A stretch of DNA of 64,000 bases from Rhizobacter sp. GTDB lineage: Bacteria > Pseudomonadota > Gammaproteobacteria > Burkholderiales > Burkholderiaceae_C. Below, piece after piece: positions 1-64,000 of this stretch; position 1 is the stretch's first letter, and each line of letters starts with the position of its first letter. The translations under genes were made by a program, and so were the position numbers. The notes beneath the pieces were generated by a model. That model worked only from the letters and a program-made list of their open reading frames with translations, had not been told where the DNA came from and did not search any database. The stretch covers positions 1 through 64,000 of the forward strand of contig JANXZA010000084.1 in assembly GCA_025355745.1 (NCBI GenBank). The letters are read 5' to 3'.

Positions 1-1
1 C

Positions 2-151
2 TGCATCCACCCCGTGCCCGACGCCGCCAAGCTGCGCCACCGCGGCGTGCAGGACGGCATGCGGCCGCTGCGCCTGGCCGGTGCGATGAAGGTCGCCGAA
101 GGCCTGACCACGCTCGACGAAGTGCTGCGCACCACCCCGGCATGGGAGTGA
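2..151 (+). CDS. C-terminal fragment of GspE/PilB-type secretion ATPase (5' end outside window)
   Basis: Frame 2 reads ...HRGVQDGMRPLRLAGAMKVAEGLTTLDEVLRTTPAWE*, typical C-terminus of type II secretion/type IV pilus ATPases. Confidence 0.75.
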   Translation, partial: CIHPVPDAAKLRHRGVQDGMRPLRLAGAMKVAEGLTTLDEVLRTTPAWE

Positions 152-241
152 AGGTTCGGGAGTGAATTGACCCTCTGGTCAACACGCGCCGCTGCCTGCG
201 GGCGCTATGTACAAACCAGACATGCCGGCCTGGCGCCCGTC

Positions 242-690
242 ACCAAGGGCCTGTCGAACTTTCCTGCCTACCCCGAGTTGGGGTCGTCTCGGACAACTGC
301 GCCAGTTTGAGAAAACCCGCATCACATGAGCCGATTTTTCGTTGCCGTAGGATCCAGACGCCGCGTATCTGATGCCGCCGTCGGCGCTTCCTGCCGCAGA
401 TCGAGACGCCTGCAGTCGCCGTCGAGCGAGACCTACAAGGCACGCAGGAATGGTCACTCGTGACGATGGCCTGGAACATCAAGCGGCTGCCGGTGCTGCG
501 GGCGGCGTGAAGAGAGGGTAAATGCCCGCCGCGACCCCGAGAAGCTGGCCTTGCAGCGCGTCTTGGACGACCTGTCGTGCGCTCAGACGTCTCACGGCGA
601 GCGACTTCGGCCGGCGCCGCCGCGCACGACACCCTGCGCCAACTGACACGAGGCTTCGCGGCTCCAAGTCCGACAGACTCACAGACTCAC
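242..690 (+). mobile_element. Decayed IS fragment (IS5/IS1182-like transposase C-terminus), relic copy 1
   Basis: + strand reads GTQEWSLVTMAWNIKRLPVLRAA* (DDE transposase C-terminus, stop at 508-510) then ~180 nt of element end; homologous to reverse complement of ~25545-25960. Confidence 0.7.
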
Positions 691-755
691 CGCTCGCCTG
701 GTCGATCTCACGCCCGCCAGAGTTTGATCCCACCGAAATGCGCGAAGAGCCTGTT

Positions 756-995
756 TCATGTTTGCTTGGGGTGACCGCTCGATGGCTGCATGGGTGGCGG
801 CCTGCTGCCAACCTTCACGTCGTGCGGGTGGGCCCCGAAGCGCATGGCGGCGTAGAGCGATGCCGCGACCACTGCGACGGTGAGCCAGACCCGGACGTCG
901 ATCGACGCCTGGCGGGAGCACACCATGCACAGAATTGCCGCAACGACGGCAACACCGACGAGGTACAGAAACAGCGGCTCGAGGTCTGGTGGCAT
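756..995 (-). CDS. Hypothetical small membrane protein
   Basis: MPPDLEPLFLYLVGVAVVAAILCMVC...; two hydrophobic stretches; downstream of the tad locus on the same strand. Confidence 0.4.
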   Translation of the reverse strand: MPPDLEPLFLYLVGVAVVAAILCMVCSRQASIDVRVWLTVAVVAASLYAAMRFGAHPHDVKVGSRPPPMQPSSGHPKQT

Positions 996-1088
996 GACCT
1001 TTCTCCCCTGGCCGACCGGCGGATGCTGCCATTCACAAAACCGTTGCCGACGACCGCCGGAGAGCACTCCATCTGGCATTGTCCGATC

Positions 1089-2369
1089 TCACTGAATTCT
1101 CGCCGCCGCCACCGCAGTCAGCGCCGGCCGGCAGCTGTTGTTCCCGAGGCAAGCGGCGGTCTGAACCCAGTCGCGCCCGATCAAGACGCGCACGTCGCTG
1201 CGCAAACCCTGCAGCGGAGCGAGTTCGGCCTTCGCATTGGCCGGCAGCGAACGCGCCACGCGCAGTGCTGCCTCTGCATGCCCGTTGCGGTACTGAATCA
1301 CCGTTTGCTGCTGTGCGAACGGCTGCTGGTTGGTCAGGCGGTCGGCCTGCAAGCCCTGCGTTGCGAGCCACCGCCCGACGCGTGCGGCCATTCCAGCCAC
1401 GCCGTTGCCATTGCTGATCTCCAGCCGCGACATCGGCACCGTGCTGATCGGGACTGCGGCCAATGGCATCGGCACACTCACGCTTTCAGGCGTGCCCGCC
1501 ATCGTGAGGCTCGCGCTGACGTTCGCATCGGAAGCGCTCGCTGCGCTCTGTTCGATCGAAGCGATGGTCGGCTCGAAGCCCCAGCGCATCGCCGGCGGCG
1601 TTGCGGGAGCAGCGCGGTGCGACGCGGTCGGCACGCTGAGGGGAGACGTGGCTGATGCAACCGCAGCAACCGCAGCAACCGCAGCAACCCCAGCTACCCC
1701 AGCTACCCCAGCAGCCACGAGCGGCGCGGCAGGCGTGAGCGGCGCGCTGACCGCGCCTCGTGCGGCAACATTCGATCGCGCCATCGCATCGCGCAGATTC
1801 TCTTTCGCGATGGCGCTGTCGCCGTCCTGTTCGACGACCGCCTTCAACTCCAGCACCGCCTCACCTGGCTTTCCGCCCAGCAGCAACACGTAGCCAAGGT
1901 TGTTGCGCACGTAAGTTCGGGCCGGCGCCAAGGCGACCGCATGGCGCAGCGCCGTTTCGGCATCGGCATAGCGGCCGCTTTGCGCCAGAGCCACGCCGAG
2001 TGCGTTGTGGGCGTCGATGTTGTTCGCGTCGGCAGCAATGGCCTTGCGGTACGCGTCGATGGCCTTGCCCCAGGCCTGCGAGCCGTCGTAGTACTGGCCC
2101 AGGCTGTAGTACGCCGGGCTGGACTGGGTTGCGTGACTGACGTTGAACACCGGTTCGATCTTCCAGGCCTTCGAAACGCGCGAATCGAGCGAGGCACAGC
2201 CCGCCGCCGCAACCAGGGTCGCGCCGAAGATGACACCGTGCCCCGGCCATTTGCGGTCCGCGCGCTGCTCCACGGGGATGGTGCGCGTGACGGCCTGGCG
2301 GGCTACCGCCAGTGGCGGTGGAAGTGGTGCAGACAGGTCGACCGTCCCGATCTGGTATTTGAAGCGCAT
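1089..2369 (-). CDS. Tad-associated TPR protein with LytR_C-like C-terminal domain
   Basis: TPR-like repeats (SLGQYYDGSQAWGKAIDAYRKAIAADANNIDAHNALGVAL), Ala/Val-rich linker, C-terminal LEISNGNGVAGMAARVGRWLATQG. Confidence 0.75.
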   Translation of the reverse strand: MRFKYQIGTVDLSAPLPPPLAVARQAVTRTIPVEQRADRKWPGHGVIFGATLVAAAGCASLDSRVSKAWKIEPVFNVSHATQSSPAYYSLGQYYDGSQAWGKAIDAYRKAIAADANNIDAHNALGVALAQSGRYADAETALRHAVALAPARTYVRNNLGYVLLLGGKPGEAVLELKAVVEQDGDSAIAKENLRDAMARSNVAARGAVSAPLTPAAPLVAAGVAGVAGVAAVAAVAAVASATSPLSVPTASHRAAPATPPAMRWGFEPTIASIEQSAASASDANVSASLTMAGTPESVSVPMPLAAVPISTVPMSRLEISNGNGVAGMAARVGRWLATQGLQADRLTNQQPFAQQQTVIQYRNGHAEAALRVARSLPANAKAELAPLQGLRSDVRVLIGRDWVQTAACLGNNSCRPALTAVAAARIQ

Positions 2370-2418
2370 GGCAGTTTCTCCTGCGTGAACGTGGCGGCTG
2401 GTAAATCGCGCGTACCAC

Positions 2419-3357
2419 TCAATTTCCGCCCATCGAGGGCAACAGCACCCGGTAGATCTGGATCATCGCCGGCCCCATCAGCACCACCATCAGCGATGGA
2501 AAGATGCAGAAGATGAGCGGAAAAAGCAGCTTCAGCGCTATCTTTGCGGCGGCCTCTTCGGCACGCTGGCGGCGCCGTGTGCGCAGCATGTCGGAGTGGA
2601 TGCGCAGCGACGCGGCGATGCTGGTGCCGAAGCGTTCGGCCTGGCTGATCATCGAGACGAAGCCGTCCACCTCTTCGACGCCGGTGCGTATCGCCAGGTT
2701 GCGCAAGGCCCGCTCCCGATCGGCCCCGGCCCGCAACTCGAGGTTCACGATGCGCAACTCGTCAGCGAGCGCCGGGCTTTTGAACTGCAGGTCTTCGGCG
2801 ACGCGCATCATCGCCGCCTCGGTGCCCAGGCCGGCTTCCACACACACCGTCATCAGATCCAGTGCATCCGGAAACGACTCGAAGATGTCGCGCTGCCGCG
2901 CCGCGACCCTCTGCGACAGAACCAGGTTCGGACCGTAGTAGCCCAGCGCCGCCAGCGCCAGCATCGCGAACAGCAAGGTGTTTCCAGTCAACGGCGAGCC
3001 CGACAGTGTCAGCAGCACGAAACCCAGCAGCGGCAGGCCCAGCGTGAGCAGCGTCTTGACGCCGAAAAAGGCCGGAGCGGCAGCCGCATTGCGGATGCCC
3101 GCATGAGCGAATCGCAGCCTGATGCTCGATTTCTCGAATCCCTCTTCGGGCATCGAGAGCCTGCTGATGGGCTGCGTCAGTCTGGCGACCCAGCGAACCC
3201 AGCCGTCCTTGGTTTGGGGCCGCTGCGGCGTGTCCGCCACCAGGCCGATCAGGCGCTGGCGCGCGACGTTCGGGCGCAGCAGCGCCGATGCGCCAAGACA
3301 GAGCGCCACCACGACGACAAAAACGAGCCCAAGAAAAACAAGCTGGATCGGGTTCAT
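2419..3357 (-). CDS. tadC: Tad/T2SS F-family inner-membrane protein TadC
   Basis: FPDALDLMTVCVEAGLGTEAAMMRVAEDL motif, GspF-like, syntenic with tadB. Confidence 0.9.
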   Translation of the reverse strand: MNPIQLVFLGLVFVVVVALCLGASALLRPNVARQRLIGLVADTPQRPQTKDGWVRWVARLTQPISRLSMPEEGFEKSSIRLRFAHAGIRNAAAAPAFFGVKTLLTLGLPLLGFVLLTLSGSPLTGNTLLFAMLALAALGYYGPNLVLSQRVAARQRDIFESFPDALDLMTVCVEAGLGTEAAMMRVAEDLQFKSPALADELRIVNLELRAGADRERALRNLAIRTGVEEVDGFVSMISQAERFGTSIAASLRIHSDMLRTRRRQRAEEAAAKIALKLLFPLIFCIFPSLMVVLMGPAMIQIYRVLLPSMGGN

Positions 3358-3370
3358 GGCGGCAGCTCCC

Positions 3371-4339
3371 TCAGACCCGGATGCGGATGATGCTGCGCAT
3401 CCACAGAATGCCCATCAGCATCATGAACAAGGCCACGCCGACCATGCGCTGACCCATCGGGTCGGTCCAGAGCACATCCATGAACGCCGGGTTCACGAGG
3501 TTGACCGTCAGCGCCACGCCGAATGGCAGGGCCGTCAGGATGATGGCCGACAGCTTGCCTTCGGCAGACAGGGTTCGCACCTCGCCGAGCAGCTTCAGAC
3601 GTTCACGCACGATGGTGGCGATCTTGTCGAGCAGCTCCGCAAGGTTGCCACCCGATTCGCGCTGGATCATCACCGCCACCACAAAGTAGCTCACGTCCGG
3701 CACCGGTACCCGAACCGCCAGGTGCGCCAGCGCGTCATTCGTCGGCACGCCGTAGTTCATCTCGTCGAACAGGATGCGGAAATCACGCCCCATCGGATCG
3801 GCCATCTCGTCGGCGACCATCTTGACTGCCGAAGGAAACGCATGGCCCGCCCGCATCGCGCGGCCCATCAGGTCCAGGGCCTCGGGGAACTGGCGCTCGA
3901 TGCGCTCGATCCGCGTGCGGCGCCGGCTGGCGACGCGCCACCACGGCAGCACCGCCAGCCCCAGCCCCAGCGCGGCGCCAAAGATCGGCGGCTTGCCGAT
4001 CAAGCCAGGCAGGAACAGGCCGAACCCACCGAGCGCGACCGACATCACGATCAACTCGGCCGGCGAGACGGCCATCGCCGACGCCGTGACGAAGCGAAGC
4101 ATTCGCTCGCCAAAAGGAGTGGCGCCGAGCAAGGCGTTGAGGCGCGGCATGCGCGACGGTAGCCGCGCCAGCTCGATGCTCGCGGGCGCGATCGCCTCGC
4201 CGGCCAGCGCTTCAAGCCGGGTTGCAATGCGCTTGGCCTCGGGGCTGCTGCGCGAGGCCCACAGGTTGTACACACCTTCGAGCGACAGCACCACCGCCAG
4301 AAAGGCCACGACAGCGAAGAGCACGAAAGACAGGTCCAT
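3371..4339 (-). CDS. tadB: Tad/T2SS F-family inner-membrane protein TadB
   Basis: FPEALDLMGRAMRAGHAFPSAVKMVADEM motif; adjacent to tadA and tadC. Confidence 0.9.
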   Translation of the reverse strand: MDLSFVLFAVVAFLAVVLSLEGVYNLWASRSSPEAKRIATRLEALAGEAIAPASIELARLPSRMPRLNALLGATPFGERMLRFVTASAMAVSPAELIVMSVALGGFGLFLPGLIGKPPIFGAALGLGLAVLPWWRVASRRRTRIERIERQFPEALDLMGRAMRAGHAFPSAVKMVADEMADPMGRDFRILFDEMNYGVPTNDALAHLAVRVPVPDVSYFVVAVMIQRESGGNLAELLDKIATIVRERLKLLGEVRTLSAEGKLSAIILTALPFGVALTVNLVNPAFMDVLWTDPMGQRMVGVALFMMLMGILWMRSIIRIRV

Positions 4340-4352
4340 GGTGGCGCCTCCC

Positions 4353-5711
4353 TCAGACCTCGCGCCGCAGCGGCGCGAACAGGCTTTGCGGCAACTCGAC
4401 CCCGCGCGTGCTCAGGCGTTCCCAGCAGCGCGGCCGCACCCCGGTCGCGGTGAAGTGCCCTTCGACCGCGCCGGTCGCACCGACGCCGGTCTGCTTGAAG
4501 ACGAAGATCTCCTGCAAGGTCACGGTGTCACCTTCCATGCCGGTGATCTCCTGGATGCTGGTCAGCTTGCGCGTGCCGTCGCTCATGCGGTTTGCCTGGA
4601 TGATGACGCCGATGGCCGAGGCCACCTGCGCCCGTGCCGCCTTCGCGGGCAGGTCTACGCCCGCCATTGCAATCATGCTTTCGAGCCGGGCCAATGCGTC
4701 GCGCGCGGTGTTGGCGTGCACCGTGGTCATCGATCCTTCGTGGCCGGTGTTCATCGCCTGCAGCATGTCGAGCGCCTCGGCGCCGCGCGTCTCGCCGAGG
4801 ATGATGCGGTCGGGCCGCATGCGCAGCGCATTGCGCACCAGCGCGCGCTGCGCCACCTCGCCACGGCCTTCGATGTTCGGCGGGCGCGTTTCCAGGCGCA
4901 CCACGTGGGGCTGCTGCAGTTGCAACTCGGCGGCGTCTTCGATCGTCACGATCCGCTCGGTCACGCCGATGAAGCTGCTCAGGATATTCAGCAGCGTGGT
5001 CTTGCCCGAACCCGTGCCGCCCGAGATCAGGATGTTGATCTTGGCCTGCGACAACGCGCCGATGAACTGCGCCATTTCGTTTGACAGCGACTTGAATTCG
5101 ATCAGGTTCGAGATCTGCAGCGGCACCGTCGCGAAGCGCCGGATCGACAGGATCGGCCCGTCGATCGCCAGCGGTGGAATGATCGCGTTGACGCGCGAAC
5201 CGTCGGGCAGCCGTGCATCCACCATCGGGCTCGACTCGTCAATGCGGCGCCCCACGCGCGAGACGATCTTGTCGATGATCTTCATCAGGTGGTCGTCGTC
5301 GGTGAACGTGATGTCGGTCATCTCTAGCCGACCGCGGCGCTCCACATAGACCTGCTTGTAGGTGTTGACCAGAATGTCCGACACCGTGGGGTCGGCCAGC
5401 AAGGGTTCGAGCGGCCCGAAGCCCAGCATCTCGTACTGGATATCGCGCACCAGGTTGCGGCGCTCGCCGGCGTTGAGAACCAGGTTCTCCTCGACCAGCA
5501 GGCGCTCCACCATCTGGCGCAGTTCTTCCTTCAGGCTTTCGGCCGAAAGGCTTTCCATCGCCTCGAGGTCGAGCCGGCCGAGCAGCACCTGGTGGATGCG
5601 TGCCTTGGTTTCCTGGTACGCGCGGGTCGGCGCGCCCGAGGGGTCGGACAGCGCTTCGCCCGGGGTCGGAAACCCCTGGGTCGTGGCGCCCAGCCGGTCG
5701 CGCAAACTCAT
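4353..5711 (-). CDS. tadA: Tad pilus ATPase TadA/CpaF
   Basis: Walker [49 protein letters not shown] at 5711 preferred over longer ORF start. Confidence 0.95.
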
Positions 5712-5721
5712 GTCAACCCTC

Positions 5722-6915
5722 TCATTGCGGCGCACCGCGGAACAGGCTCGACAACCAGCCGCTGCGGCCCTTGCCGACCGTTGGCGGCGCGATGTTTTCC
5801 GCCAGCTCGCGCAGGCTGCGCGCGATCGTGCTGTTCGGCGCGACACGCTCCACCGGCACGCCCTGGTTGACCGACGCCGCGACCGCCTCGTAATGGTTCG
5901 GCAGCGTGATCACCTGCTCGATCGCCAGCGTCTTCTTCAGGTCGTCGACGCTGAACTGGCTGTCTTTCTGATGCCGGTTCACGATCCAGTGGATCTTGTT
6001 GGCCGGGTAGTCGAGCGAGCGAAACACATTGCGCAGGCGCTTGCCGTCGCGGATAAAGGGCAGCGTGAGCTGCAGCACGGCATAGACCCGGTCGGCCAGG
6101 TCCAGCGCCTTCAGCGTCACCGAACTCAGCGAGCGCCCGGCGTCGATGATCACGAAGTCGAACATCTCGCGCGCCAGCTCGACGATCTGATGCACATGCT
6201 GCGGCGTCACGTCGGCCGCGTGCGCCGGGTCGTCGGGTGCGGCCAGCACCCACAGGCCGGGCGCCACCTCGTTCATCGACGAGCGCAGCAGGTCGGCGTC
6301 GAGGCGGCTGATGTTGCGCGCCACATCGGCTACGTTGCTCACCGGCGTCTCGCTGCTGACGAACAGCGCGGCGTCGCCGAACTGCAAATTCATGTCGATC
6401 AGCGCCACGCGGCGCGTGCCGCCGGCCGCCAGCAGGTGGGCGAGGTTGGCGGCGATGAAGGTGGCCCCGCTGCCGCCCTTGCACGAAACCAGCGCCAGCA
6501 CTTCACCCTGCTGCGCGGCGGGCAGGTTGGCCACCGGCGGGCGCTTGCGCAACTGGCGGCGCAAGGTGGCGAGCACATCGGCGGGCGTGGCCGGCGCCGG
6601 CAGCACTTCGCGCACCCCGGCGCGCATCGCACGCATCAGGAACTCCGGGCTGAGGTCGTTGCCGACCAGCACGTAGTCGATTTCCGGGTGCGCGTGGGCC
6701 AGCTTCTCCAGCGCCTCGAAATCTTGCGGCGTGGTGGTCTCGACCAGCACCAGGTCGGGCCGGCTGCCGTTCACGATCACGTTCACATCGCGCAGCGCGC
6801 GCACGATGGGCGTGACCTCGAACGCGCGTTCGACGCGCAGCGCCTCGGCCCACGCCTCGGCGTTATAGGGGTCGGGGGTAATCAGCTTGATTTTCACGTG
6901 CGCTCGCAATGTCAA
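5722..6915 (-). CDS. tadZ: Tad pilus localization ATPase TadZ/CpaE
   Basis: [21 protein letters not shown] ParA/MinD-like motif with N-terminal receiver-like domain. Confidence 0.9.
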
Positions 6916-7383
6916 TCAAGGGCACATCGGATTGGCGCCGCCGCCTGCGCCGGCCAGGGTGCTGCTCATGCTTTCGACGGTCAGCGTCGTGGTCGCCGAT
7001 GGCAGTGTCAAAGACAAGGGCACGAACGGTATGAACGTTGCCACTGCGGACACCGCCGCGACTTTCACCGTCGCGCTCTCGCAAGTACCTGGGGCGCATC
7101 CTGCAGGGTTGTAAGTGACGCTGATCTCGGCGTCACTCAACGTCGGCAGGAAGGTCTTGACCTTTTGTTTGATGGCCGCTGCATTGGCATTGCAGACCAC
7201 CGCTGTTCTGGCGCCGATGCGCGTCGCTTCAGTGGTCGTGTTCCACAGAAAGAGCAATCGCGAGACCTCGATCGCACCGAACAACACGGTAAAAAAGACC
7301 GATGCGATGAGCGCGAACTCCACAGCGGCGACGCCACAGTGATCGCTTCGACGAGGCGAGAAACCGATGCGGTGGTGGTTCAT
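6916..7383 (-). CDS. TadE-family minor pilin
   Basis: GVAAVEFALIASVFFTVLFGAIEVSRLLF; ATG at 7383. Confidence 0.88.
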   Translation of the reverse strand: MNHHRIGFSPRRSDHCGVAAVEFALIASVFFTVLFGAIEVSRLLFLWNTTTEATRIGARTAVVCNANAAAIKQKVKTFLPTLSDAEISVTYNPAGCAPGTCESATVKVAAVSAVATFIPFVPLSLTLPSATTTLTVESMSSTLAGAGGGANPMCP

Positions 7384-7874
7384 GCTTTCACCGAAAAAGT
7401 TGCGCTGATCGGCCCGAAAGTGAAGTCGAGCGCGGCGCCCAACAGCGATCGAAAGATTTGTCCACTGATCGTCACCGTGACCAGATTGGCCGTGCCCAAG
7501 GTCACCCCGTTCACGGTCACGGGCACCAGATTGTGCGACGCTGCGCAGAGCACCCGGTCGCACACGGTCACTTCGCCAGGCACCAGCCCTGGCACCAGGA
7601 CCGGCTGGGTGCAGCCCCCTCCACCGTTCGCGCTCGACCCGGTGATGGCAAGGCATTTCGCCTCCAGTTCTCGCGTGCCGGGCGTTTGAAGAATCATGAA
7701 GCGTGCAGCGTCTCGAACCCCTTTGGACATGGTGTTGTAGTAGTAAGCCGCCCGTCCCATCTCGGCCACGCCGAGCGTCAACGGCACAAGCACCAGAGCC
7801 AACAGGATCGCGAATTCAACCGCCGCAGCACCGCGTTGGCGCTTGTTGAGGCCAAGGGTCGTGACCATGCTCAT
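7380..7874 (-). CDS. TadE-family minor pilin
   Basis: RGAAAVEFAILLALVLVPLTLGVAEMGRAAYYY; overlaps tadG-like end by 4 nt. Confidence 0.88.
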   Translation of the reverse strand: MSMVTTLGLNKRQRGAAAVEFAILLALVLVPLTLGVAEMGRAAYYYNTMSKGVRDAARFMILQTPGTRELEAKCLAITGSSANGGGGCTQPVLVPGLVPGEVTVCDRVLCAASHNLVPVTVNGVTLGTANLVTVTISGQIFRSLLGAALDFTFGPISATFSVKA

Positions 7875-9232
7875 TGCACCAGCGTAGGCACGAGGGCGCC
7901 GCCGCCACCGCCACCGGCGCCACCGCCCGGCGCCCCCCCCGAAGAACAAGGTGAGTTCGGCGCATCGGCCGCGCCCCGGTATTCCATGAATACGTCGCCA
8001 TTGGAGCCGTTGGCCATCGGGTTGAGCATCAGGAAACAGGCCATGCTGACCACGGTGACGGGGCTGCCCGCGCCCGCGCAGCCGTTGACGATGGGGATGG
8101 CGATGAGGCGTCGATTCGTGCCGTGGCTCTGATGCTCTGCGGAAGTGCTCGCTTGGCCGCCAACCTGGGGGTTGCCCGGGCCCTGCGAGTCATACGTTCC
8201 AGCGACCCCGTTCTGTCCCTGAAAGGGAGCGAAGCTGCTCTGTCGGGCGCGGAAGTCCGCATAGGCCGAGCTGCCCACCGGTATGTAGGGAACGCTGCCA
8301 ACCTTGGTCGGGTAGCTGTAGCCGGTGCGGTCCGGGGGCGCGTTGTTCACGTTATAGCCGTTGACGCCATTCCCATAGATGCCGAAGCGCGAATTCCAGG
8401 CGTCCTTGGCGCCCTGCTTGACGCCTTCTTCGGCGATGTTGGTGGAGCCGCGGCTGATTCCGCAAGTGGTGGTCGTGCCGGCGAGGCGATCCCGCACTTC
8501 ATTCGCGCCGCCGCCCGGGTAATCCCAGTCGACCCAGCGGAAAGTTCCCTTTATCGCCGCGCCGTAGATTCCCTTTGGGCCGGCAAGATCAGTGGCGGTG
8601 CCGGAGCCTGTCGCGTTGGCCACGACCCAGTCGCCGATGGCGTAGGCACCCCCGCCGGCAGGTGGGCACGCGCCGATCGGCGCACCCGGGCAAGCGCCAC
8701 CCGCACCCGCACCCGAGGCCGAGGGTTGAAGTGAAGCCACCGCTTGCGCCGTGACCAGATTTGATGCGATGCCGAGCACGCCCAGGAACCAGGTGCCGAT
8801 GCTGCTACTGCGGGCGATGCACATGCCGTAGCGCGAGTCGGCGGGAGCGCCGGCCGCAAGGTAGTTCGCATTCGGTACGAAGTTCGCGCTGAAGCGCACA
8901 TCGGCGTCGGCAATGACGACCGCAGCGGCCTGGAAGTCGCTCTTGTTCTTTAGCGCTGCGAACTTGCCTGCCTGCCTGGCGTTGGTCAGGCACCCCGCGA
9001 TCCCCGCAGGGCAGGTCAACTCTGCGGAAGCGGCCAAAGCGCATGCGTCGGCCGCGCTCTGCAACTCCGACTTGTTGGTGTACAGCCTGGCCAGATCGAC
9101 CGCCAACCCTGCGGCGCCCACCAGAGCAACCAGCGAGAACCCGACGATAAGGGCCACGGCACCCCGTTGTCGCGCGCCGCAGCGCACCCGCCCGAGATGC
9201 GGGCCTGGCGATCGGTTCATGGCATCGTTCAT
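7871..9232 (-). CDS. TadG-like pilus assembly protein
   Basis: RGAVALIVGFSLVALVGAAGLAVDLARLYTNKSELQSAADACALAASAEL. Confidence 0.88.
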   Translation of the reverse strand: MNDAMNRSPGPHLGRVRCGARQRGAVALIVGFSLVALVGAAGLAVDLARLYTNKSELQSAADACALAASAELTCPAGIAGCLTNARQAGKFAALKNKSDFQAAAVVIADADVRFSANFVPNANYLAAGAPADSRYGMCIARSSSIGTWFLGVLGIASNLVTAQAVASLQPSASGAGAGGACPGAPIGACPPAGGGAYAIGDWVVANATGSGTATDLAGPKGIYGAAIKGTFRWVDWDYPGGGANEVRDRLAGTTTTCGISRGSTNIAEEGVKQGAKDAWNSRFGIYGNGVNGYNVNNAPPDRTGYSYPTKVGSVPYIPVGSSAYADFRARQSSFAPFQGQNGVAGTYDSQGPGNPQVGGQASTSAEHQSHGTNRRLIAIPIVNGCAGAGSPVTVVSMACFLMLNPMANGSNGDVFMEYRGAADAPNSPCSSGGAPGGGAGGGGGGALVPTLVQ

Positions 9233-9262
9233 GGCATGTCCTCCCGGTGGATGCAGGTTGAA

Positions 9263-9544
9263 TCAGCGACCGCCGCCGACGCCGATGTTGATCACGTTGC
9301 TGGGCGGCGGAGTGCGGTAACTCTCGACATGGCGGACCATCGCCTCGCTGGCGGTGCGGCCATCGCTGGCCGGGCTTGCTTGCGCGTTGCGTTGCGCCGC
9401 GCCGGGCTCGATCAGTTGTTGCGCCTTCAAAATGCGCACGCTGTCACCGAAGCGGGCGTCCCAGTCGGGCGATGCCGTGGCAGCGCAAGCGCCGAGCGCG
9501 AGCAGGCACACTGCGGCGCCGAGCTTGTTCAAGTGGTGCATCAC
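9263..9544 (-). CDS. Small Tad-associated lipoprotein
   Basis: MMHHLNKLGAAVCLLALGACAAT lipobox; between secretin and tadG. Confidence 0.7.
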   Translation of the reverse strand: MMHHLNKLGAAVCLLALGACAATASPDWDARFGDSVRILKAQQLIEPGAAQRNAQASPASDGRTASEAMVRHVESYRTPPPSNVINIGVGGGR

Positions 9545-11292
9545 TTCTTCTCCTTGTCGAAGCCGCCTTGGGCGGGGGGCGCAGCCGCAGCCGCAGCCGC
9601 GTCGTCGGTGGGCTGGCCTTCCAGCTTGCCGCCCAAAATCAACTCGCTGCGCGTTGGCGGCACATAGCCGTCTGTGGGCAGCCGGTAGCCGGCCGGCAGA
9701 GGCTTCACGAGGCGCGGCGTGATCACGAACACCAGCTCGGAGCGGTCGGTCTGGAACGAGGTGCTGCGAAATAGCGCGCCGATGACAGGCAACTCGCCCA
9801 GGAACGGGAAAGCGGCGACGTTGGTCGTGGTGTTGTTCTTGATCAGACCACCGATCGCGAAGCTCTGGCCATCCATCAGTTGCACCGTGGTCTCGGCCTT
9901 GCGCGACGTGAACGAAGGCAGCACCGAGCTGAAGCCGCCGCTGCTGATCGTCACCCCGGTGGCGTTGAGGTCGGAGACCTCCGGCCGAACGCGCAGATTG
10001 ATGCGTCCGTTGCCCAGCACCGTTGGCGTGAACTTGACGGAAACGCCGAATTCCTTTTCCTGCAGCGTGATGGTCTGCCCGCCGGTTCCGTTGCTCTGCG
10101 AGACCGGGATAAAGATAATGCCGCCCGCAAGAAAGCTGCCGGTCTGCCCACTGATCGCCATGATCGTGGGCTCGGCCAGCACCTTCACGAGGCCATCGGT
10201 CTTCTGCATTTTCAGCACGCCGTTCGTCACGTTGCGGGCGGGCACGGTGCCGTAGGTCGTGGTGTAGGTCGGCCGGCCGGTCGATGCGTCGTAGGTCACG
10301 GTCACGTTGCCGCCGGTCGCGCCGGTAATCGGCACGGTGCCACCGATCACCGTACCCACCGAGCTGAGCGGGACGCCAGCGCTGGCGCCGGCGATCTGGC
10401 CCAGCGTGCCTATCGCGCCGCCGAAGATGCCCGACAGAAACCGTATCAGCGAGCCGTCGCTGGACGAGTAGGCGCGCGAGAAATCGATGCCGAACTGGTC
10501 GAGCAGCGACTTCGATATCTCGGCCACCTTGACTTCGAGCATCACCTGCTGCGGCGCGCCGACTTCGAGCATATTGACGACGCGCGGGTTGGCCTTGCCG
10601 CCACTGTCACCGGCACCCGTTCGCACGTAGGAATTCGCAAGGTCCGTCACGCGCGTGAGTGCCTCGGTATCCGTGACCGTTCCCGACAGCACGATCGAAT
10701 CGAAGGCCGACGTGACCTTGATCTCCTTTTCGGCGGGCAGCAACTCGGCGATCACCGCCTGCAGTGCCGTTGTGTCCATGCCCACCACCACGTCGAAGGC
10801 GGTGCAGGTGCCGGCGCGGTCGAGCATCACCACATTCGTCGAGCCGATGGTCTTGCCCAGCAGATAGACCTCGGTCGGCGCCAGCAGCAGCACATCCACG
10901 TCGGCCACACCGGGGCGGGTGTCGAGCGCCGGGGTCTTGCTGCCATCGTCTTTCTTGGCATCGGGGTTCTCCGCCGGGCGCGCAGCGCGCGCGTTTTCGG
11001 GGTTGCCCAGCAAGATGCGTGTGACCGGCGAGATCGGCCGCAACACCGTTGACTTGCCGACCGGTATGTGTACCAGCGGCGCAATGTTGACGCGCGAGCA
11101 CAGCCCGGCGATCGAGGGCGGCACGACGCGTGCCTGGGCCGGGGGCTGCTTCGCCCCTGCAGCCGCCTTGGCGGGCTGCGCTGCGACACCCAACGCCTGC
11201 AGGGCCAGGCTGACAAGCAGCGCCACGCGGGCGATCGCAACGGCGCGGCAAGGCATGAGCCAGGGCATGAGCAAGGGCGAGGGTGAGGGCAT
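9541..11292 (-). CDS. rcpA: Tad outer-membrane secretin RcpA/CpaC
   Basis: Secretin core (VKVAEISKSLLDQFGIDFSRAY ... SGQTGSFLAGGIIFIPV ... VQLMDGQSFAIGGLI); ATG at 11292. Confidence 0.92.
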   Translation of the reverse strand: MPSPSPLLMPWLMPCRAVAIARVALLVSLALQALGVAAQPAKAAAGAKQPPAQARVVPPSIAGLCSRVNIAPLVHIPVGKSTVLRPISPVTRILLGNPENARAARPAENPDAKKDDGSKTPALDTRPGVADVDVLLLAPTEVYLLGKTIGSTNVVMLDRAGTCTAFDVVVGMDTTALQAVIAELLPAEKEIKVTSAFDSIVLSGTVTDTEALTRVTDLANSYVRTGAGDSGGKANPRVVNMLEVGAPQQVMLEVKVAEISKSLLDQFGIDFSRAYSSSDGSLIRFLSGIFGGAIGTLGQIAGASAGVPLSSVGTVIGGTVPITGATGGNVTVTYDASTGRPTYTTTYGTVPARNVTNGVLKMQKTDGLVKVLAEPTIMAISGQTGSFLAGGIIFIPVSQSNGTGGQTITLQEKEFGVSVKFTPTVLGNGRINLRVRPEVSDLNATGVTISSGGFSSVLPSFTSRKAETTVQLMDGQSFAIGGLIKNNTTTNVAAFPFLGELPVIGALFRSTSFQTDRSELVFVITPRLVKPLPAGYRLPTDGYVPPTRSELILGGKLEGQPTDDAAAAAAAPPAQGGFDKEKK

Positions 11293-11330
11293 CGGTGATC
11301 TCCCGTTTTCGTATTTTTCTGGAGGGCGGT

Positions 11331-12206
11331 TTAGAAGCACTCGGTCACCTTGCTCAGGCCACGAATCACCTCGACACAATTGGTGGATTTGGCCGGTGCC
11401 AGCGGTGCCACAGCGACGACGGCGGCGGCGCGTGGCGCGGCGCGGCGCGCGGGCGGGGGTGGCGCGGCCACGATCGTCTTCGCGGGCTCGGGCTCCGGCG
11501 TCGCCATGCCGAGCAGTTCGGCCTTCGTGACGCCACTTCCCAAAGCTGTCGCTTTCGGATCGGTCTGGTTGCGCAGCACCAGCGACAAGGTGCCCACGCT
11601 GCGCGCCAGGTCGATCAGCTCGGCGTCATGCGGCGTCAGCTCCAAGGTCACCGCGTTCACGACCTTTGGCTTGGTTGAGTCGCGGTCGGCCTCTTGCGCC
11701 ACCGCCAGCACCAGAATGCGTTCCAGCACGATCTTCGAAATCGTGCGGTCGCGGTCGCCGCGTTGCGCGCCTTCGCCCTGGGTGTTGACCATCACGTCAA
11801 CATAAGTGCCGGGCAGCGCGAACCCCGCCACACCGATCACGTCGTTGACACGCACCGTCATCGCGCGCTTGCCTTGCGGCACCACAGCCGACAGGCCGCC
11901 CTTCGTGCCGATCGGCGCGAGCCGCGTTTCGGTGAGTGGTTCGCCGCGCTGCATCGACACCAGCACGACGCGCCCGTCGAGTTTGGCGGCCTCGTTAAAG
12001 GCGCCGGCGGGCACGCTGCCGCTCGGCCAATCGGCCATGCGAATCATCTCGGGCGAAAGCCGCCCGCCCAGTTCGATGTCGGCATTCGCCACCGCAATCC
12101 GGCCCTGGTCGCCGCCCTGTCCCTGCATCCAGCGCGCCGCCAGGAACACCGCCGCCAGGCCTGCGATGGCGGCAATGAACAACATCAACAGGCCGCGTGA
12201 TCTCAT
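11331..12206 (-). CDS. cpaB: Flp pilus assembly protein CpaB/RcpC
   Basis: SAF-like domain: VANADIELGGRLSPEMIRMADWPSGSVPAGAF; pilus synteny. Confidence 0.9.
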   Translation of the reverse strand: MRSRGLLMLFIAAIAGLAAVFLAARWMQGQGGDQGRIAVANADIELGGRLSPEMIRMADWPSGSVPAGAFNEAAKLDGRVVLVSMQRGEPLTETRLAPIGTKGGLSAVVPQGKRAMTVRVNDVIGVAGFALPGTYVDVMVNTQGEGAQRGDRDRTISKIVLERILVLAVAQEADRDSTKPKVVNAVTLELTPHDAELIDLARSVGTLSLVLRNQTDPKATALGSGVTKAELLGMATPEPEPAKTIVAAPPPPARRAAPRAAAVVAVAPLAPAKSTNCVEVIRGLSKVTECF

Positions 12207-13561
12207 CCCCGACTCCCAGTTTCAGACGCTGCTTCGATCAGCGCCTCGTTGCCAAAATATGCTTCCCAGGCCCAGTCGAGCAGCTCGGGCGAGAACTCGG
12301 CCGGCACGCCCAGAAAGCGCGCGCGGCTGGCGATCAGGTGCAGCAGGTCTTGCGGGTAGCACGCCAGCAGTGGCCTGCCGTGGGCTTGATGGTAGGTGCC
12401 CACGAGCCGCTCGAACGCCCCCGATTCGTGGGGAATTCCTTCGGCCGCGCAAGCACGCTCGAAGATCAGCGCGTAGTCGGCTTGCGACACCGGCCCGATC
12501 GCGATCTTGTGGCCGAGCCGGCGCAGAAACGCCGCGTCTTCGAGCTGGTCGGGGCGCAGGTTCGAAGAGAACACCAGCACCATGTCGAACGGGATCGTGA
12601 ACTTGCCACCGTTGCGCAACATCAGGTGGTCGTGGCGGCGCTCCATCGGCACCACCCAGCGGTTCATCAGCTCGCGTGGCGAGATCACCTGGCGGCCCAG
12701 GTCGTCAACGATGAAGAGGCCGTTGTTGGCCTTGAAATGCGGCGGCGCTTCGTAGTAGCCGGCGCGGCTGTCGAAGCTCAGGTCGAGCATTGCCAGCGTC
12801 AACTCGCCGCCCGAAACCACGCAGGGCCGTTCGCACAGCACCCAGCGTGAGTCGGGGCGGGCCCGGTTGTCCAACGCGGCGCGCGGCGTGGCGTCGAGCG
12901 TGATCGGGCGGTGGCACTGCGCGTCGAAAACCCGAATCACTTCGCCGTGCACGCTGATCGCATACGGGATCGCAATCGCGCCGGTGACGAGCCGGCGCAG
13001 TTGCTGTGCCAGGTAGGTCTTGCCCGAGCCGGCCGGGCCGTGCAGCAGCATCGGCCGCCCCGAATTCACCGCCGTGCCCAGCAGGTCGAGCAGCCGCTCG
13101 GGCACCACCAGGTCGGCAAAGGCGGCGCGCACCTCGCCCACCGTGATGCTTTGCGCCGTGACCGACTGGGCCCGCACGCGCTCGGTGTAGGCATCGAGCG
13201 GCACCGGTGCCGCACCGACGTACGAGCTGCGTGCCATCCACTCGGCGGCGCGGGCGCGGCCCGCCTGCGTGAGGTCGAACTGCACGTCGGCCTCGTGCTG
13301 GCCGCGCCGCGTGACTTCGAGCAGCGTTTCGCGGCGCATGAACTGACACACCGCTTCGACCACCGTGCCGGCCAGGCACAACTGCGCGCTCAGTTCGGTC
13401 AGGCGCGTGAGGCCGAGCTGGAACATGGTCTTCGCGACCAACTCGACCAGGAAAGTTGATGACAGGCCGGTTTCTTCCAGCGTTTGCGGCGCACGCGGCA
13501 ACGCGGCGCGCGCATCGTGAACGTTGCGGTTCGGTACGGCGGGGAACTGCAGCAAGCTCAT
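12203..13561 (-). CDS. AAA+ ATPase associated with Tad locus
   Basis: Walker A GPAGSGKTYLAQQL, Walker B GLFIVDDLGRQV; overlaps cpaB by 4 nt. Confidence 0.8.
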   Translation of the reverse strand: MSLLQFPAVPNRNVHDARAALPRAPQTLEETGLSSTFLVELVAKTMFQLGLTRLTELSAQLCLAGTVVEAVCQFMRRETLLEVTRRGQHEADVQFDLTQAGRARAAEWMARSSYVGAAPVPLDAYTERVRAQSVTAQSITVGEVRAAFADLVVPERLLDLLGTAVNSGRPMLLHGPAGSGKTYLAQQLRRLVTGAIAIPYAISVHGEVIRVFDAQCHRPITLDATPRAALDNRARPDSRWVLCERPCVVSGGELTLAMLDLSFDSRAGYYEAPPHFKANNGLFIVDDLGRQVISPRELMNRWVVPMERRHDHLMLRNGGKFTIPFDMVLVFSSNLRPDQLEDAAFLRRLGHKIAIGPVSQADYALIFERACAAEGIPHESGAFERLVGTYHQAHGRPLLACYPQDLLHLIASRARFLGVPAEFSPELLDWAWEAYFGNEALIEAASETGSRG

Positions 13562-13576
13562 CGGGGGTTCAGGCCA

Positions 13577-14149
13577 TCAGCCGTGCAGCAGCCGGCCCAG
13601 CGGCCACAGCAGCGCTGCGCCGGTGCCCAGCGCAATCGCCACCGCATAGGGCAGGCGGGCGGCGGTGGTTTGCAGTGGCGCAAGCCGCGCGGCCTGGCCG
13701 GAGCTCAGGCGCAAGGCCCAGTCGGTCAGCAAGAAGCGCACATTGGCCAGCGTTTGCGTGGCCACTCCGCGGCCCAGCATGAACACCAGCGCCAACAGGC
13801 CGCCGGCGAGCAGGGTGTAAAGGGTGGCGTCGAGCACGGCTTGCGCGCCGACGAAGGCACCGACCATCGCCATCAGCTTCACATCGCCGGCGCCGGTGGC
13901 GCGCAGCAGGTAGAGCGGCATCAGCAGCGCGAAGCCGCTGAGCAGGCCGGCCAGCGGCGCCCACCAGTCGGGGCCGGCAAGAGGCACCGAGCCCGTGATC
14001 AGCGCGACTGCGTGGGCGATGAAGGCCAGCGCGATGCCGATCAGCACCAGCCGGTTCGGGATGCGGCGCGACCGCAGATCGACGAGGACGGCGGCTGCCA
14101 GCAGTGCGACGAGAAGCGTGGGAGTCACGATGATGACTGGCAGGGACAT
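13577..14149 (-). CDS. tadV: Prepilin peptidase TadV/CpaA
   Basis: LVDLRSRRIPNRL ... GAGDVKLMAMVGAFVG aspartyl prepilin peptidase motifs. Confidence 0.93.
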   Translation of the reverse strand: MSLPVIIVTPTLLVALLAAAVLVDLRSRRIPNRLVLIGIALAFIAHAVALITGSVPLAGPDWWAPLAGLLSGFALLMPLYLLRATGAGDVKLMAMVGAFVGAQAVLDATLYTLLAGGLLALVFMLGRGVATQTLANVRFLLTDWALRLSSGQAARLAPLQTTAARLPYAVAIALGTGAALLWPLGRLLHG

Positions 14150-14207
14150 GAGGTCGATGGGTTACCGAGAGGAGAACACGAGGTGTTCTTCGCTTGACGG
14201 TGCGGCA

Positions 14208-14387
14208 TCAGAGCGCGGCAGCGATCGCCACCTCGATGGCGGTGAACACGGCCTCGAGCTTCGAGCCGACGAGGGTGACGGAAGCAATGATGACGACAGC
14301 AATCAGCGCGGCGATGAGGCCGTATTCGATCGCGGTCACGCCCTCGTCTTCTCGACCCAGTTGCTGGATCAATCGGGTGAGTGTCAT
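14208..14387 (-). CDS. flp: Flp-family type IVb pilin 1
   Basis: MTLTRLIQQLGREDEGVTAIEYGLIAALIAVVIIASVTLVG. Confidence 0.93.
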   Translation of the reverse strand: MTLTRLIQQLGREDEGVTAIEYGLIAALIAVVIIASVTLVGSKLEAVFTAIEVAIAAAL

Positions 14388-14445
14388 GGTGAACTCCTGG
14401 CCCGTCTGGCGGGCGTTTGGACAACTCTGCGAGCGTGAGACCGGT

Positions 14446-14482
14446 GACCGGGCCGGCGACACAAAATACGCCCGGCCCGGTC
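14446..14482 (-). terminator. Strong GC hairpin directly after flp2 (attenuator/processing site candidate)
   Basis: gaccgggccgggcg-tattttgtgt-cgccggcccggtc read on minus strand, 5 nt after the flp2 stop; no U-tract follows. Confidence 0.55.
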
Positions 14483-14487
14483 AGGGA

Positions 14488-14664
14488 TCAGACGGCCGTG
14501 AGGGCTGTAGCAATGTTGGTGAACACGAGAACGAGCTTCGTTCCGACGATGGTGACGGAGGCGATGATGACAACCGCGATCAGTGCGGCGATGAGGCCGT
14601 ATTCGATGGCCGTGACGCCTTCTTCGTCGCGAACAAATTTCTGGATGAAACGGGTGATTTGCAT
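14488..14664 (-). CDS. flp: Flp-family type IVb pilin 2 (58 aa; absent from ORF track)
   Basis: Reverse complement reads MQITRFIQKFVRDEEGVTAIEYGLIAALIAVVIIASVTIVGTKLVLVFTNIATALTAV*. Confidence 0.93.
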   Translation of the reverse strand: MQITRFIQKFVRDEEGVTAIEYGLIAALIAVVIIASVTIVGTKLVLVFTNIATALTAV

Positions 14665-14798
14665 GGAGAGCTCCTGGCGGTTAAAAAATCAATCGACGCG
14701 GTGAAGCGCCTTGCCTGCGATCCGAAAGGGCCGGATCCATACCCTGCTGGCCTGTTGCGGTGACGCCGGCCAGCGATTCGCGTCTTTCCTGTCTGACG

Positions 14799-14981
14799 CT
14801 AGATGGCTGCCACCACGGCGGCCGACCAGGCGGCGTACGTCGCATTCAGTGCGGTGCCGGTGGCGCTGACGGCACCGATGATCGCGACCGCGATCAGTGC
14901 CGACAGCAGGCCGTATTCGATTGCCGTGACGCCCGAGTCGCCGGCAAGCCAGGCGGTGAAATGCGGTGCGGTGGTGTTCAT
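14799..14981 (-). CDS. flp: Flp-family type IVb pilin 3 (divergent)
   Basis: MNTTAPHFTAWLAGDSGVTAIEYGLLSALIAVAIIGAVSATG. Confidence 0.85.
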   Translation of the reverse strand: MNTTAPHFTAWLAGDSGVTAIEYGLLSALIAVAIIGAVSATGTALNATYAAWSAAVVAAI

Positions 14982-14991
14982 GGCTTCGACT

Positions 14992-15492
14992 TTAGGAGCT
15001 GCCTGGCGCCGGCGCAGCGGAGGATGCAGCCACTGCCGGGGGGGAACTTGCGCCTTGCCAAAAGGGAGCTTTCTCCCCCCGCGTTTGCAGGTGGCCGATG
15101 CGCGCGATGCAGCCGAGAAGGTCGGCGGCCGGCTGGTGTTTTTCGATGAAGGCGCAGGCGCCGAGCCGCATCGCCCGGGCCCGCGTGGCGGGGTCGCCGT
15201 GGCTGGTGAGCACCAGCACGCCGGCGCTCAGCGCGAGTTGCGGAATCAGTGCCAGGCCGTCTTCACCGGCGAGGTCGGCGTCGAGCACCACCACCTCGGG
15301 CCGCAGCCGCGCCGCAGCGCTCAAGGCCTCGGCACTGTTGGCGGCGGTGCTGACAAAACGCAGCGCCATCTGCGCGCAGGAGATCAGCCGTGCCAGCCCT
15401 TCGCGTACCACCCGCTGGTCGTCGACCACCAGCACGCCGACGGGCGCCATGGGACGGCTGACTTCGGTGCCGGCGGCATAGGGTGGCTGCAT
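14992..15492 (-). CDS. Single-domain response regulator (receiver only)
   Basis: VGVLVVDDQRVVREGLARL ... VVVLDADLAGEDGLALIPQL ... VLTSHGDPATRARAMRLGACAFIEK; no HTH afterwards. Confidence 0.8.
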   Translation of the reverse strand: MQPPYAAGTEVSRPMAPVGVLVVDDQRVVREGLARLISCAQMALRFVSTAANSAEALSAAARLRPEVVVLDADLAGEDGLALIPQLALSAGVLVLTSHGDPATRARAMRLGACAFIEKHQPAADLLGCIARIGHLQTRGEKAPFWQGASSPPAVAASSAAPAPGSS

Positions 15493-15749
15493 GACTGCAT
15501 GCTAGGCAGGCCTGGCCGGCGCCGCATGGGAAGCACCAGCCCCCAGTGGGGGGAGCTTGCTCCCGGGCAGCGGCGCAGCGGCAGGTCGACATCGGGTGAG
15601 CCATCCAGCGAGGTGAGCGCGCCGGGAGCCCAATGGTCACGGGAAACAAAACCGGTGCGGCGCGTGAAGACCCTCACTTGCAGTGCGCGCATCGGCTTGC
15701 AAGCCGATGCCGTTCGATGGGCTCGGCGCATGCGCCTCGAAAGCCCCAT

Positions 15750-15870
15750 CTCACCCCCAACCCTCTCCCGCAAGCGGGAGAGGGGGCCACGCATTTTTCC
15801 TTCTCCCGGAAGCGGAAGTGGGGGCCACGTATTACTCCCTCTCCCGCTTGCGGGAGAGGGTTGGGGTGAG
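15750..15870. repeat. REP/BIME-like triple hairpin element
   Basis: tcacccccaaccctctcccgcaagcgggagaggg ... ccctctcccgcttgcgggagagggttggggtga; outer arms complementary, middle imperfect hairpin. Confidence 0.9.
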
Positions 15871-16019
15871 GGCCGCGGGATCGCAAGAACAGCCATTTCT
15901 GCGCGAACGCCGGCTTATGCCAGGAGCCTCGAATGCTCCCAGCTTTCCGCCCACACGGCAGTTCTGCTTTTCAAATTCACCCGATCCATCTGCGCGAACC
16001 GTGTGCTTGCTTCTCCGCC

Positions 16020-16685
16020 TCAATAAACGCCCGGCAGCAAGCGCCAGCGAACCCGGCGCTGGTAGCCGCGATAGTCGGCGCTGCTGGCCGCCAGCACGGC
16101 TTCTTCGCGCCGGATGCGAACCACCTGGGCGACATACAGCAGCGCCAGCACGACGGCGTTGCGCCATGAAAAGTTGACCATCAGGAAGCCGATGTGCCCG
16201 ATCAGGTAGCCGAAATAGATCGGGTGCCTGACAACGCGGTACGGCCCTGCCATCACCAGGCCGCGTTGCGCCGGCAGCAGGCCGAACGATCGGCCAAGGA
16301 AGATCTTGGCCGTGAACTGCCAGGCCATGCCGGCCGCCTGCAAGCTCGCGCCCAGCCACTCGGGCGCGAGCCGCACCGTTCCCTGCGGATCGAGCAGCAC
16401 GACGAAGCAGGTGGCATACATCGTCGCGAGCATTGACAGAACCGACAGGTCGCGCTGGCTGGCGCGGCGCGCCAGCAGCACCAGCACCAGCGTGTAGCCC
16501 TCGGAAACCAGCAGCAGCAGCGCGGTCCAGCGCGAGGTGTCCATCATCCACGCGTGCCCCCAGCGGGCGACGACGAATACCATCAGCAGCAGCGCGAAGC
16601 CGCGCAGCAACCATTCGGTCAGCCGGCCTTCAGCCGCCGGCGGCAAATCGCTTTTGAGGGTGGATTTCATCGAAGGTGTGTTCAT
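16020..16685 (-). CDS. Isoprenylcysteine carboxyl methyltransferase (ICMT)-family membrane protein
   Basis: GLVMAGPYRVVRHPIYFGYLIGHIGFLM; ATG 16685 overlaps the upstream gene stop. Confidence 0.8.
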   Translation of the reverse strand: MNTPSMKSTLKSDLPPAAEGRLTEWLLRGFALLLMVFVVARWGHAWMMDTSRWTALLLLVSEGYTLVLVLLARRASQRDLSVLSMLATMYATCFVVLLDPQGTVRLAPEWLGASLQAAGMAWQFTAKIFLGRSFGLLPAQRGLVMAGPYRVVRHPIYFGYLIGHIGFLMVNFSWRNAVVLALLYVAQVVRIRREEAVLAASSADYRGYQRRVRWRLLPGVY

Positions 16686-18973
16686 TGCTGATTCCAGAAG
16701 TGGCGCCACTCGGTGCCCATGTTGTCGTCGGTGACGAGGGTTTGGCCGGCGGTGCGCGCGAGCACCTGGGCGCAGGGCTCGAGCAAGTCGGCTGGCGTGC
16801 GCGCGGCATCGGGCCGGGTCAGGCTTTCGAGCGCCATCAGCCGCGCCATCCCCTGGGTGTATGCGGCGCTTGAAGGGTCGAGCATCGGCCGGCCGTCGAT
16901 GCGGTAGGCGTCGAGCGTGCGCCGCCAGCGCGCGAAGTTCCAGTCGATGGGCGTGGATGACAACACCACATGGTTCATGAAGCGCGCCCCGTGCGCAAAG
17001 CTCGCGCAGCCGGTGCGCTGCACGCGGCTCGAGTCGGTGGTGTTGTAGAACACGATGCCGCCCGGGTTCAGGTGCGCCTTCAGGATGGCGAGGAAGTCGG
17101 TCGACAGCAGGTTGGTCGCGTTGGCGCGAAAGTGAAATGTGCTGTTGATGACGATAGCGTCGAAGCGCCGGCTCGCATTCATGCGCAGCCAGCGGCGGCC
17201 GTCGTCGGTCACTAGCTTGAGCTTCGGGTGGGTCAGCACCGACGCGACGCTCGGGTTGCCGGCCACCAGGCCCGCATAGCCCGGGTTGATCTCGACGATG
17301 GTGAGCGAGGCCACCGCCGGGTTGTTGGCCAGCACCTGCGCCCATGAGCCCGAGGCCAGCCCGATCATCAGCACATCGCGCGGCGCGGCGTGGAACAGAC
17401 TGAGCGCATACGGGCGCACGATGCCGTTCACGTCGTTGGTTAGCTCGACGTTGAAATGGCCGTCATAGGCACCGTTGCCGTAGACCGTGCCCGAATGATC
17501 GACCGTGATGATGCCGCTGCGGTTTTCAACCACCTGGGTGAAGGCGGTCTTGCCCTCGGGCCCGCCTTTCGATTGCAGCGCTTCGAGCAGTTTGTCGCTG
17601 GCGGCGGGCAGCGCCACCACGGCCAGCACGGCGACCGCCGCGATGGCAGCCGCGCGCCGGAGCTGGATGCTGCGCGGTGCCTTGATCGTCGAGCCAAGGA
17701 TCAGCGCACACACGAGCCCGGCAGCGACGAGCCACTGGCCCATTTCAACCAGGCTGAATCGGTCCATCAGCACGAAGCCCGTCAGCACCGACCCCGACGC
17801 GGCACCGACGATGTTGGCGAGGTACAGCAGGCCGGTGCGCATGCCGGCCTACGCATCGGCGGCCACGCCGAGCTGTGCCAGGCAGGGCAACACCAGGCCC
17901 CATTGACGTGCCAGCAGGTAGACGCCCAACAGGCCGACGCCGAGGATGGCGCGGTCCAGCCACGCGAGGTGGGCGAGCAGGGGCAGGAACGCAAACCCGA
18001 TCAGGCTGGCCACCAGCAGGCCGCGCTGCATGCGGCGAATCAACACCTCGCCGCCCGGGCCGGCGCAGGCTTCGGCGCCGAGCCGGGAACCGGACGCCAG
18101 GCCAATCAAAAAGGCGCCGAGCGTGGTCGCGAACGCGAACGAGCTGCTGCCGCTGGCGTACGACATCGCGCGGAAAAAGAAGATCTCGTATGACAGCGAG
18201 ACCAGGCCGCCGCTGCACGACATCGCGAGCACCACGCCGAAGGGCAGGGCCGTGCGTGGTGCGCTGGCGGCGGGTGGCGGACCGGCCTGTGCCGCGTCGT
18301 GGCGCGTGCGCTGGCGATCGCTCAGGTACGCGGCGACGGCGCCCACGGCGACCGCTGCGTTGAAGCCCACCGCCACCACCACCGAGCCGTGCATGCCGAG
18401 CAATGGGAACAGCAGCACCGCACAGGCCAGGCAGGCCGCGCCTGCACCCAGTGTGTTGACATAGTAAAGCTGCCCGACCGACGCGCCGACGTTGCCGGAG
18501 CGCCGCACCAGGTGGCCGACGAGCAAAGGCAGGGTGGCACCCATCAACAGCGTCGGAACGACCACCAGCGCGAGTGTCACCAGCGCGATAAGCGGCAACG
18601 CCGAGCCGAGCACCAGGCCGCCGACGCGCTCGAAGATCGAAAGCGAAAACAGGCCGAACGCACCGGTCAGGGTTTCGATCACCGCGAGCATCAGCAGCAG
18701 CGGCAAGGCTCGGCGCTTCGACAACCAGCCGCCGGCCAGGCCGCCCAGGCCCAGGCCGAGCATGAAGGCCGTCACGACGATGGTGACCGACTCGATGTTG
18801 ACGCCGAAGATGCGGAACAGGGCGCGTTGCCAGACCAGTTGATAGATCAGCGCCGGGAAGCCGGAGAAGAAGAACAGCACGCACAGCACCTGGACGTGCC
18901 GGTTTTGCACCGCGTCGGGACGCGGCGAAGCGGCGGCCGAAGTCATGGTGGCAGCGGGGGTGGTGGTCGTCAT
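16682..18973 (-). pseudogene. Membrane-fused spermidine synthase-like protein interrupted by an in-frame TAG
   Basis: N-terminal multi-TM half 17849-18973 and C-terminal synthase half (VLMIGLASGSWAQVLANNPAVASLTIVEINPGY) 16682-17842 are in the same frame, separated by TAG at 17851-17849: GVAADA*AGMRTGLLYLANIVGAASGSVLTGF. Confidence 0.75.
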
Positions 18974-19923
18974 GATCGGCGTGCCGGCTGCAGGCCGCGC
19001 GTCGACACGGTGGGGCTGGCGGCACGCGGGACTGCACCGCGACTGCGCTCGAGCGCGATCAGCCCGATGGCCAGCGCGGCACCGGCCAGCACGTCGACCA
19101 GGTAGTGACCGCCGTCGACCGGCGTCGAGGCGAGCATCGCGGCGTTGAGAACGACGAACACCGGCAGCAGCACCGTGGCGCGCATGGCGTACGCGAGCAG
19201 CAGTGCCATCACGGTGTGCAGCGAGGGGATCGAGATCAAACCCTGCATGGCGTGCAGTGGGATGTCGCGCAGGCGGCCGTCGCGCAAGGCCTCGAAGTGG
19301 GACAGCGACGCCAGGTCGAACGGCTTGCCGATCGCGTAGTGCTTCCAGGCCCCGGCCGCAGGCAGCAAGCCCGACACCAGGATGGTCAGCAGCGTGGCGA
19401 CGATGAACAAACGCATGAACTCGTCGAGCCGCCCGGGCCGCTGGCTGAAGCCGAGGAACAGGACCACAAACACCAGTTGCAACAGCCCGCTGTGGTAGGC
19501 GAGGCGCAGCGTCACCTGGCTCCACGGGTGGCCCTGGAGCCAGGCGTGCAGCGCGAGCCAGTCGAACCCGAGCGCGCGATCCCACGCCGCCAGCGGCGCA
19601 TCCACCAGCGGAGCGTTGGTGCTGACGACCAGATAGCTCAGCGTTGCTGCCGCGGCCTCGAATGCGACCAGCAGTGCGGCCGCTCGCACGGTGGTGCAGA
19701 TGCGCAGGTCGCGGCGGTAGCGGCCCAGCATCAGCGGTGCAAGGAAAGCGGCCAGCGCGAACCCGACGACCGCGACGCCGCGCGCGGACACCGACCACCC
19801 CGCGAGCAGCAGCCAGACGGCGTCGATGCACAGGACGATGCAGGTGAGTGTCCACGCCATGCCGAGCCGGCCCGTGGCGGCCAGCCCGGGCCGCCGCAAT
19901 CGCGTGATGAACCTGCTATGCAT
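18970..19923 (-). CDS. PAP2-superfamily phosphatase/inositolphosphotransferase-like membrane protein
   Basis: HAMQGLISIPSLHTVMALLLAYAMR ... TPVDGGHYLVDVLAG; overlaps next gene by 4 nt. Confidence 0.8.
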   Translation of the reverse strand: MHSRFITRLRRPGLAATGRLGMAWTLTCIVLCIDAVWLLLAGWSVSARGVAVVGFALAAFLAPLMLGRYRRDLRICTTVRAAALLVAFEAAAATLSYLVVSTNAPLVDAPLAAWDRALGFDWLALHAWLQGHPWSQVTLRLAYHSGLLQLVFVVLFLGFSQRPGRLDEFMRLFIVATLLTILVSGLLPAAGAWKHYAIGKPFDLASLSHFEALRDGRLRDIPLHAMQGLISIPSLHTVMALLLAYAMRATVLLPVFVVLNAAMLASTPVDGGHYLVDVLAGAALAIGLIALERSRGAVPRAASPTVSTRGLQPARRS

Positions 19924-20007
19924 GTGTTCCTCGACATGTGGAACTGGGCGTGGAGGCCACCGTGGCAGTTCGGGTTGAAAAGCCCGGAGAGCTTTTGCCT
20001 GCGGCGT

Positions 20008-22284
20008 CTAGTCGGTCACCGCATAGGACTGGCTTGAGACGAACCCGAGCGGCGTGATCACCTTGACGTTCAGCCTCCCACTGGTGACCGGGTTGCTGCA
20101 TTCGAACGGCGGCGACGCGATTGAGGAGCTTTGCGTGGCGTCGCTTCCGATGACGACCGAATAAATCCAGACGGCCGCACTCGGCTCGTTGGTGTTGGGC
20201 ACCACAAATTCCTTGCCGCTCAGGATCGTGCCGTTGGAAGCGGTAAATGCAATGGTGGTGCCGGCCGGCAAGATGTTGCCCGGCAAATCGACAGCGAGAA
20301 ACAGCGGGAAGGTGTTGGCCTTGTTGGCGGCGAACACGGTCAGGTTGCCGTCTCTGATGGCGATTCGCAGGGTCTTCGGTACGTTGACAAACGGTATGCC
20401 GTCAACACAGTGGCTCAAGGTGACGGGCACAGGATCGAGCGGCGTGAAATTCGCCTGGCTGGTCGACAACACCTGAACCAAGGCGCCGCGCACATGCGTC
20501 GCCTGATTGTCAAAGGTCTGAGGCGACTTCAAGACGCCGTTGTATTTGCCATCGCCGATGCCGGCCCAGGAACCATTCAAGTTGGTGTCGATGAATGTTT
20601 CACCCGGCTCACGATTCGCGTTGCCTTTCGACCAGATGTCATCCGGATCGAGCGGAGCAAGCGAGGGTGTCACCACGGGGTTCCCGTTGGCATCGACTGC
20701 ATTCGTCTTTGGCAGCACACCCCAGTTTGCATTGGCGTTCCGATCGGTGATTGCCCGGTCGTTTCTGAACGGCTCCCCCAAGTCCTGGAATGTTTCAACG
20801 GGCGGTTCGAACAGATTGTTCCCGTTCGTATCGCCAAAGCTTTCTTCGCCCAGTGCGTACGCGAGGATCGTGATGCGCCCATCGGCAGGGCGCGGGCTCG
20901 CGGGGCAGAAGCGCACGCTGCATTGGCCGGGAATGCCTTTTTGTTTGATGACGGAGCCGTCGGTCAGCGTCGTGTTGACCAGGCCGGTCAGGCACGACGC
21001 GTCGACCGTGCCGCCTTCGGCGGTGAAGCTGACGGCCGTGCCATCGGGTGCGGGGTTGTTGAAGTGATCGGCCAGACTGACCCGCAGCGACGAGCCGACC
21101 GGAGCTTCGCAGCCGTCGTGGTTCATGCCTTCGACGTTGTAAATGGCGGTGCTGAGCGAGAAGCTGTTTTGATCCGGTATGCCCGTCGACACCACGAGCT
21201 GGTCGGACAAGGTGGTGATCAAGGTGCCCGCCAGGGTCGCCGTCACACGCACGGGCGTATTGACGGTTCCGGCCGCCACCACGGTGCTCACGGTGCCGTC
21301 GGCGCCGGTGGTTGACGAAACCGGGTTGCGCGTCAGCCCGCCGACGTACGTCGTCAAGTCCAGATTGACCAACTGCCCGGAAACGGGGTTGCCGTTTTTG
21401 TCGAGCACCTTGAAGGTCACGGTGGAACTTTCCTGGCGACCGGCACCACCGGTGCCTTTGATGGCGATGTTTTGCGGCAGCGCCGAAACGAAAGCGATCT
21501 GGCCTGCAGTCGCTGCCAGGACGGTGATGGTTCCAGTCTGGGTAATCGTCGTGCCGTACCGGCTGCTGGCAGCCGTGACTGTGTCAGCGCCACCGCAACC
21601 CTTGTCGGTGTAGGACGTGCTCGCGACACCGTTCACCGTGATCACGGGTGAGCTGATCGTCGCCTTTCCGGCCACGGCGCACGGCGAGCTGAAGCTTACG
21701 GATTGCGCCGGAGCGAACGGGATCGACCCGTTCAACACCGTGACCCCGAGGCTGGTGGTGCCGCCGGCCGAGAGCACGGCGGGCGTGATCGAAAGCGGGC
21801 TGAGCGTGAGCGTCGGGAGCGTGACGGCATAGCCGGTTGTTCCGGTGACCGTGGTGCTGCCGACCGTTGCGCTGGCCGTGGCCGTAAACCCGCCCGCTTG
21901 CGTGCCTGCGGGCAAGCGCACCTGGGCCACGCCGCTGGCATCGGTCAAGGCGGTGCCGGAGGACGGTATGAACACCCCCGTCTTGTCGGTACTGGTGTAG
22001 GTGACGGCGACGTTTGGCGCTGCGACGCCCTTGCCGTCCTTCACCAACACTTGCAGCGTGCCGGTGCGCTCGGGGGAGATCTGCGTGATGGTTGCGCCGG
22101 ACGAGTCAAGCAACGAAAGCTTGAGCGATGCGGCCAGGACCGAACCCGTCGCAGTGTCTGTGAGGCAGGCATCAGGGTGCAGCATGCTGGCTCTGCAAAC
22201 GGTGGGACTGTCACCACCCCCGCCTCCGCATCCGCCCAGGGCTGCCGACAACAGAACCGCGAGGAGGGATATTTTTGTTCGCAT
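20008..22284 (-). CDS. Lipoprotein with bacterial Ig-like (Big) domains
   Basis: Lipobox LGGCGGGGGDS; repeated VLVKDGKGVAAPNVAVTYTSTDKTGVF... and FKVLDKNGNPVSGQLVNL...; Ca-binding-like DTNGNNLFEP. Confidence 0.8.
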   Translation of the reverse strand: MRTKISLLAVLLSAALGGCGGGGGDSPTVCRASMLHPDACLTDTATGSVLAASLKLSLLDSSGATITQISPERTGTLQVLVKDGKGVAAPNVAVTYTSTDKTGVFIPSSGTALTDASGVAQVRLPAGTQAGGFTATASATVGSTTVTGTTGYAVTLPTLTLSPLSITPAVLSAGGTTSLGVTVLNGSIPFAPAQSVSFSSPCAVAGKATISSPVITVNGVASTSYTDKGCGGADTVTAASSRYGTTITQTGTITVLAATAGQIAFVSALPQNIAIKGTGGAGRQESSTVTFKVLDKNGNPVSGQLVNLDLTTYVGGLTRNPVSSTTGADGTVSTVVAAGTVNTPVRVTATLAGTLITTLSDQLVVSTGIPDQNSFSLSTAIYNVEGMNHDGCEAPVGSSLRVSLADHFNNPAPDGTAVSFTAEGGTVDASCLTGLVNTTLTDGSVIKQKGIPGQCSVRFCPASPRPADGRITILAYALGEESFGDTNGNNLFEPPVETFQDLGEPFRNDRAITDRNANANWGVLPKTNAVDANGNPVVTPSLAPLDPDDIWSKGNANREPGETFIDTNLNGSWAGIGDGKYNGVLKSPQTFDNQATHVRGALVQVLSTSQANFTPLDPVPVTLSHCVDGIPFVNVPKTLRIAIRDGNLTVFAANKANTFPLFLAVDLPGNILPAGTTIAFTASNGTILSGKEFVVPNTNEPSAAVWIYSVVIGSDATQSSSIASPPFECSNPVTSGRLNVKVITPLGFVSSQSYAVTD

Positions 22285-22832
22285 GAGATTCCTCTGATTT
22301 CAAATTCGTCGAGAGCCCGCCAACGCACGGCAATCGGGTTTGCTGGCTCTGAGCCGTTTCCTGCGAGCCTCGGCGCGGCACTGCTGTGAGCAGGGCCGCC
22401 GACTGGAACGCATTGCCAATCCGAACCGATCTTTGAGCGGCATTGGCGCGCCGGCTATGGGAGGCGCGTCGGGTCGACCCGGGAGGTTGATCCCCCCGCA
22501 GGCGCGGGGCATCGCATCCAGGGAGACGACGATTTACCCCGATGAGCATCAGGGTGCGCCGCAGGCCTCGTTTTGCGGATGCTTTGAAAGCGCGCGTGCA
22601 AGACGCACAGGTTTCCCAAGTCGCAGGAGTGCTCGCGTGAAGCTGCGGGCTAACGTTTGATCTGAGCGGCAGGCGACAGGCCTGGTGCGCTGGGTGCCTT
22701 GTCGATGCCGGAGTGGGCGCGCGCCTTCCTGCGGGCTACCAGGTATCTGGTTGGCAATGAACGTCAGCCACGAGCCTTGCGACTTCGATCCACCCTCACC
22801 TCGAGATCAAGCATCCGCCGGGATCGAATAGC

Positions 22833-23570
22833 TTACGCCTCGACTGCGCCGCGCGTGGCCGCGCCGAGCCCGTGTGCGCTGGCATACACGTGCAGTTCGA
22901 GCCGGCCGCGCACGTTGAGCTTGCTGTAGATGGTGGTCAGGTGGTTGCGAAGGGTGTGCTCGCTCATGCCGAGTTCGTCGGCCACCGCGAGTTGCTTGGC
23001 GCCTGCGCGGCCCACCATGGTGACGACGATTTCGCGCTCGCGCGGTGTCAGGCTGGCGATGCGCCGTGCGTCAGGGTCGGCCGGGCGCGACAGGGCTGCC
23101 GGGTTGCCGTCGGTGAGCAGGCCCATCACTTCGCCGAGCAGCGCGCGGTGCAGCCAGATTTGACCCTCGTTGACCTTCGCGATCGCGCGCAGGATGGTCT
23201 CGGCCGGCTCGGATTTGTGGACCACGCCGCGCGCACCCTTCATCACGGCGGCGCGGTGCTTGGCGATGTCGTCGCTGCCGGTGAGTACGAGCACGCGGCC
23301 AGGGCAGCGCTGGCGCAGGCTGCCGAGCGAGGCGCCGGTGTCTTCACCGGCGAGGTCGAGGTCGAGCAGGATCACGTCTGCCGAGGCTGCGGCGTCGTGG
23401 TTGAGCAACTCGGTGCGCGAGCTGGCGGTGCCGACGACCTCCATGCCGCTCGAGCTGTCGATCAGGCGCGTCAGGCCCCAGAGCGTGATCTGGTGGTCTT
23501 CGGCCACGAAGACGCGGATCGGGCGCGGCGCAGCGTTCAAAGCGGCAGGGGCGGAACAGGCTTGGCTCAT
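22833..23570 (-). CDS. NarL/LuxR-family response regulator
   Basis: IRVFVAEDHQITLWGLTRL ... LTPREREIVVTMVGRAGAKQLAVADELGMSEHTLRNHLTTIYSKLNVRGR. Confidence 0.9.
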   Translation of the reverse strand: MSQACSAPAALNAAPRPIRVFVAEDHQITLWGLTRLIDSSSGMEVVGTASSRTELLNHDAAASADVILLDLDLAGEDTGASLGSLRQRCPGRVLVLTGSDDIAKHRAAVMKGARGVVHKSEPAETILRAIAKVNEGQIWLHRALLGEVMGLLTDGNPAALSRPADPDARRIASLTPREREIVVTMVGRAGAKQLAVADELGMSEHTLRNHLTTIYSKLNVRGRLELHVYASAHGLGAATRGAVEA

Positions 23571-23714
23571 GGCGTTTCCTTGACTTTCACTTTCCAGACT
23601 GGCAACGAGCTTCAGTCACAAGCTTTGCGCGCTCGAATCACTCTTACTCTGTGGGCCACGCGAAGGGGAGACCCGCAGACTGGCTGAACGTTGTTGCTGA
23701 ATCAGGGTTACCTT

Positions 23715-25388
23715 TTACAGAGGGATCTGGATGACGAGCTCGGTGTTCAGCCCATCCGGACGGGTGATGTGCAAGGTGCCGCCGAGTTCGGCGGCGCGTT
23801 CGGTGAGTGAGCCGGGGTTGAATTCATCTGCGGCACGGCCGTGAACGCTGCCCGAGTCGTCTCGCACGTTCAACCGAACCATCGACGACTCGAGCGACAG
23901 CTTGAGCCATACATGCCGTGCTGCGGTGTGCTTGCGGATGTTGTTGAGGGCCTCGTTGACCATGTGGAACAGCGCGCTGGCGAGGGCCCGGGTGGTGGGC
24001 AGATTGTCGGGGCAGTCGACTTCGACCTCGATGCCGAAGAGCAGCGCGAAGCGCCGCACCTGCCGGCGCACGGCGGGCACGAGGGCGTTGTCGCCGGAGT
24101 CGTTGCCGGTGCGCAGGCCCGAAATCAGCTCGCGCAGCGCGGCGACTTCACCGTTTACGAGTTCGGCCAGCGAATCGACCTCGGCGCGGGCCGGGTTGTC
24201 GTGCGGGATGCGCAGCGCCACGCATTCGACCGCGTATTTGAGGCCGAGGTAGGGCTGGATGGCGCTGTCGTGCAGGTCACGGCCGATGCGCGCACGCTCG
24301 TGGCCGGCGGCTTCGTCCTGGAGCTGATCCACGAGCGCCGCCTGCTCGATGATGCGCAGCAGATCGGGGCCGGCACCGGCGAGCGCGGCGACATCCTGGT
24401 GGGTGCTGCGGGTGCGGCTGTAGCCGAGCACGAAGTGGCCGTGCTGCCGGCCATAGCGCGTGAGCGGCACGATGTGCAGGCTGCGCACGTCGAGCAATTG
24501 CGCCAACTCGGCGAGCGGTGCGGCGAGGCCGGCCGGCAAGGGCAGGTCGGCGTGCATGCGCGTGCTTCGGCGCAGATCCCACCAGGGGCGCCGAACGTAG
24601 CTCACCGGGCAGGCCGGCGCGGGCGCCAACAGGGCTTCGAGACGCACATGCACTTCGTCATTGGCGCGAAAGCTGCCTTCTTCGCGGCTGGCGAGCATCG
24701 CCGGGGCGGCTTGGCTGCTGGGCAGCACCAGCGCCACCACATCGGCTTGCGTTCCGGCGCGCAGGCGCTCCGCCAGTTCGGCGCAGATCGCGTCGAGGCC
24801 GCGGCGCGGGTCGAGGTGCGCGCTGAATTCGCCGATCAGCGCCATCCGGCTGCGCAGCACGCTCATCGGCCGTGCGAGTACCGCCGCCGCCGGAACGAGG
24901 GTCAGCACGAGCAAGGTCGGCAGGCTCTCGCGCCACCCGAGGCTGAGGCTGCGGGCCAGGTCACCGTTGATGTCGAAGAGCAGGCCGGCCGCAGCCAGCA
25001 GCGCGAGCAGCACCCCGTTCGCGACGCCGTAACCGATGCTGACCACCACCACGGGGTGCACCAGCGTGATGATGAGCATCATGGTGCCGACCGTTAGCAG
25101 CTTCATGGTGACGCAGGCCCAGGCGACATCGATCCAGTACGGCCACAGCGTGGTGTGGTGACTGCGCCCGCTCGCCTCGACCCACAGCACCCAGCCGGAC
25201 CACAGGCAATACGCCAACAGAATCGAAACCGCCCAGACGCTGATGTGCGCTTCGCTGGCGATGAGTAGCACCGTGCACAGCAGCGCGGTCACGACACGGA
25301 TGCCGGCAATGAAACGGCGCATCTCGCCGGAAGGCCCGGCGTGGAGCGGCGGGGCAACAAGATCCGGTGTTGACGCCAGCGTGCTCAT
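23715..25388 (-). CDS. NarL-type membrane sensor histidine kinase
   Basis: HERARIGRDLHDSAIQPYLGLKYAVE DHp box; HMVNEALNNIRKHTAARHVWLKL. Confidence 0.88.
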   Translation of the reverse strand: MSTLASTPDLVAPPLHAGPSGEMRRFIAGIRVVTALLCTVLLIASEAHISVWAVSILLAYCLWSGWVLWVEASGRSHHTTLWPYWIDVAWACVTMKLLTVGTMMLIITLVHPVVVVSIGYGVANGVLLALLAAAGLLFDINGDLARSLSLGWRESLPTLLVLTLVPAAAVLARPMSVLRSRMALIGEFSAHLDPRRGLDAICAELAERLRAGTQADVVALVLPSSQAAPAMLASREEGSFRANDEVHVRLEALLAPAPACPVSYVRRPWWDLRRSTRMHADLPLPAGLAAPLAELAQLLDVRSLHIVPLTRYGRQHGHFVLGYSRTRSTHQDVAALAGAGPDLLRIIEQAALVDQLQDEAAGHERARIGRDLHDSAIQPYLGLKYAVECVALRIPHDNPARAEVDSLAELVNGEVAALRELISGLRTGNDSGDNALVPAVRRQVRRFALLFGIEVEVDCPDNLPTTRALASALFHMVNEALNNIRKHTAARHVWLKLSLESSMVRLNVRDDSGSVHGRAADEFNPGSLTERAAELGGTLHITRPDGLNTELVIQIPL

Positions 25389-25544
25389 GGAGTCGAGTTT
25401 GTATCAGCTTGTGAATTCAGCAGCCGTCCGCACCCCCGAAACCGGGGGTACGAAAATCATCAAGTTTGATGATTTATTGGCATTTCCCCCGAGTCTGAGG
25501 GCCGGATGACTGGAGGGTGAAGCAGCCGTAGCTCTTTCTTGATA

Positions 25545-25960
25545 TGAGTCTGTCGGACTTGAGCCGCGAAGCCTCGTGTCAGTTGGTGCAGGGTGTCGTG
25601 CGCGGCGGCGCGGGCCGAAGTCGCTCGCGGTGAGACGCCTGAGCGCACGACAGATCGCCCAAGACGCGCTGCAAGGCCAGCTTCTCAGGGTTGCGGCGGG
25701 CATTTGCCCTCTGTTCACGCCGCCCGCAGCACCGGCAGCCGTTTGATGTCCAGGCCATCGTCACGAGTGACCACACCCAGCGTGCCTTGTTGGGCGCGCT
25801 CGACGGCGACTGCAGGCGTCTCGATCTGCGGCAGGAAGCGCCGGCGGCGGCAGCAGATACGCGGTGTCTCGATCAACGGCAACGAATCGGCTCGCGTGAT
25901 GCGGCTTTGCTCGGACTGGCGCAGTCGCCCGAGCCGACCCAACTCGGGGTAGACGCGAAA
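25545..25960 (-). mobile_element. Decayed IS fragment, relic copy 2 (inverted relative to copy 1)
   Basis: Reverse complement matches 242-690; WSLVTMAW then 1-nt deletion relative to copy 1 (aacatcaa -> acatcaa); stop at 25717-25715. Confidence 0.7.
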
Positions 25961-26014
25961 GTCCGACAGCCTCCTAGAATCGGCGCTCTGTCGAAGCCAA
26001 GCAAGGACCGATGC

Positions 26015-26476
26015 ATGAAGATCAAAAGCCAGCGCGATTTCTGGTCCGGCCTGATGTTCGTGACGGTCGGCGTGGTGTTCGCCATCGGCGCCACGAACTA
26101 CTCGATGGGCACTTCGGCGCGGCCCGGCGCAGGCTACTTCCCGATGATCCTGAGCGTGGTGATGGCCTTGCTCGGCGCGGTTGTGCTGTTCAAGTCGCTG
26201 ACGATTGAAACCGAAGGCGGCGACCCCATCGGCGAATTCGCCTGGCGGCCCTTGCTGGTGATCGTGGCGTCGATCGCCGCGTTCGGCTTTGCACTTCCCA
26301 GGCTGGGGCTGTTCGTCACCATACCGCTGCTGATCATCATGGTCAGCTTTGCCGGCGACGAGTTCCGGTGGAAGGGCGTTCTGGCCAGCTGTTTGGTGTT
26401 GACGGCAGGCTCGTGGTTCATTTTCATCTGGGGGCTGAAGCTGACGATCCCGCTTAAGCCGATCTTCATGGCCTGA
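26015..26476 (+). CDS. tctB: Tripartite tricarboxylate transporter small subunit TctB family
   Basis: MKIKSQRDFWSGLMFVTVGVVFAIGATNYSMGTSARPGAGYFP. Confidence 0.88.
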   Translation: MKIKSQRDFWSGLMFVTVGVVFAIGATNYSMGTSARPGAGYFPMILSVVMALLGAVVLFKSLTIETEGGDPIGEFAWRPLLVIVASIAAFGFALPRLGLFVTIPLLIIMVSFAGDEFRWKGVLASCLVLTAGSWFIFIWGLKLTIPLKPIFMA

Positions 26477-26495
26477 CACCGGAGAACCGCACCCC

Positions 26496-28007
26496 ATGGA
26501 CTTGCTCAACAACCTCGCGCTCGGCTTCAGCGTCGCCTTCACGCTGCAGAACCTGACGTATGCGTTCTTCGGGTCGGTGCTCGGCACCTTGATCGGCGTG
26601 CTGCCCGGCCTGGGGCCGGTGGCGACGATCGCGATGCTGCTGCCTTCGATCTACGCCCTCGACGCCACGCCCGCGCTGATCATGCTGGCCGGCATCTATT
26701 ACGGCGCGCAGTACGGCGGCTCGACCACCGCAATCCTGATCAACGTGCCGGGCGAATCATCGTCGGTCGTGACCGCCATCGATGGTTACCAGATGGCGCG
26801 TCAAGGCCGTGCCGGCCCGGCGCTCGCCGCAGCCGGCCTCGGCTCGTTCTTCGCCGGTTGCGTGGGCACCATCATCATTGCCGCGTTCGCCCCGCCGCTC
26901 ACCGAGCTGGCATTCAAGTTCGGCCCGGCCGAGTACTTCTCGCTGATGGTGCTGGGGCTGATCGGCGCGGTGGTGCTGGCCTCGGGCTCGCTTCTCAAGG
27001 CGATCGCGATGATCATCCTCGGCCTGCTGCTGGCGCAGATCAACACCGACGTGATCTCGGGCACGGCGCGCTACAGCTTCGACATTCCGGAGCTCACCGA
27101 CGGCATCGGCTTCGTCGTCATCGCGATGGGCGTGTTCGGCTTCGGCGAGATCATCTCCAACCTCGGCCAGCCGGCCGAACACCGCGAGGTCTTCACGAAG
27201 GACGTGAAAGGCCTGTGGCCGACGAAGCAGGACTTCAAGGACGCCTTTCCGGCCGTGCTGCGCGGCACCGCGCTCGGCTCCGTGCTCGGTGTACTGCCGG
27301 GCGGCGGTGCGCTGCTGGCGTCGTTCGCGGCCTACACGCTCGAGAAGAAGATGCCCGGCCACCCCGGCGAGGTGCCGTTCGGCCGCGGAAACATCCGCGG
27401 CGTGGCAGCGCCCGAGTCGGCCAACAACGCCGGCGCCCAGACCTCGTTCATCCCGATGCTCACGCTCGGCATTCCGCCCAACGCGGTGATGGCGCTGATG
27501 GTGGGCGCGATGACGATCAAGGGCATCCAGCCCGGCCCGCAGGTGATGACGAGCAACCCGCAACTCTTCTGGGGCCTGATCGCCTCGATGTGGGTCGGCA
27601 ACGCGATGCTGGTGATCCTGAACCTGCCGCTGATCGGCATCTGGATCAAGCTGTTGACGGTGCCGTACCGCTATCTGTTCCCGGCCATCACGCTGTTCTG
27701 CTGCATCGGTGTTTACACGCTCAACAACAACACCTTCGACGTGCAGTTGACGGCCCTGTTCGCGTTGATCGGCTACCTGTTCTACAAGTTCAGTTGCGAG
27801 TCGGCGCCCCTGCTGCTCGGCTTCATCCTCGGGCCGATGATGGAAGAGAACCTGCGCCGTGCGCTGCTGCTGTCGCGCGGCGACTGGAGTGCCTTCGTCA
27901 CGCGCCCGCTGTCGGCCGGCTTGCTGGCCTGCGCGGCGTTGATGGTGGTGATCGTGCTGCTGCCTTCGATCAGCAAGAAGCGCAACGCGACGTTTCAGGA
28001 AGAGTGA
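26496..28007 (+). CDS. tctA: Tripartite tricarboxylate transporter large subunit TctA family
   Basis: GVLPGLGPVATIAMLLPSIYALDATPALIMLAGIYYGAQYGGSTTAILINVPGE. Confidence 0.95.
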   Translation: MDLLNNLALGFSVAFTLQNLTYAFFGSVLGTLIGVLPGLGPVATIAMLLPSIYALDATPALIMLAGIYYGAQYGGSTTAILINVPGESSSVVTAIDGYQMARQGRAGPALAAAGLGSFFAGCVGTIIIAAFAPPLTELAFKFGPAEYFSLMVLGLIGAVVLASGSLLKAIAMIILGLLLAQINTDVISGTARYSFDIPELTDGIGFVVIAMGVFGFGEIISNLGQPAEHREVFTKDVKGLWPTKQDFKDAFPAVLRGTALGSVLGVLPGGGALLASFAAYTLEKKMPGHPGEVPFGRGNIRGVAAPESANNAGAQTSFIPMLTLGIPPNAVMALMVGAMTIKGIQPGPQVMTSNPQLFWGLIASMWVGNAMLVILNLPLIGIWIKLLTVPYRYLFPAITLFCCIGVYTLNNNTFDVQLTALFALIGYLFYKFSCESAPLLLGFILGPMMEENLRRALLLSRGDWSAFVTRPLSAGLLACAALMVVIVLLPSISKKRNATFQEE

Positions 28008-28028
28008 ACCTCGGGCCCCGGCCGCTCG

Positions 28029-28062
28029 CCCGCCATCCCGCCATCCCGCCATCCCGCATCCC
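28029..28062 (-). other. Tandem ccatcccgc repeat; minus strand is a G-quadruplex motif
   Basis: Minus strand GGGatgcGGGatggcGGGatggcGGGatggcGGG immediately upstream of the ATG at 28066. Confidence 0.6.
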
Positions 28063-28065
28063 GCC

Positions 28066-29382
28066 ATGACGCCCCATCCCGCCCGCGAAGCGCTGCACAA
28101 CGAGGTGCATGCGCGCCCCTATGAACGCCTGACGGCGCCGCTGCTGCTTTCCCATGTGGCGATGTTCGGCCCGCAGGCGGGCGCCGCCTACGCGCACATG
28201 GTCGAGCTGCTGCGCAAGCGCCACCTGCCGCTGCCAGCGGTGGATGCGAACCACCTCAGCGCCGACCTCGGCGGCGTGCACCTGCGCTGGGAAAAGCACA
28301 CCGAATTTCACACCTGCACGTTCTGGAAGCCGCTCACTGATGCTGCCAGTGCGGCTGAGTCGGCGGGCCACGTCTTTGATCAGAGCGCCATCGCCGAACT
28401 GCCCCCCGAGTGGCTCGCTGCCTTGCCCGGCGAGTGGCTGGTGGGCCTGCACATGCTGGTGCTCGACGCGCCGGGCTTGAAGCAGGCGGGCACGGTGATG
28501 TCGCCGGTGCTGCGCCGGCTCGTCAGCGCAAATTTGTACGAAGACAGCCTGGTCGGCGCCAGCCTGATGGATGGCGACGCGCAGGTCTGCACCGACTTCC
28601 GGCTGCGTGCCGACGGCTTCTCGCGCACCGTGCTCGCCACCGACGGCATGAACCCGCGGCGCCTCGGCCGCGCGGTGCAGCGGCTGCTCGAGATCGAGAC
28701 CTACCGCATGACGGCGTTGATGGGCCTGCCGCTGGCGCGCGAGGTCGGCGCGTCGCTGGTGCATGCCGAACAAGACCTGGCGACGGTGGCGGCGCAGATC
28801 CGCAGCGCGCAGCGCGAACAAGAGCCCGAACTGCTGCGCCAGCTGACCCAGCTCGCGGCCGAAGTCGAGAGCCTGTACGCCCGCACCCACGCGCGCTTTT
28901 CGGCCAGCGCGGCCTACTTCGAATTGCTGCAGAGGCGCATCACCGAACTGCGCGAACAGCGCATCGAGACCCTGCAGACGCTGGGCGACTTCATGGACCG
29001 CCGTCTTGCCCCGGCGATGCAGACCTGTGCCTGGGCGGCCCGGCGCCAGCAGGCGCTGAGCGAGCGCATCTCGCGCATCAGCAACCTGCTGCGCACGCGG
29101 GTCGAGATCGAGCAGCAGCAGAGCAGCCAGGATTTGCTCGACGCGATGAACCGGCGCCAGAAGGCGCAGATGCTGTTGCAGACTGCCGTCGAGGGCTTGT
29201 CGGTGGCGGCCGTCACGTACTACGGCGCGGGCCTGGTGGGCTACCTCGCGAAGGGCGCCAAGTCGGCCGGCATGAACCTCGTGCCCGACGTGGCCGTGGC
29301 CTTCAGCATTCCGCTCATCGCACTCGCGGTGTGGTTCGGCATCCGGCGCCTGCACCGCAGCGCGCAGGCGGCCGCCGATTGA
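28066..29382 (+). CDS. DUF3422-family membrane protein
   Basis: HPAREALHNEVHARPYERLTAPLLLSHVAM ... C-terminal TM pair. Confidence 0.85.
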   Translation: MTPHPAREALHNEVHARPYERLTAPLLLSHVAMFGPQAGAAYAHMVELLRKRHLPLPAVDANHLSADLGGVHLRWEKHTEFHTCTFWKPLTDAASAAESAGHVFDQSAIAELPPEWLAALPGEWLVGLHMLVLDAPGLKQAGTVMSPVLRRLVSANLYEDSLVGASLMDGDAQVCTDFRLRADGFSRTVLATDGMNPRRLGRAVQRLLEIETYRMTALMGLPLAREVGASLVHAEQDLATVAAQIRSAQREQEPELLRQLTQLAAEVESLYARTHARFSASAAYFELLQRRITELREQRIETLQTLGDFMDRRLAPAMQTCAWAARRQQALSERISRISNLLRTRVEIEQQQSSQDLLDAMNRRQKAQMLLQTAVEGLSVAAVTYYGAGLVGYLAKGAKSAGMNLVPDVAVAFSIPLIALAVWFGIRRLHRSAQAAAD

Positions 29383-29402
29383 TTCAGCAGGCGCGTGCTC
29401 CC

Positions 29403-31058
29403 ATGAACCCCATGAACCCCAGCTTCAACTGGACCCACGGCTACCCGAGCCAGCGCCTGCCGGTGTTCGGCCGCAACGTCGTCGCCACTTCGCATCCACA
29501 GGCCGCACAGGCCGGCTTGCGGATGCTGCAGAACGGCGGCAATGCGGTCGATGCGGCCATCGCCACGGCGGCGGCGATGACGATTCTCGAACCGGTCAGC
29601 AATGGCCTGGGCTCGGATGCGTTCTGCCTGTTGTGGGATGGTCAAACCCTGCACGGCCTGAACGCTTCCGGGCGCGCGCCGCAAGCCTGGACGCCCGAGT
29701 ACTTCAAACGCAAGCATGGCGCCGACCGGCTCGCGCCGCCGGCCCGAGGCTGGGACAGCGCGACCGTGCCCGGCGCCGTAGCCGGCTGGGTGGCGCTGAG
29801 CGAGCGCTTCGGCAAGCTCCCGTTCGCCGACCTGCTGGCGCCGGCCATCGACATCGCCGAGCGCGGCTACTGCGTGCCCATCGTCGTGCAGCAGAAGTGG
29901 GCGGCGGCCGTGCCGCTGCTGGCCGATCAACCCGGCTTCGCGCAAGCGTTCATGACGCGCGGGCGGGCGCCGAACGTCGGCGAGTTGTTCCGCCTCCCCG
30001 ATGCCGCGCGCTCGCTGCGGCTGATTGCACAGACCCGCGGTGCGGCGTTCTACGACGGCGAGATCGCACAGGCCGCCGCCGCCCACGCGCGTGATCATGG
30101 CGGCGCGATGACGGCGGCTGACTTCGCCGCCTACCGGCCCGAATGGGTCGAGCCGATCGGCATCGATTACGCTGCGCGAGGTGGCGAGCCCTACCGCCTG
30201 CACGAGATCCCGCCGAACGGGCAGGGCATCGCGGCGCTGGTCGCGCTCGGCATCCTGAAGCACTTCGATCTGGCGTCGCTGCCGGTCGACAGCGCCGAGT
30301 CGCAGCACCTGCAGATCGAGGCGATGAAGCTTGCGTTTGCCGACACCTACCGATTCGTCGCCGAGCCGGCGAGCATGGAGGTGACAAGCGCCCAACTGCT
30401 CGACCCTTCCTACCTCGCCGCGCGTGCGAAGCTGATCGACATGAAGCGCGCGCAGGACTTCGGCGCCGGCAACCCGGCCAAAGGCGGCACGATCTACCTC
30501 AGCGCCGCCGACGAGAGCGGCATGATGGTCAGCTTCATCCAGAGCAACTACCTGGGCTTCGGCTCCGGCATCGTCGTGCCGGGCTACGGCCTGTCGATGC
30601 AGAACCGCGGCCATGCGTTCAGCCTGGACGCGAGCAGCCCGAACCTCGTCGCGCCGGGCAAGCGGCCGTTCCACACCATCATCCCGGCGTTCCTGACGCA
30701 GGACATCGACGCGAAGCGCGAGGCGGTCATGAGCTTCGGCGTGATGGGCGCGAACATGCAGCCGCAGGGGCACGTGCAAACGCTGGTGCGCATGCTGGCC
30801 CACGCGCAGCACCCGCAGGCCGCCTGCGACGCGCCGCGCTGGCGCTTCAATGCCGGGTTGGAGATCAACGTCGAGGCGGCGATGAACCCGGCCGCGGTCG
30901 CCGGCCTGCAGTCCCTCGGCCACCGCGTCGAAGTCATCGACGACAGCTATCAGGACTTCGGTGCCGGTCAGTTCATCTGGCGCCTCGGCGACCCGGCCGT
31001 CGAGGGTTATGTGGCCGCGAGCGACCCGCGCCGCGACGGTCAGGCGGTGGCGTATTGA
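29403..31058 (+). CDS. ggt: Gamma-glutamyltransferase family protein
   Basis: VVATSHPQAAQAGLRMLQNGGNAVDAAIATAAAMTILEPVSNGLGSDAF; GGTIYLSAADESGMMVSFIQSNY. Confidence 0.92.
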   Translation: MNPMNPSFNWTHGYPSQRLPVFGRNVVATSHPQAAQAGLRMLQNGGNAVDAAIATAAAMTILEPVSNGLGSDAFCLLWDGQTLHGLNASGRAPQAWTPEYFKRKHGADRLAPPARGWDSATVPGAVAGWVALSERFGKLPFADLLAPAIDIAERGYCVPIVVQQKWAAAVPLLADQPGFAQAFMTRGRAPNVGELFRLPDAARSLRLIAQTRGAAFYDGEIAQAAAAHARDHGGAMTAADFAAYRPEWVEPIGIDYAARGGEPYRLHEIPPNGQGIAALVALGILKHFDLASLPVDSAESQHLQIEAMKLAFADTYRFVAEPASMEVTSAQLLDPSYLAARAKLIDMKRAQDFGAGNPAKGGTIYLSAADESGMMVSFIQSNYLGFGSGIVVPGYGLSMQNRGHAFSLDASSPNLVAPGKRPFHTIIPAFLTQDIDAKREAVMSFGVMGANMQPQGHVQTLVRMLAHAQHPQAACDAPRWRFNAGLEINVEAAMNPAAVAGLQSLGHRVEVIDDSYQDFGAGQFIWRLGDPAVEGYVAASDPRRDGQAVAY

Positions 31059-31068
31059 GCGTGCTGCA

Positions 31069-31971
31069 TTGAGCACGGCGACAGGCGCCAGATCAGGCGC
31101 CCTCTGGCCCGGCCTGCTGCTCGCCACCGTTGGTGCGATCGCGTTCTCGGGCAAGGCCATCATCATCAAGCTGGCCTATCGCTACGGCGTGGATGCGGTC
31201 ACGCTCATCATGTACCGCATGTTGTTTGCGCTGCCGCTGTTCGTGCTGCTGGCGTGGTGGGCCGGGCGCGGCAAGCCGGCGTTGACACGCCGTGACCGGC
31301 TCGCCGTGCTCGGCCTCGGCTTCACCGGCTACTACCTCGCGAGCTTTCTCGACTTCGCCGGCCTGGCCTACATCAGCGCCAGCTTCGAGCGGTTGATCCT
31401 GTACCTCAACCCGACGCTGGTGCTGGCGATGGGCACAGTATTCTTCAAGCGCCGCGTCACGCGCCGCCAACTGGTGGCTCTCGGCGTGAGCTACTGCGGC
31501 GTGCTGCTGGTGTTCGGCCACGAGGCGGCGTTGTCGGGCGCGCACGCGGCCCTCGGCGCGGCACTGGTGTTCGGCAGCGCCATCAGTTACGCGGTCTACC
31601 TGGTCTACAGCGGCGAAGAGGTGAAACGCCTCGGCGCCCTGCGCCTCACCGGTTTGGCCAGCAGCGTGGCCTGCGTGCTGTGCATCGCGCAGTTCGTGGT
31701 GCTGCGGCCGATGGGCGCGGCGCAGGTGGCGGCGCCGGTCATCTGGCTGTCGATCCTGAACGCCACCGTCTGCACCTTCGCGCCGGTGTTGATGGTGATG
31801 ATGGCAATCGAACGCATTGGCGCCACGCTGGCCGCGCAGACCGGCATGGTCGGCCCGCTGTCGACCATCCTGATGGGCGTGGTAATCCTCGGCGAGCCGT
31901 TCACGGCCTGGATGGCGGCCGGGACGGTGCTGGTGCTGGCGGGGGTCTGGTTGCTGGCGAAGTGGCGTTGA
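31069..31971 (+). CDS. EamA/DMT-family transporter (TTG start proposed)
   Basis: Ten hydrophobic segments; FSGKAIIIKLAYRYGVDAVTLIMYRMLFALPLF; TTG at 31069 in frame. Confidence 0.85.
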   Translation: MSTATGARSGALWPGLLLATVGAIAFSGKAIIIKLAYRYGVDAVTLIMYRMLFALPLFVLLAWWAGRGKPALTRRDRLAVLGLGFTGYYLASFLDFAGLAYISASFERLILYLNPTLVLAMGTVFFKRRVTRRQLVALGVSYCGVLLVFGHEAALSGAHAALGAALVFGSAISYAVYLVYSGEEVKRLGALRLTGLASSVACVLCIAQFVVLRPMGAAQVAAPVIWLSILNATVCTFAPVLMVMMAIERIGATLAAQTGMVGPLSTILMGVVILGEPFTAWMAAGTVLVLAGVWLLAKWR

Positions 31972-32540
31972 GCGGGTGGTGCGACCCGTGCTGCGTGGAC
32001 CGTGCGCCCCACGCACGAACGGGTTGCGCAGTCACCAACCGCCGAGGTTGCGCCAGCCTGAGAGCCTGCATCCGGGCAGACCCGGCAATCATGCGCGGAA
32101 CGTTGTGCCTTCGGGGCATGTGCTTAACGGTGTCTGGCGTGCTGGGCAACCTGGCTGCCGGCAGAGCACGGCCACGATCCTGGTTGGGTCTCCGACCTTG
32201 AAGTCAGGGCGCATCCTTGCAGCCCTTGGCAGTGCGGCTGGCCTGGCTCACGAACGGATCGTTCCTGCACAAGCGAAGAGATGTGTGAGGGTCGTTGCAT
32301 TTTTGTGGACGCCGATTCGTACCCTTCATCTTGAATGTCAGCTTGTCACCTTCGCAGCCTGATTCACGACCGCTCAGAGTCAACCCAGCGCTGCCTTTCG
32401 TCCCGGCAGCCCCAGCGACCGCAATTCAGCGTTTGCCGGCTCTTGATCGGCGGAATCGGCGAGCGGTACACGGCCAATAGTCGTGGGCCAACGCTTGTCG
32501 CCAATGCAGTCACTAGACATTGCGACAGTCGGATCGCGCA

Positions 32541-33149
32541 TCACAAGCCCGAATGTGCCGTGCGAAATCGGCCGGGGCTTGTTCCAGCAACGCGCTTAAA
32601 TAGGCGGGCGAAGTTCGCTGGTTCGCTGAAGCCCAGTTCAGCGCCGATCAACTCCACCGAAAGTGCTGTGTGAGCCAGCCGCTGCTGGGCTTCGAGCACG
32701 AGCCGCTGCTCGATCATCGTTTTCGGGCCGAGCCCGCGGATCGTCATGCAGCTGGTGTGCAAGGTCTCCGGCGAACAGCCAAGCCAGCTCGCGAATTCGG
32801 CGACGCAGTTACTCTGGCCCAGGCGCCGTTCGAGCTCACGCTGGAAGCGCGCGACTGTGCGCGATGCTGCGGTAAACGGGAAACTGCCGCGCTCCGTCGA
32901 CGCAGACAACGTGGCCAGACGCAGCAGCAGCACGTTCAGCAGATGCTGGATGATGCGCTCTCCGAGCAGCGTTCCATCAGTGCGGCCGTACTCTTCGGCC
33001 AGCCGTTCAAAATCCTTCGCGGTCAGCCGCGATGCTCCGCCAGTGGCTTGCAGCGAACCTGTGGGCAATACGTGATCGACCAAGCTGTCGAGGCCACTCA
33101 ACTTGGCGAGCGCATGGTCGGGCAGCACGAACACGGGCGAGAACAGCAC
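32541..33149 (-). CDS. AraC-family transcriptional regulator, possibly N-terminally truncated
   Basis: Double HTH: VAEFASWLGCSPETLHTSC ... VELIGAELGFSEPANFARLFKRVAGTSPGRFR; short N-terminus, GTG start. Confidence 0.7.
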   Translation of the reverse strand: MLFSPVFVLPDHALAKLSGLDSLVDHVLPTGSLQATGGASRLTAKDFERLAEEYGRTDGTLLGERIIQHLLNVLLLRLATLSASTERGSFPFTAASRTVARFQRELERRLGQSNCVAEFASWLGCSPETLHTSCMTIRGLGPKTMIEQRLVLEAQQRLAHTALSVELIGAELGFSEPANFARLFKRVAGTSPGRFRTAHSGL

Positions 33150-33539
33150 AACGATTGCATGGCGGTTTCAAGTCCAAAGCGCAACGGTCTTGAGTCAGTG
33201 GGCCGCCGTCTAGCTTGACCGTGAGTTCACCATTCAGCCTATTGTCGCTGTTCAACCGGCAGCGCTGAAAAGCAGCAACTATTCGAGGGCGCAATTTCGC
33301 ACCACGCTCAAGCGGCCATTCAAAGCGCGAGTCAAGCCGGCCAAGGCCAGCTTCCACAGCCACCGGGAGGTCCGCTGGCGACGAACTCAGGTCGACGAAC
33401 CGCAGCCGTGAATCCATGGCACCGATGGCGGCGGAGACCGAACCGACGATCATTCGAAGCGCACCCCGTTGCCGCTGATCGGTAGCCGCTCAAGGTGCAT
33501 TGCTGGCACGATGGCCAGCCCATCTCAAGGAGAACTCTC

Positions 33540-33992
33540 ATGCGCGTCATCCCACTCCTGCTGACGTTGGCCTTGGTGACGCCAAGTTTTGCCTTCGGGG
33601 CCGATATCAGCACTGGCGACGAGCTGGAAGCAACGATCAGGGGCCTGGACCTGGCGGAAGCAGACGCTGTGCTTCGGGGCGACTTTGTCGCCGTTGATAA
33701 GCTCTGGGCGCCCGACATGGTCGTCAATAATCCTTCCAATGAAGTTGTAAGGTCGAGCCGTGGGCGGGTGCGAACAGGCGTGGTGACGTACGCATCGTTC
33801 GTGCGAAATATCGAGTCGATCGAAATTTATGAAGACACCGCCATCGCTATGGGCAACGAGGTCGTCGTGCCGAGCGGAAAGTCGCCGGGCGCAGGCACCA
33901 CGATTCGCCGCCGCTACACCGACGTCTGGATGAATCGAGATGGCGCGTGGCGGCTGACAGCACGCCATGCCAACGTCGTTTGCCCAAACTGA
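33540..33992 (+). CDS. Secreted DUF4440/NTF2-like protein
   Basis: Signal peptide MRVIPLLLTLALVTPSFAFGA; LDLAEADAVLRGDFVAVDKLWAPDMVVNNP ... RRYTDVWMNRDGAWRLTARHAN. Confidence 0.8.
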   Translation: MRVIPLLLTLALVTPSFAFGADISTGDELEATIRGLDLAEADAVLRGDFVAVDKLWAPDMVVNNPSNEVVRSSRGRVRTGVVTYASFVRNIESIEIYEDTAIAMGNEVVVPSGKSPGAGTTIRRRYTDVWMNRDGAWRLTARHANVVCPN

Positions 33993-34101
33993 GCGCCGCA
34001 CAGGCCGACATGGCACCGGCCCGCAGACCGGCCCGGGCGCTGCCGACTGACCGCTGGCCGCAAGCTGGGTCGATGGCGATCGCATCATTGAGGACACAAG
34101 T

Positions 34102-34410
34102 ATGCTGGAACTTCGCCCCACCTGCGAGCACTGCAATGTCGCCTTGCCGCCGACTTCTATGGCGGCCCGCATCTGCAGCTTCGAATGCACCTTCTGCGCC
34201 GCGTGTGTGGAGCAGGTGCTGGGCAACGTCTGCCCGAACTGCGGCGGCGGCTTCGCGCTCCGGCCGGTGCGGCCCGTGGGCCCGTGGAAGGGCAAGGGCC
34301 CGCTCGGGGCGTACCCGGCCAGCCTGAAGGTGCGGCACGCGCCGGTCGATGCGGCGGCCCATGCCGCGCTCAGTGCGCAGGTCAAGGGCGTGCCACCCGA
34401 ACAGCGGTAG
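34102..34410 (+). CDS. DUF1272 zinc-ribbon-like protein
   Basis: MLELRPTCEHCNVALPPTSMAARICSFECTFCAACVEQVLGNVCPNCGGGF. Confidence 0.85.
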   Translation: MLELRPTCEHCNVALPPTSMAARICSFECTFCAACVEQVLGNVCPNCGGGFALRPVRPVGPWKGKGPLGAYPASLKVRHAPVDAAAHAALSAQVKGVPPEQR

Positions 34411-34453
34411 TGGGTGCCCGCGCTGCGAACGCTGCGCACATCCAAGGCTGACG

Positions 34454-34990
34454 ATGACGGACGAGGAATCGCTGTTTGCTGCCATTCACGAGAACGTCGC
34501 GCTGCACGGCCATGACGCTTCATGGCCCGTTCGGTTCGCCGAAGAACGGGCGCGGCTGCTGGCCTGGTTCCCCGCCGTCCTGATCGATGTGCAGCACATC
34601 GGCAGCACGGCGGTTCGCGGGCTGGTCGCCAAGCCGATCATCGACATCCTCGCCGGGGTCGAATCGATGGCCGTGGCCGGCTCGCTGGCGCCGACGCTGA
34701 ACAACGCCGGCTACACCACGTCGGTCGAATTCAACGCCACCCTCACCAACCGACAGTGGTTCATGCGCTGGGCCGACGGCCGGCGCACGCACCACCTGCA
34801 TGTGGTGATTCACGGCGGCAGCGTCTGGCACGAGCATCTGCGGTTCCGCGATGCGCTGCGTTCCAGTGCCGCTTTGTCCGAACGTTATGCCGCCCTGAAG
34901 TGGTCATTGGCCGCGCTCCATCCGAACGACCGGGAGGCCTACACCGAGGCCAAGGCCGGGTTCGTTCGCGCGGTGATCGACGGCAACTGA
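34454..34990 (+). CDS. GrpB/UPF0157 nucleotidyltransferase-like protein
   Basis: VQHIGSTAVRGLVAKPIIDILAGVES. Confidence 0.88.
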   Translation: MTDEESLFAAIHENVALHGHDASWPVRFAEERARLLAWFPAVLIDVQHIGSTAVRGLVAKPIIDILAGVESMAVAGSLAPTLNNAGYTTSVEFNATLTNRQWFMRWADGRRTHHLHVVIHGGSVWHEHLRFRDALRSSAALSERYAALKWSLAALHPNDREAYTEAKAGFVRAVIDGN

Positions 34991-35069
34991 CGGCGGGTCC
35001 ATCATCCACCGTTCCGGGGCCGCGATCGCCGCACGGCACGCGACCCCCGACACACGACAAAGGAAAATC

Positions 35070-35864
35070 ATGGACTTCGGGCTGACGGGCAAATGGGCGC
35101 TGGTGTGCGCCGCGAGCAAGGGCTTGGGCAAGGGCTGCGCAAGCGCGCTGGTGCGCGAGGGCGTGAACGTGGTGATCACCGCGCGCGGTGCCGCCGCGTT
35201 GCGAGCCACCGCAACGGAACTGCGGGCCATGGTCCCGGCAGGATTGCAAGTCGAGGTGCGCGCCGTGGCCGGCGACATCACGACAGCCGAAGGGCAGGCT
35301 GCGGCGCTGGCCGCGTGCCCGCAGATCGACATCCTCGTCAACAACGCCGGCGGCCCGCCGCCCGGCGACTTTCGCGACTGGGACCGCGACACCTGGATCA
35401 AGGCGCTCGACGCCAACATGCTGACCCCCATCGCGCTCATCAAGGCGACGGTCGATGCGATGGCGGCGCGCGGCTACGGGCGCGTCATCAACATCACCTC
35501 GGGCGCGGTGAAGGCGCCGATCGGTGCGCTGGGCCTGTCGAACGGCGCGCGCAGCGGCCTCACCGGCTTCGTCGCCGGCCTGGCGCGCAGCGCCATCGCA
35601 GCGCGCGGCGTGACGATCAACGGCCTGCTGCCCGGCGCGTTCGACACCGAGCGCCTGCGCACCACCTTGCGGGCCGGCGCGCAGCAGGCCGGACAAGACC
35701 CGGACGCCACATGGCGCGCACGCGAGCAGGCGATTCCCGCGCGGCGCTTCGGCACGGCGGATGAGTTCGGCGCGGTCTGCGCTTTCCTGTGCAGCGTGCA
35801 GGCCGGCTACCTGACGGGGCAGAACATCCTGCTCGATGGCGGAGCGTATCCGGGGACGTATTGA
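35070..35864 (+). CDS. SDR-family oxidoreductase
   Basis: ALVCAASKGLGKGCASALVREGVNV; NNAGGPPPGDF. Confidence 0.9.
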   Translation: MDFGLTGKWALVCAASKGLGKGCASALVREGVNVVITARGAAALRATATELRAMVPAGLQVEVRAVAGDITTAEGQAAALAACPQIDILVNNAGGPPPGDFRDWDRDTWIKALDANMLTPIALIKATVDAMAARGYGRVINITSGAVKAPIGALGLSNGARSGLTGFVAGLARSAIAARGVTINGLLPGAFDTERLRTTLRAGAQQAGQDPDATWRAREQAIPARRFGTADEFGAVCAFLCSVQAGYLTGQNILLDGGAYPGTY

Positions 35865-35878
35865 GCGCCCGAGCCACG

Positions 35879-36184
35879 TCATCCCGGCATCACCGCGCCG
35901 CAGTTCCAGCACTGCTCGAACGGCCCGTCGATCACCTCGCGGCAGCCCGGGCAGGCCCAGTGGCGGTGCGGCGGGTTGCGCAGCTCGTGCAGCAGGCCGC
36001 GGGCATGCTCGAGCTGGTCGGCGTCCTGCACCCACAGCTCGGGCAAGGTCTGATCCGGCGGCACCTCGCCGGCGATGCTGCTGGCGTACTGGCGCTGCAC
36101 CGTGGTGGGAACGCCGGCGTGGCTCAGCAGGTCGGCCCACAGGGTGGCCAGGGCGAGGTTGGGGGCGGTGGTCAGACGTTTCAT
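35879..36184 (-). CDS. DUF2007-like/zinc-ribbon protein
   Basis: MKRLTTAPNLALATLWADLLSHAGVPTTVQRQY ... CPGCREVIDGPFEQCWNCG. Confidence 0.7.
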   Translation of the reverse strand: MKRLTTAPNLALATLWADLLSHAGVPTTVQRQYASSIAGEVPPDQTLPELWVQDADQLEHARGLLHELRNPPHRHWACPGCREVIDGPFEQCWNCGAVMPG

Positions 36185-36286
36185 GAAGGAAGGTTCGGCC
36201 GCGAAGAGCAAGCCGGCCAACCCGAAAACAGGCGGGTCGTGTGCCGGCCTCATACTGCACCAGATTCATCATCGACGGAGACTTCC

Positions 36287-37282
36287 ATGGCCCCCCAGAC
36301 CAGCCCCACGATCCGCATCGACCAGCACGGCGGCGCCGATGCAATGCACTTGGTCGACCTGCAAGTCGGCGACCCCGGCCCGGGCGAGATTCGTATTCGC
36401 CACCACGCCTGCGGCCTGAACTACATCGACGTGTACCAGCGCTCGGGCGTGTACCAACTGCCGATGCCGCTCGCGCTCGGCATGGAGGGCGCGGGCGTGG
36501 TCGAGGCTGTGGGCGAGGGCGTGACGCACCTGAAGGCGGGTAACCGTGCCGCCTACGCCAGCAACCCGCCCGGCAGTTACTGCCTGCTGCGCGTGATGCC
36601 GGCGAAGTGCGTCGTTAGGCTGCCCGATGCGATCTCGTTCGAGACCGGCGCGGCGATGATGCTGAAAGGCCTGACGGCCCAGTACCTGCTGCGCAAGACG
36701 CTACCGCAAGAGGGCTTGCAGAGCGGCGACTTCGTGCTGTTTCATGCAGCGGCGGGCGGCGTCGGTTTGATCGCCTGCCAGTGGGCCAAGGCGCTCGGCC
36801 TGCAATTGATCGGCACCGCAGGTTCGGACGAAAAGTGCGCGCTGGCGGCCGCGAACGGTGCGGCCTTCACGATCAACTACCGCACCGAAGACTTCGCGGC
36901 ACGCGTCAAGGAAATCACCGGCGGCAAGGGCGTGAAGGTGGTCTACGACTCGGTCGGCAAGGACACTTTCGAGAAGTCGCTCGACTGCCTGCGCCCGTTT
37001 GGCCTGATGGCGAGCTTCGGCAATGCCTCGGGCGTGGTCGCACCAATCTCGCCGGGCATCCTCGGCCTGAAGGGTTCGCTGTATTTGACGCGCGCCACCC
37101 TGTTCACCCACATCGCCACGCGCGAAGCCACGCAGGCCATGGCCGACGACCTGTTTGCGGTGGTGAGCAGCGGCAAGGTGAAGATCCACATCGACCAGCG
37201 CTATGGATTGGCTGATGTAGCACAGGCGCACCGCGACCTGGAAGCGCGCAAGACGACGGGTTGCAGTGTGCTGATTCCTTGA
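36287..37282 (+). CDS. qor: NADPH:quinone oxidoreductase (zeta-crystallin type)
   Basis: GLNYIDVYQRSGVYQLPMPLALGMEGAGVVEAVGEGV; FHAAAGGVGLIACQWAKALG. Confidence 0.93.
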   Translation: MAPQTSPTIRIDQHGGADAMHLVDLQVGDPGPGEIRIRHHACGLNYIDVYQRSGVYQLPMPLALGMEGAGVVEAVGEGVTHLKAGNRAAYASNPPGSYCLLRVMPAKCVVRLPDAISFETGAAMMLKGLTAQYLLRKTLPQEGLQSGDFVLFHAAAGGVGLIACQWAKALGLQLIGTAGSDEKCALAAANGAAFTINYRTEDFAARVKEITGGKGVKVVYDSVGKDTFEKSLDCLRPFGLMASFGNASGVVAPISPGILGLKGSLYLTRATLFTHIATREATQAMADDLFAVVSSGKVKIHIDQRYGLADVAQAHRDLEARKTTGCSVLIP

Positions 37283-37307
37283 CGCCCTGAACGCAAGAGA
37301 ATGCTCA

Positions 37308-37409
37308 CTCACCGCAGAGGCGCGGAGTACGCGGAGTTGCGCAGAGTGAATGCAAATGGCTTGTCTTCTCCGCGGTCCTCTGCGTACTCCGCGTCTCTGC
37401 GGTGGTGAG
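37308..37409. repeat. Long imperfect palindromic intergenic repeat between convergent qor and lspA
   Basis: ctcaccgcagaggcgcggagtacgcggag ... ctctgcgtactccgcgtctctgcggtggtgag. Confidence 0.9.
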
Positions 37410-37423
37410 TTGCAAGTCCACGA

Positions 37424-37915
37424 TCACCGCCCGCGCCGCACCCGCCGCAGCTCGTCCAGGATCAGGCAGGCCGCGCCGACCGAGATGGCGCTGTCGGCGA
37501 CGTTGAACGACGGGAAATAGTGGCCCGCGTAGTGCACCTGAATGAAGTCGACCACATAGCCGTGCAGCAGCCGGTCGATGACGTTGCCCACCGCCCCACC
37601 GAGGATCAGCGCCAGTGCCCAGCTGAACAGGCGTTGGCCGCCGTGGCTGCGCAGCATCCAGACGATGAAGACGGCGGCCAGCGCGCCCAGGCCGATGAAG
37701 AACCAGCGCTGCCAGCCGCCGGCACCGGCGAGGAACGAGAACGCCGCGCCGCTGTTGTGGACGCGCACGATGTTGAGGAACGAGGTGACGGTGTGGCTGT
37801 CGCCGAGCTGGAACATGCCCAGGATCAGCGTCTTCGTGAACTGGTCGAGCAGGACGACGATGAGGGCGATGCCGAGCCACGGGATGAGCGAGCTGGCGGA
37901 TTTTCTGATTGCCAT
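37424..37915 (-). CDS. lspA: Lipoprotein signal peptidase II
   Basis: [12 protein letters not shown] ... [16 protein letters not shown] ... [20 protein letters not shown]. Confidence 0.95.
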
Positions 37916-37917
37916 GC

Positions 37918-40818
37918 TCAAGCCACCGTGCGGATTTCGCCGGCGCCGAACAGGTTGCTCGTGCAACGTGCGCAGATCGTCGGGTGTGCGAGGTCCGCGC
38001 CCGCGTCGCCTCGGTAGTGCCAGCAGCGTTCGCATTTGATCGCGGTCGATGGGGCAACGCTCACCGCCAGTTCCACGCTCTCGGTCAGCGTGGCGCTCGA
38101 CGTGATCGTGACGAACTTCAGGTCGTTGCCCAGCGAGGCGAGCAACGCGTGGTCGCTCGCGTTCACGCCGATGCTGACGTTGGCCTGCAGTGATGAGCCG
38201 ATGCTGCCAACACTGCGCACCGCCTCGATCTCCTTGTTGACCGCGTCGCGCACTTCGCGGATGCGGCTCCACTTCGCCAGCAGCGCGCCATCGTTCCAGC
38301 CGCTCGTGTCGCTGTAAGTCTCGACGAAGATCGACGTGGTCTTGCCCGGCGCAAACAACTTCCAAGCTTCCTCGGCGGTGAAGCTCAGGAATGGCGCCGA
38401 CCAGCGCAGCATCGCGTTTGTCATGTGCCACAGGGCTGTCTGCGCCGAGCGCCGGGCCAGACTTTTCGGTGCGGTCGTGTAGAGCCTGTCCTTCAGGATG
38501 TCGAGGTAGAACGCGCCCAGGTCTTCGCTGCAGAACACCTGCAGTTTGGCCACCACCGGGTGGAACTCGAAGGCCTCGAAGTGGGCCAGCACCTCGGCCT
38601 GGAACTGCGCCGTGCGGGCCAGCGCCCAGCGGTCGATCTCCAGCATCTGGTCGAGTGGCACGGCATCGGTGGCGGCGTCGAAGTCGCTGGTGTTGGCGAG
38701 CATGAAGCGCAGCGTGTTGCGGATGCGCCGGTACGCATCGACGACTCGCGCCAAGATCTTCGCGTCGATGCCCAGGTCGCTCGAGTAGTCGGTCGCAGCA
38801 CACCACAGGCGCAGGATCTCGGCGCCGTACTTCTGCGCCGACTCGGCCAGCGGCATGTAGTTGCCCAGGCTCTTGCTCATCTTGCGGCCCGAGCCATCGA
38901 CCGTGAAGCCATGCGTCAACAGGCCGCGGTACGGCGCGCGGCCGAACATCGCGCAGGCGATCAGCAGCGAAGAGTGAAACCAGCCGCGGTGCTGGTCGTG
39001 GCCTTCGAGGTAGAGGTCGGCTTCGGGGTTGACATGGCCCTCGTCCGAATCAGCGCCGGTCGTGCCCGGGTGGCTGCCCGATTGCGCATTCAGCACATGG
39101 AAGAAGCTCGAGCCCGAGTCGAACCAGACGTCGAGGATGTCGTTGCTCTTGGTGTATTCGCCAGCCTCGGCACCGAGCAGGTCTTGTGCGGTCAGCACCG
39201 ACCAGGCCTCGACCCCGCCGGCCTCGACGACGGCCGCTGCGCGGTCCATCAAGGCCATCGTGTCGGGGTGCAGTTCGCCCGTGTCCTTGTGCAGGAAGAA
39301 GGGCAGCGGCACGCCCCAGTTGCGCTGCCGGCTGATGCACCAGTCGGGCCGGTTCGCGATCATGTCGCGCAACCGCGCCTGGCCGTTCTGCGGGTAGAAG
39401 TTGGTCGCCTCGATGGCCGCCAGCGCGAGCTGGCGCAGCGTCTGCGCCGGTGCTTCGGTGGTGAACACGCCGGCGCGCTCGGCATCGGCTTCGTCCATGC
39501 GCACGAACCACTGCGCGGCGGCGCGGTAGATCACCGGCGTCTTGTGGCGCCAGCAGTGCGGGTAGCTGTGCACCAGGGTCGAGGTGGCGAAGAGGCGGCC
39601 GGCGTCGCGCAGCGCATCGGCGATGAGCGGTGCAGCCTTCCAGATGTTCAGGCCGCCGAACAGCGGCAGCGCCGCATCGAAGCTGCCGTTGCCTTGCACC
39701 GGGTTCAGGATGTCGTCGACCGCCAAGCCGTGGGCGCGACACGAATTGAAGTCTTCGATCCCGTAGGCCGGTGCCGAGTGGACGATGCCGGTGCCGTCTT
39801 CGGCCGTGGCGTAGTCGGCCGCGTACACCGGCGCGAGGCGGTCGTAGCCTTTGTCCACGAGCGCCAGCGGGTGGTGGAAGTTCAGGCCTTCGAGCTGGTT
39901 GCCTTTTGTGATGGCGACGACCGTGCCTGCAAGGCCGTAGCGCTTCAGGCAGCTCTCGACCAGCGCGCTGGCCAGCACCAGCAGGCCGCGCTCGGTGTCG
40001 ACCAGCGCGTAGTCGATCTCGGGCCCGACGTTCAACGCCTGGTTCGCCGGGATCGTCCACGCGGTGGTGGTCCAGATGACGATGAAGGCGTCCCTGGCAA
40101 CCATCGCGTCCGTCGCGAATGAAGCCGGCAAGCCGAACGCTGCGGCGAGCTTGGCGGGCTCGGCGGCGAGGAAGCCGACGTCCACCGTCTGCGACTTCTT
40201 GTCGGCGTACTCGATCTCGAATTCGGCCAGCGACGAGCCGCAGTCGAAGCACCAGTAGACCGGCTTCAGGCCGCGGTAGACGAAGCCGCGCTCGATGACC
40301 TTCTTCAACGCGCGGATCTCGTTCGCCTCGTTGCCGAAGTCCATCGTGCGGTACGGGTGGTCCCAGTCGCCGAGCACGCCCAGGCGCATGAAGTCGGCGC
40401 GCTGTTCGGCGATCTGCTCGGTGGCGTAGGCGCGGCTTTTGGCCTGCACGTCGGCGCGGCTCAGCTGGCGGCCGAAGGTCTTCTCGATCTGGTTTTCGAT
40501 CGGCAGGCCGTGGCAGTCCCAGCCTGGTGTGTAGCGCGCGTCCAGGCCCTTCAGTTGACGCGCCTTGACGATCATGTCTTTCAGGATCTTGTTCGCCGCG
40601 TGGCCGACGTGCAGCACGCCGTTGGCATACGGCGGGCCGTCGTGCAGCACGAAGCGCGGCTGGCCGCAGCGCGCGTCGCGCAACTGCTTGTAGATGCCCT
40701 GGTCCTGCCATTCCTTGACCCAGCCCGGCTCGCGCTTCGGCAGGTCGCCGCGCATCAGGAACGGGGTGTCGGGCAGGTTCAGCGTGGCGCGGTAGTCGGT
40801 GGCGGCTTCAGTGGACAT
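37918..40818 (-). CDS. ileS: Isoleucyl-tRNA synthetase
   Basis: [23 protein letters not shown] (HIGH), [10 protein letters not shown] (KMSKS), C-terminal CERCWHY zinc motif. Confidence 0.97.
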
Positions 40819-40834
40819 GGTCGGACTCGAATGG

Positions 40835-40880
40835 TTTTCTCCCTCGCCCCTTTGGGGAGAGGGTTGGGGTGACGGGCGGG
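40835..40880. repeat. Single REP-like unit upstream of ileS
   Basis: tctccctcgcccctttggggagagggttggggtgacgggc; same family as 15750-15870. Confidence 0.7.
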
Positions 40881-40979
40881 GCGGCACTGGCGGGGTGAGC
40901 ATGCTGCTCAGAGGTCGGCGGGCTGCCGGCCGTCACCCCGATCCTCTGCCCTGCAGAGCAGAGGATGAAGAGCGCGCGA

Positions 40980-42005
40980 TCAACTAATTCGGTCGCGGCT
41001 CGTCTGGCGATGTTGCGCGGCGTGCGCGGCCAGAAACGAGGCTGCATTCACCGCGTCGGCATGGATCGCGGCCGTGAGCGCCTCCAGCCCGTCGTAGCGG
41101 GCTTCGTCGCGAAGTTTGTGCAGCAGTTCCACGCTGACGAGTCTACCGTAGCCCCCTTCCGTGCCGAGCCCCTCGGGCCAGCGCAGGCAATGCACTTCGA
41201 GCAGCACCCGGCCGCTGTCGTCCACCGTCGGCCGCTTGCCAAGACTCGCGACGCCGTCGATTGGCTCCGTGCCCAAGCCGTGGGTGCGCACCGCGTAGAT
41301 GCCCAGCGCCGCCGGCCGCGGGTGGTCGAAGCGCAGGTTCAGGGTGCGAAAGCCGTCGCTCGCGTCGGCGGCGCTCGAGCCCAGGCTGCGGCCGAGCTTG
41401 CGACCGTGGATGACATGGCCGCTGATGCTGTAGGGGCGGCCGAGAAGTGCGCTCGCGCTCGTCATGTCGCCGCTGGCCAGCGCCGCGCGCACGGCCGAGC
41501 TGGAGACGCGCAGGCCGCGCACTTCGTAGCTGTTCATGCGTGCCACGTCGAAGCCGGCCTGCTGGCCAGCGGCATCCAGCATCGCGTAGTCACCGGCGCG
41601 TTTCGCACCGAAGCGGAAGTCGTCCCCGACCAGCACGTACTTCGTGCCCAGGCCGCGCACCAGAACGTTGTCGATGAAGGCCTGCGGCGTCTGCGCGGCG
41701 AAGGTGCGGTCGAAGCGCAGCACCACGGCCTGGTCGATGCCGCAGCGCGCCAGTTCGCTGAGCTTGTCGCGCAAGGTGGCGATGCGCGCCGGCGCGAGTT
41801 CGGGCTTGCCGGCGAGCAGCGCGAAGTAGTCGCGCGGGTGCGGCTCGAAGGTCATCACGCACGAGGGCAGGTTGCGGTGATGGGCCTCGGAGCGCAGCAG
41901 CGCCAGCATCGCCTGATGACCGCGGTGCACACCGTCGAAGTTGCCGATGGTCAGTGCGCAGGCGGGCGCGATGCCGGGGTGCTGGAAGCCACGAAACACT
42001 TGCAT
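40980..42005 (-). CDS. ribF: Bifunctional riboflavin kinase/FAD synthetase
   Basis: ALTIGNFDGVHRGHQAMLALL; upstream of ileS-lspA. Confidence 0.95.
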   Translation of the reverse strand: MQVFRGFQHPGIAPACALTIGNFDGVHRGHQAMLALLRSEAHHRNLPSCVMTFEPHPRDYFALLAGKPELAPARIATLRDKLSELARCGIDQAVVLRFDRTFAAQTPQAFIDNVLVRGLGTKYVLVGDDFRFGAKRAGDYAMLDAAGQQAGFDVARMNSYEVRGLRVSSSAVRAALASGDMTSASALLGRPYSISGHVIHGRKLGRSLGSSAADASDGFRTLNLRFDHPRPAALGIYAVRTHGLGTEPIDGVASLGKRPTVDDSGRVLLEVHCLRWPEGLGTEGGYGRLVSVELLHKLRDEARYDGLEALTAAIHADAVNAASFLAAHAAQHRQTSRDRIS

Positions 42006-42093
42006 GCGCCGGATTATCGGTGGCACGCCGGCCCCTTGGCGGCACGGCTTGCCGGCTCACCGGCGGCACGGCGAACCGTGCCGACCGGCGCCC

Positions 42094-43365
42094 TCACGCC
42101 GCCGCTGATCGAGGCACTTGCTTCAGGTGGCGATACACCAGGCCGCGCGACACGCCGAGCCGGCGGGCCGCCTTCGAGACATTGCCTTCGCAGGCTGCAA
42201 CGGTCTGCTCGATCAGGTGCCGGTCGGTGTCGCGCAGGGTTCCGGCCGGCGCGCTGGTGGCGGGGGGCGTGGCGAGCGGCAGGGCCGCCGCAGCGCCCGG
42301 GTCGCCCGCCGGCGCCGGTCGGCCCAGCGCGTGGAGCCGCACCGCACCGTCGCGCGACTGCATGCGCGCCGCCAGCCACACGTTCAGGCCGTTCGGCAGC
42401 CGGTGCAGCGTGGCCTGCGGCTCGCGCGTCAGGCGGGCGAGGCGGATCGCATCGAGGCCGAAGACCTCGTCGGTGCGCAGGCCGGTTTCGCCTTGCGTCA
42501 CGCCGAGCAGGCGCGCGGCGGCGTGGTTGACCCAGGCGATGCGGCCGTTCGAGTCGAGCCCGGCCAGGCCCTCCATCGGCGTGCCCAGCAGCGCCGGCGA
42601 GGTTTGCAGGTGCACGACGATGTGCTCGTTCGACTGGGCCCGCAGCAGCCGGTTCTCGATCGTCGTGGCGTACAGCGCGACCACCGCCGCAGCGTCGAAG
42701 CCGAACGCCCGCGACTCGCTTGAGACATCGAGCACGGCCGCGAGTTGCCCGTGCACGTCGCGGATCGGTGCGGCCGCGCAGTGCAGCACCTGCAGATGGC
42801 TGAAGAAGTGCTCGCCGCCCAGCACCACGCAGGGCTGGCCGGTGCGCATCGTCACGCCGGGAGCGCCGGTGCCGACGTGCGCTTCGTCCAGGCTCACGCC
42901 GACGCGCCGCGCCAACGGCAGCAGCACCTCGCCATGGTCGGCAGCCGAGCGTGTGGCATGCACGACCACGCCTTGCGCGTCGGTCAGGATCGCGGTGCAG
43001 GCGGTGCCGGCGAGTGCGTTTTCGAGCTGGTTCAGATCGTTTGCCGCGGCGTGCAGCAGCAACCGGCTGCGGCCCAGCGCCGAATGCACACGGCTCGGCG
43101 TGACCGGGTTGAAGGCGATGCGTTCGACCGGGTCGCGCTTGCCCTGCACGCAGCGCGACCACGACTGGATCACGCTCTCGCTGACCAGGCCGGAGGGCCG
43201 CACGCCCTCGTCGAAATAGCGCTGCCGCGCCAGCGCCAGACGCTGCTGCGGGGTCGAGAAAAACGGCTGGGCGGGCAGGGGGTTGACGAGTCGTTGATTC
43301 ACACGCGCTCCACGATGAACAGGGGCAGAAACGCGTGGATTGTGCGCCTGGCGTGCCAGCCGCAT
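42094..43365 (-). CDS. AcoR-like GAF/PAS regulator with Fis-type HTH but no AAA+ sigma54-interaction domain
   Basis: GTGAPGVTMRTGQPCVVLGGEHFFSHLQVLHCAAAPIRDVHGQLAAVLDVSSE GAF region; HLIEQTVAACEGNVSKAARRLGVSRGLVYRHLKQ HTH_8; no GESGTGKE or GAFTGA motif. Start uncertain (ORF extends to 43452). Confidence 0.85.
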   Translation of the reverse strand: MRLARQAHNPRVSAPVHRGARVNQRLVNPLPAQPFFSTPQQRLALARQRYFDEGVRPSGLVSESVIQSWSRCVQGKRDPVERIAFNPVTPSRVHSALGRSRLLLHAAANDLNQLENALAGTACTAILTDAQGVVVHATRSAADHGEVLLPLARRVGVSLDEAHVGTGAPGVTMRTGQPCVVLGGEHFFSHLQVLHCAAAPIRDVHGQLAAVLDVSSESRAFGFDAAAVVALYATTIENRLLRAQSNEHIVVHLQTSPALLGTPMEGLAGLDSNGRIAWVNHAAARLLGVTQGETGLRTDEVFGLDAIRLARLTREPQATLHRLPNGLNVWLAARMQSRDGAVRLHALGRPAPAGDPGAAAALPLATPPATSAPAGTLRDTDRHLIEQTVAACEGNVSKAARRLGVSRGLVYRHLKQVPRSAAA

Positions 43366-43417
43366 GTCAGCGCTTGCACCAACGATCGGGCTGGCGCGAG
43401 CCTGCCTGCGACCTGAC

Positions 43418-43453
43418 GCGCGGGTCAACGCGCGGGTCAACGCGCACGTCAAC
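43418..43453. repeat. Three tandem 12-mers (gcgcgggtcaac) upstream of the regulator
   Basis: gcgcgggtcaac gcgcgggtcaac gcgcacgtcaac. Confidence 0.85.
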
Positions 43454-43458
43454 GCGGA

Positions 43459-44406
43459 TCACCGAATCGCCACGCCCCATGGCAGCTTACCGACCGCGAT
43501 GTCACTGAGCTTGAGGTTGCTTTCGGTGTCGATCACCGAGACCACGCCCGAGCGCCCGCAGGCCACGTACAGCTTCTTGCCATCCGGCGTGAGCGCCATA
43601 TTCCAGGGCCGCTGGCCGACCGGGATGGTGGCCACGATCGTGTTACTGGCCGTGTCGAGCACCGAGACGCTCGCGTCGCCGCCGTTGGAGATAAAGACCC
43701 GCTTGCCGTCCGGGTGCACGGTGATGCCGTTGCTGCGCAGCCCGGCCTTGACTTTCGCCAGCACCTTGAAGGCAGTTGCGTCCAGCACATAGACCTCGTT
43801 GGAGTTCTCGGTTGCGACGTAGGCGCGCTGGCTGTCGGGCGAAAAGCCGAGGCCGCGGGGCCGGTCGCCGACCGGAATCTGCGCGACCTGCTTGCGCGCC
43901 GCGAAGTCGATCACGTTCACGGCCTCACCTTCCTCGGCGCTGACGAAAACGTACTTGCCATCGGGAGTGAACACGGCGTGTTCGGGGTTCTTGCCACCGA
44001 CTTGCACCACGAACGCTTTACGGTTGGTGCGCGTGTTGACGAATGCCACGTCGTTGCTTTCTTCAACCGCCACGGCCAGCCAGCGGCCGTCGGGCGAGAT
44101 GCCCACGCCCTCGGGCGACTCGCCGAGCGCGATCACGCCGCTTTGCTTGCGCGCCACCAGATCGACCATCACCAGCCGGTTGTTCGGCTGGTCGCTCACG
44201 TACGCGGTGCGGCCGTCGAGGCTGACCACGGTGCCGCGCGGCTTCTTGCCGGAAGCGATCTCGGCGACCACCTGGTCGGTGGCGGTGTCGATCACGCTCA
44301 GCGTGCTCGAACCCTCGTTCGGGACGTAGGCGAACGGTGCCGCGCACACCGCGCCGGGCACCATCACGGCCACTGCACAGATCGAAAAAAATGATCGAAT
44401 CAACAT
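43459..44406 (-). CDS. YVTN/PQQ-catabolism-associated beta-propeller protein
   Basis: Signal peptide and repeated VIDTATDQVVAEIASGKKPRGTVVSLDGRTAYVSD motifs. Confidence 0.88.
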   Translation of the reverse strand: MLIRSFFSICAVAVMVPGAVCAAPFAYVPNEGSSTLSVIDTATDQVVAEIASGKKPRGTVVSLDGRTAYVSDQPNNRLVMVDLVARKQSGVIALGESPEGVGISPDGRWLAVAVEESNDVAFVNTRTNRKAFVVQVGGKNPEHAVFTPDGKYVFVSAEEGEAVNVIDFAARKQVAQIPVGDRPRGLGFSPDSQRAYVATENSNEVYVLDATAFKVLAKVKAGLRSNGITVHPDGKRVFISNGGDASVSVLDTASNTIVATIPVGQRPWNMALTPDGKKLYVACGRSGVVSVIDTESNLKLSDIAVGKLPWGVAIR

Positions 44407-44467
44407 GAGGTTTCAGCCTGGGAGTGTGAGAGAGAGGGTGGCGATTGGGCTTGCAACACGGACGGCG

Positions 44468-44558
44468 AAGTGCCAAGTGCCAAGTGCGAAGTGCGAAGTG
44501 CGAAGTGCCTAGTGCCTAGTGCTTAGTGCTTAGTGCGTAGTGCGTAGTGCGTAGTGCG
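44468..44558. repeat. Tandem heptanucleotide array (~13 units)
   Basis: aagtgcc aagtgcc aagtgcg x3 aagtgcc tagtgcc tagtgct x2 tagtgcg x4. Confidence 0.95.
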
Positions 44559-44579
44559 TGGCGTGATGAGCCCGTGGCC

Positions 44580-45143
44580 CTAGGCCGGCCGCTTGAACCA
44601 GATGCGGGAAAAGACCGCGTCGCGGTCGACCAGCGCATGCTTCAAGGCTGCCGCCACATGCACCGCGATGAGCCCGCAGAACAGGAATGCCGTGACGATG
44701 TGGATGCCGTTGAAGACGGCGTACCACGACGGCGAAACAGGGCCCCAGGGCTTCAGTGCAAGGCCGAAAAACTTGACGCCGTACTTGCTGAAATTGGAGC
44801 CGAGATAGCCCGACAGCGGCATCACCAGCATGCAGGCGTATAGCAGGCGGTGGCTCCACTGCGATGTGCTGCGCTGCCATTCCGACAGCGCCAGCGGCCA
44901 GGCCGGCGGACGATGCTTCAGCCGCCACACCAGCCGCACCACGATCAGCAGCGCCAGCACGATGCCGAACGATTTATGCAGGTTGATGGTGGCCGCCCGG
45001 GCCGGCGTGCCACGCGGGGCGATGTCGTCGAGCAGGAAGCCGAAGGTGATTTGCGCCAGCAGGGCCGCGCCGATCAGCCAATGCAGCGTGATCGCGACGC
45101 GGCCATAGCGCGCTGCAGGCGTCGATGCGTGGGCCGGATTCAT
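44580..45143 (-). CDS. Cytochrome b561-family membrane protein
   Basis: RYGRVAITLHWLIGAALLAQITFGFLL; HKSFGIVLALLIVVRLVWR; HIVTAFLFCGLIAVHVAAALKH. Confidence 0.9.
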   Translation of the reverse strand: MNPAHASTPAARYGRVAITLHWLIGAALLAQITFGFLLDDIAPRGTPARAATINLHKSFGIVLALLIVVRLVWRLKHRPPAWPLALSEWQRSTSQWSHRLLYACMLVMPLSGYLGSNFSKYGVKFFGLALKPWGPVSPSWYAVFNGIHIVTAFLFCGLIAVHVAAALKHALVDRDAVFSRIWFKRPA

Positions 45144-45360
45144 GACGATTAGTTTACCCATCGGTACAGCCCCGGGTCGAGTGGTTTGCAAGGCCGTCGC
45201 GCAACACGCATGCGACTGCCGATGCGCGCGCGCCGCCCGCACTGTCCTGAAACGAGACAGCGACTCGGCGCACAACACAGGGCAAACCGCGCTTCGACTT
45301 TCTGCGCCGGTGGTCAAGAATCTGCGACGTTGCCAGTCCAGTCCCCTGGAAAAACTGCGG

Positions 45361-46041
45361 ATGTCTCTGAGTGTCACCACATTGCTGCGGGCCCGCCGAA
45401 ACACTGCCACGGCAGCTTCGGCGCTGACCGAGCCGTTGTGGTTCGAGTGGCTGGCGTTGGCCGGCCTGTTCGTGTTCGCGGCCTGGCTGCTCGGCGTTCG
45501 CGGCGTGTGGGCCTTGCTGCTGCACTCCGACCCGACCGGCATCACCGCAGTGATCATCGTCGTGTTCGTGGTGGGCACCTTGTGGAGTGGGGTCCGGGCC
45601 CGCGAACTGATGCGCGAACGCCGGGCCGCCGCCGATCGAACGCCGGGTTGGGCGGCCGACTACTGGGCCGCGCTGGGCACGGCGCCGATCGACGAGACTG
45701 CGCCACTCGACCTGCTGCTCGAGCGCACCCACGGCCCGCACTCCACCGCCTGGTGGGTCAACGCGATCCAGCTCAAGCTCGGGCTGCTCGGCAAGGTGAT
45801 CGGCTTCTCGATCCTGGCCTTGCAGATCGGCCAGATCCAGAACTTCGATCCGGCCCAGGCGCAAGACCTGCTGAAGAGCCTGACCACCGGCCTGGGCGTG
45901 GCGCTGCTGACGACGATGGTTGGCCTGGTCGGCAACATCCTGCTCGGCGTGCAGCTGACCCGGCTCGACCGGTTCGCCGATGAACTGGTGGCGGCCGCGC
46001 AGCAGCACGGCCTGTCGGTGCGCGCGCGCGCCGAAGGGTGA
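45361..46041 (+). CDS. MotA/TolQ/ExbB-type proton-channel protein
   Basis: TM segments and KVIGFSILALQIGQIQNFDPAQAQDLLKSLTTGLGVALLTTMVGLVGNILLGVQLTRLDRFADELVAAAQ. Confidence 0.82.
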   Translation: MSLSVTTLLRARRNTATAASALTEPLWFEWLALAGLFVFAAWLLGVRGVWALLLHSDPTGITAVIIVVFVVGTLWSGVRARELMRERRAAADRTPGWAADYWAALGTAPIDETAPLDLLLERTHGPHSTAWWVNAIQLKLGLLGKVIGFSILALQIGQIQNFDPAQAQDLLKSLTTGLGVALLTTMVGLVGNILLGVQLTRLDRFADELVAAAQQHGLSVRARAEG

Positions 46042-46047
46042 GCGTCG

Positions 46048-46677
46048 ATGCGCCATCGCCGCAACGCCCGCGAACCGGAAGTCGATCCGTTCTACGACAT
46101 GCTGTTCAACATGCTGATCGCGTTCGTGTTCTGCTTCATCGTGGCACTGCTCGCGATGAACCCGAAGACCAGCAAGGCCGGCGACGTTCCGGCCAAGGCC
46201 GAATACATCATCACCTTGTCGTGGCCCGACTTCGACCCCAACGACATCGACACCTGGGTGCGCAATCCGGCCGGCGAGGTGGTCTGGTTCCGCAACCGCG
46301 AGGCCGGGCTGATGGTGCTGGACCGCGATGACCGCGGTGAGTCGAACAACGCGATCGTCGTCAACGGCAAGCGCATCGTCACGCAGTTCCGCCAGGAGGT
46401 GGTGACGATCCGCGGCGTGGTGCCGGGTGAGTACGTGGTCAACGCCCACTACTACGAATCGAAGGATGTGCAGGCCAGCGACCCGAAGGCCGGCCAGCCG
46501 GTCGATGTGACCTTGTCGGTGGTGAAGGTGAACCCGCGCGCCGAGGTCGTCTTCAATGGCCAGCACCGCCTGGCCAAGCGCGGCGACGAGGCCACGCTGG
46601 TGCGCTTCTCGGTTCGCGCCGATGGCAGTGTGGGCGGTATCAACACCTTGCCAGCGCGTCTGGTGGAGCGTCTTTGA
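46048..46677 (+). CDS. ExbD/MotB-like single-TM protein with DUF2135-like beta domain
   Basis: DPFYDMLFNMLIAFVFCFIVALL (TM-entry Asp) then ITLSWPDFDPNDIDTWVRNPAGEVVWFRN ... VVPGEYVVNAHYY. Confidence 0.65.
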   Translation: MRHRRNAREPEVDPFYDMLFNMLIAFVFCFIVALLAMNPKTSKAGDVPAKAEYIITLSWPDFDPNDIDTWVRNPAGEVVWFRNREAGLMVLDRDDRGESNNAIVVNGKRIVTQFRQEVVTIRGVVPGEYVVNAHYYESKDVQASDPKAGQPVDVTLSVVKVNPRAEVVFNGQHRLAKRGDEATLVRFSVRADGSVGGINTLPARLVERL

Positions 46678-46680
46678 ATC

Positions 46681-47178
46681 ATGGGTCTGGCACTCGTCCT
46701 CTCGTTCGCGGCGCTGCTGCTGCTGATCCTCCTGGCGCTGCTGTGGTCGCGCTGGCCGGGGTGGCTGAAGGGCGTGCTGGTGCTCGGGGTGACCGGGCTG
46801 TATTTCTTCGGCAACGATGCGGTGCACCAGATCTGGGGCGTGCCGAGTGTCGATGCACTGCCCGAGCGTTTCGTGATGCTGGCGGCGGCGGTCGACGAGC
46901 CGGCGGGCAAGGCGCCGGGCTCGATCTTCATGTGGGTGAGCGAGCCGCGCGAGGGCGTCAAGAAGCTCGAGCCGCGCGCCTACCGCGTGCCGTACACAAA
47001 GGAGTTGCACGCCCAGATCGATGCCGGCGTGCGCAAGGGCCGCGACGGTATCAGCCAGATGGGCACCGCCGAGGCGAAGGCCGGCAACGCGCGCGGCGTC
47101 GGCTGGCTCAAGCCCGGCAGCGACGAGCAGGAGATCAAGATCCGCGACATGCCGTCGCCGCAGTTGCCGGAGAAATGA
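46681..47178 (+). CDS. Hypothetical two-TM protein of proton-channel cassette
   Basis: Start 4 nt after the previous stop; MGLALVLSFAALLLLILLALLWSRWPGWLKGVLVLGVTGLYFFG. Confidence 0.65.
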   Translation: MGLALVLSFAALLLLILLALLWSRWPGWLKGVLVLGVTGLYFFGNDAVHQIWGVPSVDALPERFVMLAAAVDEPAGKAPGSIFMWVSEPREGVKKLEPRAYRVPYTKELHAQIDAGVRKGRDGISQMGTAEAKAGNARGVGWLKPGSDEQEIKIRDMPSPQLPEK

Positions 47179-47179
47179 G

Positions 47180-47887
47180 ATGCGCACGGCGGCCGCTGTG
47201 GTCCTCTCGTCGCTGCTGCTCGCAGCCTGCGGCGCGGCGCCGGCTGACGACGCGCTGTTCCCGCTCGCCGAGGGCCGGCGCTGGACCTATCAGGTCTCGA
47301 CCGTGGTCGATGAAGTCGATGTCGCGGCCCGCGAGACGCTGGTGCTGGCAAACCGTGGCGTCGACACCATCGACGGTGCGCCCTCGTGGCGCCGGCGCAG
47401 CGACAGCGGCATCGAATACTGGCTGCGCAGCGATGCCACCGGCATCTACCGCATTGCCAGCCGCAACCCGCTCGAGCGCGAACCGCAGCTCGATGCGCCG
47501 CGCCGCTACGTGCTGCAAAAGCCGTATGCGGTGGGCACCGAGTGGGAGGCTCCGACGACGGCCTATGTGCTGGCGCGCAAGAACGAAGTGCCGCGCGAAG
47601 TGCGCTACGCATACAAAGCGTTTCCGATGCATTACCGGATTGAAGCGCTGGCCGAGAAGGTCCAGACTCCAGCCGGAAAGTTTGAAGGGTGCCTGCGGGT
47701 GGCAGGGCGGGCCGAACTCCGGCTTTATGTGGAGGCACTGCTCCAGTGGCGCGAGATTCCGCTCTTCACGCTCGAGTGGTATTGCCCCGGCGTCGGGCTC
47801 GTCCGCCTTGAGCGCAAGGAGCCGTCACCGTCGCGATTCATGGTCGGTGGCAGCGTCACGATGGAGTTGACGTCGTGGCAGCACTGA
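47180..47887 (+). CDS. Hypothetical lipoprotein of proton-channel cassette
   Basis: MRTAAAVVLSSLLLAACGAAP lipobox; tightly packed with previous gene. Confidence 0.75.
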   Translation: MRTAAAVVLSSLLLAACGAAPADDALFPLAEGRRWTYQVSTVVDEVDVAARETLVLANRGVDTIDGAPSWRRRSDSGIEYWLRSDATGIYRIASRNPLEREPQLDAPRRYVLQKPYAVGTEWEAPTTAYVLARKNEVPREVRYAYKAFPMHYRIEALAEKVQTPAGKFEGCLRVAGRAELRLYVEALLQWREIPLFTLEWYCPGVGLVRLERKEPSPSRFMVGGSVTMELTSWQH

Positions 47888-48051
47888 TGTGGCTGTCGGG
47901 TCTTAACGATGTGCCGTGAGAAGCGAGAGTGAAGCGATAGAGAAGCAAGAGAGAAGCAAGAGAACAAGCAAGCCAAGCAAGTCAGAGAGTTGCAAGCGCA
48001 CCGCCGCGGTCGGACCGTACCGCAACCGTTCTTAAACCCAAGGAGACACCC

Positions 48052-49732
48052 AATGAAACGCTTTCTTACCCCTGTCGCGCTCGGGCTGACGCTCGGCCTG
48101 GCAGCCACTGCGCAAGCGCAGAACTGGCCGGTCTACGGTGGCGACACCGGCAACACGCGCTACAGCGCGTCCAGCAAGATCAACACCGGCAACGTCGGCA
48201 AGTTGAACGTCGAATGGGCGCTTCAGCTCGGTTCACTGCGCTCGCAGGAATCGACGCCAATCCTGGTCGGTGACACCTTGTTCGTGACTTCGTCGTTCGG
48301 CCCGAAGAACACCTTCGCGGTCAACGCCAAGACCGGCGTGGTCAAGTGGACCTACCAGCCCGAGGTGCCGAAGGGCATCGATCAGTACGCCTGCTGCGAC
48401 GTGAACAACCGCGGCGTGGCTTACAACAACGGCAAGATCTTCCTCGGCCGGCTCGATGCGCACATCGTCGCACTCGACGCCAACACCGGCAAGGAACTGT
48501 GGAAGACGCCGATCGTCGACTTCACCGGCGGCTCGGTGATCACCTCGCCGCCCACGCTGGTGAAGAACCTCGTCATCACCGGCTTCGGCGGCGGCGAGTA
48601 TGGCGTGCGCGGTGCCATCGTGGCACTGGATCAGAACACCGGCAAGGAAGTCTGGCGCACCCAGACCGTGCCGCAACCGGGCGAGCCCGGCGGCGACACC
48701 TGGAAAGGCGATTCGGGCAAGAACGGTGGCGGCGTGGCCTGGCACATCGGCTCGTACGATCCGAAGCTGAACCTCGTCTATTACGGCACCAGCAATCCGT
48801 CGCCCTGGTCGGCCTCTGTGCGTGGCAACGACAGCTCCGACATCGGCAAGTTCAGCAACCTTTACAGCGCGTCGATCCTGGCCTTGAATGCCGACACCGG
48901 CAAGATCACCTGGCACTACCAGACCACGCCGCACGACGCGTGGGACTATGACGGCGTGAACGAACTGGTCTTCGCCGATCTGCCGTTCGACGGCAAGAAG
49001 GTGCCGGTGCTGATGCAGGCGAACCGCAACGGCTTTTTCTACGTGATCGACCGCGCCAGTGGCAAGCTGCTGTCGGCCAAGCAGTACGTCGAAGGCGTCA
49101 ACTGGGCCACCGGCATCGACATGAAAACGGGCGCGCCGATCGAGGCGGCCGGCAACGCCAAGCGCCCCGGCATGAAGCGCAAGGCCAGCAACATCTGCCC
49201 GAACCTGATCGGCGCGAAGAACTGGATGCCGATGAGCTACGACCAGCAGACGGGTCTGGTCTACATCCCGACCATGAACCTGTGCATGGACCTGGAAGGC
49301 ATCGACGCCGAGTACAAGCGCGGCGCGTTCTTCCTGGGCGTGAACTTCGACCTCGGCAAGTTTGGTCCGGGCGGCCACGGCGGCGGCGTCAAGGCCTGGG
49401 ACCCGGTGAAGCAGAAGGAAGTCTGGTTCAACAAGGACGAACTGCCGTTCACCGGCGCGATGCTGAGCACCGGCGGCGGGCTGGTCTTCCACGGCGACAT
49501 CAAGGGCTGGTTCAAGGCGCTCGATGCCAAGACCGGCAAGACGCTGTGGAAGTTCAACGCCGGCTCGGGCATTTCGGCCGCGCCGATGACGTATGAGCTT
49601 GACGGCAAGCAGTACATCGCCGTCGTCTCGGGCCGCACCTTGTCGGTCCCCGCGTTCTTCGGCGCGCTGGGCGAGAAGATGGTCGCGGCCAGCCCCGAGG
49701 GTGGCACGCTCTACGTGTTCTCGGTCAAGTGA
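48052..49732 (+). CDS. PQQ-dependent alcohol dehydrogenase (D-x-D, lanthanide-type motif)
   Basis: Tryptophan-docking propeller; YACCDVNNRG vicinal disulfide; TPHDAWDYDGVNE. Confidence 0.93.
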
Positions 49733-49746
49733 CGGAGTGAAGTGAC

Positions 49747-50958
49747 ATGACGATCCGCGGCAAGCTGAAGGCGCTCGCCTTCGCTGCGGCCCTGGCCGCC
49801 GGCGCCCTCGTGGCACCGGCGGCCAGGGCCGAACCCTTTCGTGTTTGCGCCGACCCGGACAACCTGCCCTTCAGCAAGTCCGAAGGTCCCGAGCGCGGCA
49901 TGTATGTTGAACTCGCCGAACTGGTTGGCAAACAGTTGAACCAGCCGGTCGAATACACCTGGTACTACACCCAGATGCAGCGCCGCGCGTTGCGCAACAC
50001 GATCCTGCAAGACGCTTGCGACGCGGTGTTCGCGTTGCCCGCGAATGCCGAATACAAGGTTCGCGGGCTGCAGCGCTCACAACCATTCTTTCAGGTCGGC
50101 TACGCCATCGTGGCCGCGCCCACGTTCGCATTCAAGAGCCTGGACGATCTGAAGAGCCAGCGCATCGGCGTGCAGTACAGCAGCACGCCGCACCTGCTGG
50201 TGAACCAGCTCGAAGGCTTCAAGTCGACCACCTACCGCTCGGCAGAGGAAGCGCTCGGTGCACTCGCCAAGGGCGAGGTCGACGTCGCGTTCCTGTGGGG
50301 GCCGGTGGCCGGCTACGAAAACAAAACGCGCTGGGCCAGTCGCTGGCGCGTGACGCCGGTCTCGGGGCACGACCTGTCGGGCGAAGTGGCGGTGGCGGTG
50401 CGCAGCGGCAAGGACGATCTGGCCAAGGCGATCGACCGGGCGCTGCTCGAACTCAAACCGCAGATTGCTGCACTTGCAGACAAATACGGCTTCCCGCGCG
50501 AGGCGCCGATCAACCTGGCGCTTGCGCAAGCGCCCACCAAACTGCGGGCAACGGCGTTGGCACAGGTGCGCGTGCCGGCGTCGCTGGTGGTTGCGGTGAA
50601 CGACACCGTGCCGGCCAAACCCGCCAAGTCAAAGGGTGCTGGTGCGGCGAAGAATTCGGCGCCGCCCGAGGTGGCTCCGGCAGCCCCCGCAGCGCCTGTG
50701 CTGTCGGAAGCCGCCCAGGCCGGACGGGTCCAGTTCAACGACCGCTGTTCGCACTGCCACGGCTCCGACGGCTACAGCCCGGTGCGCGAGCGCGACGTGC
50801 GTTACCTGAAAATGCGCTACAGCGACAAGTGGCAAGAAACCGCCACCGTGACGATAAAGAACGGCCGCCCCGATGCCGGCATGCCGACCTGGAAGGACAT
50901 CCTGAAGGAGTCCGACCTGCAGCAGATCATCAGCTTTCTCGGAACGGTGCAGAAGTAG
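49747..50958 (+). CDS. MoxJ/XoxJ-like periplasmic binding protein fused to C-terminal cytochrome c
   Basis: EPFRVCADPDNLPFSKSEGPERGMYVELAELVGKQL; Pro/Ala linker; VQFNDRCSHCHGSDGYSP ... GRPDAGMPTW. Confidence 0.88.
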   Translation: MTIRGKLKALAFAAALAAGALVAPAARAEPFRVCADPDNLPFSKSEGPERGMYVELAELVGKQLNQPVEYTWYYTQMQRRALRNTILQDACDAVFALPANAEYKVRGLQRSQPFFQVGYAIVAAPTFAFKSLDDLKSQRIGVQYSSTPHLLVNQLEGFKSTTYRSAEEALGALAKGEVDVAFLWGPVAGYENKTRWASRWRVTPVSGHDLSGEVAVAVRSGKDDLAKAIDRALLELKPQIAALADKYGFPREAPINLALAQAPTKLRATALAQVRVPASLVVAVNDTVPAKPAKSKGAGAAKNSAPPEVAPAAPAAPVLSEAAQAGRVQFNDRCSHCHGSDGYSPVRERDVRYLKMRYSDKWQETATVTIKNGRPDAGMPTWKDILKESDLQQIISFLGTVQK

Positions 50959-51081
50959 CCGACACAGCTCGCGTTTCGCTGCCGCTACGGTGACGCTTGG
51001 CGATGATCGTGATCAGCGCGGCGCTCGCGGCGATCGCGATGCCGTGGTTCGAAGGTGTACTGCGTCGCGTCGGGCCGACGC

Positions 51082-51771
51082 TCAATGCCGGCTCGGCGCC
51101 CGCCCCAGCAGTTCCGTCGTCTCTGGGTGTTTCGCCTGGCGCGCGATCTCGGTAGCGCTCAGGCCGCGGTCATCGCGAAGCGTCGCGTTCGCGCCGCGCG
51201 CGAGCAGCAGCTTCACGACTTCGGTCTGGCCCTGTCCGGCGGCCCACATCAGCAAGGTCAGCCCGTGTTCGTAGGGGGTGTCGATGTCGATGCCAGCCCC
51301 CAGCAAGGCGGTCACCGCGAGCGCATGACCCTCGCCGGCCGCGTACACGATGGCAGGCTTGTTCATGCGGTCCAGCGGTTCGGTTCGCGCGCCCGCTTCG
51401 AGCAGGCGTTTGACGAGTTCGGCATTGCCCGCGTAACTGGCAGCCATCAGCGGCGTGACCCCTTCGACCGACGCAAGCCCGACATCGGCACCCTGGCGAA
51501 GCATCAGGTCGGCCAGCACCAGGTCGCCTTTCTCGCAGGCGAACAGCAACACGGTCTTGCCGACTCGGTTGCGTGAATTGGGCGCCGCGCCGCGGGCCAG
51601 CAGGCCTGCCACCTTCGCCACATCATCCTGGCGGCCGGCCACCAGCAACTGTGCGTTCAGCTCAGGATGGTTCGCAGCCTGGGCTTGAACCTTTGAGGTG
51701 CTGCCAAGGCCGGCGGCCGTGGCGATGGCGACGGCGACGGCGCCAGCCAGGGTGTGTTGAAGAAGCGACAT
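51082..51771 (-). CDS. Secreted ankyrin-repeat protein
   Basis: Repeats such as [32 protein letters not shown]; start uncertain (ORF extends to 51849). Confidence 0.88.
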
Positions 51772-51940
51772 GCGGCTTGGATATGGCATGGAACTCATGA
51801 GGAGCTGTGGGCTCGGAACCGGGGCTGCATTGTCGCCGCAGCGGGACATACACCAATGTCATTGCGCCCGAACGTGGTTAGTCTTTCAACCCGGTCTGCA
51901 ACCCGGCAGGGCACATCAGATCAACAACAGGGAGAAAACG

Positions 51941-53680
51941 ATGACAGGAAAAATGTCCAAGCGGTTCGGGTGGCAGATCGGCGCAATCGCAAGCGCCGCA
52001 GCGTTGAGCATGGTGGCGGGCAGTGCCTTCGCCCAGGCCGAGATATCGGGCCAGGCCGCACCCACGGGTTCGCCGGTGCCGAAGAACGTCTCGGTGTCGC
52101 AAGGCCAGCTTGACGCGGCTGACAACGACAGCGCCAACAACTTGCACTCGAACACCAACTATGCGCAGACCCGGTACCACCCGGCGGCGCAGATCAACGC
52201 TTCGAACGTCGCCAAGCTTCGCCCGGCATTCCAGTTTCAGACCGAGGTGCTCGAATCGATGCAGACCGCGCCCATCGTGGTCGACGGCATCATGTACATC
52301 ACGACGTCGTACAACCATGTGTACGCGCTCGACGCCGTGTCGGGCAAAGAGTTCTGGCACTACAAACACAAGATGGGCGCGGTGACGACCTATTGCTGCG
52401 GCCCGAACAACCGCGGCGTGGCCATCATGGGCGACCGCCTCTACATGGGCACGCTCGACGCGAAGCTGATCTCTCTCGACGCCAAGACCGGCAAGGTGGT
52501 GTGGACCACGCAGATCGCCGACCCGGAATCGGGTTACTCGGAGACGATGGCGCCGGTGGCCGTGAACGGCAAGATCCTGATCGGCACGAACGGTGGCGAA
52601 TACGGCATTCGCGGCTTCGTCAAGGCCTTCGACGCGAAAGACGGCAAGCTGGTCTGGACCTTCGACACTGTGCCGGCCAAGGGCCATGAAGGCGTGTGGG
52701 CCGTGAACGACGCGACCGGGCGCAACATGAAGCGCGACATCGCGGCCGAGAAAGCGCAGTTCGCGAAGAACGGCGATTTCTACAAGACGCTGGGCGGGGG
52801 TGTGTGGATGGCGCCGGCCGTTGACAAGGACAGCAACACCGCCTTTTTCGTGGTCGGCAACCCCAGTCCCGACCTTTACGGCGCGGAGCGGCCGGGCGAC
52901 AACCTGTACACCGATTCGATCGTCGCAGTCGATCTGAACACCGGCGCATACAAGTGGCACTACCAGTACGTCGCCCACGACGTGTGGGACCTGGACGCAG
53001 TGTCGCCCGTCATCCTGACCGATGCGATGGGCAAGGACGGCAAGATGCGCAAGGTCGCCATTCACGGCGGCAAGACCGGCCATGTGTACGTGCATGACCG
53101 CGCCACGGGCGAATTGATCCGTTTCAGCGAGGCCATGATCCCGCAGGAGAACATGTGGGTGCTGCCGACCAAGGACGGCGCGCGCATGCTGCCGGGGGCC
53201 AATGGCGGTGTCGAGTGGAGCCCGATGGCGGTGAACCCGACTCTTCGCATGGCATACGCCGCGAACCTGCACCAGCCGATGACCTACCACGTCGAGGATG
53301 CCAAGTACCCCGGCGGCAAGCTCTGGCTCGGCGGCGCTTTCAAGACCATCGCCAGCGAAAAGCAGTGGGGCCGACTGGCGGCAGTCAATATCGACACCGG
53401 CAAAATGGCGTGGAAGTTCGATACCGAGCAGCCGCTCATCGGCGGCGTGCTCGCCACTGCGGGCGGCCTGGTGTTCAACGGCGAGGGCAACGGCCTGTTC
53501 CGCGCCTTCGACGCCCGCGATGGCAAGATGCTGTGGGAGTACCAGTGCGGCGCCGGCGTGAACGCGCCGGCGGTGTCGTACATGGCGGGCGGCAAGCAGT
53601 ATGTGGCGGTCGCGGCAGGCGGCAACACGCAGCTCGACTTCAAGCGCGGCAATTCGGTGATCGTGTTCGCGCTGCCCTGA
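51941..53680 (+). CDS. PQQ-dependent methanol/ethanol dehydrogenase family protein
   Basis: [50 protein letters not shown]. Confidence 0.93.
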
Positions 53681-53712
53681 AAGCTCGGCGGCGAAGCTTG
53701 CGACAATTCGAG

Positions 53713-54375
53713 ATGACATTCCACCCGGTTGCATTCGTCGCAGGCGCTCGCCGCGCTTTCCATGTCGCAAGGCCGCCTCGGCGTTCCCGGCGGGCTCGGC
53801 TATCCCGGCTCGTGCCCGCAAGCCTGCTCTTGCTCTGCGCCGGGCTCGCGGTACAGGCCCAGCCCGCTGCCGATAGCGTGCCCGCAAAGGCCGCCGTCTG
53901 CGCGGCCTGCCACGGGCCGCAGGGGCAGTCAACCCAGGCGGCGTTCCCGATCCTGGCTGGCCAGACCTCGCGCTATCTGTACCTGCAGTTGCGCGACTAC
54001 CAGGAAGACCGCCGCAAGAACGAGTTGATGAGCCCGATGGTGGTCGGCATGACGCGCGACGAGATGCGCGAGCTGTCCGACTATTTCGCGCGCCAGAAAC
54101 CGCCGCGACAGAACTTCGCGGTTGACGCCGAGAAAGCCCGGCTCGGCAAGCTGAAGGCTGATGAAACGCTTTGCACGATGTGCCATCTGGGCGGCTTTGC
54201 CGGGCAGAACGAGGTGCCGCGCGTGGCCGGCCAGCATTACGATTACATCATCAAGCAGTTGACCGATTTCAAGGCCCGGCTGCGCACGAACGACGCTGGC
54301 AGCATGACCAGCGTGTCGGGCACCCTGAACGCACAGGACATCGAGAACCTGGCGCACTATCTCGTGGGGCTGTAG
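53713..54375 (+). CDS. Diheme cytochrome c (c4-like)
   Basis: Two CxxCH motifs: CAACHGPQG and CTMCHLGG. Confidence 0.9.
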   Translation: MTFHPVAFVAGARRAFHVARPPRRSRRARLSRLVPASLLLLCAGLAVQAQPAADSVPAKAAVCAACHGPQGQSTQAAFPILAGQTSRYLYLQLRDYQEDRRKNELMSPMVVGMTRDEMRELSDYFARQKPPRQNFAVDAEKARLGKLKADETLCTMCHLGGFAGQNEVPRVAGQHYDYIIKQLTDFKARLRTNDAGSMTSVSGTLNAQDIENLAHYLVGL

Positions 54376-54393
54376 ATGGCGCTGTGGCGTCTT

Positions 54394-55113
54394 TCACCCA
54401 TCGGTTGATTCGAGTCCCGGGCCGAGCACGGCTTGCGGCCCGACCAGCCAGCACCACTGGCCTGGCGCCAACTCTGCCGGCAAGGTCAGCACGCCATAGG
54501 CACTGCGGTGCAGGGCCTGTACCGTGTTGCCGGCCGCCGCCACCATGCGCTTCACCTGGTGGTACTTGCCTTCGAGCAGGGTCATGCGCAGCGCGTGCTC
54601 GCCGGTGCGCTCGACGGCGGCGGCGCGCACCGGCAGCGGGTCGTCGTGCAGGATCACCCCGAAGCGCAGTGCGTCGATCTGCCGGTCGGTGACCGCTTCG
54701 ATCGTGACGATCTCGTAGACCTTCGGCACATGCTTCTTCGGCGAGGTCAGGCGGTGGATCAGCGCGCCGTCGTCGGTCATCAGCAGCAGGCCGGTGGTGT
54801 CTTCATCGAGCCTGCCCACCGGCTGCAGGCCGCGCACGCGCAGCGGCATCGGCAGCAGGCTCATCACGCTCGGGTGATGTTTCGGCTTTTGCGAACACTC
54901 GTAGCCAGTCGGCTTGTGCAGCAGCACCAGCGCCTTCGCACGGTACGGCCACAGCTCGCCGCGAACGGCGAAGCTCAGGCCTTCAGCTTCGACCTCGAAG
55001 AACGGATCGTCGCAGACCGCGCCGGCCAGGCTCACCTGGCCGCCGAGGATCAAGCCTTCGCATTCGCGGCGCGCGCCGAAGCCTTGCGAGAACAGGATTT
55101 GCGAGAGGCGCAT
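54394..55113 (-). CDS. rsuA: 16S rRNA pseudouridine synthase RsuA family
   Basis: VGRLDEDTTGLLLMTDDGALIHRLTSPKKHVPKVYEI; S4-like N-terminus. Confidence 0.9.
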   Translation of the reverse strand: MRLSQILFSQGFGARRECEGLILGGQVSLAGAVCDDPFFEVEAEGLSFAVRGELWPYRAKALVLLHKPTGYECSQKPKHHPSVMSLLPMPLRVRGLQPVGRLDEDTTGLLLMTDDGALIHRLTSPKKHVPKVYEIVTIEAVTDRQIDALRFGVILHDDPLPVRAAAVERTGEHALRMTLLEGKYHQVKRMVAAAGNTVQALHRSAYGVLTLPAELAPGQWCWLVGPQAVLGPGLESTDG

Positions 55114-55231
55114 CAGATGAAACAGGGACGCAGCGACGGCTCAATGTGGGCGCAGTAAAAAAGTTAGGCGGGCGCGGCGCGGCAAGCCAGGCCCGGTGCC
55201 TGACGTAGCCTGCTGCGCCGCCGGCGCAACC

Positions 55232-56236
55232 CTACTTCGCCATCGCCTTGTCCCACACGGCGTGCGTCCACGCGGCCGTGCCCGGGTCTTTCTTGATGAC
55301 CGGGTCGCTGCCACCGGCGAGCAGCACTTTCACCGTGCGCTGGTAGGCAGCGGCGTCGAGCTTGCCCATCGCCGGCGTGCCGGCAGCGGTGATCAGCTTG
55401 GCCACGTTCTCGAGCTGGCGCTTTTGCACCGCCGCCGTCGAGCCGCCCGAGGTGTCGGCGGCGAGCACGATCTTCACCGCTTCGTCCTGGTTCTTGATCG
55501 CGTATTCCCAACCCTTGATCGAGGCCTTCACGAACTTCGCGAGCTTGGCCACATAGGCGGCGTCTTTCAGATCGGGCTCGCGCGCGTACAAGCCGTCTTC
55601 GAGCGTCGCCACGCCCTGGTCTTCGTAGGGGAAGGTGACGAGGTCGGCCGGCTTCACACCGGCGTCGATCACCTGCCAGTACTCGTTGTAAATCATGGTC
55701 GAGATACAGGCCGCCTGGTTCTGCAGCAACGGGTCGACGTTGAAGCCCTGCTTGAGCACTTTCACATCCGGGTTGGCGCCGCCGGTCTTCAGGCCGAGCG
55801 AGCCCATCCAGCTCAGGAACGGGTACTCGTTGCCGCCGAACCAGACGCCCAGGGTCTTGCCCTTGAAGTCTTTCGCGCTGCTCACGCCGCTGGCCTTCTT
55901 GCAGGTCAGCATCATTCCCGAGCGGTTGAAGATCTGCGCCACGTTGACCATTGGCACGCCGGCTTCGCGGGCCGCCAGCGCGCTCGGCATCCAGTCGACG
56001 GTCAGGTCGGCGCCCTTCGCGGCGAGCACCTGCGCGGGGGCGATGTCGGGGCCGCCCGGCTTGATCGTCACGTCAAGGTCGGCTTCCTTGTAGAAGCCCT
56101 TGGCGGCGGCCACGTAGTAGCCGGCGAACTGGGCTTGCGGTAGCCATTTGAGCTGCACGGTGACCTTGTCGGCGGCAAGCACTGAGCCGGTCAGCCCCGC
56201 CAGCAGCAGGGACAGCACGAGTTGGGTTTTACGCAT
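55232..56236 (-). CDS. ABC transporter substrate-binding protein (NMT1/ThiY-like)
   Basis: DKVTVQLKWLPQAQFAGYYVAAAKGFYKEADLDVTIKPGGPD. Confidence 0.92.
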   Translation of the reverse strand: MRKTQLVLSLLLAGLTGSVLAADKVTVQLKWLPQAQFAGYYVAAAKGFYKEADLDVTIKPGGPDIAPAQVLAAKGADLTVDWMPSALAAREAGVPMVNVAQIFNRSGMMLTCKKASGVSSAKDFKGKTLGVWFGGNEYPFLSWMGSLGLKTGGANPDVKVLKQGFNVDPLLQNQAACISTMIYNEYWQVIDAGVKPADLVTFPYEDQGVATLEDGLYAREPDLKDAAYVAKLAKFVKASIKGWEYAIKNQDEAVKIVLAADTSGGSTAAVQKRQLENVAKLITAAGTPAMGKLDAAAYQRTVKVLLAGGSDPVIKKDPGTAAWTHAVWDKAMAK

Positions 56237-56304
56237 CGCTAACACTCCGGGTTGATGCCTTGCGGCGAGGGTGGGAAATAGTCGAAAAGGCGTCAATTCT
56301 GACT

Positions 56305-57198
56305 TCATCTGGCGGCCCGAAAAGACGGGTGCCAGAAGGTGGCGCGCCGCTCGGCCCAGCCGAGCAGGGCATAGAGCAAGGAACCGGCCAGCGCCGCAAC
56401 AAAGATCGCGGCCCACACCAGCCCCATGTTCAGGCGCGCGGCCTCGGTCGAGATGCGAAAGCCCAGGCCGGCAATCGGCGAGCCGAAGAACTCGGCGACG
56501 ATGGCGCCGATCATCGCCAGCGTCGAGTTGATCTTCAACGCATTGAAGACGAAGGGCAGGGCGACCGGGATGCGCAAGGACCACAAGGTTCGCCAGGGGC
56601 TGGCGCCATACGAGCGCATCAGGTCAAGTTCCATGTGGCCCGATTCCGCCAGCCCGGCGAGCGTGTTGACGAGCATCGGGAAGAAGGTCATCACGACGAC
56701 CACGGCGGCCTTCGAATGCCAGTCGAAGCCGAACCACATCACCATGATGGGCGCGATGCCGACCAGCGGCACGCTGCTGGCCAGGGCCGCCAGCGGCAGC
56801 AGGCCGCGTTGCAGAAACGGGCTGCGGTCGATCAGCACGCCGGTGGCGAAGCCAAGCGTGCAGCCCGCCGCCCAGCCGATGAGTGCCGAGTGCAGGACGG
56901 TCTGCACGAAGTCGCCCATCAACACGCCGAAGCCGCCGAGCAACGCCTGCCAGATGACGCTCGGCGCCGGCAGCAGCACGCGCGGCACGTCGAGCGCCTG
57001 CGTCAGCAACTGCCAGAACACCAGCACCCAGGCGCCGAACAACAGCGGTGTGCCGAGCCGGCCGACGAGGCCGTGTTCGTCGAGCGCAGCCAGCTTGCGC
57101 ACGCTGATCACGGCGAGCGCGAGCAGCACGGCGAGCAGCGGGATCAGTAACGGAACCGGCAAGGGAACCGGCAAAGGAAGCGGCAAGGTCAGGCTCAT
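56305..57198 (-). CDS. ABC transporter permease
   Basis: SYGASPWRTLWSLRIPVALPFVFNALKINSTLAMIGAIVAEFFGS. Confidence 0.92.
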   Translation of the reverse strand: MSLTLPLPLPVPLPVPLLIPLLAVLLALAVISVRKLAALDEHGLVGRLGTPLLFGAWVLVFWQLLTQALDVPRVLLPAPSVIWQALLGGFGVLMGDFVQTVLHSALIGWAAGCTLGFATGVLIDRSPFLQRGLLPLAALASSVPLVGIAPIMVMWFGFDWHSKAAVVVVMTFFPMLVNTLAGLAESGHMELDLMRSYGASPWRTLWSLRIPVALPFVFNALKINSTLAMIGAIVAEFFGSPIAGLGFRISTEAARLNMGLVWAAIFVAALAGSLLYALLGWAERRATFWHPSFRAAR

Positions 57199-58100
57199 CG
57201 CTTGCCACCCGGAGTGAGCCCGCGCTCGGCCAGCGCAACGGCGCCGGTCAACATCAGTCCGAGCAAGGCCGACATCACCAGCGCCGACCAGATCTGCACC
57301 GTGTTGCCGTAGTACGAACCGGTCAGCAGCCGCGCGCCCAGGCCGGCCTGCGCGCCGGTCGGCAACTCGCCGACGATGGCGCCGACGAGGCCGGCGGCGA
57401 TGCCCACGCGCAGCGAAGGAAACAGGAAGGGCAGCGACGCCGGCACGCGCAGCTTCCAGAACGTGTGCTGCGATGAGGCCGCATAGGTGTGCATCAACTC
57501 CAGCTCCAGCACGCCCGGCGAGCGCAAGCCTTTCACGAGCGCCACCGCGACCGGGAAGAAGCACAGGTACATCGAGATGATCGCCTTCGGCAGCACGCCG
57601 GTGAGGCCGAAGCTGCCGAGAATAACGATGACGATCGGTGCGATCGCCAGCACCGGCACCGCCTGCGAGGCGATGACCCACGGGAACAGGCTGCGCTCGA
57701 GCGTGCGCGAATGAACGATGGCGACCGCGAGCAAGGCGCCCAGCGCGGTGCCCATCACGAAGCCGAGCAGCGTGGCCGAGCTGGTGACGGCGGCGTGGTA
57801 CAGCAGGTTGCGCGGTGAATCGAGCGGCCAGCCGAACACCGAATCGAACAGGTCGAGCGCGATCTGGTGCGGCGCCGGCAGCACCGGTCGGTCCATCGAC
57901 AGTGTGAGGCGGATCAAGTCGAGAGGCCCCCAGCTGGGCTGCAACGACAGCGTGCGTTCGATCACCTGCGGCGCGTTCAACCAGACGGCGGCGGCGTGCC
58001 AGACGACGAGCACGGCCGCCACCACGGTGAGCACCGGGCCGATGCGCGACCAGACTGCATTGAGCCCGCTGAGTTGTACGTTAGTGGCCGCCATGGCCAT
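57195..58100 (-). CDS. ABC transporter permease
   Basis: TYAASSQHTFWKLRVPASLPFLFPSLRVGIAAGLVGAIVGELP. Confidence 0.92.
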   Translation of the reverse strand: MAMAATNVQLSGLNAVWSRIGPVLTVVAAVLVVWHAAAVWLNAPQVIERTLSLQPSWGPLDLIRLTLSMDRPVLPAPHQIALDLFDSVFGWPLDSPRNLLYHAAVTSSATLLGFVMGTALGALLAVAIVHSRTLERSLFPWVIASQAVPVLAIAPIVIVILGSFGLTGVLPKAIISMYLCFFPVAVALVKGLRSPGVLELELMHTYAASSQHTFWKLRVPASLPFLFPSLRVGIAAGLVGAIVGELPTGAQAGLGARLLTGSYYGNTVQIWSALVMSALLGLMLTGAVALAERGLTPGGKR

Positions 58101-58905
58101 CCTGCAACGCCAGGCGCACGCGGTGTGCCAGCGCGCTGAACTCGGGTGTGTCGCGAATCTCGAGCGTGCGGCCGGCCGGCAGGCCCGACTCGATGACATC
58201 GACGATGCGCCCCGGCCGCGGCGACATCACGACGATGCGCGACGACAGGAACACGGCTTCCGGGATCGAGTGGGTGACGAACACGATGGTGCGTCGCGCA
58301 TCGCCCTGCTCGGAGCGCCACAGGCCCAGCAGCTGCTCGTTCAGGCGATCGCGGGTGATCTCGTCGAGCGCGCCGAAGGGCTCGTCCATCATCAGCAGCT
58401 TCGGCTCGAAGCCAAGCGCGCGGGCGATCGACACCCGCTGCTGCATGCCGCCGGAAAGCTGCCACGGGTATTTGCCCTCGAAGCCTTTCAGGCCGACGCG
58501 CTCCAGGTGTTCGAGCGCGACCTGGCGTGCCTTCGTCTTGGCCAGGCCGTGGATCTCCAGCGGCAGGCAGACATTGCCGAGCACGGTGCGCCAGGGGAAC
58601 AGGGCGGGGGCCTGGAACACGTAGCCGTAGGCGCGGGCGAGGCGTGCTTCGCGCGAGCTCATGCCGTTCACCTGGACCGCGCCGGAGGTGATCTGTTCCA
58701 AGTCGGCGATGACGCGCAGCAAGGTCGTCTTGCCGCAACCCGACGGACCGATCAGCGAGACGAATTCGCCTTCACGGATGGTCAGGCTGACGTTGTCAAG
58801 GGCGGTGACGGTGTTTTCTCTGGCGGGGTAGACGACCGAGACGGATTCGACTTGGACGGTGGGCGGGGTGTGGTGTGGCAAGGGCGTGCCGGCGCGAACC
58901 CCCAT
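58081..58905 (-). CDS. ABC transporter ATP-binding protein
   Basis: LIGPSGCGKTTLLRVIADL, LSGGMQQRVSIARAL, LLMMDEPFGALD. Confidence 0.95.
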   Translation of the reverse strand: MGVRAGTPLPHHTPPTVQVESVSVVYPARENTVTALDNVSLTIREGEFVSLIGPSGCGKTTLLRVIADLEQITSGAVQVNGMSSREARLARAYGYVFQAPALFPWRTVLGNVCLPLEIHGLAKTKARQVALEHLERVGLKGFEGKYPWQLSGGMQQRVSIARALGFEPKLLMMDEPFGALDEITRDRLNEQLLGLWRSEQGDARRTIVFVTHSIPEAVFLSSRIVVMSPRPGRIVDVIESGLPAGRTLEIRDTPEFSALAHRVRLALQDGHGGH

Positions 58906-60209
58906 CAACCAACCCTCGCCGGATTGTTCGCATGCGTCGTCCAGTTCGCATACTCGCCGCTCACCACCTGCCCCGTCCGCACATCGATCTGCCCCGGCAG
59001 CAAGGCATGCATCGTGATGCACGCCGGCACCGGGCACACCGAGACGCACAGGTTGCAGCCGACGCACTCCGCATCGACCACCTCGAAGTGCCGCTTGCCT
59101 TCCTTAACCGCCGTAATCGCCTGGTGCGAGGTGTCTTCGCACACCACATGGCAGCGCCCGCACTGAATGCACAGTGCCTGGTCGATCACGGCCTTTTCGA
59201 TGTGGTTCAGGTTCAACTGGTTCCAGTCGACGATCGACGCCACCGCGCGGCCGCGAAACGCTTCGATGTGCGCGAATCCCTTGCGGTCCATGTACTCCGA
59301 CAAGCCGCTGCACAGGTCGTCGATGATCCTGAATCCATACGTCATCGCCGCCGTGCAGACCTGCACATTGCCGCAGCCCAGCGCAATGAATTCGGCCGCG
59401 TCGCGCCAGGTCGTGATGCCGCCGATGCCCGAGATTGGCAACCCCGCCATCGCCGCCGTGCGCGCGATCTCGGCCACCATCGCCTGCGCAATCGGCTTCA
59501 CCGCCGGGCCGCAGTAGCCGCCGTGCGAACCGGTGCCGCCGGTGTTCGGCACGATCAGCAGCGAATCAAGATCGACGCCCATCACCGAGTTGATGGTGTT
59601 GATGAGCGACACCGCATCGGCCCCGCCACGATGCGCCGCCAGCGCGGGCGGCTTGATGTCGGCGATGTTCGGCGTCAGCTTCACGATCACCGGCAGGTGC
59701 GTGTACTGCTTGCACCAGCGCGTCACCATCTCGATGTATTCGGGCACTTGGCCGACGGCCGAACCCATGCCGCGTTCGCTCATGCCGTGCGGGCAGCCGA
59801 AGTTGAGTTCGATGCCGTCGCAGCCGGTGTCTTCGACCCGCGGCAGGATGTCGCGCCAGGCCTGCTCTTCGCACGGCACCATGATCGACACGACCATCGC
59901 GCGGTCTGGCCAGTTGCGTTTCACGCGCGCGATCTCGGCCAGATTCACCTCGAGCGGCCGGTCGGTGATCAGCTCGATGTTGTTAAAGCCGATCAGGCGC
60001 CGGTCTTGCGAATACAGCGCTGCGTAGCGCGGGCCGTTGACGTTGACGATCGGCGGGCCAGCCTCGCCGAGCGTCTTCCAGACGACGCCGCCCCAGCCGG
60101 CCTCGAAGGCGCGCACGACGTTGATTTCCTTGTCGGTCGGCGGGGCCGAAGCGAGCCAGAACGGGTTCGGGCTCTTGATGCCCGCAAAGGTGGTGGCGAG
60201 GTTGGCCAT
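58905..60209 (-). CDS. preA: NAD-dependent dihydropyrimidine dehydrogenase subunit PreA
   Basis: FGCPHGMSERGMGSAVGQ; two 4Fe-4S clusters CIQCGRCHVVCED and CVGCNLCVSVCPV. Confidence 0.95.
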   Translation of the reverse strand: MANLATTFAGIKSPNPFWLASAPPTDKEINVVRAFEAGWGGVVWKTLGEAGPPIVNVNGPRYAALYSQDRRLIGFNNIELITDRPLEVNLAEIARVKRNWPDRAMVVSIMVPCEEQAWRDILPRVEDTGCDGIELNFGCPHGMSERGMGSAVGQVPEYIEMVTRWCKQYTHLPVIVKLTPNIADIKPPALAAHRGGADAVSLINTINSVMGVDLDSLLIVPNTGGTGSHGGYCGPAVKPIAQAMVAEIARTAAMAGLPISGIGGITTWRDAAEFIALGCGNVQVCTAAMTYGFRIIDDLCSGLSEYMDRKGFAHIEAFRGRAVASIVDWNQLNLNHIEKAVIDQALCIQCGRCHVVCEDTSHQAITAVKEGKRHFEVVDAECVGCNLCVSVCPVPACITMHALLPGQIDVRTGQVVSGEYANWTTHANNPARVG

Positions 60210-60271
60210 GGACGAGGTTCCGGTGATTCAGGGCGCAGCAGATCGGCTGTGATGCGGCAGCGCGCGTCGCA

Positions 60272-61735
60272 TCATGCGAGCTCGCGACGCACGCGCTGGA
60301 ACGGCGCGCCGTCGCGCACGATGCCGAACGAGCGGTCGATCGAATGCGCGGCCACCTTGCCGTGCTCGACCGCCTCGACCGTCAGGTCGCGCCCGCCCCA
60401 GCTGCAATCGCCGCCGGCCCACACGCCGGTCAGCGAGCTGCGGCCCTCGTCGTCGACCTTGATGCGGCCGTCGCGCAGCACGACGGTCGAGAGCCGTGGG
60501 TCGGCGAGCACCAGCGTCTGACCGATGGCCTTCAGCACCGCGTCGGCCTCCAGGCTCCATTGCTTGCCGGTCGCCTCGAGCTTGCCGCCGACTTCATGCA
60601 TGCTGGCGAAGGTGGCGCCTTGCACCTGGCCCATCGACACGTCGAGCGACTTCAACACGCTCGAGGTGCGGATCGTCACGCCGTTCAGTTGCGCCCATTC
60701 CTGTTCGTGCCTTGACGCCGACATGCGCTGCCGGTCGCGGCGGTAGACGATGGTGACCTCCTGCGCGCCGAGCTTGCGCGATTGCACGGCTGCATCTACC
60801 GCCGTCATGCCGCCGCCGATCACGATGACGCGGCGGCCGACGGGCACGGCGGCCGGGTCGCGCGCCTGGCGGAGCCCGGCGATGAAGTCGACGGCGTTGC
60901 CGAGACCACCGACTGACCCACCCGAGCCCGCACCCGAGCATTCGCCCTGGCCAGCGCTCTGGTCCGATTCCCCGGCGATGCCCAGCGCGTTGACGCCGCC
61001 CAGGCCCATGCCGAGGAACACGGCGTCGAACTGCTGCTGCAAGCCGGCTAACGTGAAGTGCTCGCCCAGCCGCTGTGCGTAGCGCATCTCGATGCCGCCG
61101 ATCGACAACAGCCAGGTGATTTCATGCTGGGCGAAGTCATCGACGGTCTTGTAGGTCGCCAGCCCGTATTCGTTCAGGCCGCCAGGTTTGGGCCGGGCCT
61201 CGAACACCGTCACGTCGTGGCCGAGCAGTGCGGCGCGGTGCGCGCACGCCAGGCCGGCCGGGCCCGCGCCGACGACGGCGATGTGCTTACCGGTGCGGGC
61301 TGCGCGCTTGAACAGCGGTGCGCCGGGGGCCTTGAAGTAGGCGTCCGTCGCGTGGCGTTGCAGCAGGCCGATCTCGACCGGTTTGTCTTCGTTGGTGTTG
61401 CGCACGCAGGCCTGTTCGCACAGCACCTCGGTCGGGCAGACGCGGGCGCACATGCCGCCGAAGATGTTGGCGTCGAGGATCGCCTTCGCCGCGCCGCGCA
61501 CGTTGTCTTCGCTGATGCGGCGGATGAACGACGGGATGTCGATGCCGGTCGGGCAGGCGGTGACGCAGGGCGCGTCATGGCAGTAGTAGCAACGCTCGGC
61601 TTCGATCAGCGCCCGGACGTTGGTCAGCGGGGGATGGGAATCGCTGAAGTTGGCGACGTACTGGCAGGCGGAAAGGCGGGCGGATTTGACGTCGGGCAGG
61701 GGCATGTGGGGCTCGTAGTTCTTGGATCGAAGCAT
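60272..61735 (-). CDS. preT: NAD-dependent dihydropyrimidine dehydrogenase subunit PreT
   Basis: EAERCYYCHDAPCVTACPTGIDIPSFIRRI; VVGAGPAGLACAHRAALLGHDVTVFEA. Confidence 0.95.
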   Translation of the reverse strand: MLRSKNYEPHMPLPDVKSARLSACQYVANFSDSHPPLTNVRALIEAERCYYCHDAPCVTACPTGIDIPSFIRRISEDNVRGAAKAILDANIFGGMCARVCPTEVLCEQACVRNTNEDKPVEIGLLQRHATDAYFKAPGAPLFKRAARTGKHIAVVGAGPAGLACAHRAALLGHDVTVFEARPKPGGLNEYGLATYKTVDDFAQHEITWLLSIGGIEMRYAQRLGEHFTLAGLQQQFDAVFLGMGLGGVNALGIAGESDQSAGQGECSGAGSGGSVGGLGNAVDFIAGLRQARDPAAVPVGRRVIVIGGGMTAVDAAVQSRKLGAQEVTIVYRRDRQRMSASRHEQEWAQLNGVTIRTSSVLKSLDVSMGQVQGATFASMHEVGGKLEATGKQWSLEADAVLKAIGQTLVLADPRLSTVVLRDGRIKVDDEGRSSLTGVWAGGDCSWGGRDLTVEAVEHGKVAAHSIDRSFGIVRDGAPFQRVRRELA

Positions 61736-61753
61736 CGGCGGTCCGCCAACCTT

Positions 61754-63327
<1,574 letters not shown>

Positions 63328-63339
63328 GAAGGCATCGCA

Positions 63340-64000
63340 TCACGCCATCGCCAGCGTTTCAGGGTTCAACCCCACCACCGGCAACTCGTTCGCCTTTGCG
63401 AGCATGGCCCGTAACAGCACGTTGGCGCCGGCCTCGATCCATTCGGGCTTGGCGTCTTCGATCTCGTTGTGGCTGATGCCGCCGATGCAGGGCACGAAGA
63501 TCATCGCGGTGGGCGTGACCGTCGACATGTAGCAGGCATCGTGGCCCGCGCCCGAGACGATGTTGCGGGTGCTGTAGCCGAGCGCTTCGGCGCCGGCGCG
63601 CACCATCGCCACGCAGCTCTCGTCGAAGTGCACGCAGTCGTACTGGAAGATCTGTTTCAGCTCATGTTCAAGCCGGTTCGCTGCCGCGATCTTCGCCACG
63701 CCTGCTTTCAACTCACCGTCCATCTTCGTCAGCTCGGCGTTGTCGGGGCAGCGGAAGTCCACCGTCAGGAACACCCGCCCCGGAATCACGTTGCGCGAGT
63801 TCGGGTAGCTGTTGATCATCCCGACCGTCGACACCGCCACCGGCGCGTGCTTCAGGCCGATCTCGTTGACGAGCTGGATCACCTTCGCCGCACCGAGCAA
63901 GGCATCGCGCCGCACCGGCATTGGCGTCGGGCCGGCGTGCGACTCCTGGCCGGTGAGCGTGAGTTCGTACCAGCGCTGGCCCTGCGCGTCGGTGACGACG
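63340..64000 (-). CDS. Zn-dependent hydantoinase/carbamoylase (beta-ureidopropionase-like); 5' end beyond window
   Basis: SHAGPTPMPVRRDALLGAAKVIQLV; IFVPCIGGISHNEIEDAKPEWIEAGANVLL; open to window edge. Confidence 0.93.
   Translation of the reverse strand, partial: VVTDAQGQRWYELTLTGQESHAGPTPMPVRRDALLGAAKVIQLVNEIGLKHAPVAVSTVGMINSYPNSRNVIPGRVFLTVDFRCPDNAELTKMDGELKAGVAKIAAANRLEHELKQIFQYDCVHFDESCVAMVRAGAEALGYSTRNIVSGAGHDACYMSTVTPTAMIFVPCIGGISHNEIEDAKPEWIEAGANVLLRAMLAKANELPVVGLNPETLAMA

Follow-up and report, generated by a model that had tools for sequence, protein, structure and literature searches.

A conserved three-gene set that may encode an ion-driven envelope motor in Proteobacteria and their phages

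Four closely spaced genes of a Rhizobacter species, the first of which had been predicted to code for a channel subunit of the MotA/TolQ/ExbB type, raise the question of what kind of envelope machine they specify and which of the four belong to it. They are situated in a stretch of 64,000 nucleotides that was analysed as a whole and is referred to here as the window. The genes occupy positions 45361-47887 of the plus strand, with the same coordinates and strand as in the original prediction, and are designated A (226 aa, 45361..46041), B (209 aa, 46048..46677), C (165 aa, 46681..47178) and D (235 aa, 47180..47887). The packing is as tight as had been claimed: the start of B follows the end of A after 6 nt, and the two-transmembrane protein C and the predicted lipoprotein D come with almost no spacing (3 nt between B and C, 1 nt between C and D).

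A gene for a cytochrome b561 (44580..45134, minus strand) lies upstream of and divergent from A, and a beta-propeller protein related to propellers of PQQ catabolism is encoded at 43459-44406. About 165 bp downstream of D, a PQQ-dependent alcohol dehydrogenase is encoded on the plus strand (48053..49732; TIGR03075, 640 bits at a cut-off of 480), followed on the same strand by a MoxJ/XoxJ-like quinoprotein-associated binding protein fused to cytochrome c (49747..50958; TIGR03871, E 9e-35, below cut-off) and further downstream by a second PQQ dehydrogenase (51770-53680). The opposite strand carries, between the two dehydrogenase genes, a gene for an ankyrin-repeat protein whose N terminus resembles a signal sequence (51082-51849); the start of this gene overlaps that of the second dehydrogenase as called in the ORF list.

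Conservation and distribution of the A-B-C unit

Scans with an alignment of B retrieved 431 relatives from bacterial genomes and 188 from IMG/VR, and 80 loci of each kind were fetched. This collection is biased to the sequences most closely related to the query. Wherever the flanks are long enough, A, B and C adjoin each other in constant order, namely in 78 of 78 Burkholderiales loci, 79 of 79 viral loci and 31 of 31 further bacterial loci. The raw counts for the fetched loci are 78/80 and 79/80, respectively, the three remaining matches starting less than 150 bases from a contig end. Furthermore, one C is present beside B in each of the 53 B-positive genomes examined. Conserved co-occurrence, which the original prediction had proposed to look for by gene-neighbourhood searches, is therefore found, but the unit consists of three genes and not of the four that had been put forward: A, B and C always stay together, and D is optional. 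The existence of relatives in the same order (80 Burkholderiales, 80 IMG/VR and 32 further bacterial loci) together with dN/dS values well below 1 establishes that the genes A to D are real. For A, B and C, dN/dS amounts to about 0.02-0.4 in the pairs tested, values indicating that all three are under purifying selection.

Within the family to which the window belongs, B was found in 31 of 201 genomes. An additional, 32nd match in this family is short and weak, is located inside a large open frame and probably represents a DUF2135-type protein. Strains of Rubrivivax, Curvibacter and Variovorax are among the Burkholderiales with relatives. Broader sampling yielded carriers in 20 of 399 genomes at the level of the phylum and in 32 of 274 genomes, equivalent to 26 of 222 genera, at the level of the class, counts in which a few of the weakest matches are DUF2135-type proteins rather than B. 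In an unrooted tree of B, 50 chromosomal copies fall into a single clade (SH-aLRT 99), which is distinct from the main body of phage sequences, and temperate phages resembling phage 16-3 form a separate deep group together with Azospirillum. The idea that the chromosomal copies descended from phages was abandoned, since the tree has no root and, upon inclusion of gammaproteobacterial copies, shows one chromosomal clade beside the phage sequences.

Properties of the subunits

Hydropathy analysis predicts four transmembrane helices for A. The protein from the window scores slightly below the cut-off of PF01618 (21.4 against 22.9; E 2.2e-4), and a match to this family is obtained for all 60 aligned relatives (E <= 0.01; best 2e-10). 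When solved structures were searched, the A sequence alone gave nothing informative and only the A profile produced useful matches, namely MotA (8gqy, 8e-6), TolQ (7e-4) and PomA (2e-3), in addition to ExbB and, weakly, ZorA. Residues G141, G144, G148, T185 and G188, invariant in 60 sequences, are located in two pore helices, and a conserved GxxGxxxG helix and an A-L-x-T-T helix are the characteristic motifs. The PF01618 matches of all relatives, the profile matches to solved structures and the invariant pore-helix residues together place A in the MotA/TolQ/ExbB superfamily, just as originally predicted. In Rhizobium phage RHph_N3_19 (L032 5646-5987), A comprises 113 aa with about three transmembrane helices when its annotated start is used, which would be unusually small for this channel superfamily.

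B takes the position of MotB or ExbD and contains one transmembrane helix in 58 of 58 relatives according to hydropathy. Residue D17, at the start of this helix and encoded by the codon at 46096..46098 of the plus strand, is invariant in 66 of 66 sequences with a mean identity of 33%. A membrane Asp of the ExbD/MotB/ZorB type had been expected at this place and is indeed present, but it is D17 of the motif DPFYD that never varies and not D13, the D of 'DPF', which is absent from the phage and Azospirillum relatives. Further residues invariant in the same 66 sequences are W59, D66, D68, L91, R93, D94, D95, G97, E117, R122 and G127. The acidic cluster formed by D66, D68, D94 and D95 could constitute a metal site.

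The AlphaFold model of B (mean pLDDT 84.7) consists of a transmembrane helix (residues 14-37) and an all-beta periplasmic domain (residues 53-199). No family in Pfam, NCBIfam or PADLOC accommodates the protein from the window, searches of the PDB with the B sequence and with the B profile gave nothing informative, and Foldseek found no match to the model in the PDB at E <= 1e-3, with no ExbD, TolR or OmpA-like domain among the matches listed. Among viral models, four matches reached E <= 1e-3, none of them usefully named. Our findings agree with the earlier statement that the periplasmic part is neither ExbD-like nor OmpA-like, and the canonical ExbD/TolR fold, for which a check by structure prediction had been suggested, did not appear. 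The resemblance to DUF2135/YfaP-type domains put forward at the same time stands as remote homology but not by the Pfam criterion. An hhalign comparison of B with E. coli YfaP gave E 2.5e-5 and a probability of 75 across the conserved core, and the B profile recovers two proteins assigned to DUF2135 by Pfam, at 1.4e-8 and 2.7e-4; on the other hand, the cut-off of PF09906 (DUF2135) is reached by only one of the 66 members, and by that one at E 0.0037. As far as can be judged from profile comparison, the periplasmic domain of B is remotely related to YfaP/DUF2135.

C possesses two transmembrane helices in 53 of 57 family members as deduced from hydropathy. In the AlphaFold model (pLDDT 87.7), these are followed by a periplasmic domain with the order beta-beta-beta-alpha-beta-beta, which is the order of strands of an OB fold. 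Foldseek matches of the model in the PDB are weak and largely concern OB-fold proteins, none of them being significant (E <= 1e-3). Comparison with Pfam, NCBIfam and PHROG assigned C to no known family, and its sequence could not be related to that of TolA or TonB. The protein ends with a conserved motif, PxPQLPEK, which reads PSPQLPEK in the window and FYELPPPKLPEK in phages, where it is preceded by a Gly-rich linker. In four gammaproteobacterial loci, C is present as a tandem duplicate (L251 6767-7809, L255 6901-8008, L256 6137-7243 and L257 8699-9753).

Cassettes in phages and the two bacterial versions

The IMG/VR contigs are identified as phage by genes for terminase, portal protein and T4-type sigma factors that lie close to the cassette in some of the loci. 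Seventeen of the 80 viral contigs with the cassette exceed 100 kb and one has a length of 527 kb. Dereplication at 90% leaves 55 viral loci. According to single-linkage clustering, B and C are present in all of them and A in 54; the next most frequent neighbour occurs in 11, such that A, B and C are the only conserved genes. Families for A, B or C are not available in PHROGs. Isolated phages carrying A-B-C infect Rhizobium and Sinorhizobium; they are reached with B alone, as tblastn searches against isolated phages with one A and one C protein from IMG/VR gave no match. They include the classic temperate phage 16-3, in which A, B and C correspond to p038, p040 and p042, all three unnamed.

The variable neighbours of the viral cassettes comprise genes for a ClpP-type protease, a ClpS-like adaptor, an Hsp20-like protein and an SbmA/BacA-like protein (L117, L138, L182, L190 and others), each in 6-8 of the 55 loci; the latter three received their names by visual inspection of the sequences alone. 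A gene for a secreted trypsin-like serine protease is located closely 5' of A-B-C in temperate phages of rhizobia and in one 16-3-like prophage (L195 18247-21135, which is 16-3, L196 7093-10235, L197 6842-9767 and L225 7711-10633). In several of these loci, the cassette is interrupted between its genes by small ORFs or by genes for homing endonucleases.

The simplest guess for the phages is that the bare A-B-C set acts on the host envelope during infection. A related explanation, which we regard as rather unlikely, is that the cassette serves as an exclusion or envelope-protection device, with the motor altering or stabilising the host envelope so as to render an infected or lysogenic cell resistant to superinfection or to early lysis. 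It would be in line with the occurrence of the cassette both in large phages of strictly lytic appearance and in temperate ones such as 16-3, with all subunits intact and D17 invariant, and with its location in 16-3, where it is flanked by the immX genes of superinfection immunity and by the integrase gene and follows the gene for the periplasmic trypsin-like protease. However, the position of the cassette varies among phages, where it is found near topoisomerase and late sigma genes, terminase, portal or lysis genes, and no single stage of infection is therefore implied.

In bacteria, the unit occurs in two versions, with and without D, and three genomes carry both. D has a signal peptide with the lipobox LAAC and matches PF21347 (DUF3108) at E 1.2e-4, which is under the cut-off. 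It was found in 78 of 80 Burkholderiales loci, in none of 80 viral loci and in 6 of 31 other bacterial loci. A PQQ alcohol dehydrogenase gene is nearby in five of the six loci from the class sample that contain D and in none of the 25 that lack it. The dedicated lipoprotein that had been considered part of the cassette must consequently be reinterpreted as an optional addition tied to loci for PQQ alcohol dehydrogenases. Across the 201 genomes of the family, a PQQ alcohol dehydrogenase over cut-off is present in all 31 carriers of B and in 47 of 170 non-carriers (Fisher p 2e-15) and pqqC in 24 of 31 and 24 of 170, respectively (p 4e-12), seven carriers being devoid of pqqC; these statistics ignore shared ancestry and are inflated by relatedness among the genomes, as is the finding that at least 18 of the 31 carriers, against 1.3 expected, have a PQQ dehydrogenase gene at a distance of no more than 20 kb from B. 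In one Bradyrhizobium-like locus (the genus is tentative), the cassette resides among quinoprotein-relay, MoxJ-like and PQQ-ABC genes. Most Bradyrhizobium-like loci, the version without D and the phage cassettes lie away from PQQ genes. From gene neighbourhoods, the PQQ linkage appears strong but specific to the version that contains D.

These observations bear the possibility that the complex is a device for quinoprotein maturation or delivery, in which proton motive force would be used to load PQQ, Ca2+ or a lanthanide into PQQ dehydrogenases. Such a function is suggested by the linkage to genes for PQQ alcohol dehydrogenase, PqqC and MoxJ-type proteins in Burkholderiales, by the Bradyrhizobium-like locus with its quinoprotein-relay genes and by the acidic cluster of B, which could bind the metal. 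In 25 of the 31 other bacterial loci and in the phages, however, no PQQ gene is found near A-B-C; a quinoprotein role can therefore be no more than a special function of the version with D, and we deem this explanation unlikely.

The D-less loci have recurrent neighbours of their own. An L,D-transpeptidase is encoded in 12 of them, a gene for a DUF302 lipoprotein is located immediately 5' of A in 13, and a gene for an FHA-domain protein immediately 3' of C in 14. A cytochrome b561 gene near A, as present in the window, also occurs in 11 gammaproteobacterial D-less loci. In a Bradyrhizobium-like locus (L220 6036-8240 and 10531-12658), A-B-C is followed by genes for a calcineurin-like phosphoesterase and for a Ser/Thr kinase containing a universal-stress domain; genes for a histidine kinase and a LuxR-type regulator lie divergent to it. 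Together with the gammaproteobacterial FHA protein, these neighbours provide hints that the cassette may be under phosphorylation control. Whichever of the two bacterial versions is considered, the neighbouring genes encode periplasmic or envelope proteins, in agreement with a task in the envelope.

Comparison with known motors and proposed function

A very improbable explanation is that of a diverged but otherwise ordinary Ton/Tol system, with A as ExbB/TolQ, B as ExbD/TolR, C as TonB/TolA and D as a Pal-like lipoprotein. The logic of the gene order is alike (channel, axle, transducer, lipoprotein), TolQ and ExbB were both found in the PDB with the A profile, and TolQRA-Pal and ExbBD-TonB also combine a channel, a single-transmembrane subunit with an Asp and a third membrane subunit, joined in the D-containing version by an outer-membrane lipoprotein. 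The periplasmic domains of B and C are nevertheless unrelated to those of the Ton and Tol proteins: B is all-beta and has neither a family match to ExbD/TolR nor their fold, and C combines two transmembrane helices with an OB-like domain instead of one helix with a TolA/TonB C-terminal domain and gives no TonB or TolA match. D is DUF3108-like and not an OmpA-like Pal, and the genes often lie beside PQQ or L,D-transpeptidase genes. The canonical Ton/Tol identity was thus rejected, being largely refuted by the folds of B and C.

Least probable of all is an anti-phage defence of the Zorya type, a ZorA/ZorB-like stator with effectors, which shares with the present proteins the use of a MotA/ExbB-superfamily channel and a single-transmembrane partner outside motility but was rejected because the matches of A to ZorA are sub-significant (PADLOC E 0.018; 8qyh E 0.47), A lacks the long cytoplasmic tail of ZorA, B is not OmpA-like, B, C and D have no PADLOC match, the models for ZorB, ZorC and ZorD/ZorE remained unmatched, no ZorC/D/E-like gene adjoins, and large phages themselves carry the full A-B-C set.

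Ion-driven motors as listed in a paper from 2025 are MotAB, PomAB, LafTU, AglRQS, ZorAB, SiiAB, TolQR and ExbBD (PMC12204202). MotAB and PomAB resemble the system described here in the four transmembrane helices and the channel motifs of A, for which MotA is the closest among solved structures, and in the single Asp-bearing transmembrane helix of B; unlike in MotAB and PomAB, B has no OmpA-like peptidoglycan-binding domain, the cytoplasmic loop of A is very short, and an additional obligate subunit, C, is present. YfaP/DUF2135 (PF09906), to which the periplasmic domain of B is remotely homologous, differs in that YfaP has no channel-subunit partner. A MotA/ExbB-superfamily gene on phage genomes has been reported for Lentisphaerae phages, where it is a single gene for a TonB energiser, the passages on it describing no B or C partner (PMC11361711). 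Searches of databases and of the open-access literature (phage stators, DUF2135 with TolQ, PQQ with ExbB) returned no description of the A-B-C set. To our knowledge, none of the motors named in the above list is made up like A-B-C.

The explanation we prefer on balance, although with reservation, is that A, B and C form an undescribed three-subunit envelope motor driven by proton motive force, which works in the manner of TolQRA and ExbBD-TonB but is distinct from both, serves the PQQ locus in its D-containing version and acts on the host envelope in phages. Given that A is of the channel type, that the single transmembrane helix of B has an invariant Asp and that the two always occur as a pair, an ion-driven stator is the quite probable identity of A plus B. 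The three proteins would then be the membrane subunits of an inner-membrane machine energised by a proton (or sodium) motive force. A would build a ring-like channel, and B would provide the axle helix, with Asp17 carrying the ion through A and the beta-sandwich domain moving in the periplasm. By analogy with 5:2 ion-driven motors, an A:B stoichiometry of 5:2 may be assumed. Since C is always present, it is, by analogy, a natural candidate for the part played by TolA or TonB, whose position it would hold although it is unrelated to them; this obligate third subunit may relay the movement via its periplasmic OB-like domain and the conserved proline-rich tail. In the window, an outer-membrane lipoprotein would be added, and the operon would serve the adjoining periplasmic locus for PQQ-dependent alcohol oxidation, most likely by powering a step in the outer membrane or the periplasm such as delivery of cofactor, metal or substrate or upkeep of the envelope. 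In this scheme, ion flow, assembly at a ratio of 5:2, the relay of force by C and the tasks in bacterial and in infected cells are inferred.

That the three genes are maintained jointly by numerous Proteobacteria and numerous phages suggests an envelope machine of wide occurrence. Somewhat more tentatively, we propose that A-B-C represents a distinct, undescribed class of envelope motors driven by proton motive force, with its own axle and its own transducer, that may extend across the Proteobacteria, where its versions lie beside genes for PQQ alcohol oxidation and L,D-transpeptidases, and may be operated during infection by phages, which carry it complete. The cultured temperate phage 16-3 and the PQQ-linked operon of the window render both roles amenable to experiment. 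For a virus to come with a motor of its own would be unexpected. Recognised ion-driven stator systems are few, and if the proposal is true, A-B-C, with its unrelated periplasmic parts and its inseparable occurrence in 26 of the 222 genera sampled from the GTDB class of the window and in many phages, would widen this class.
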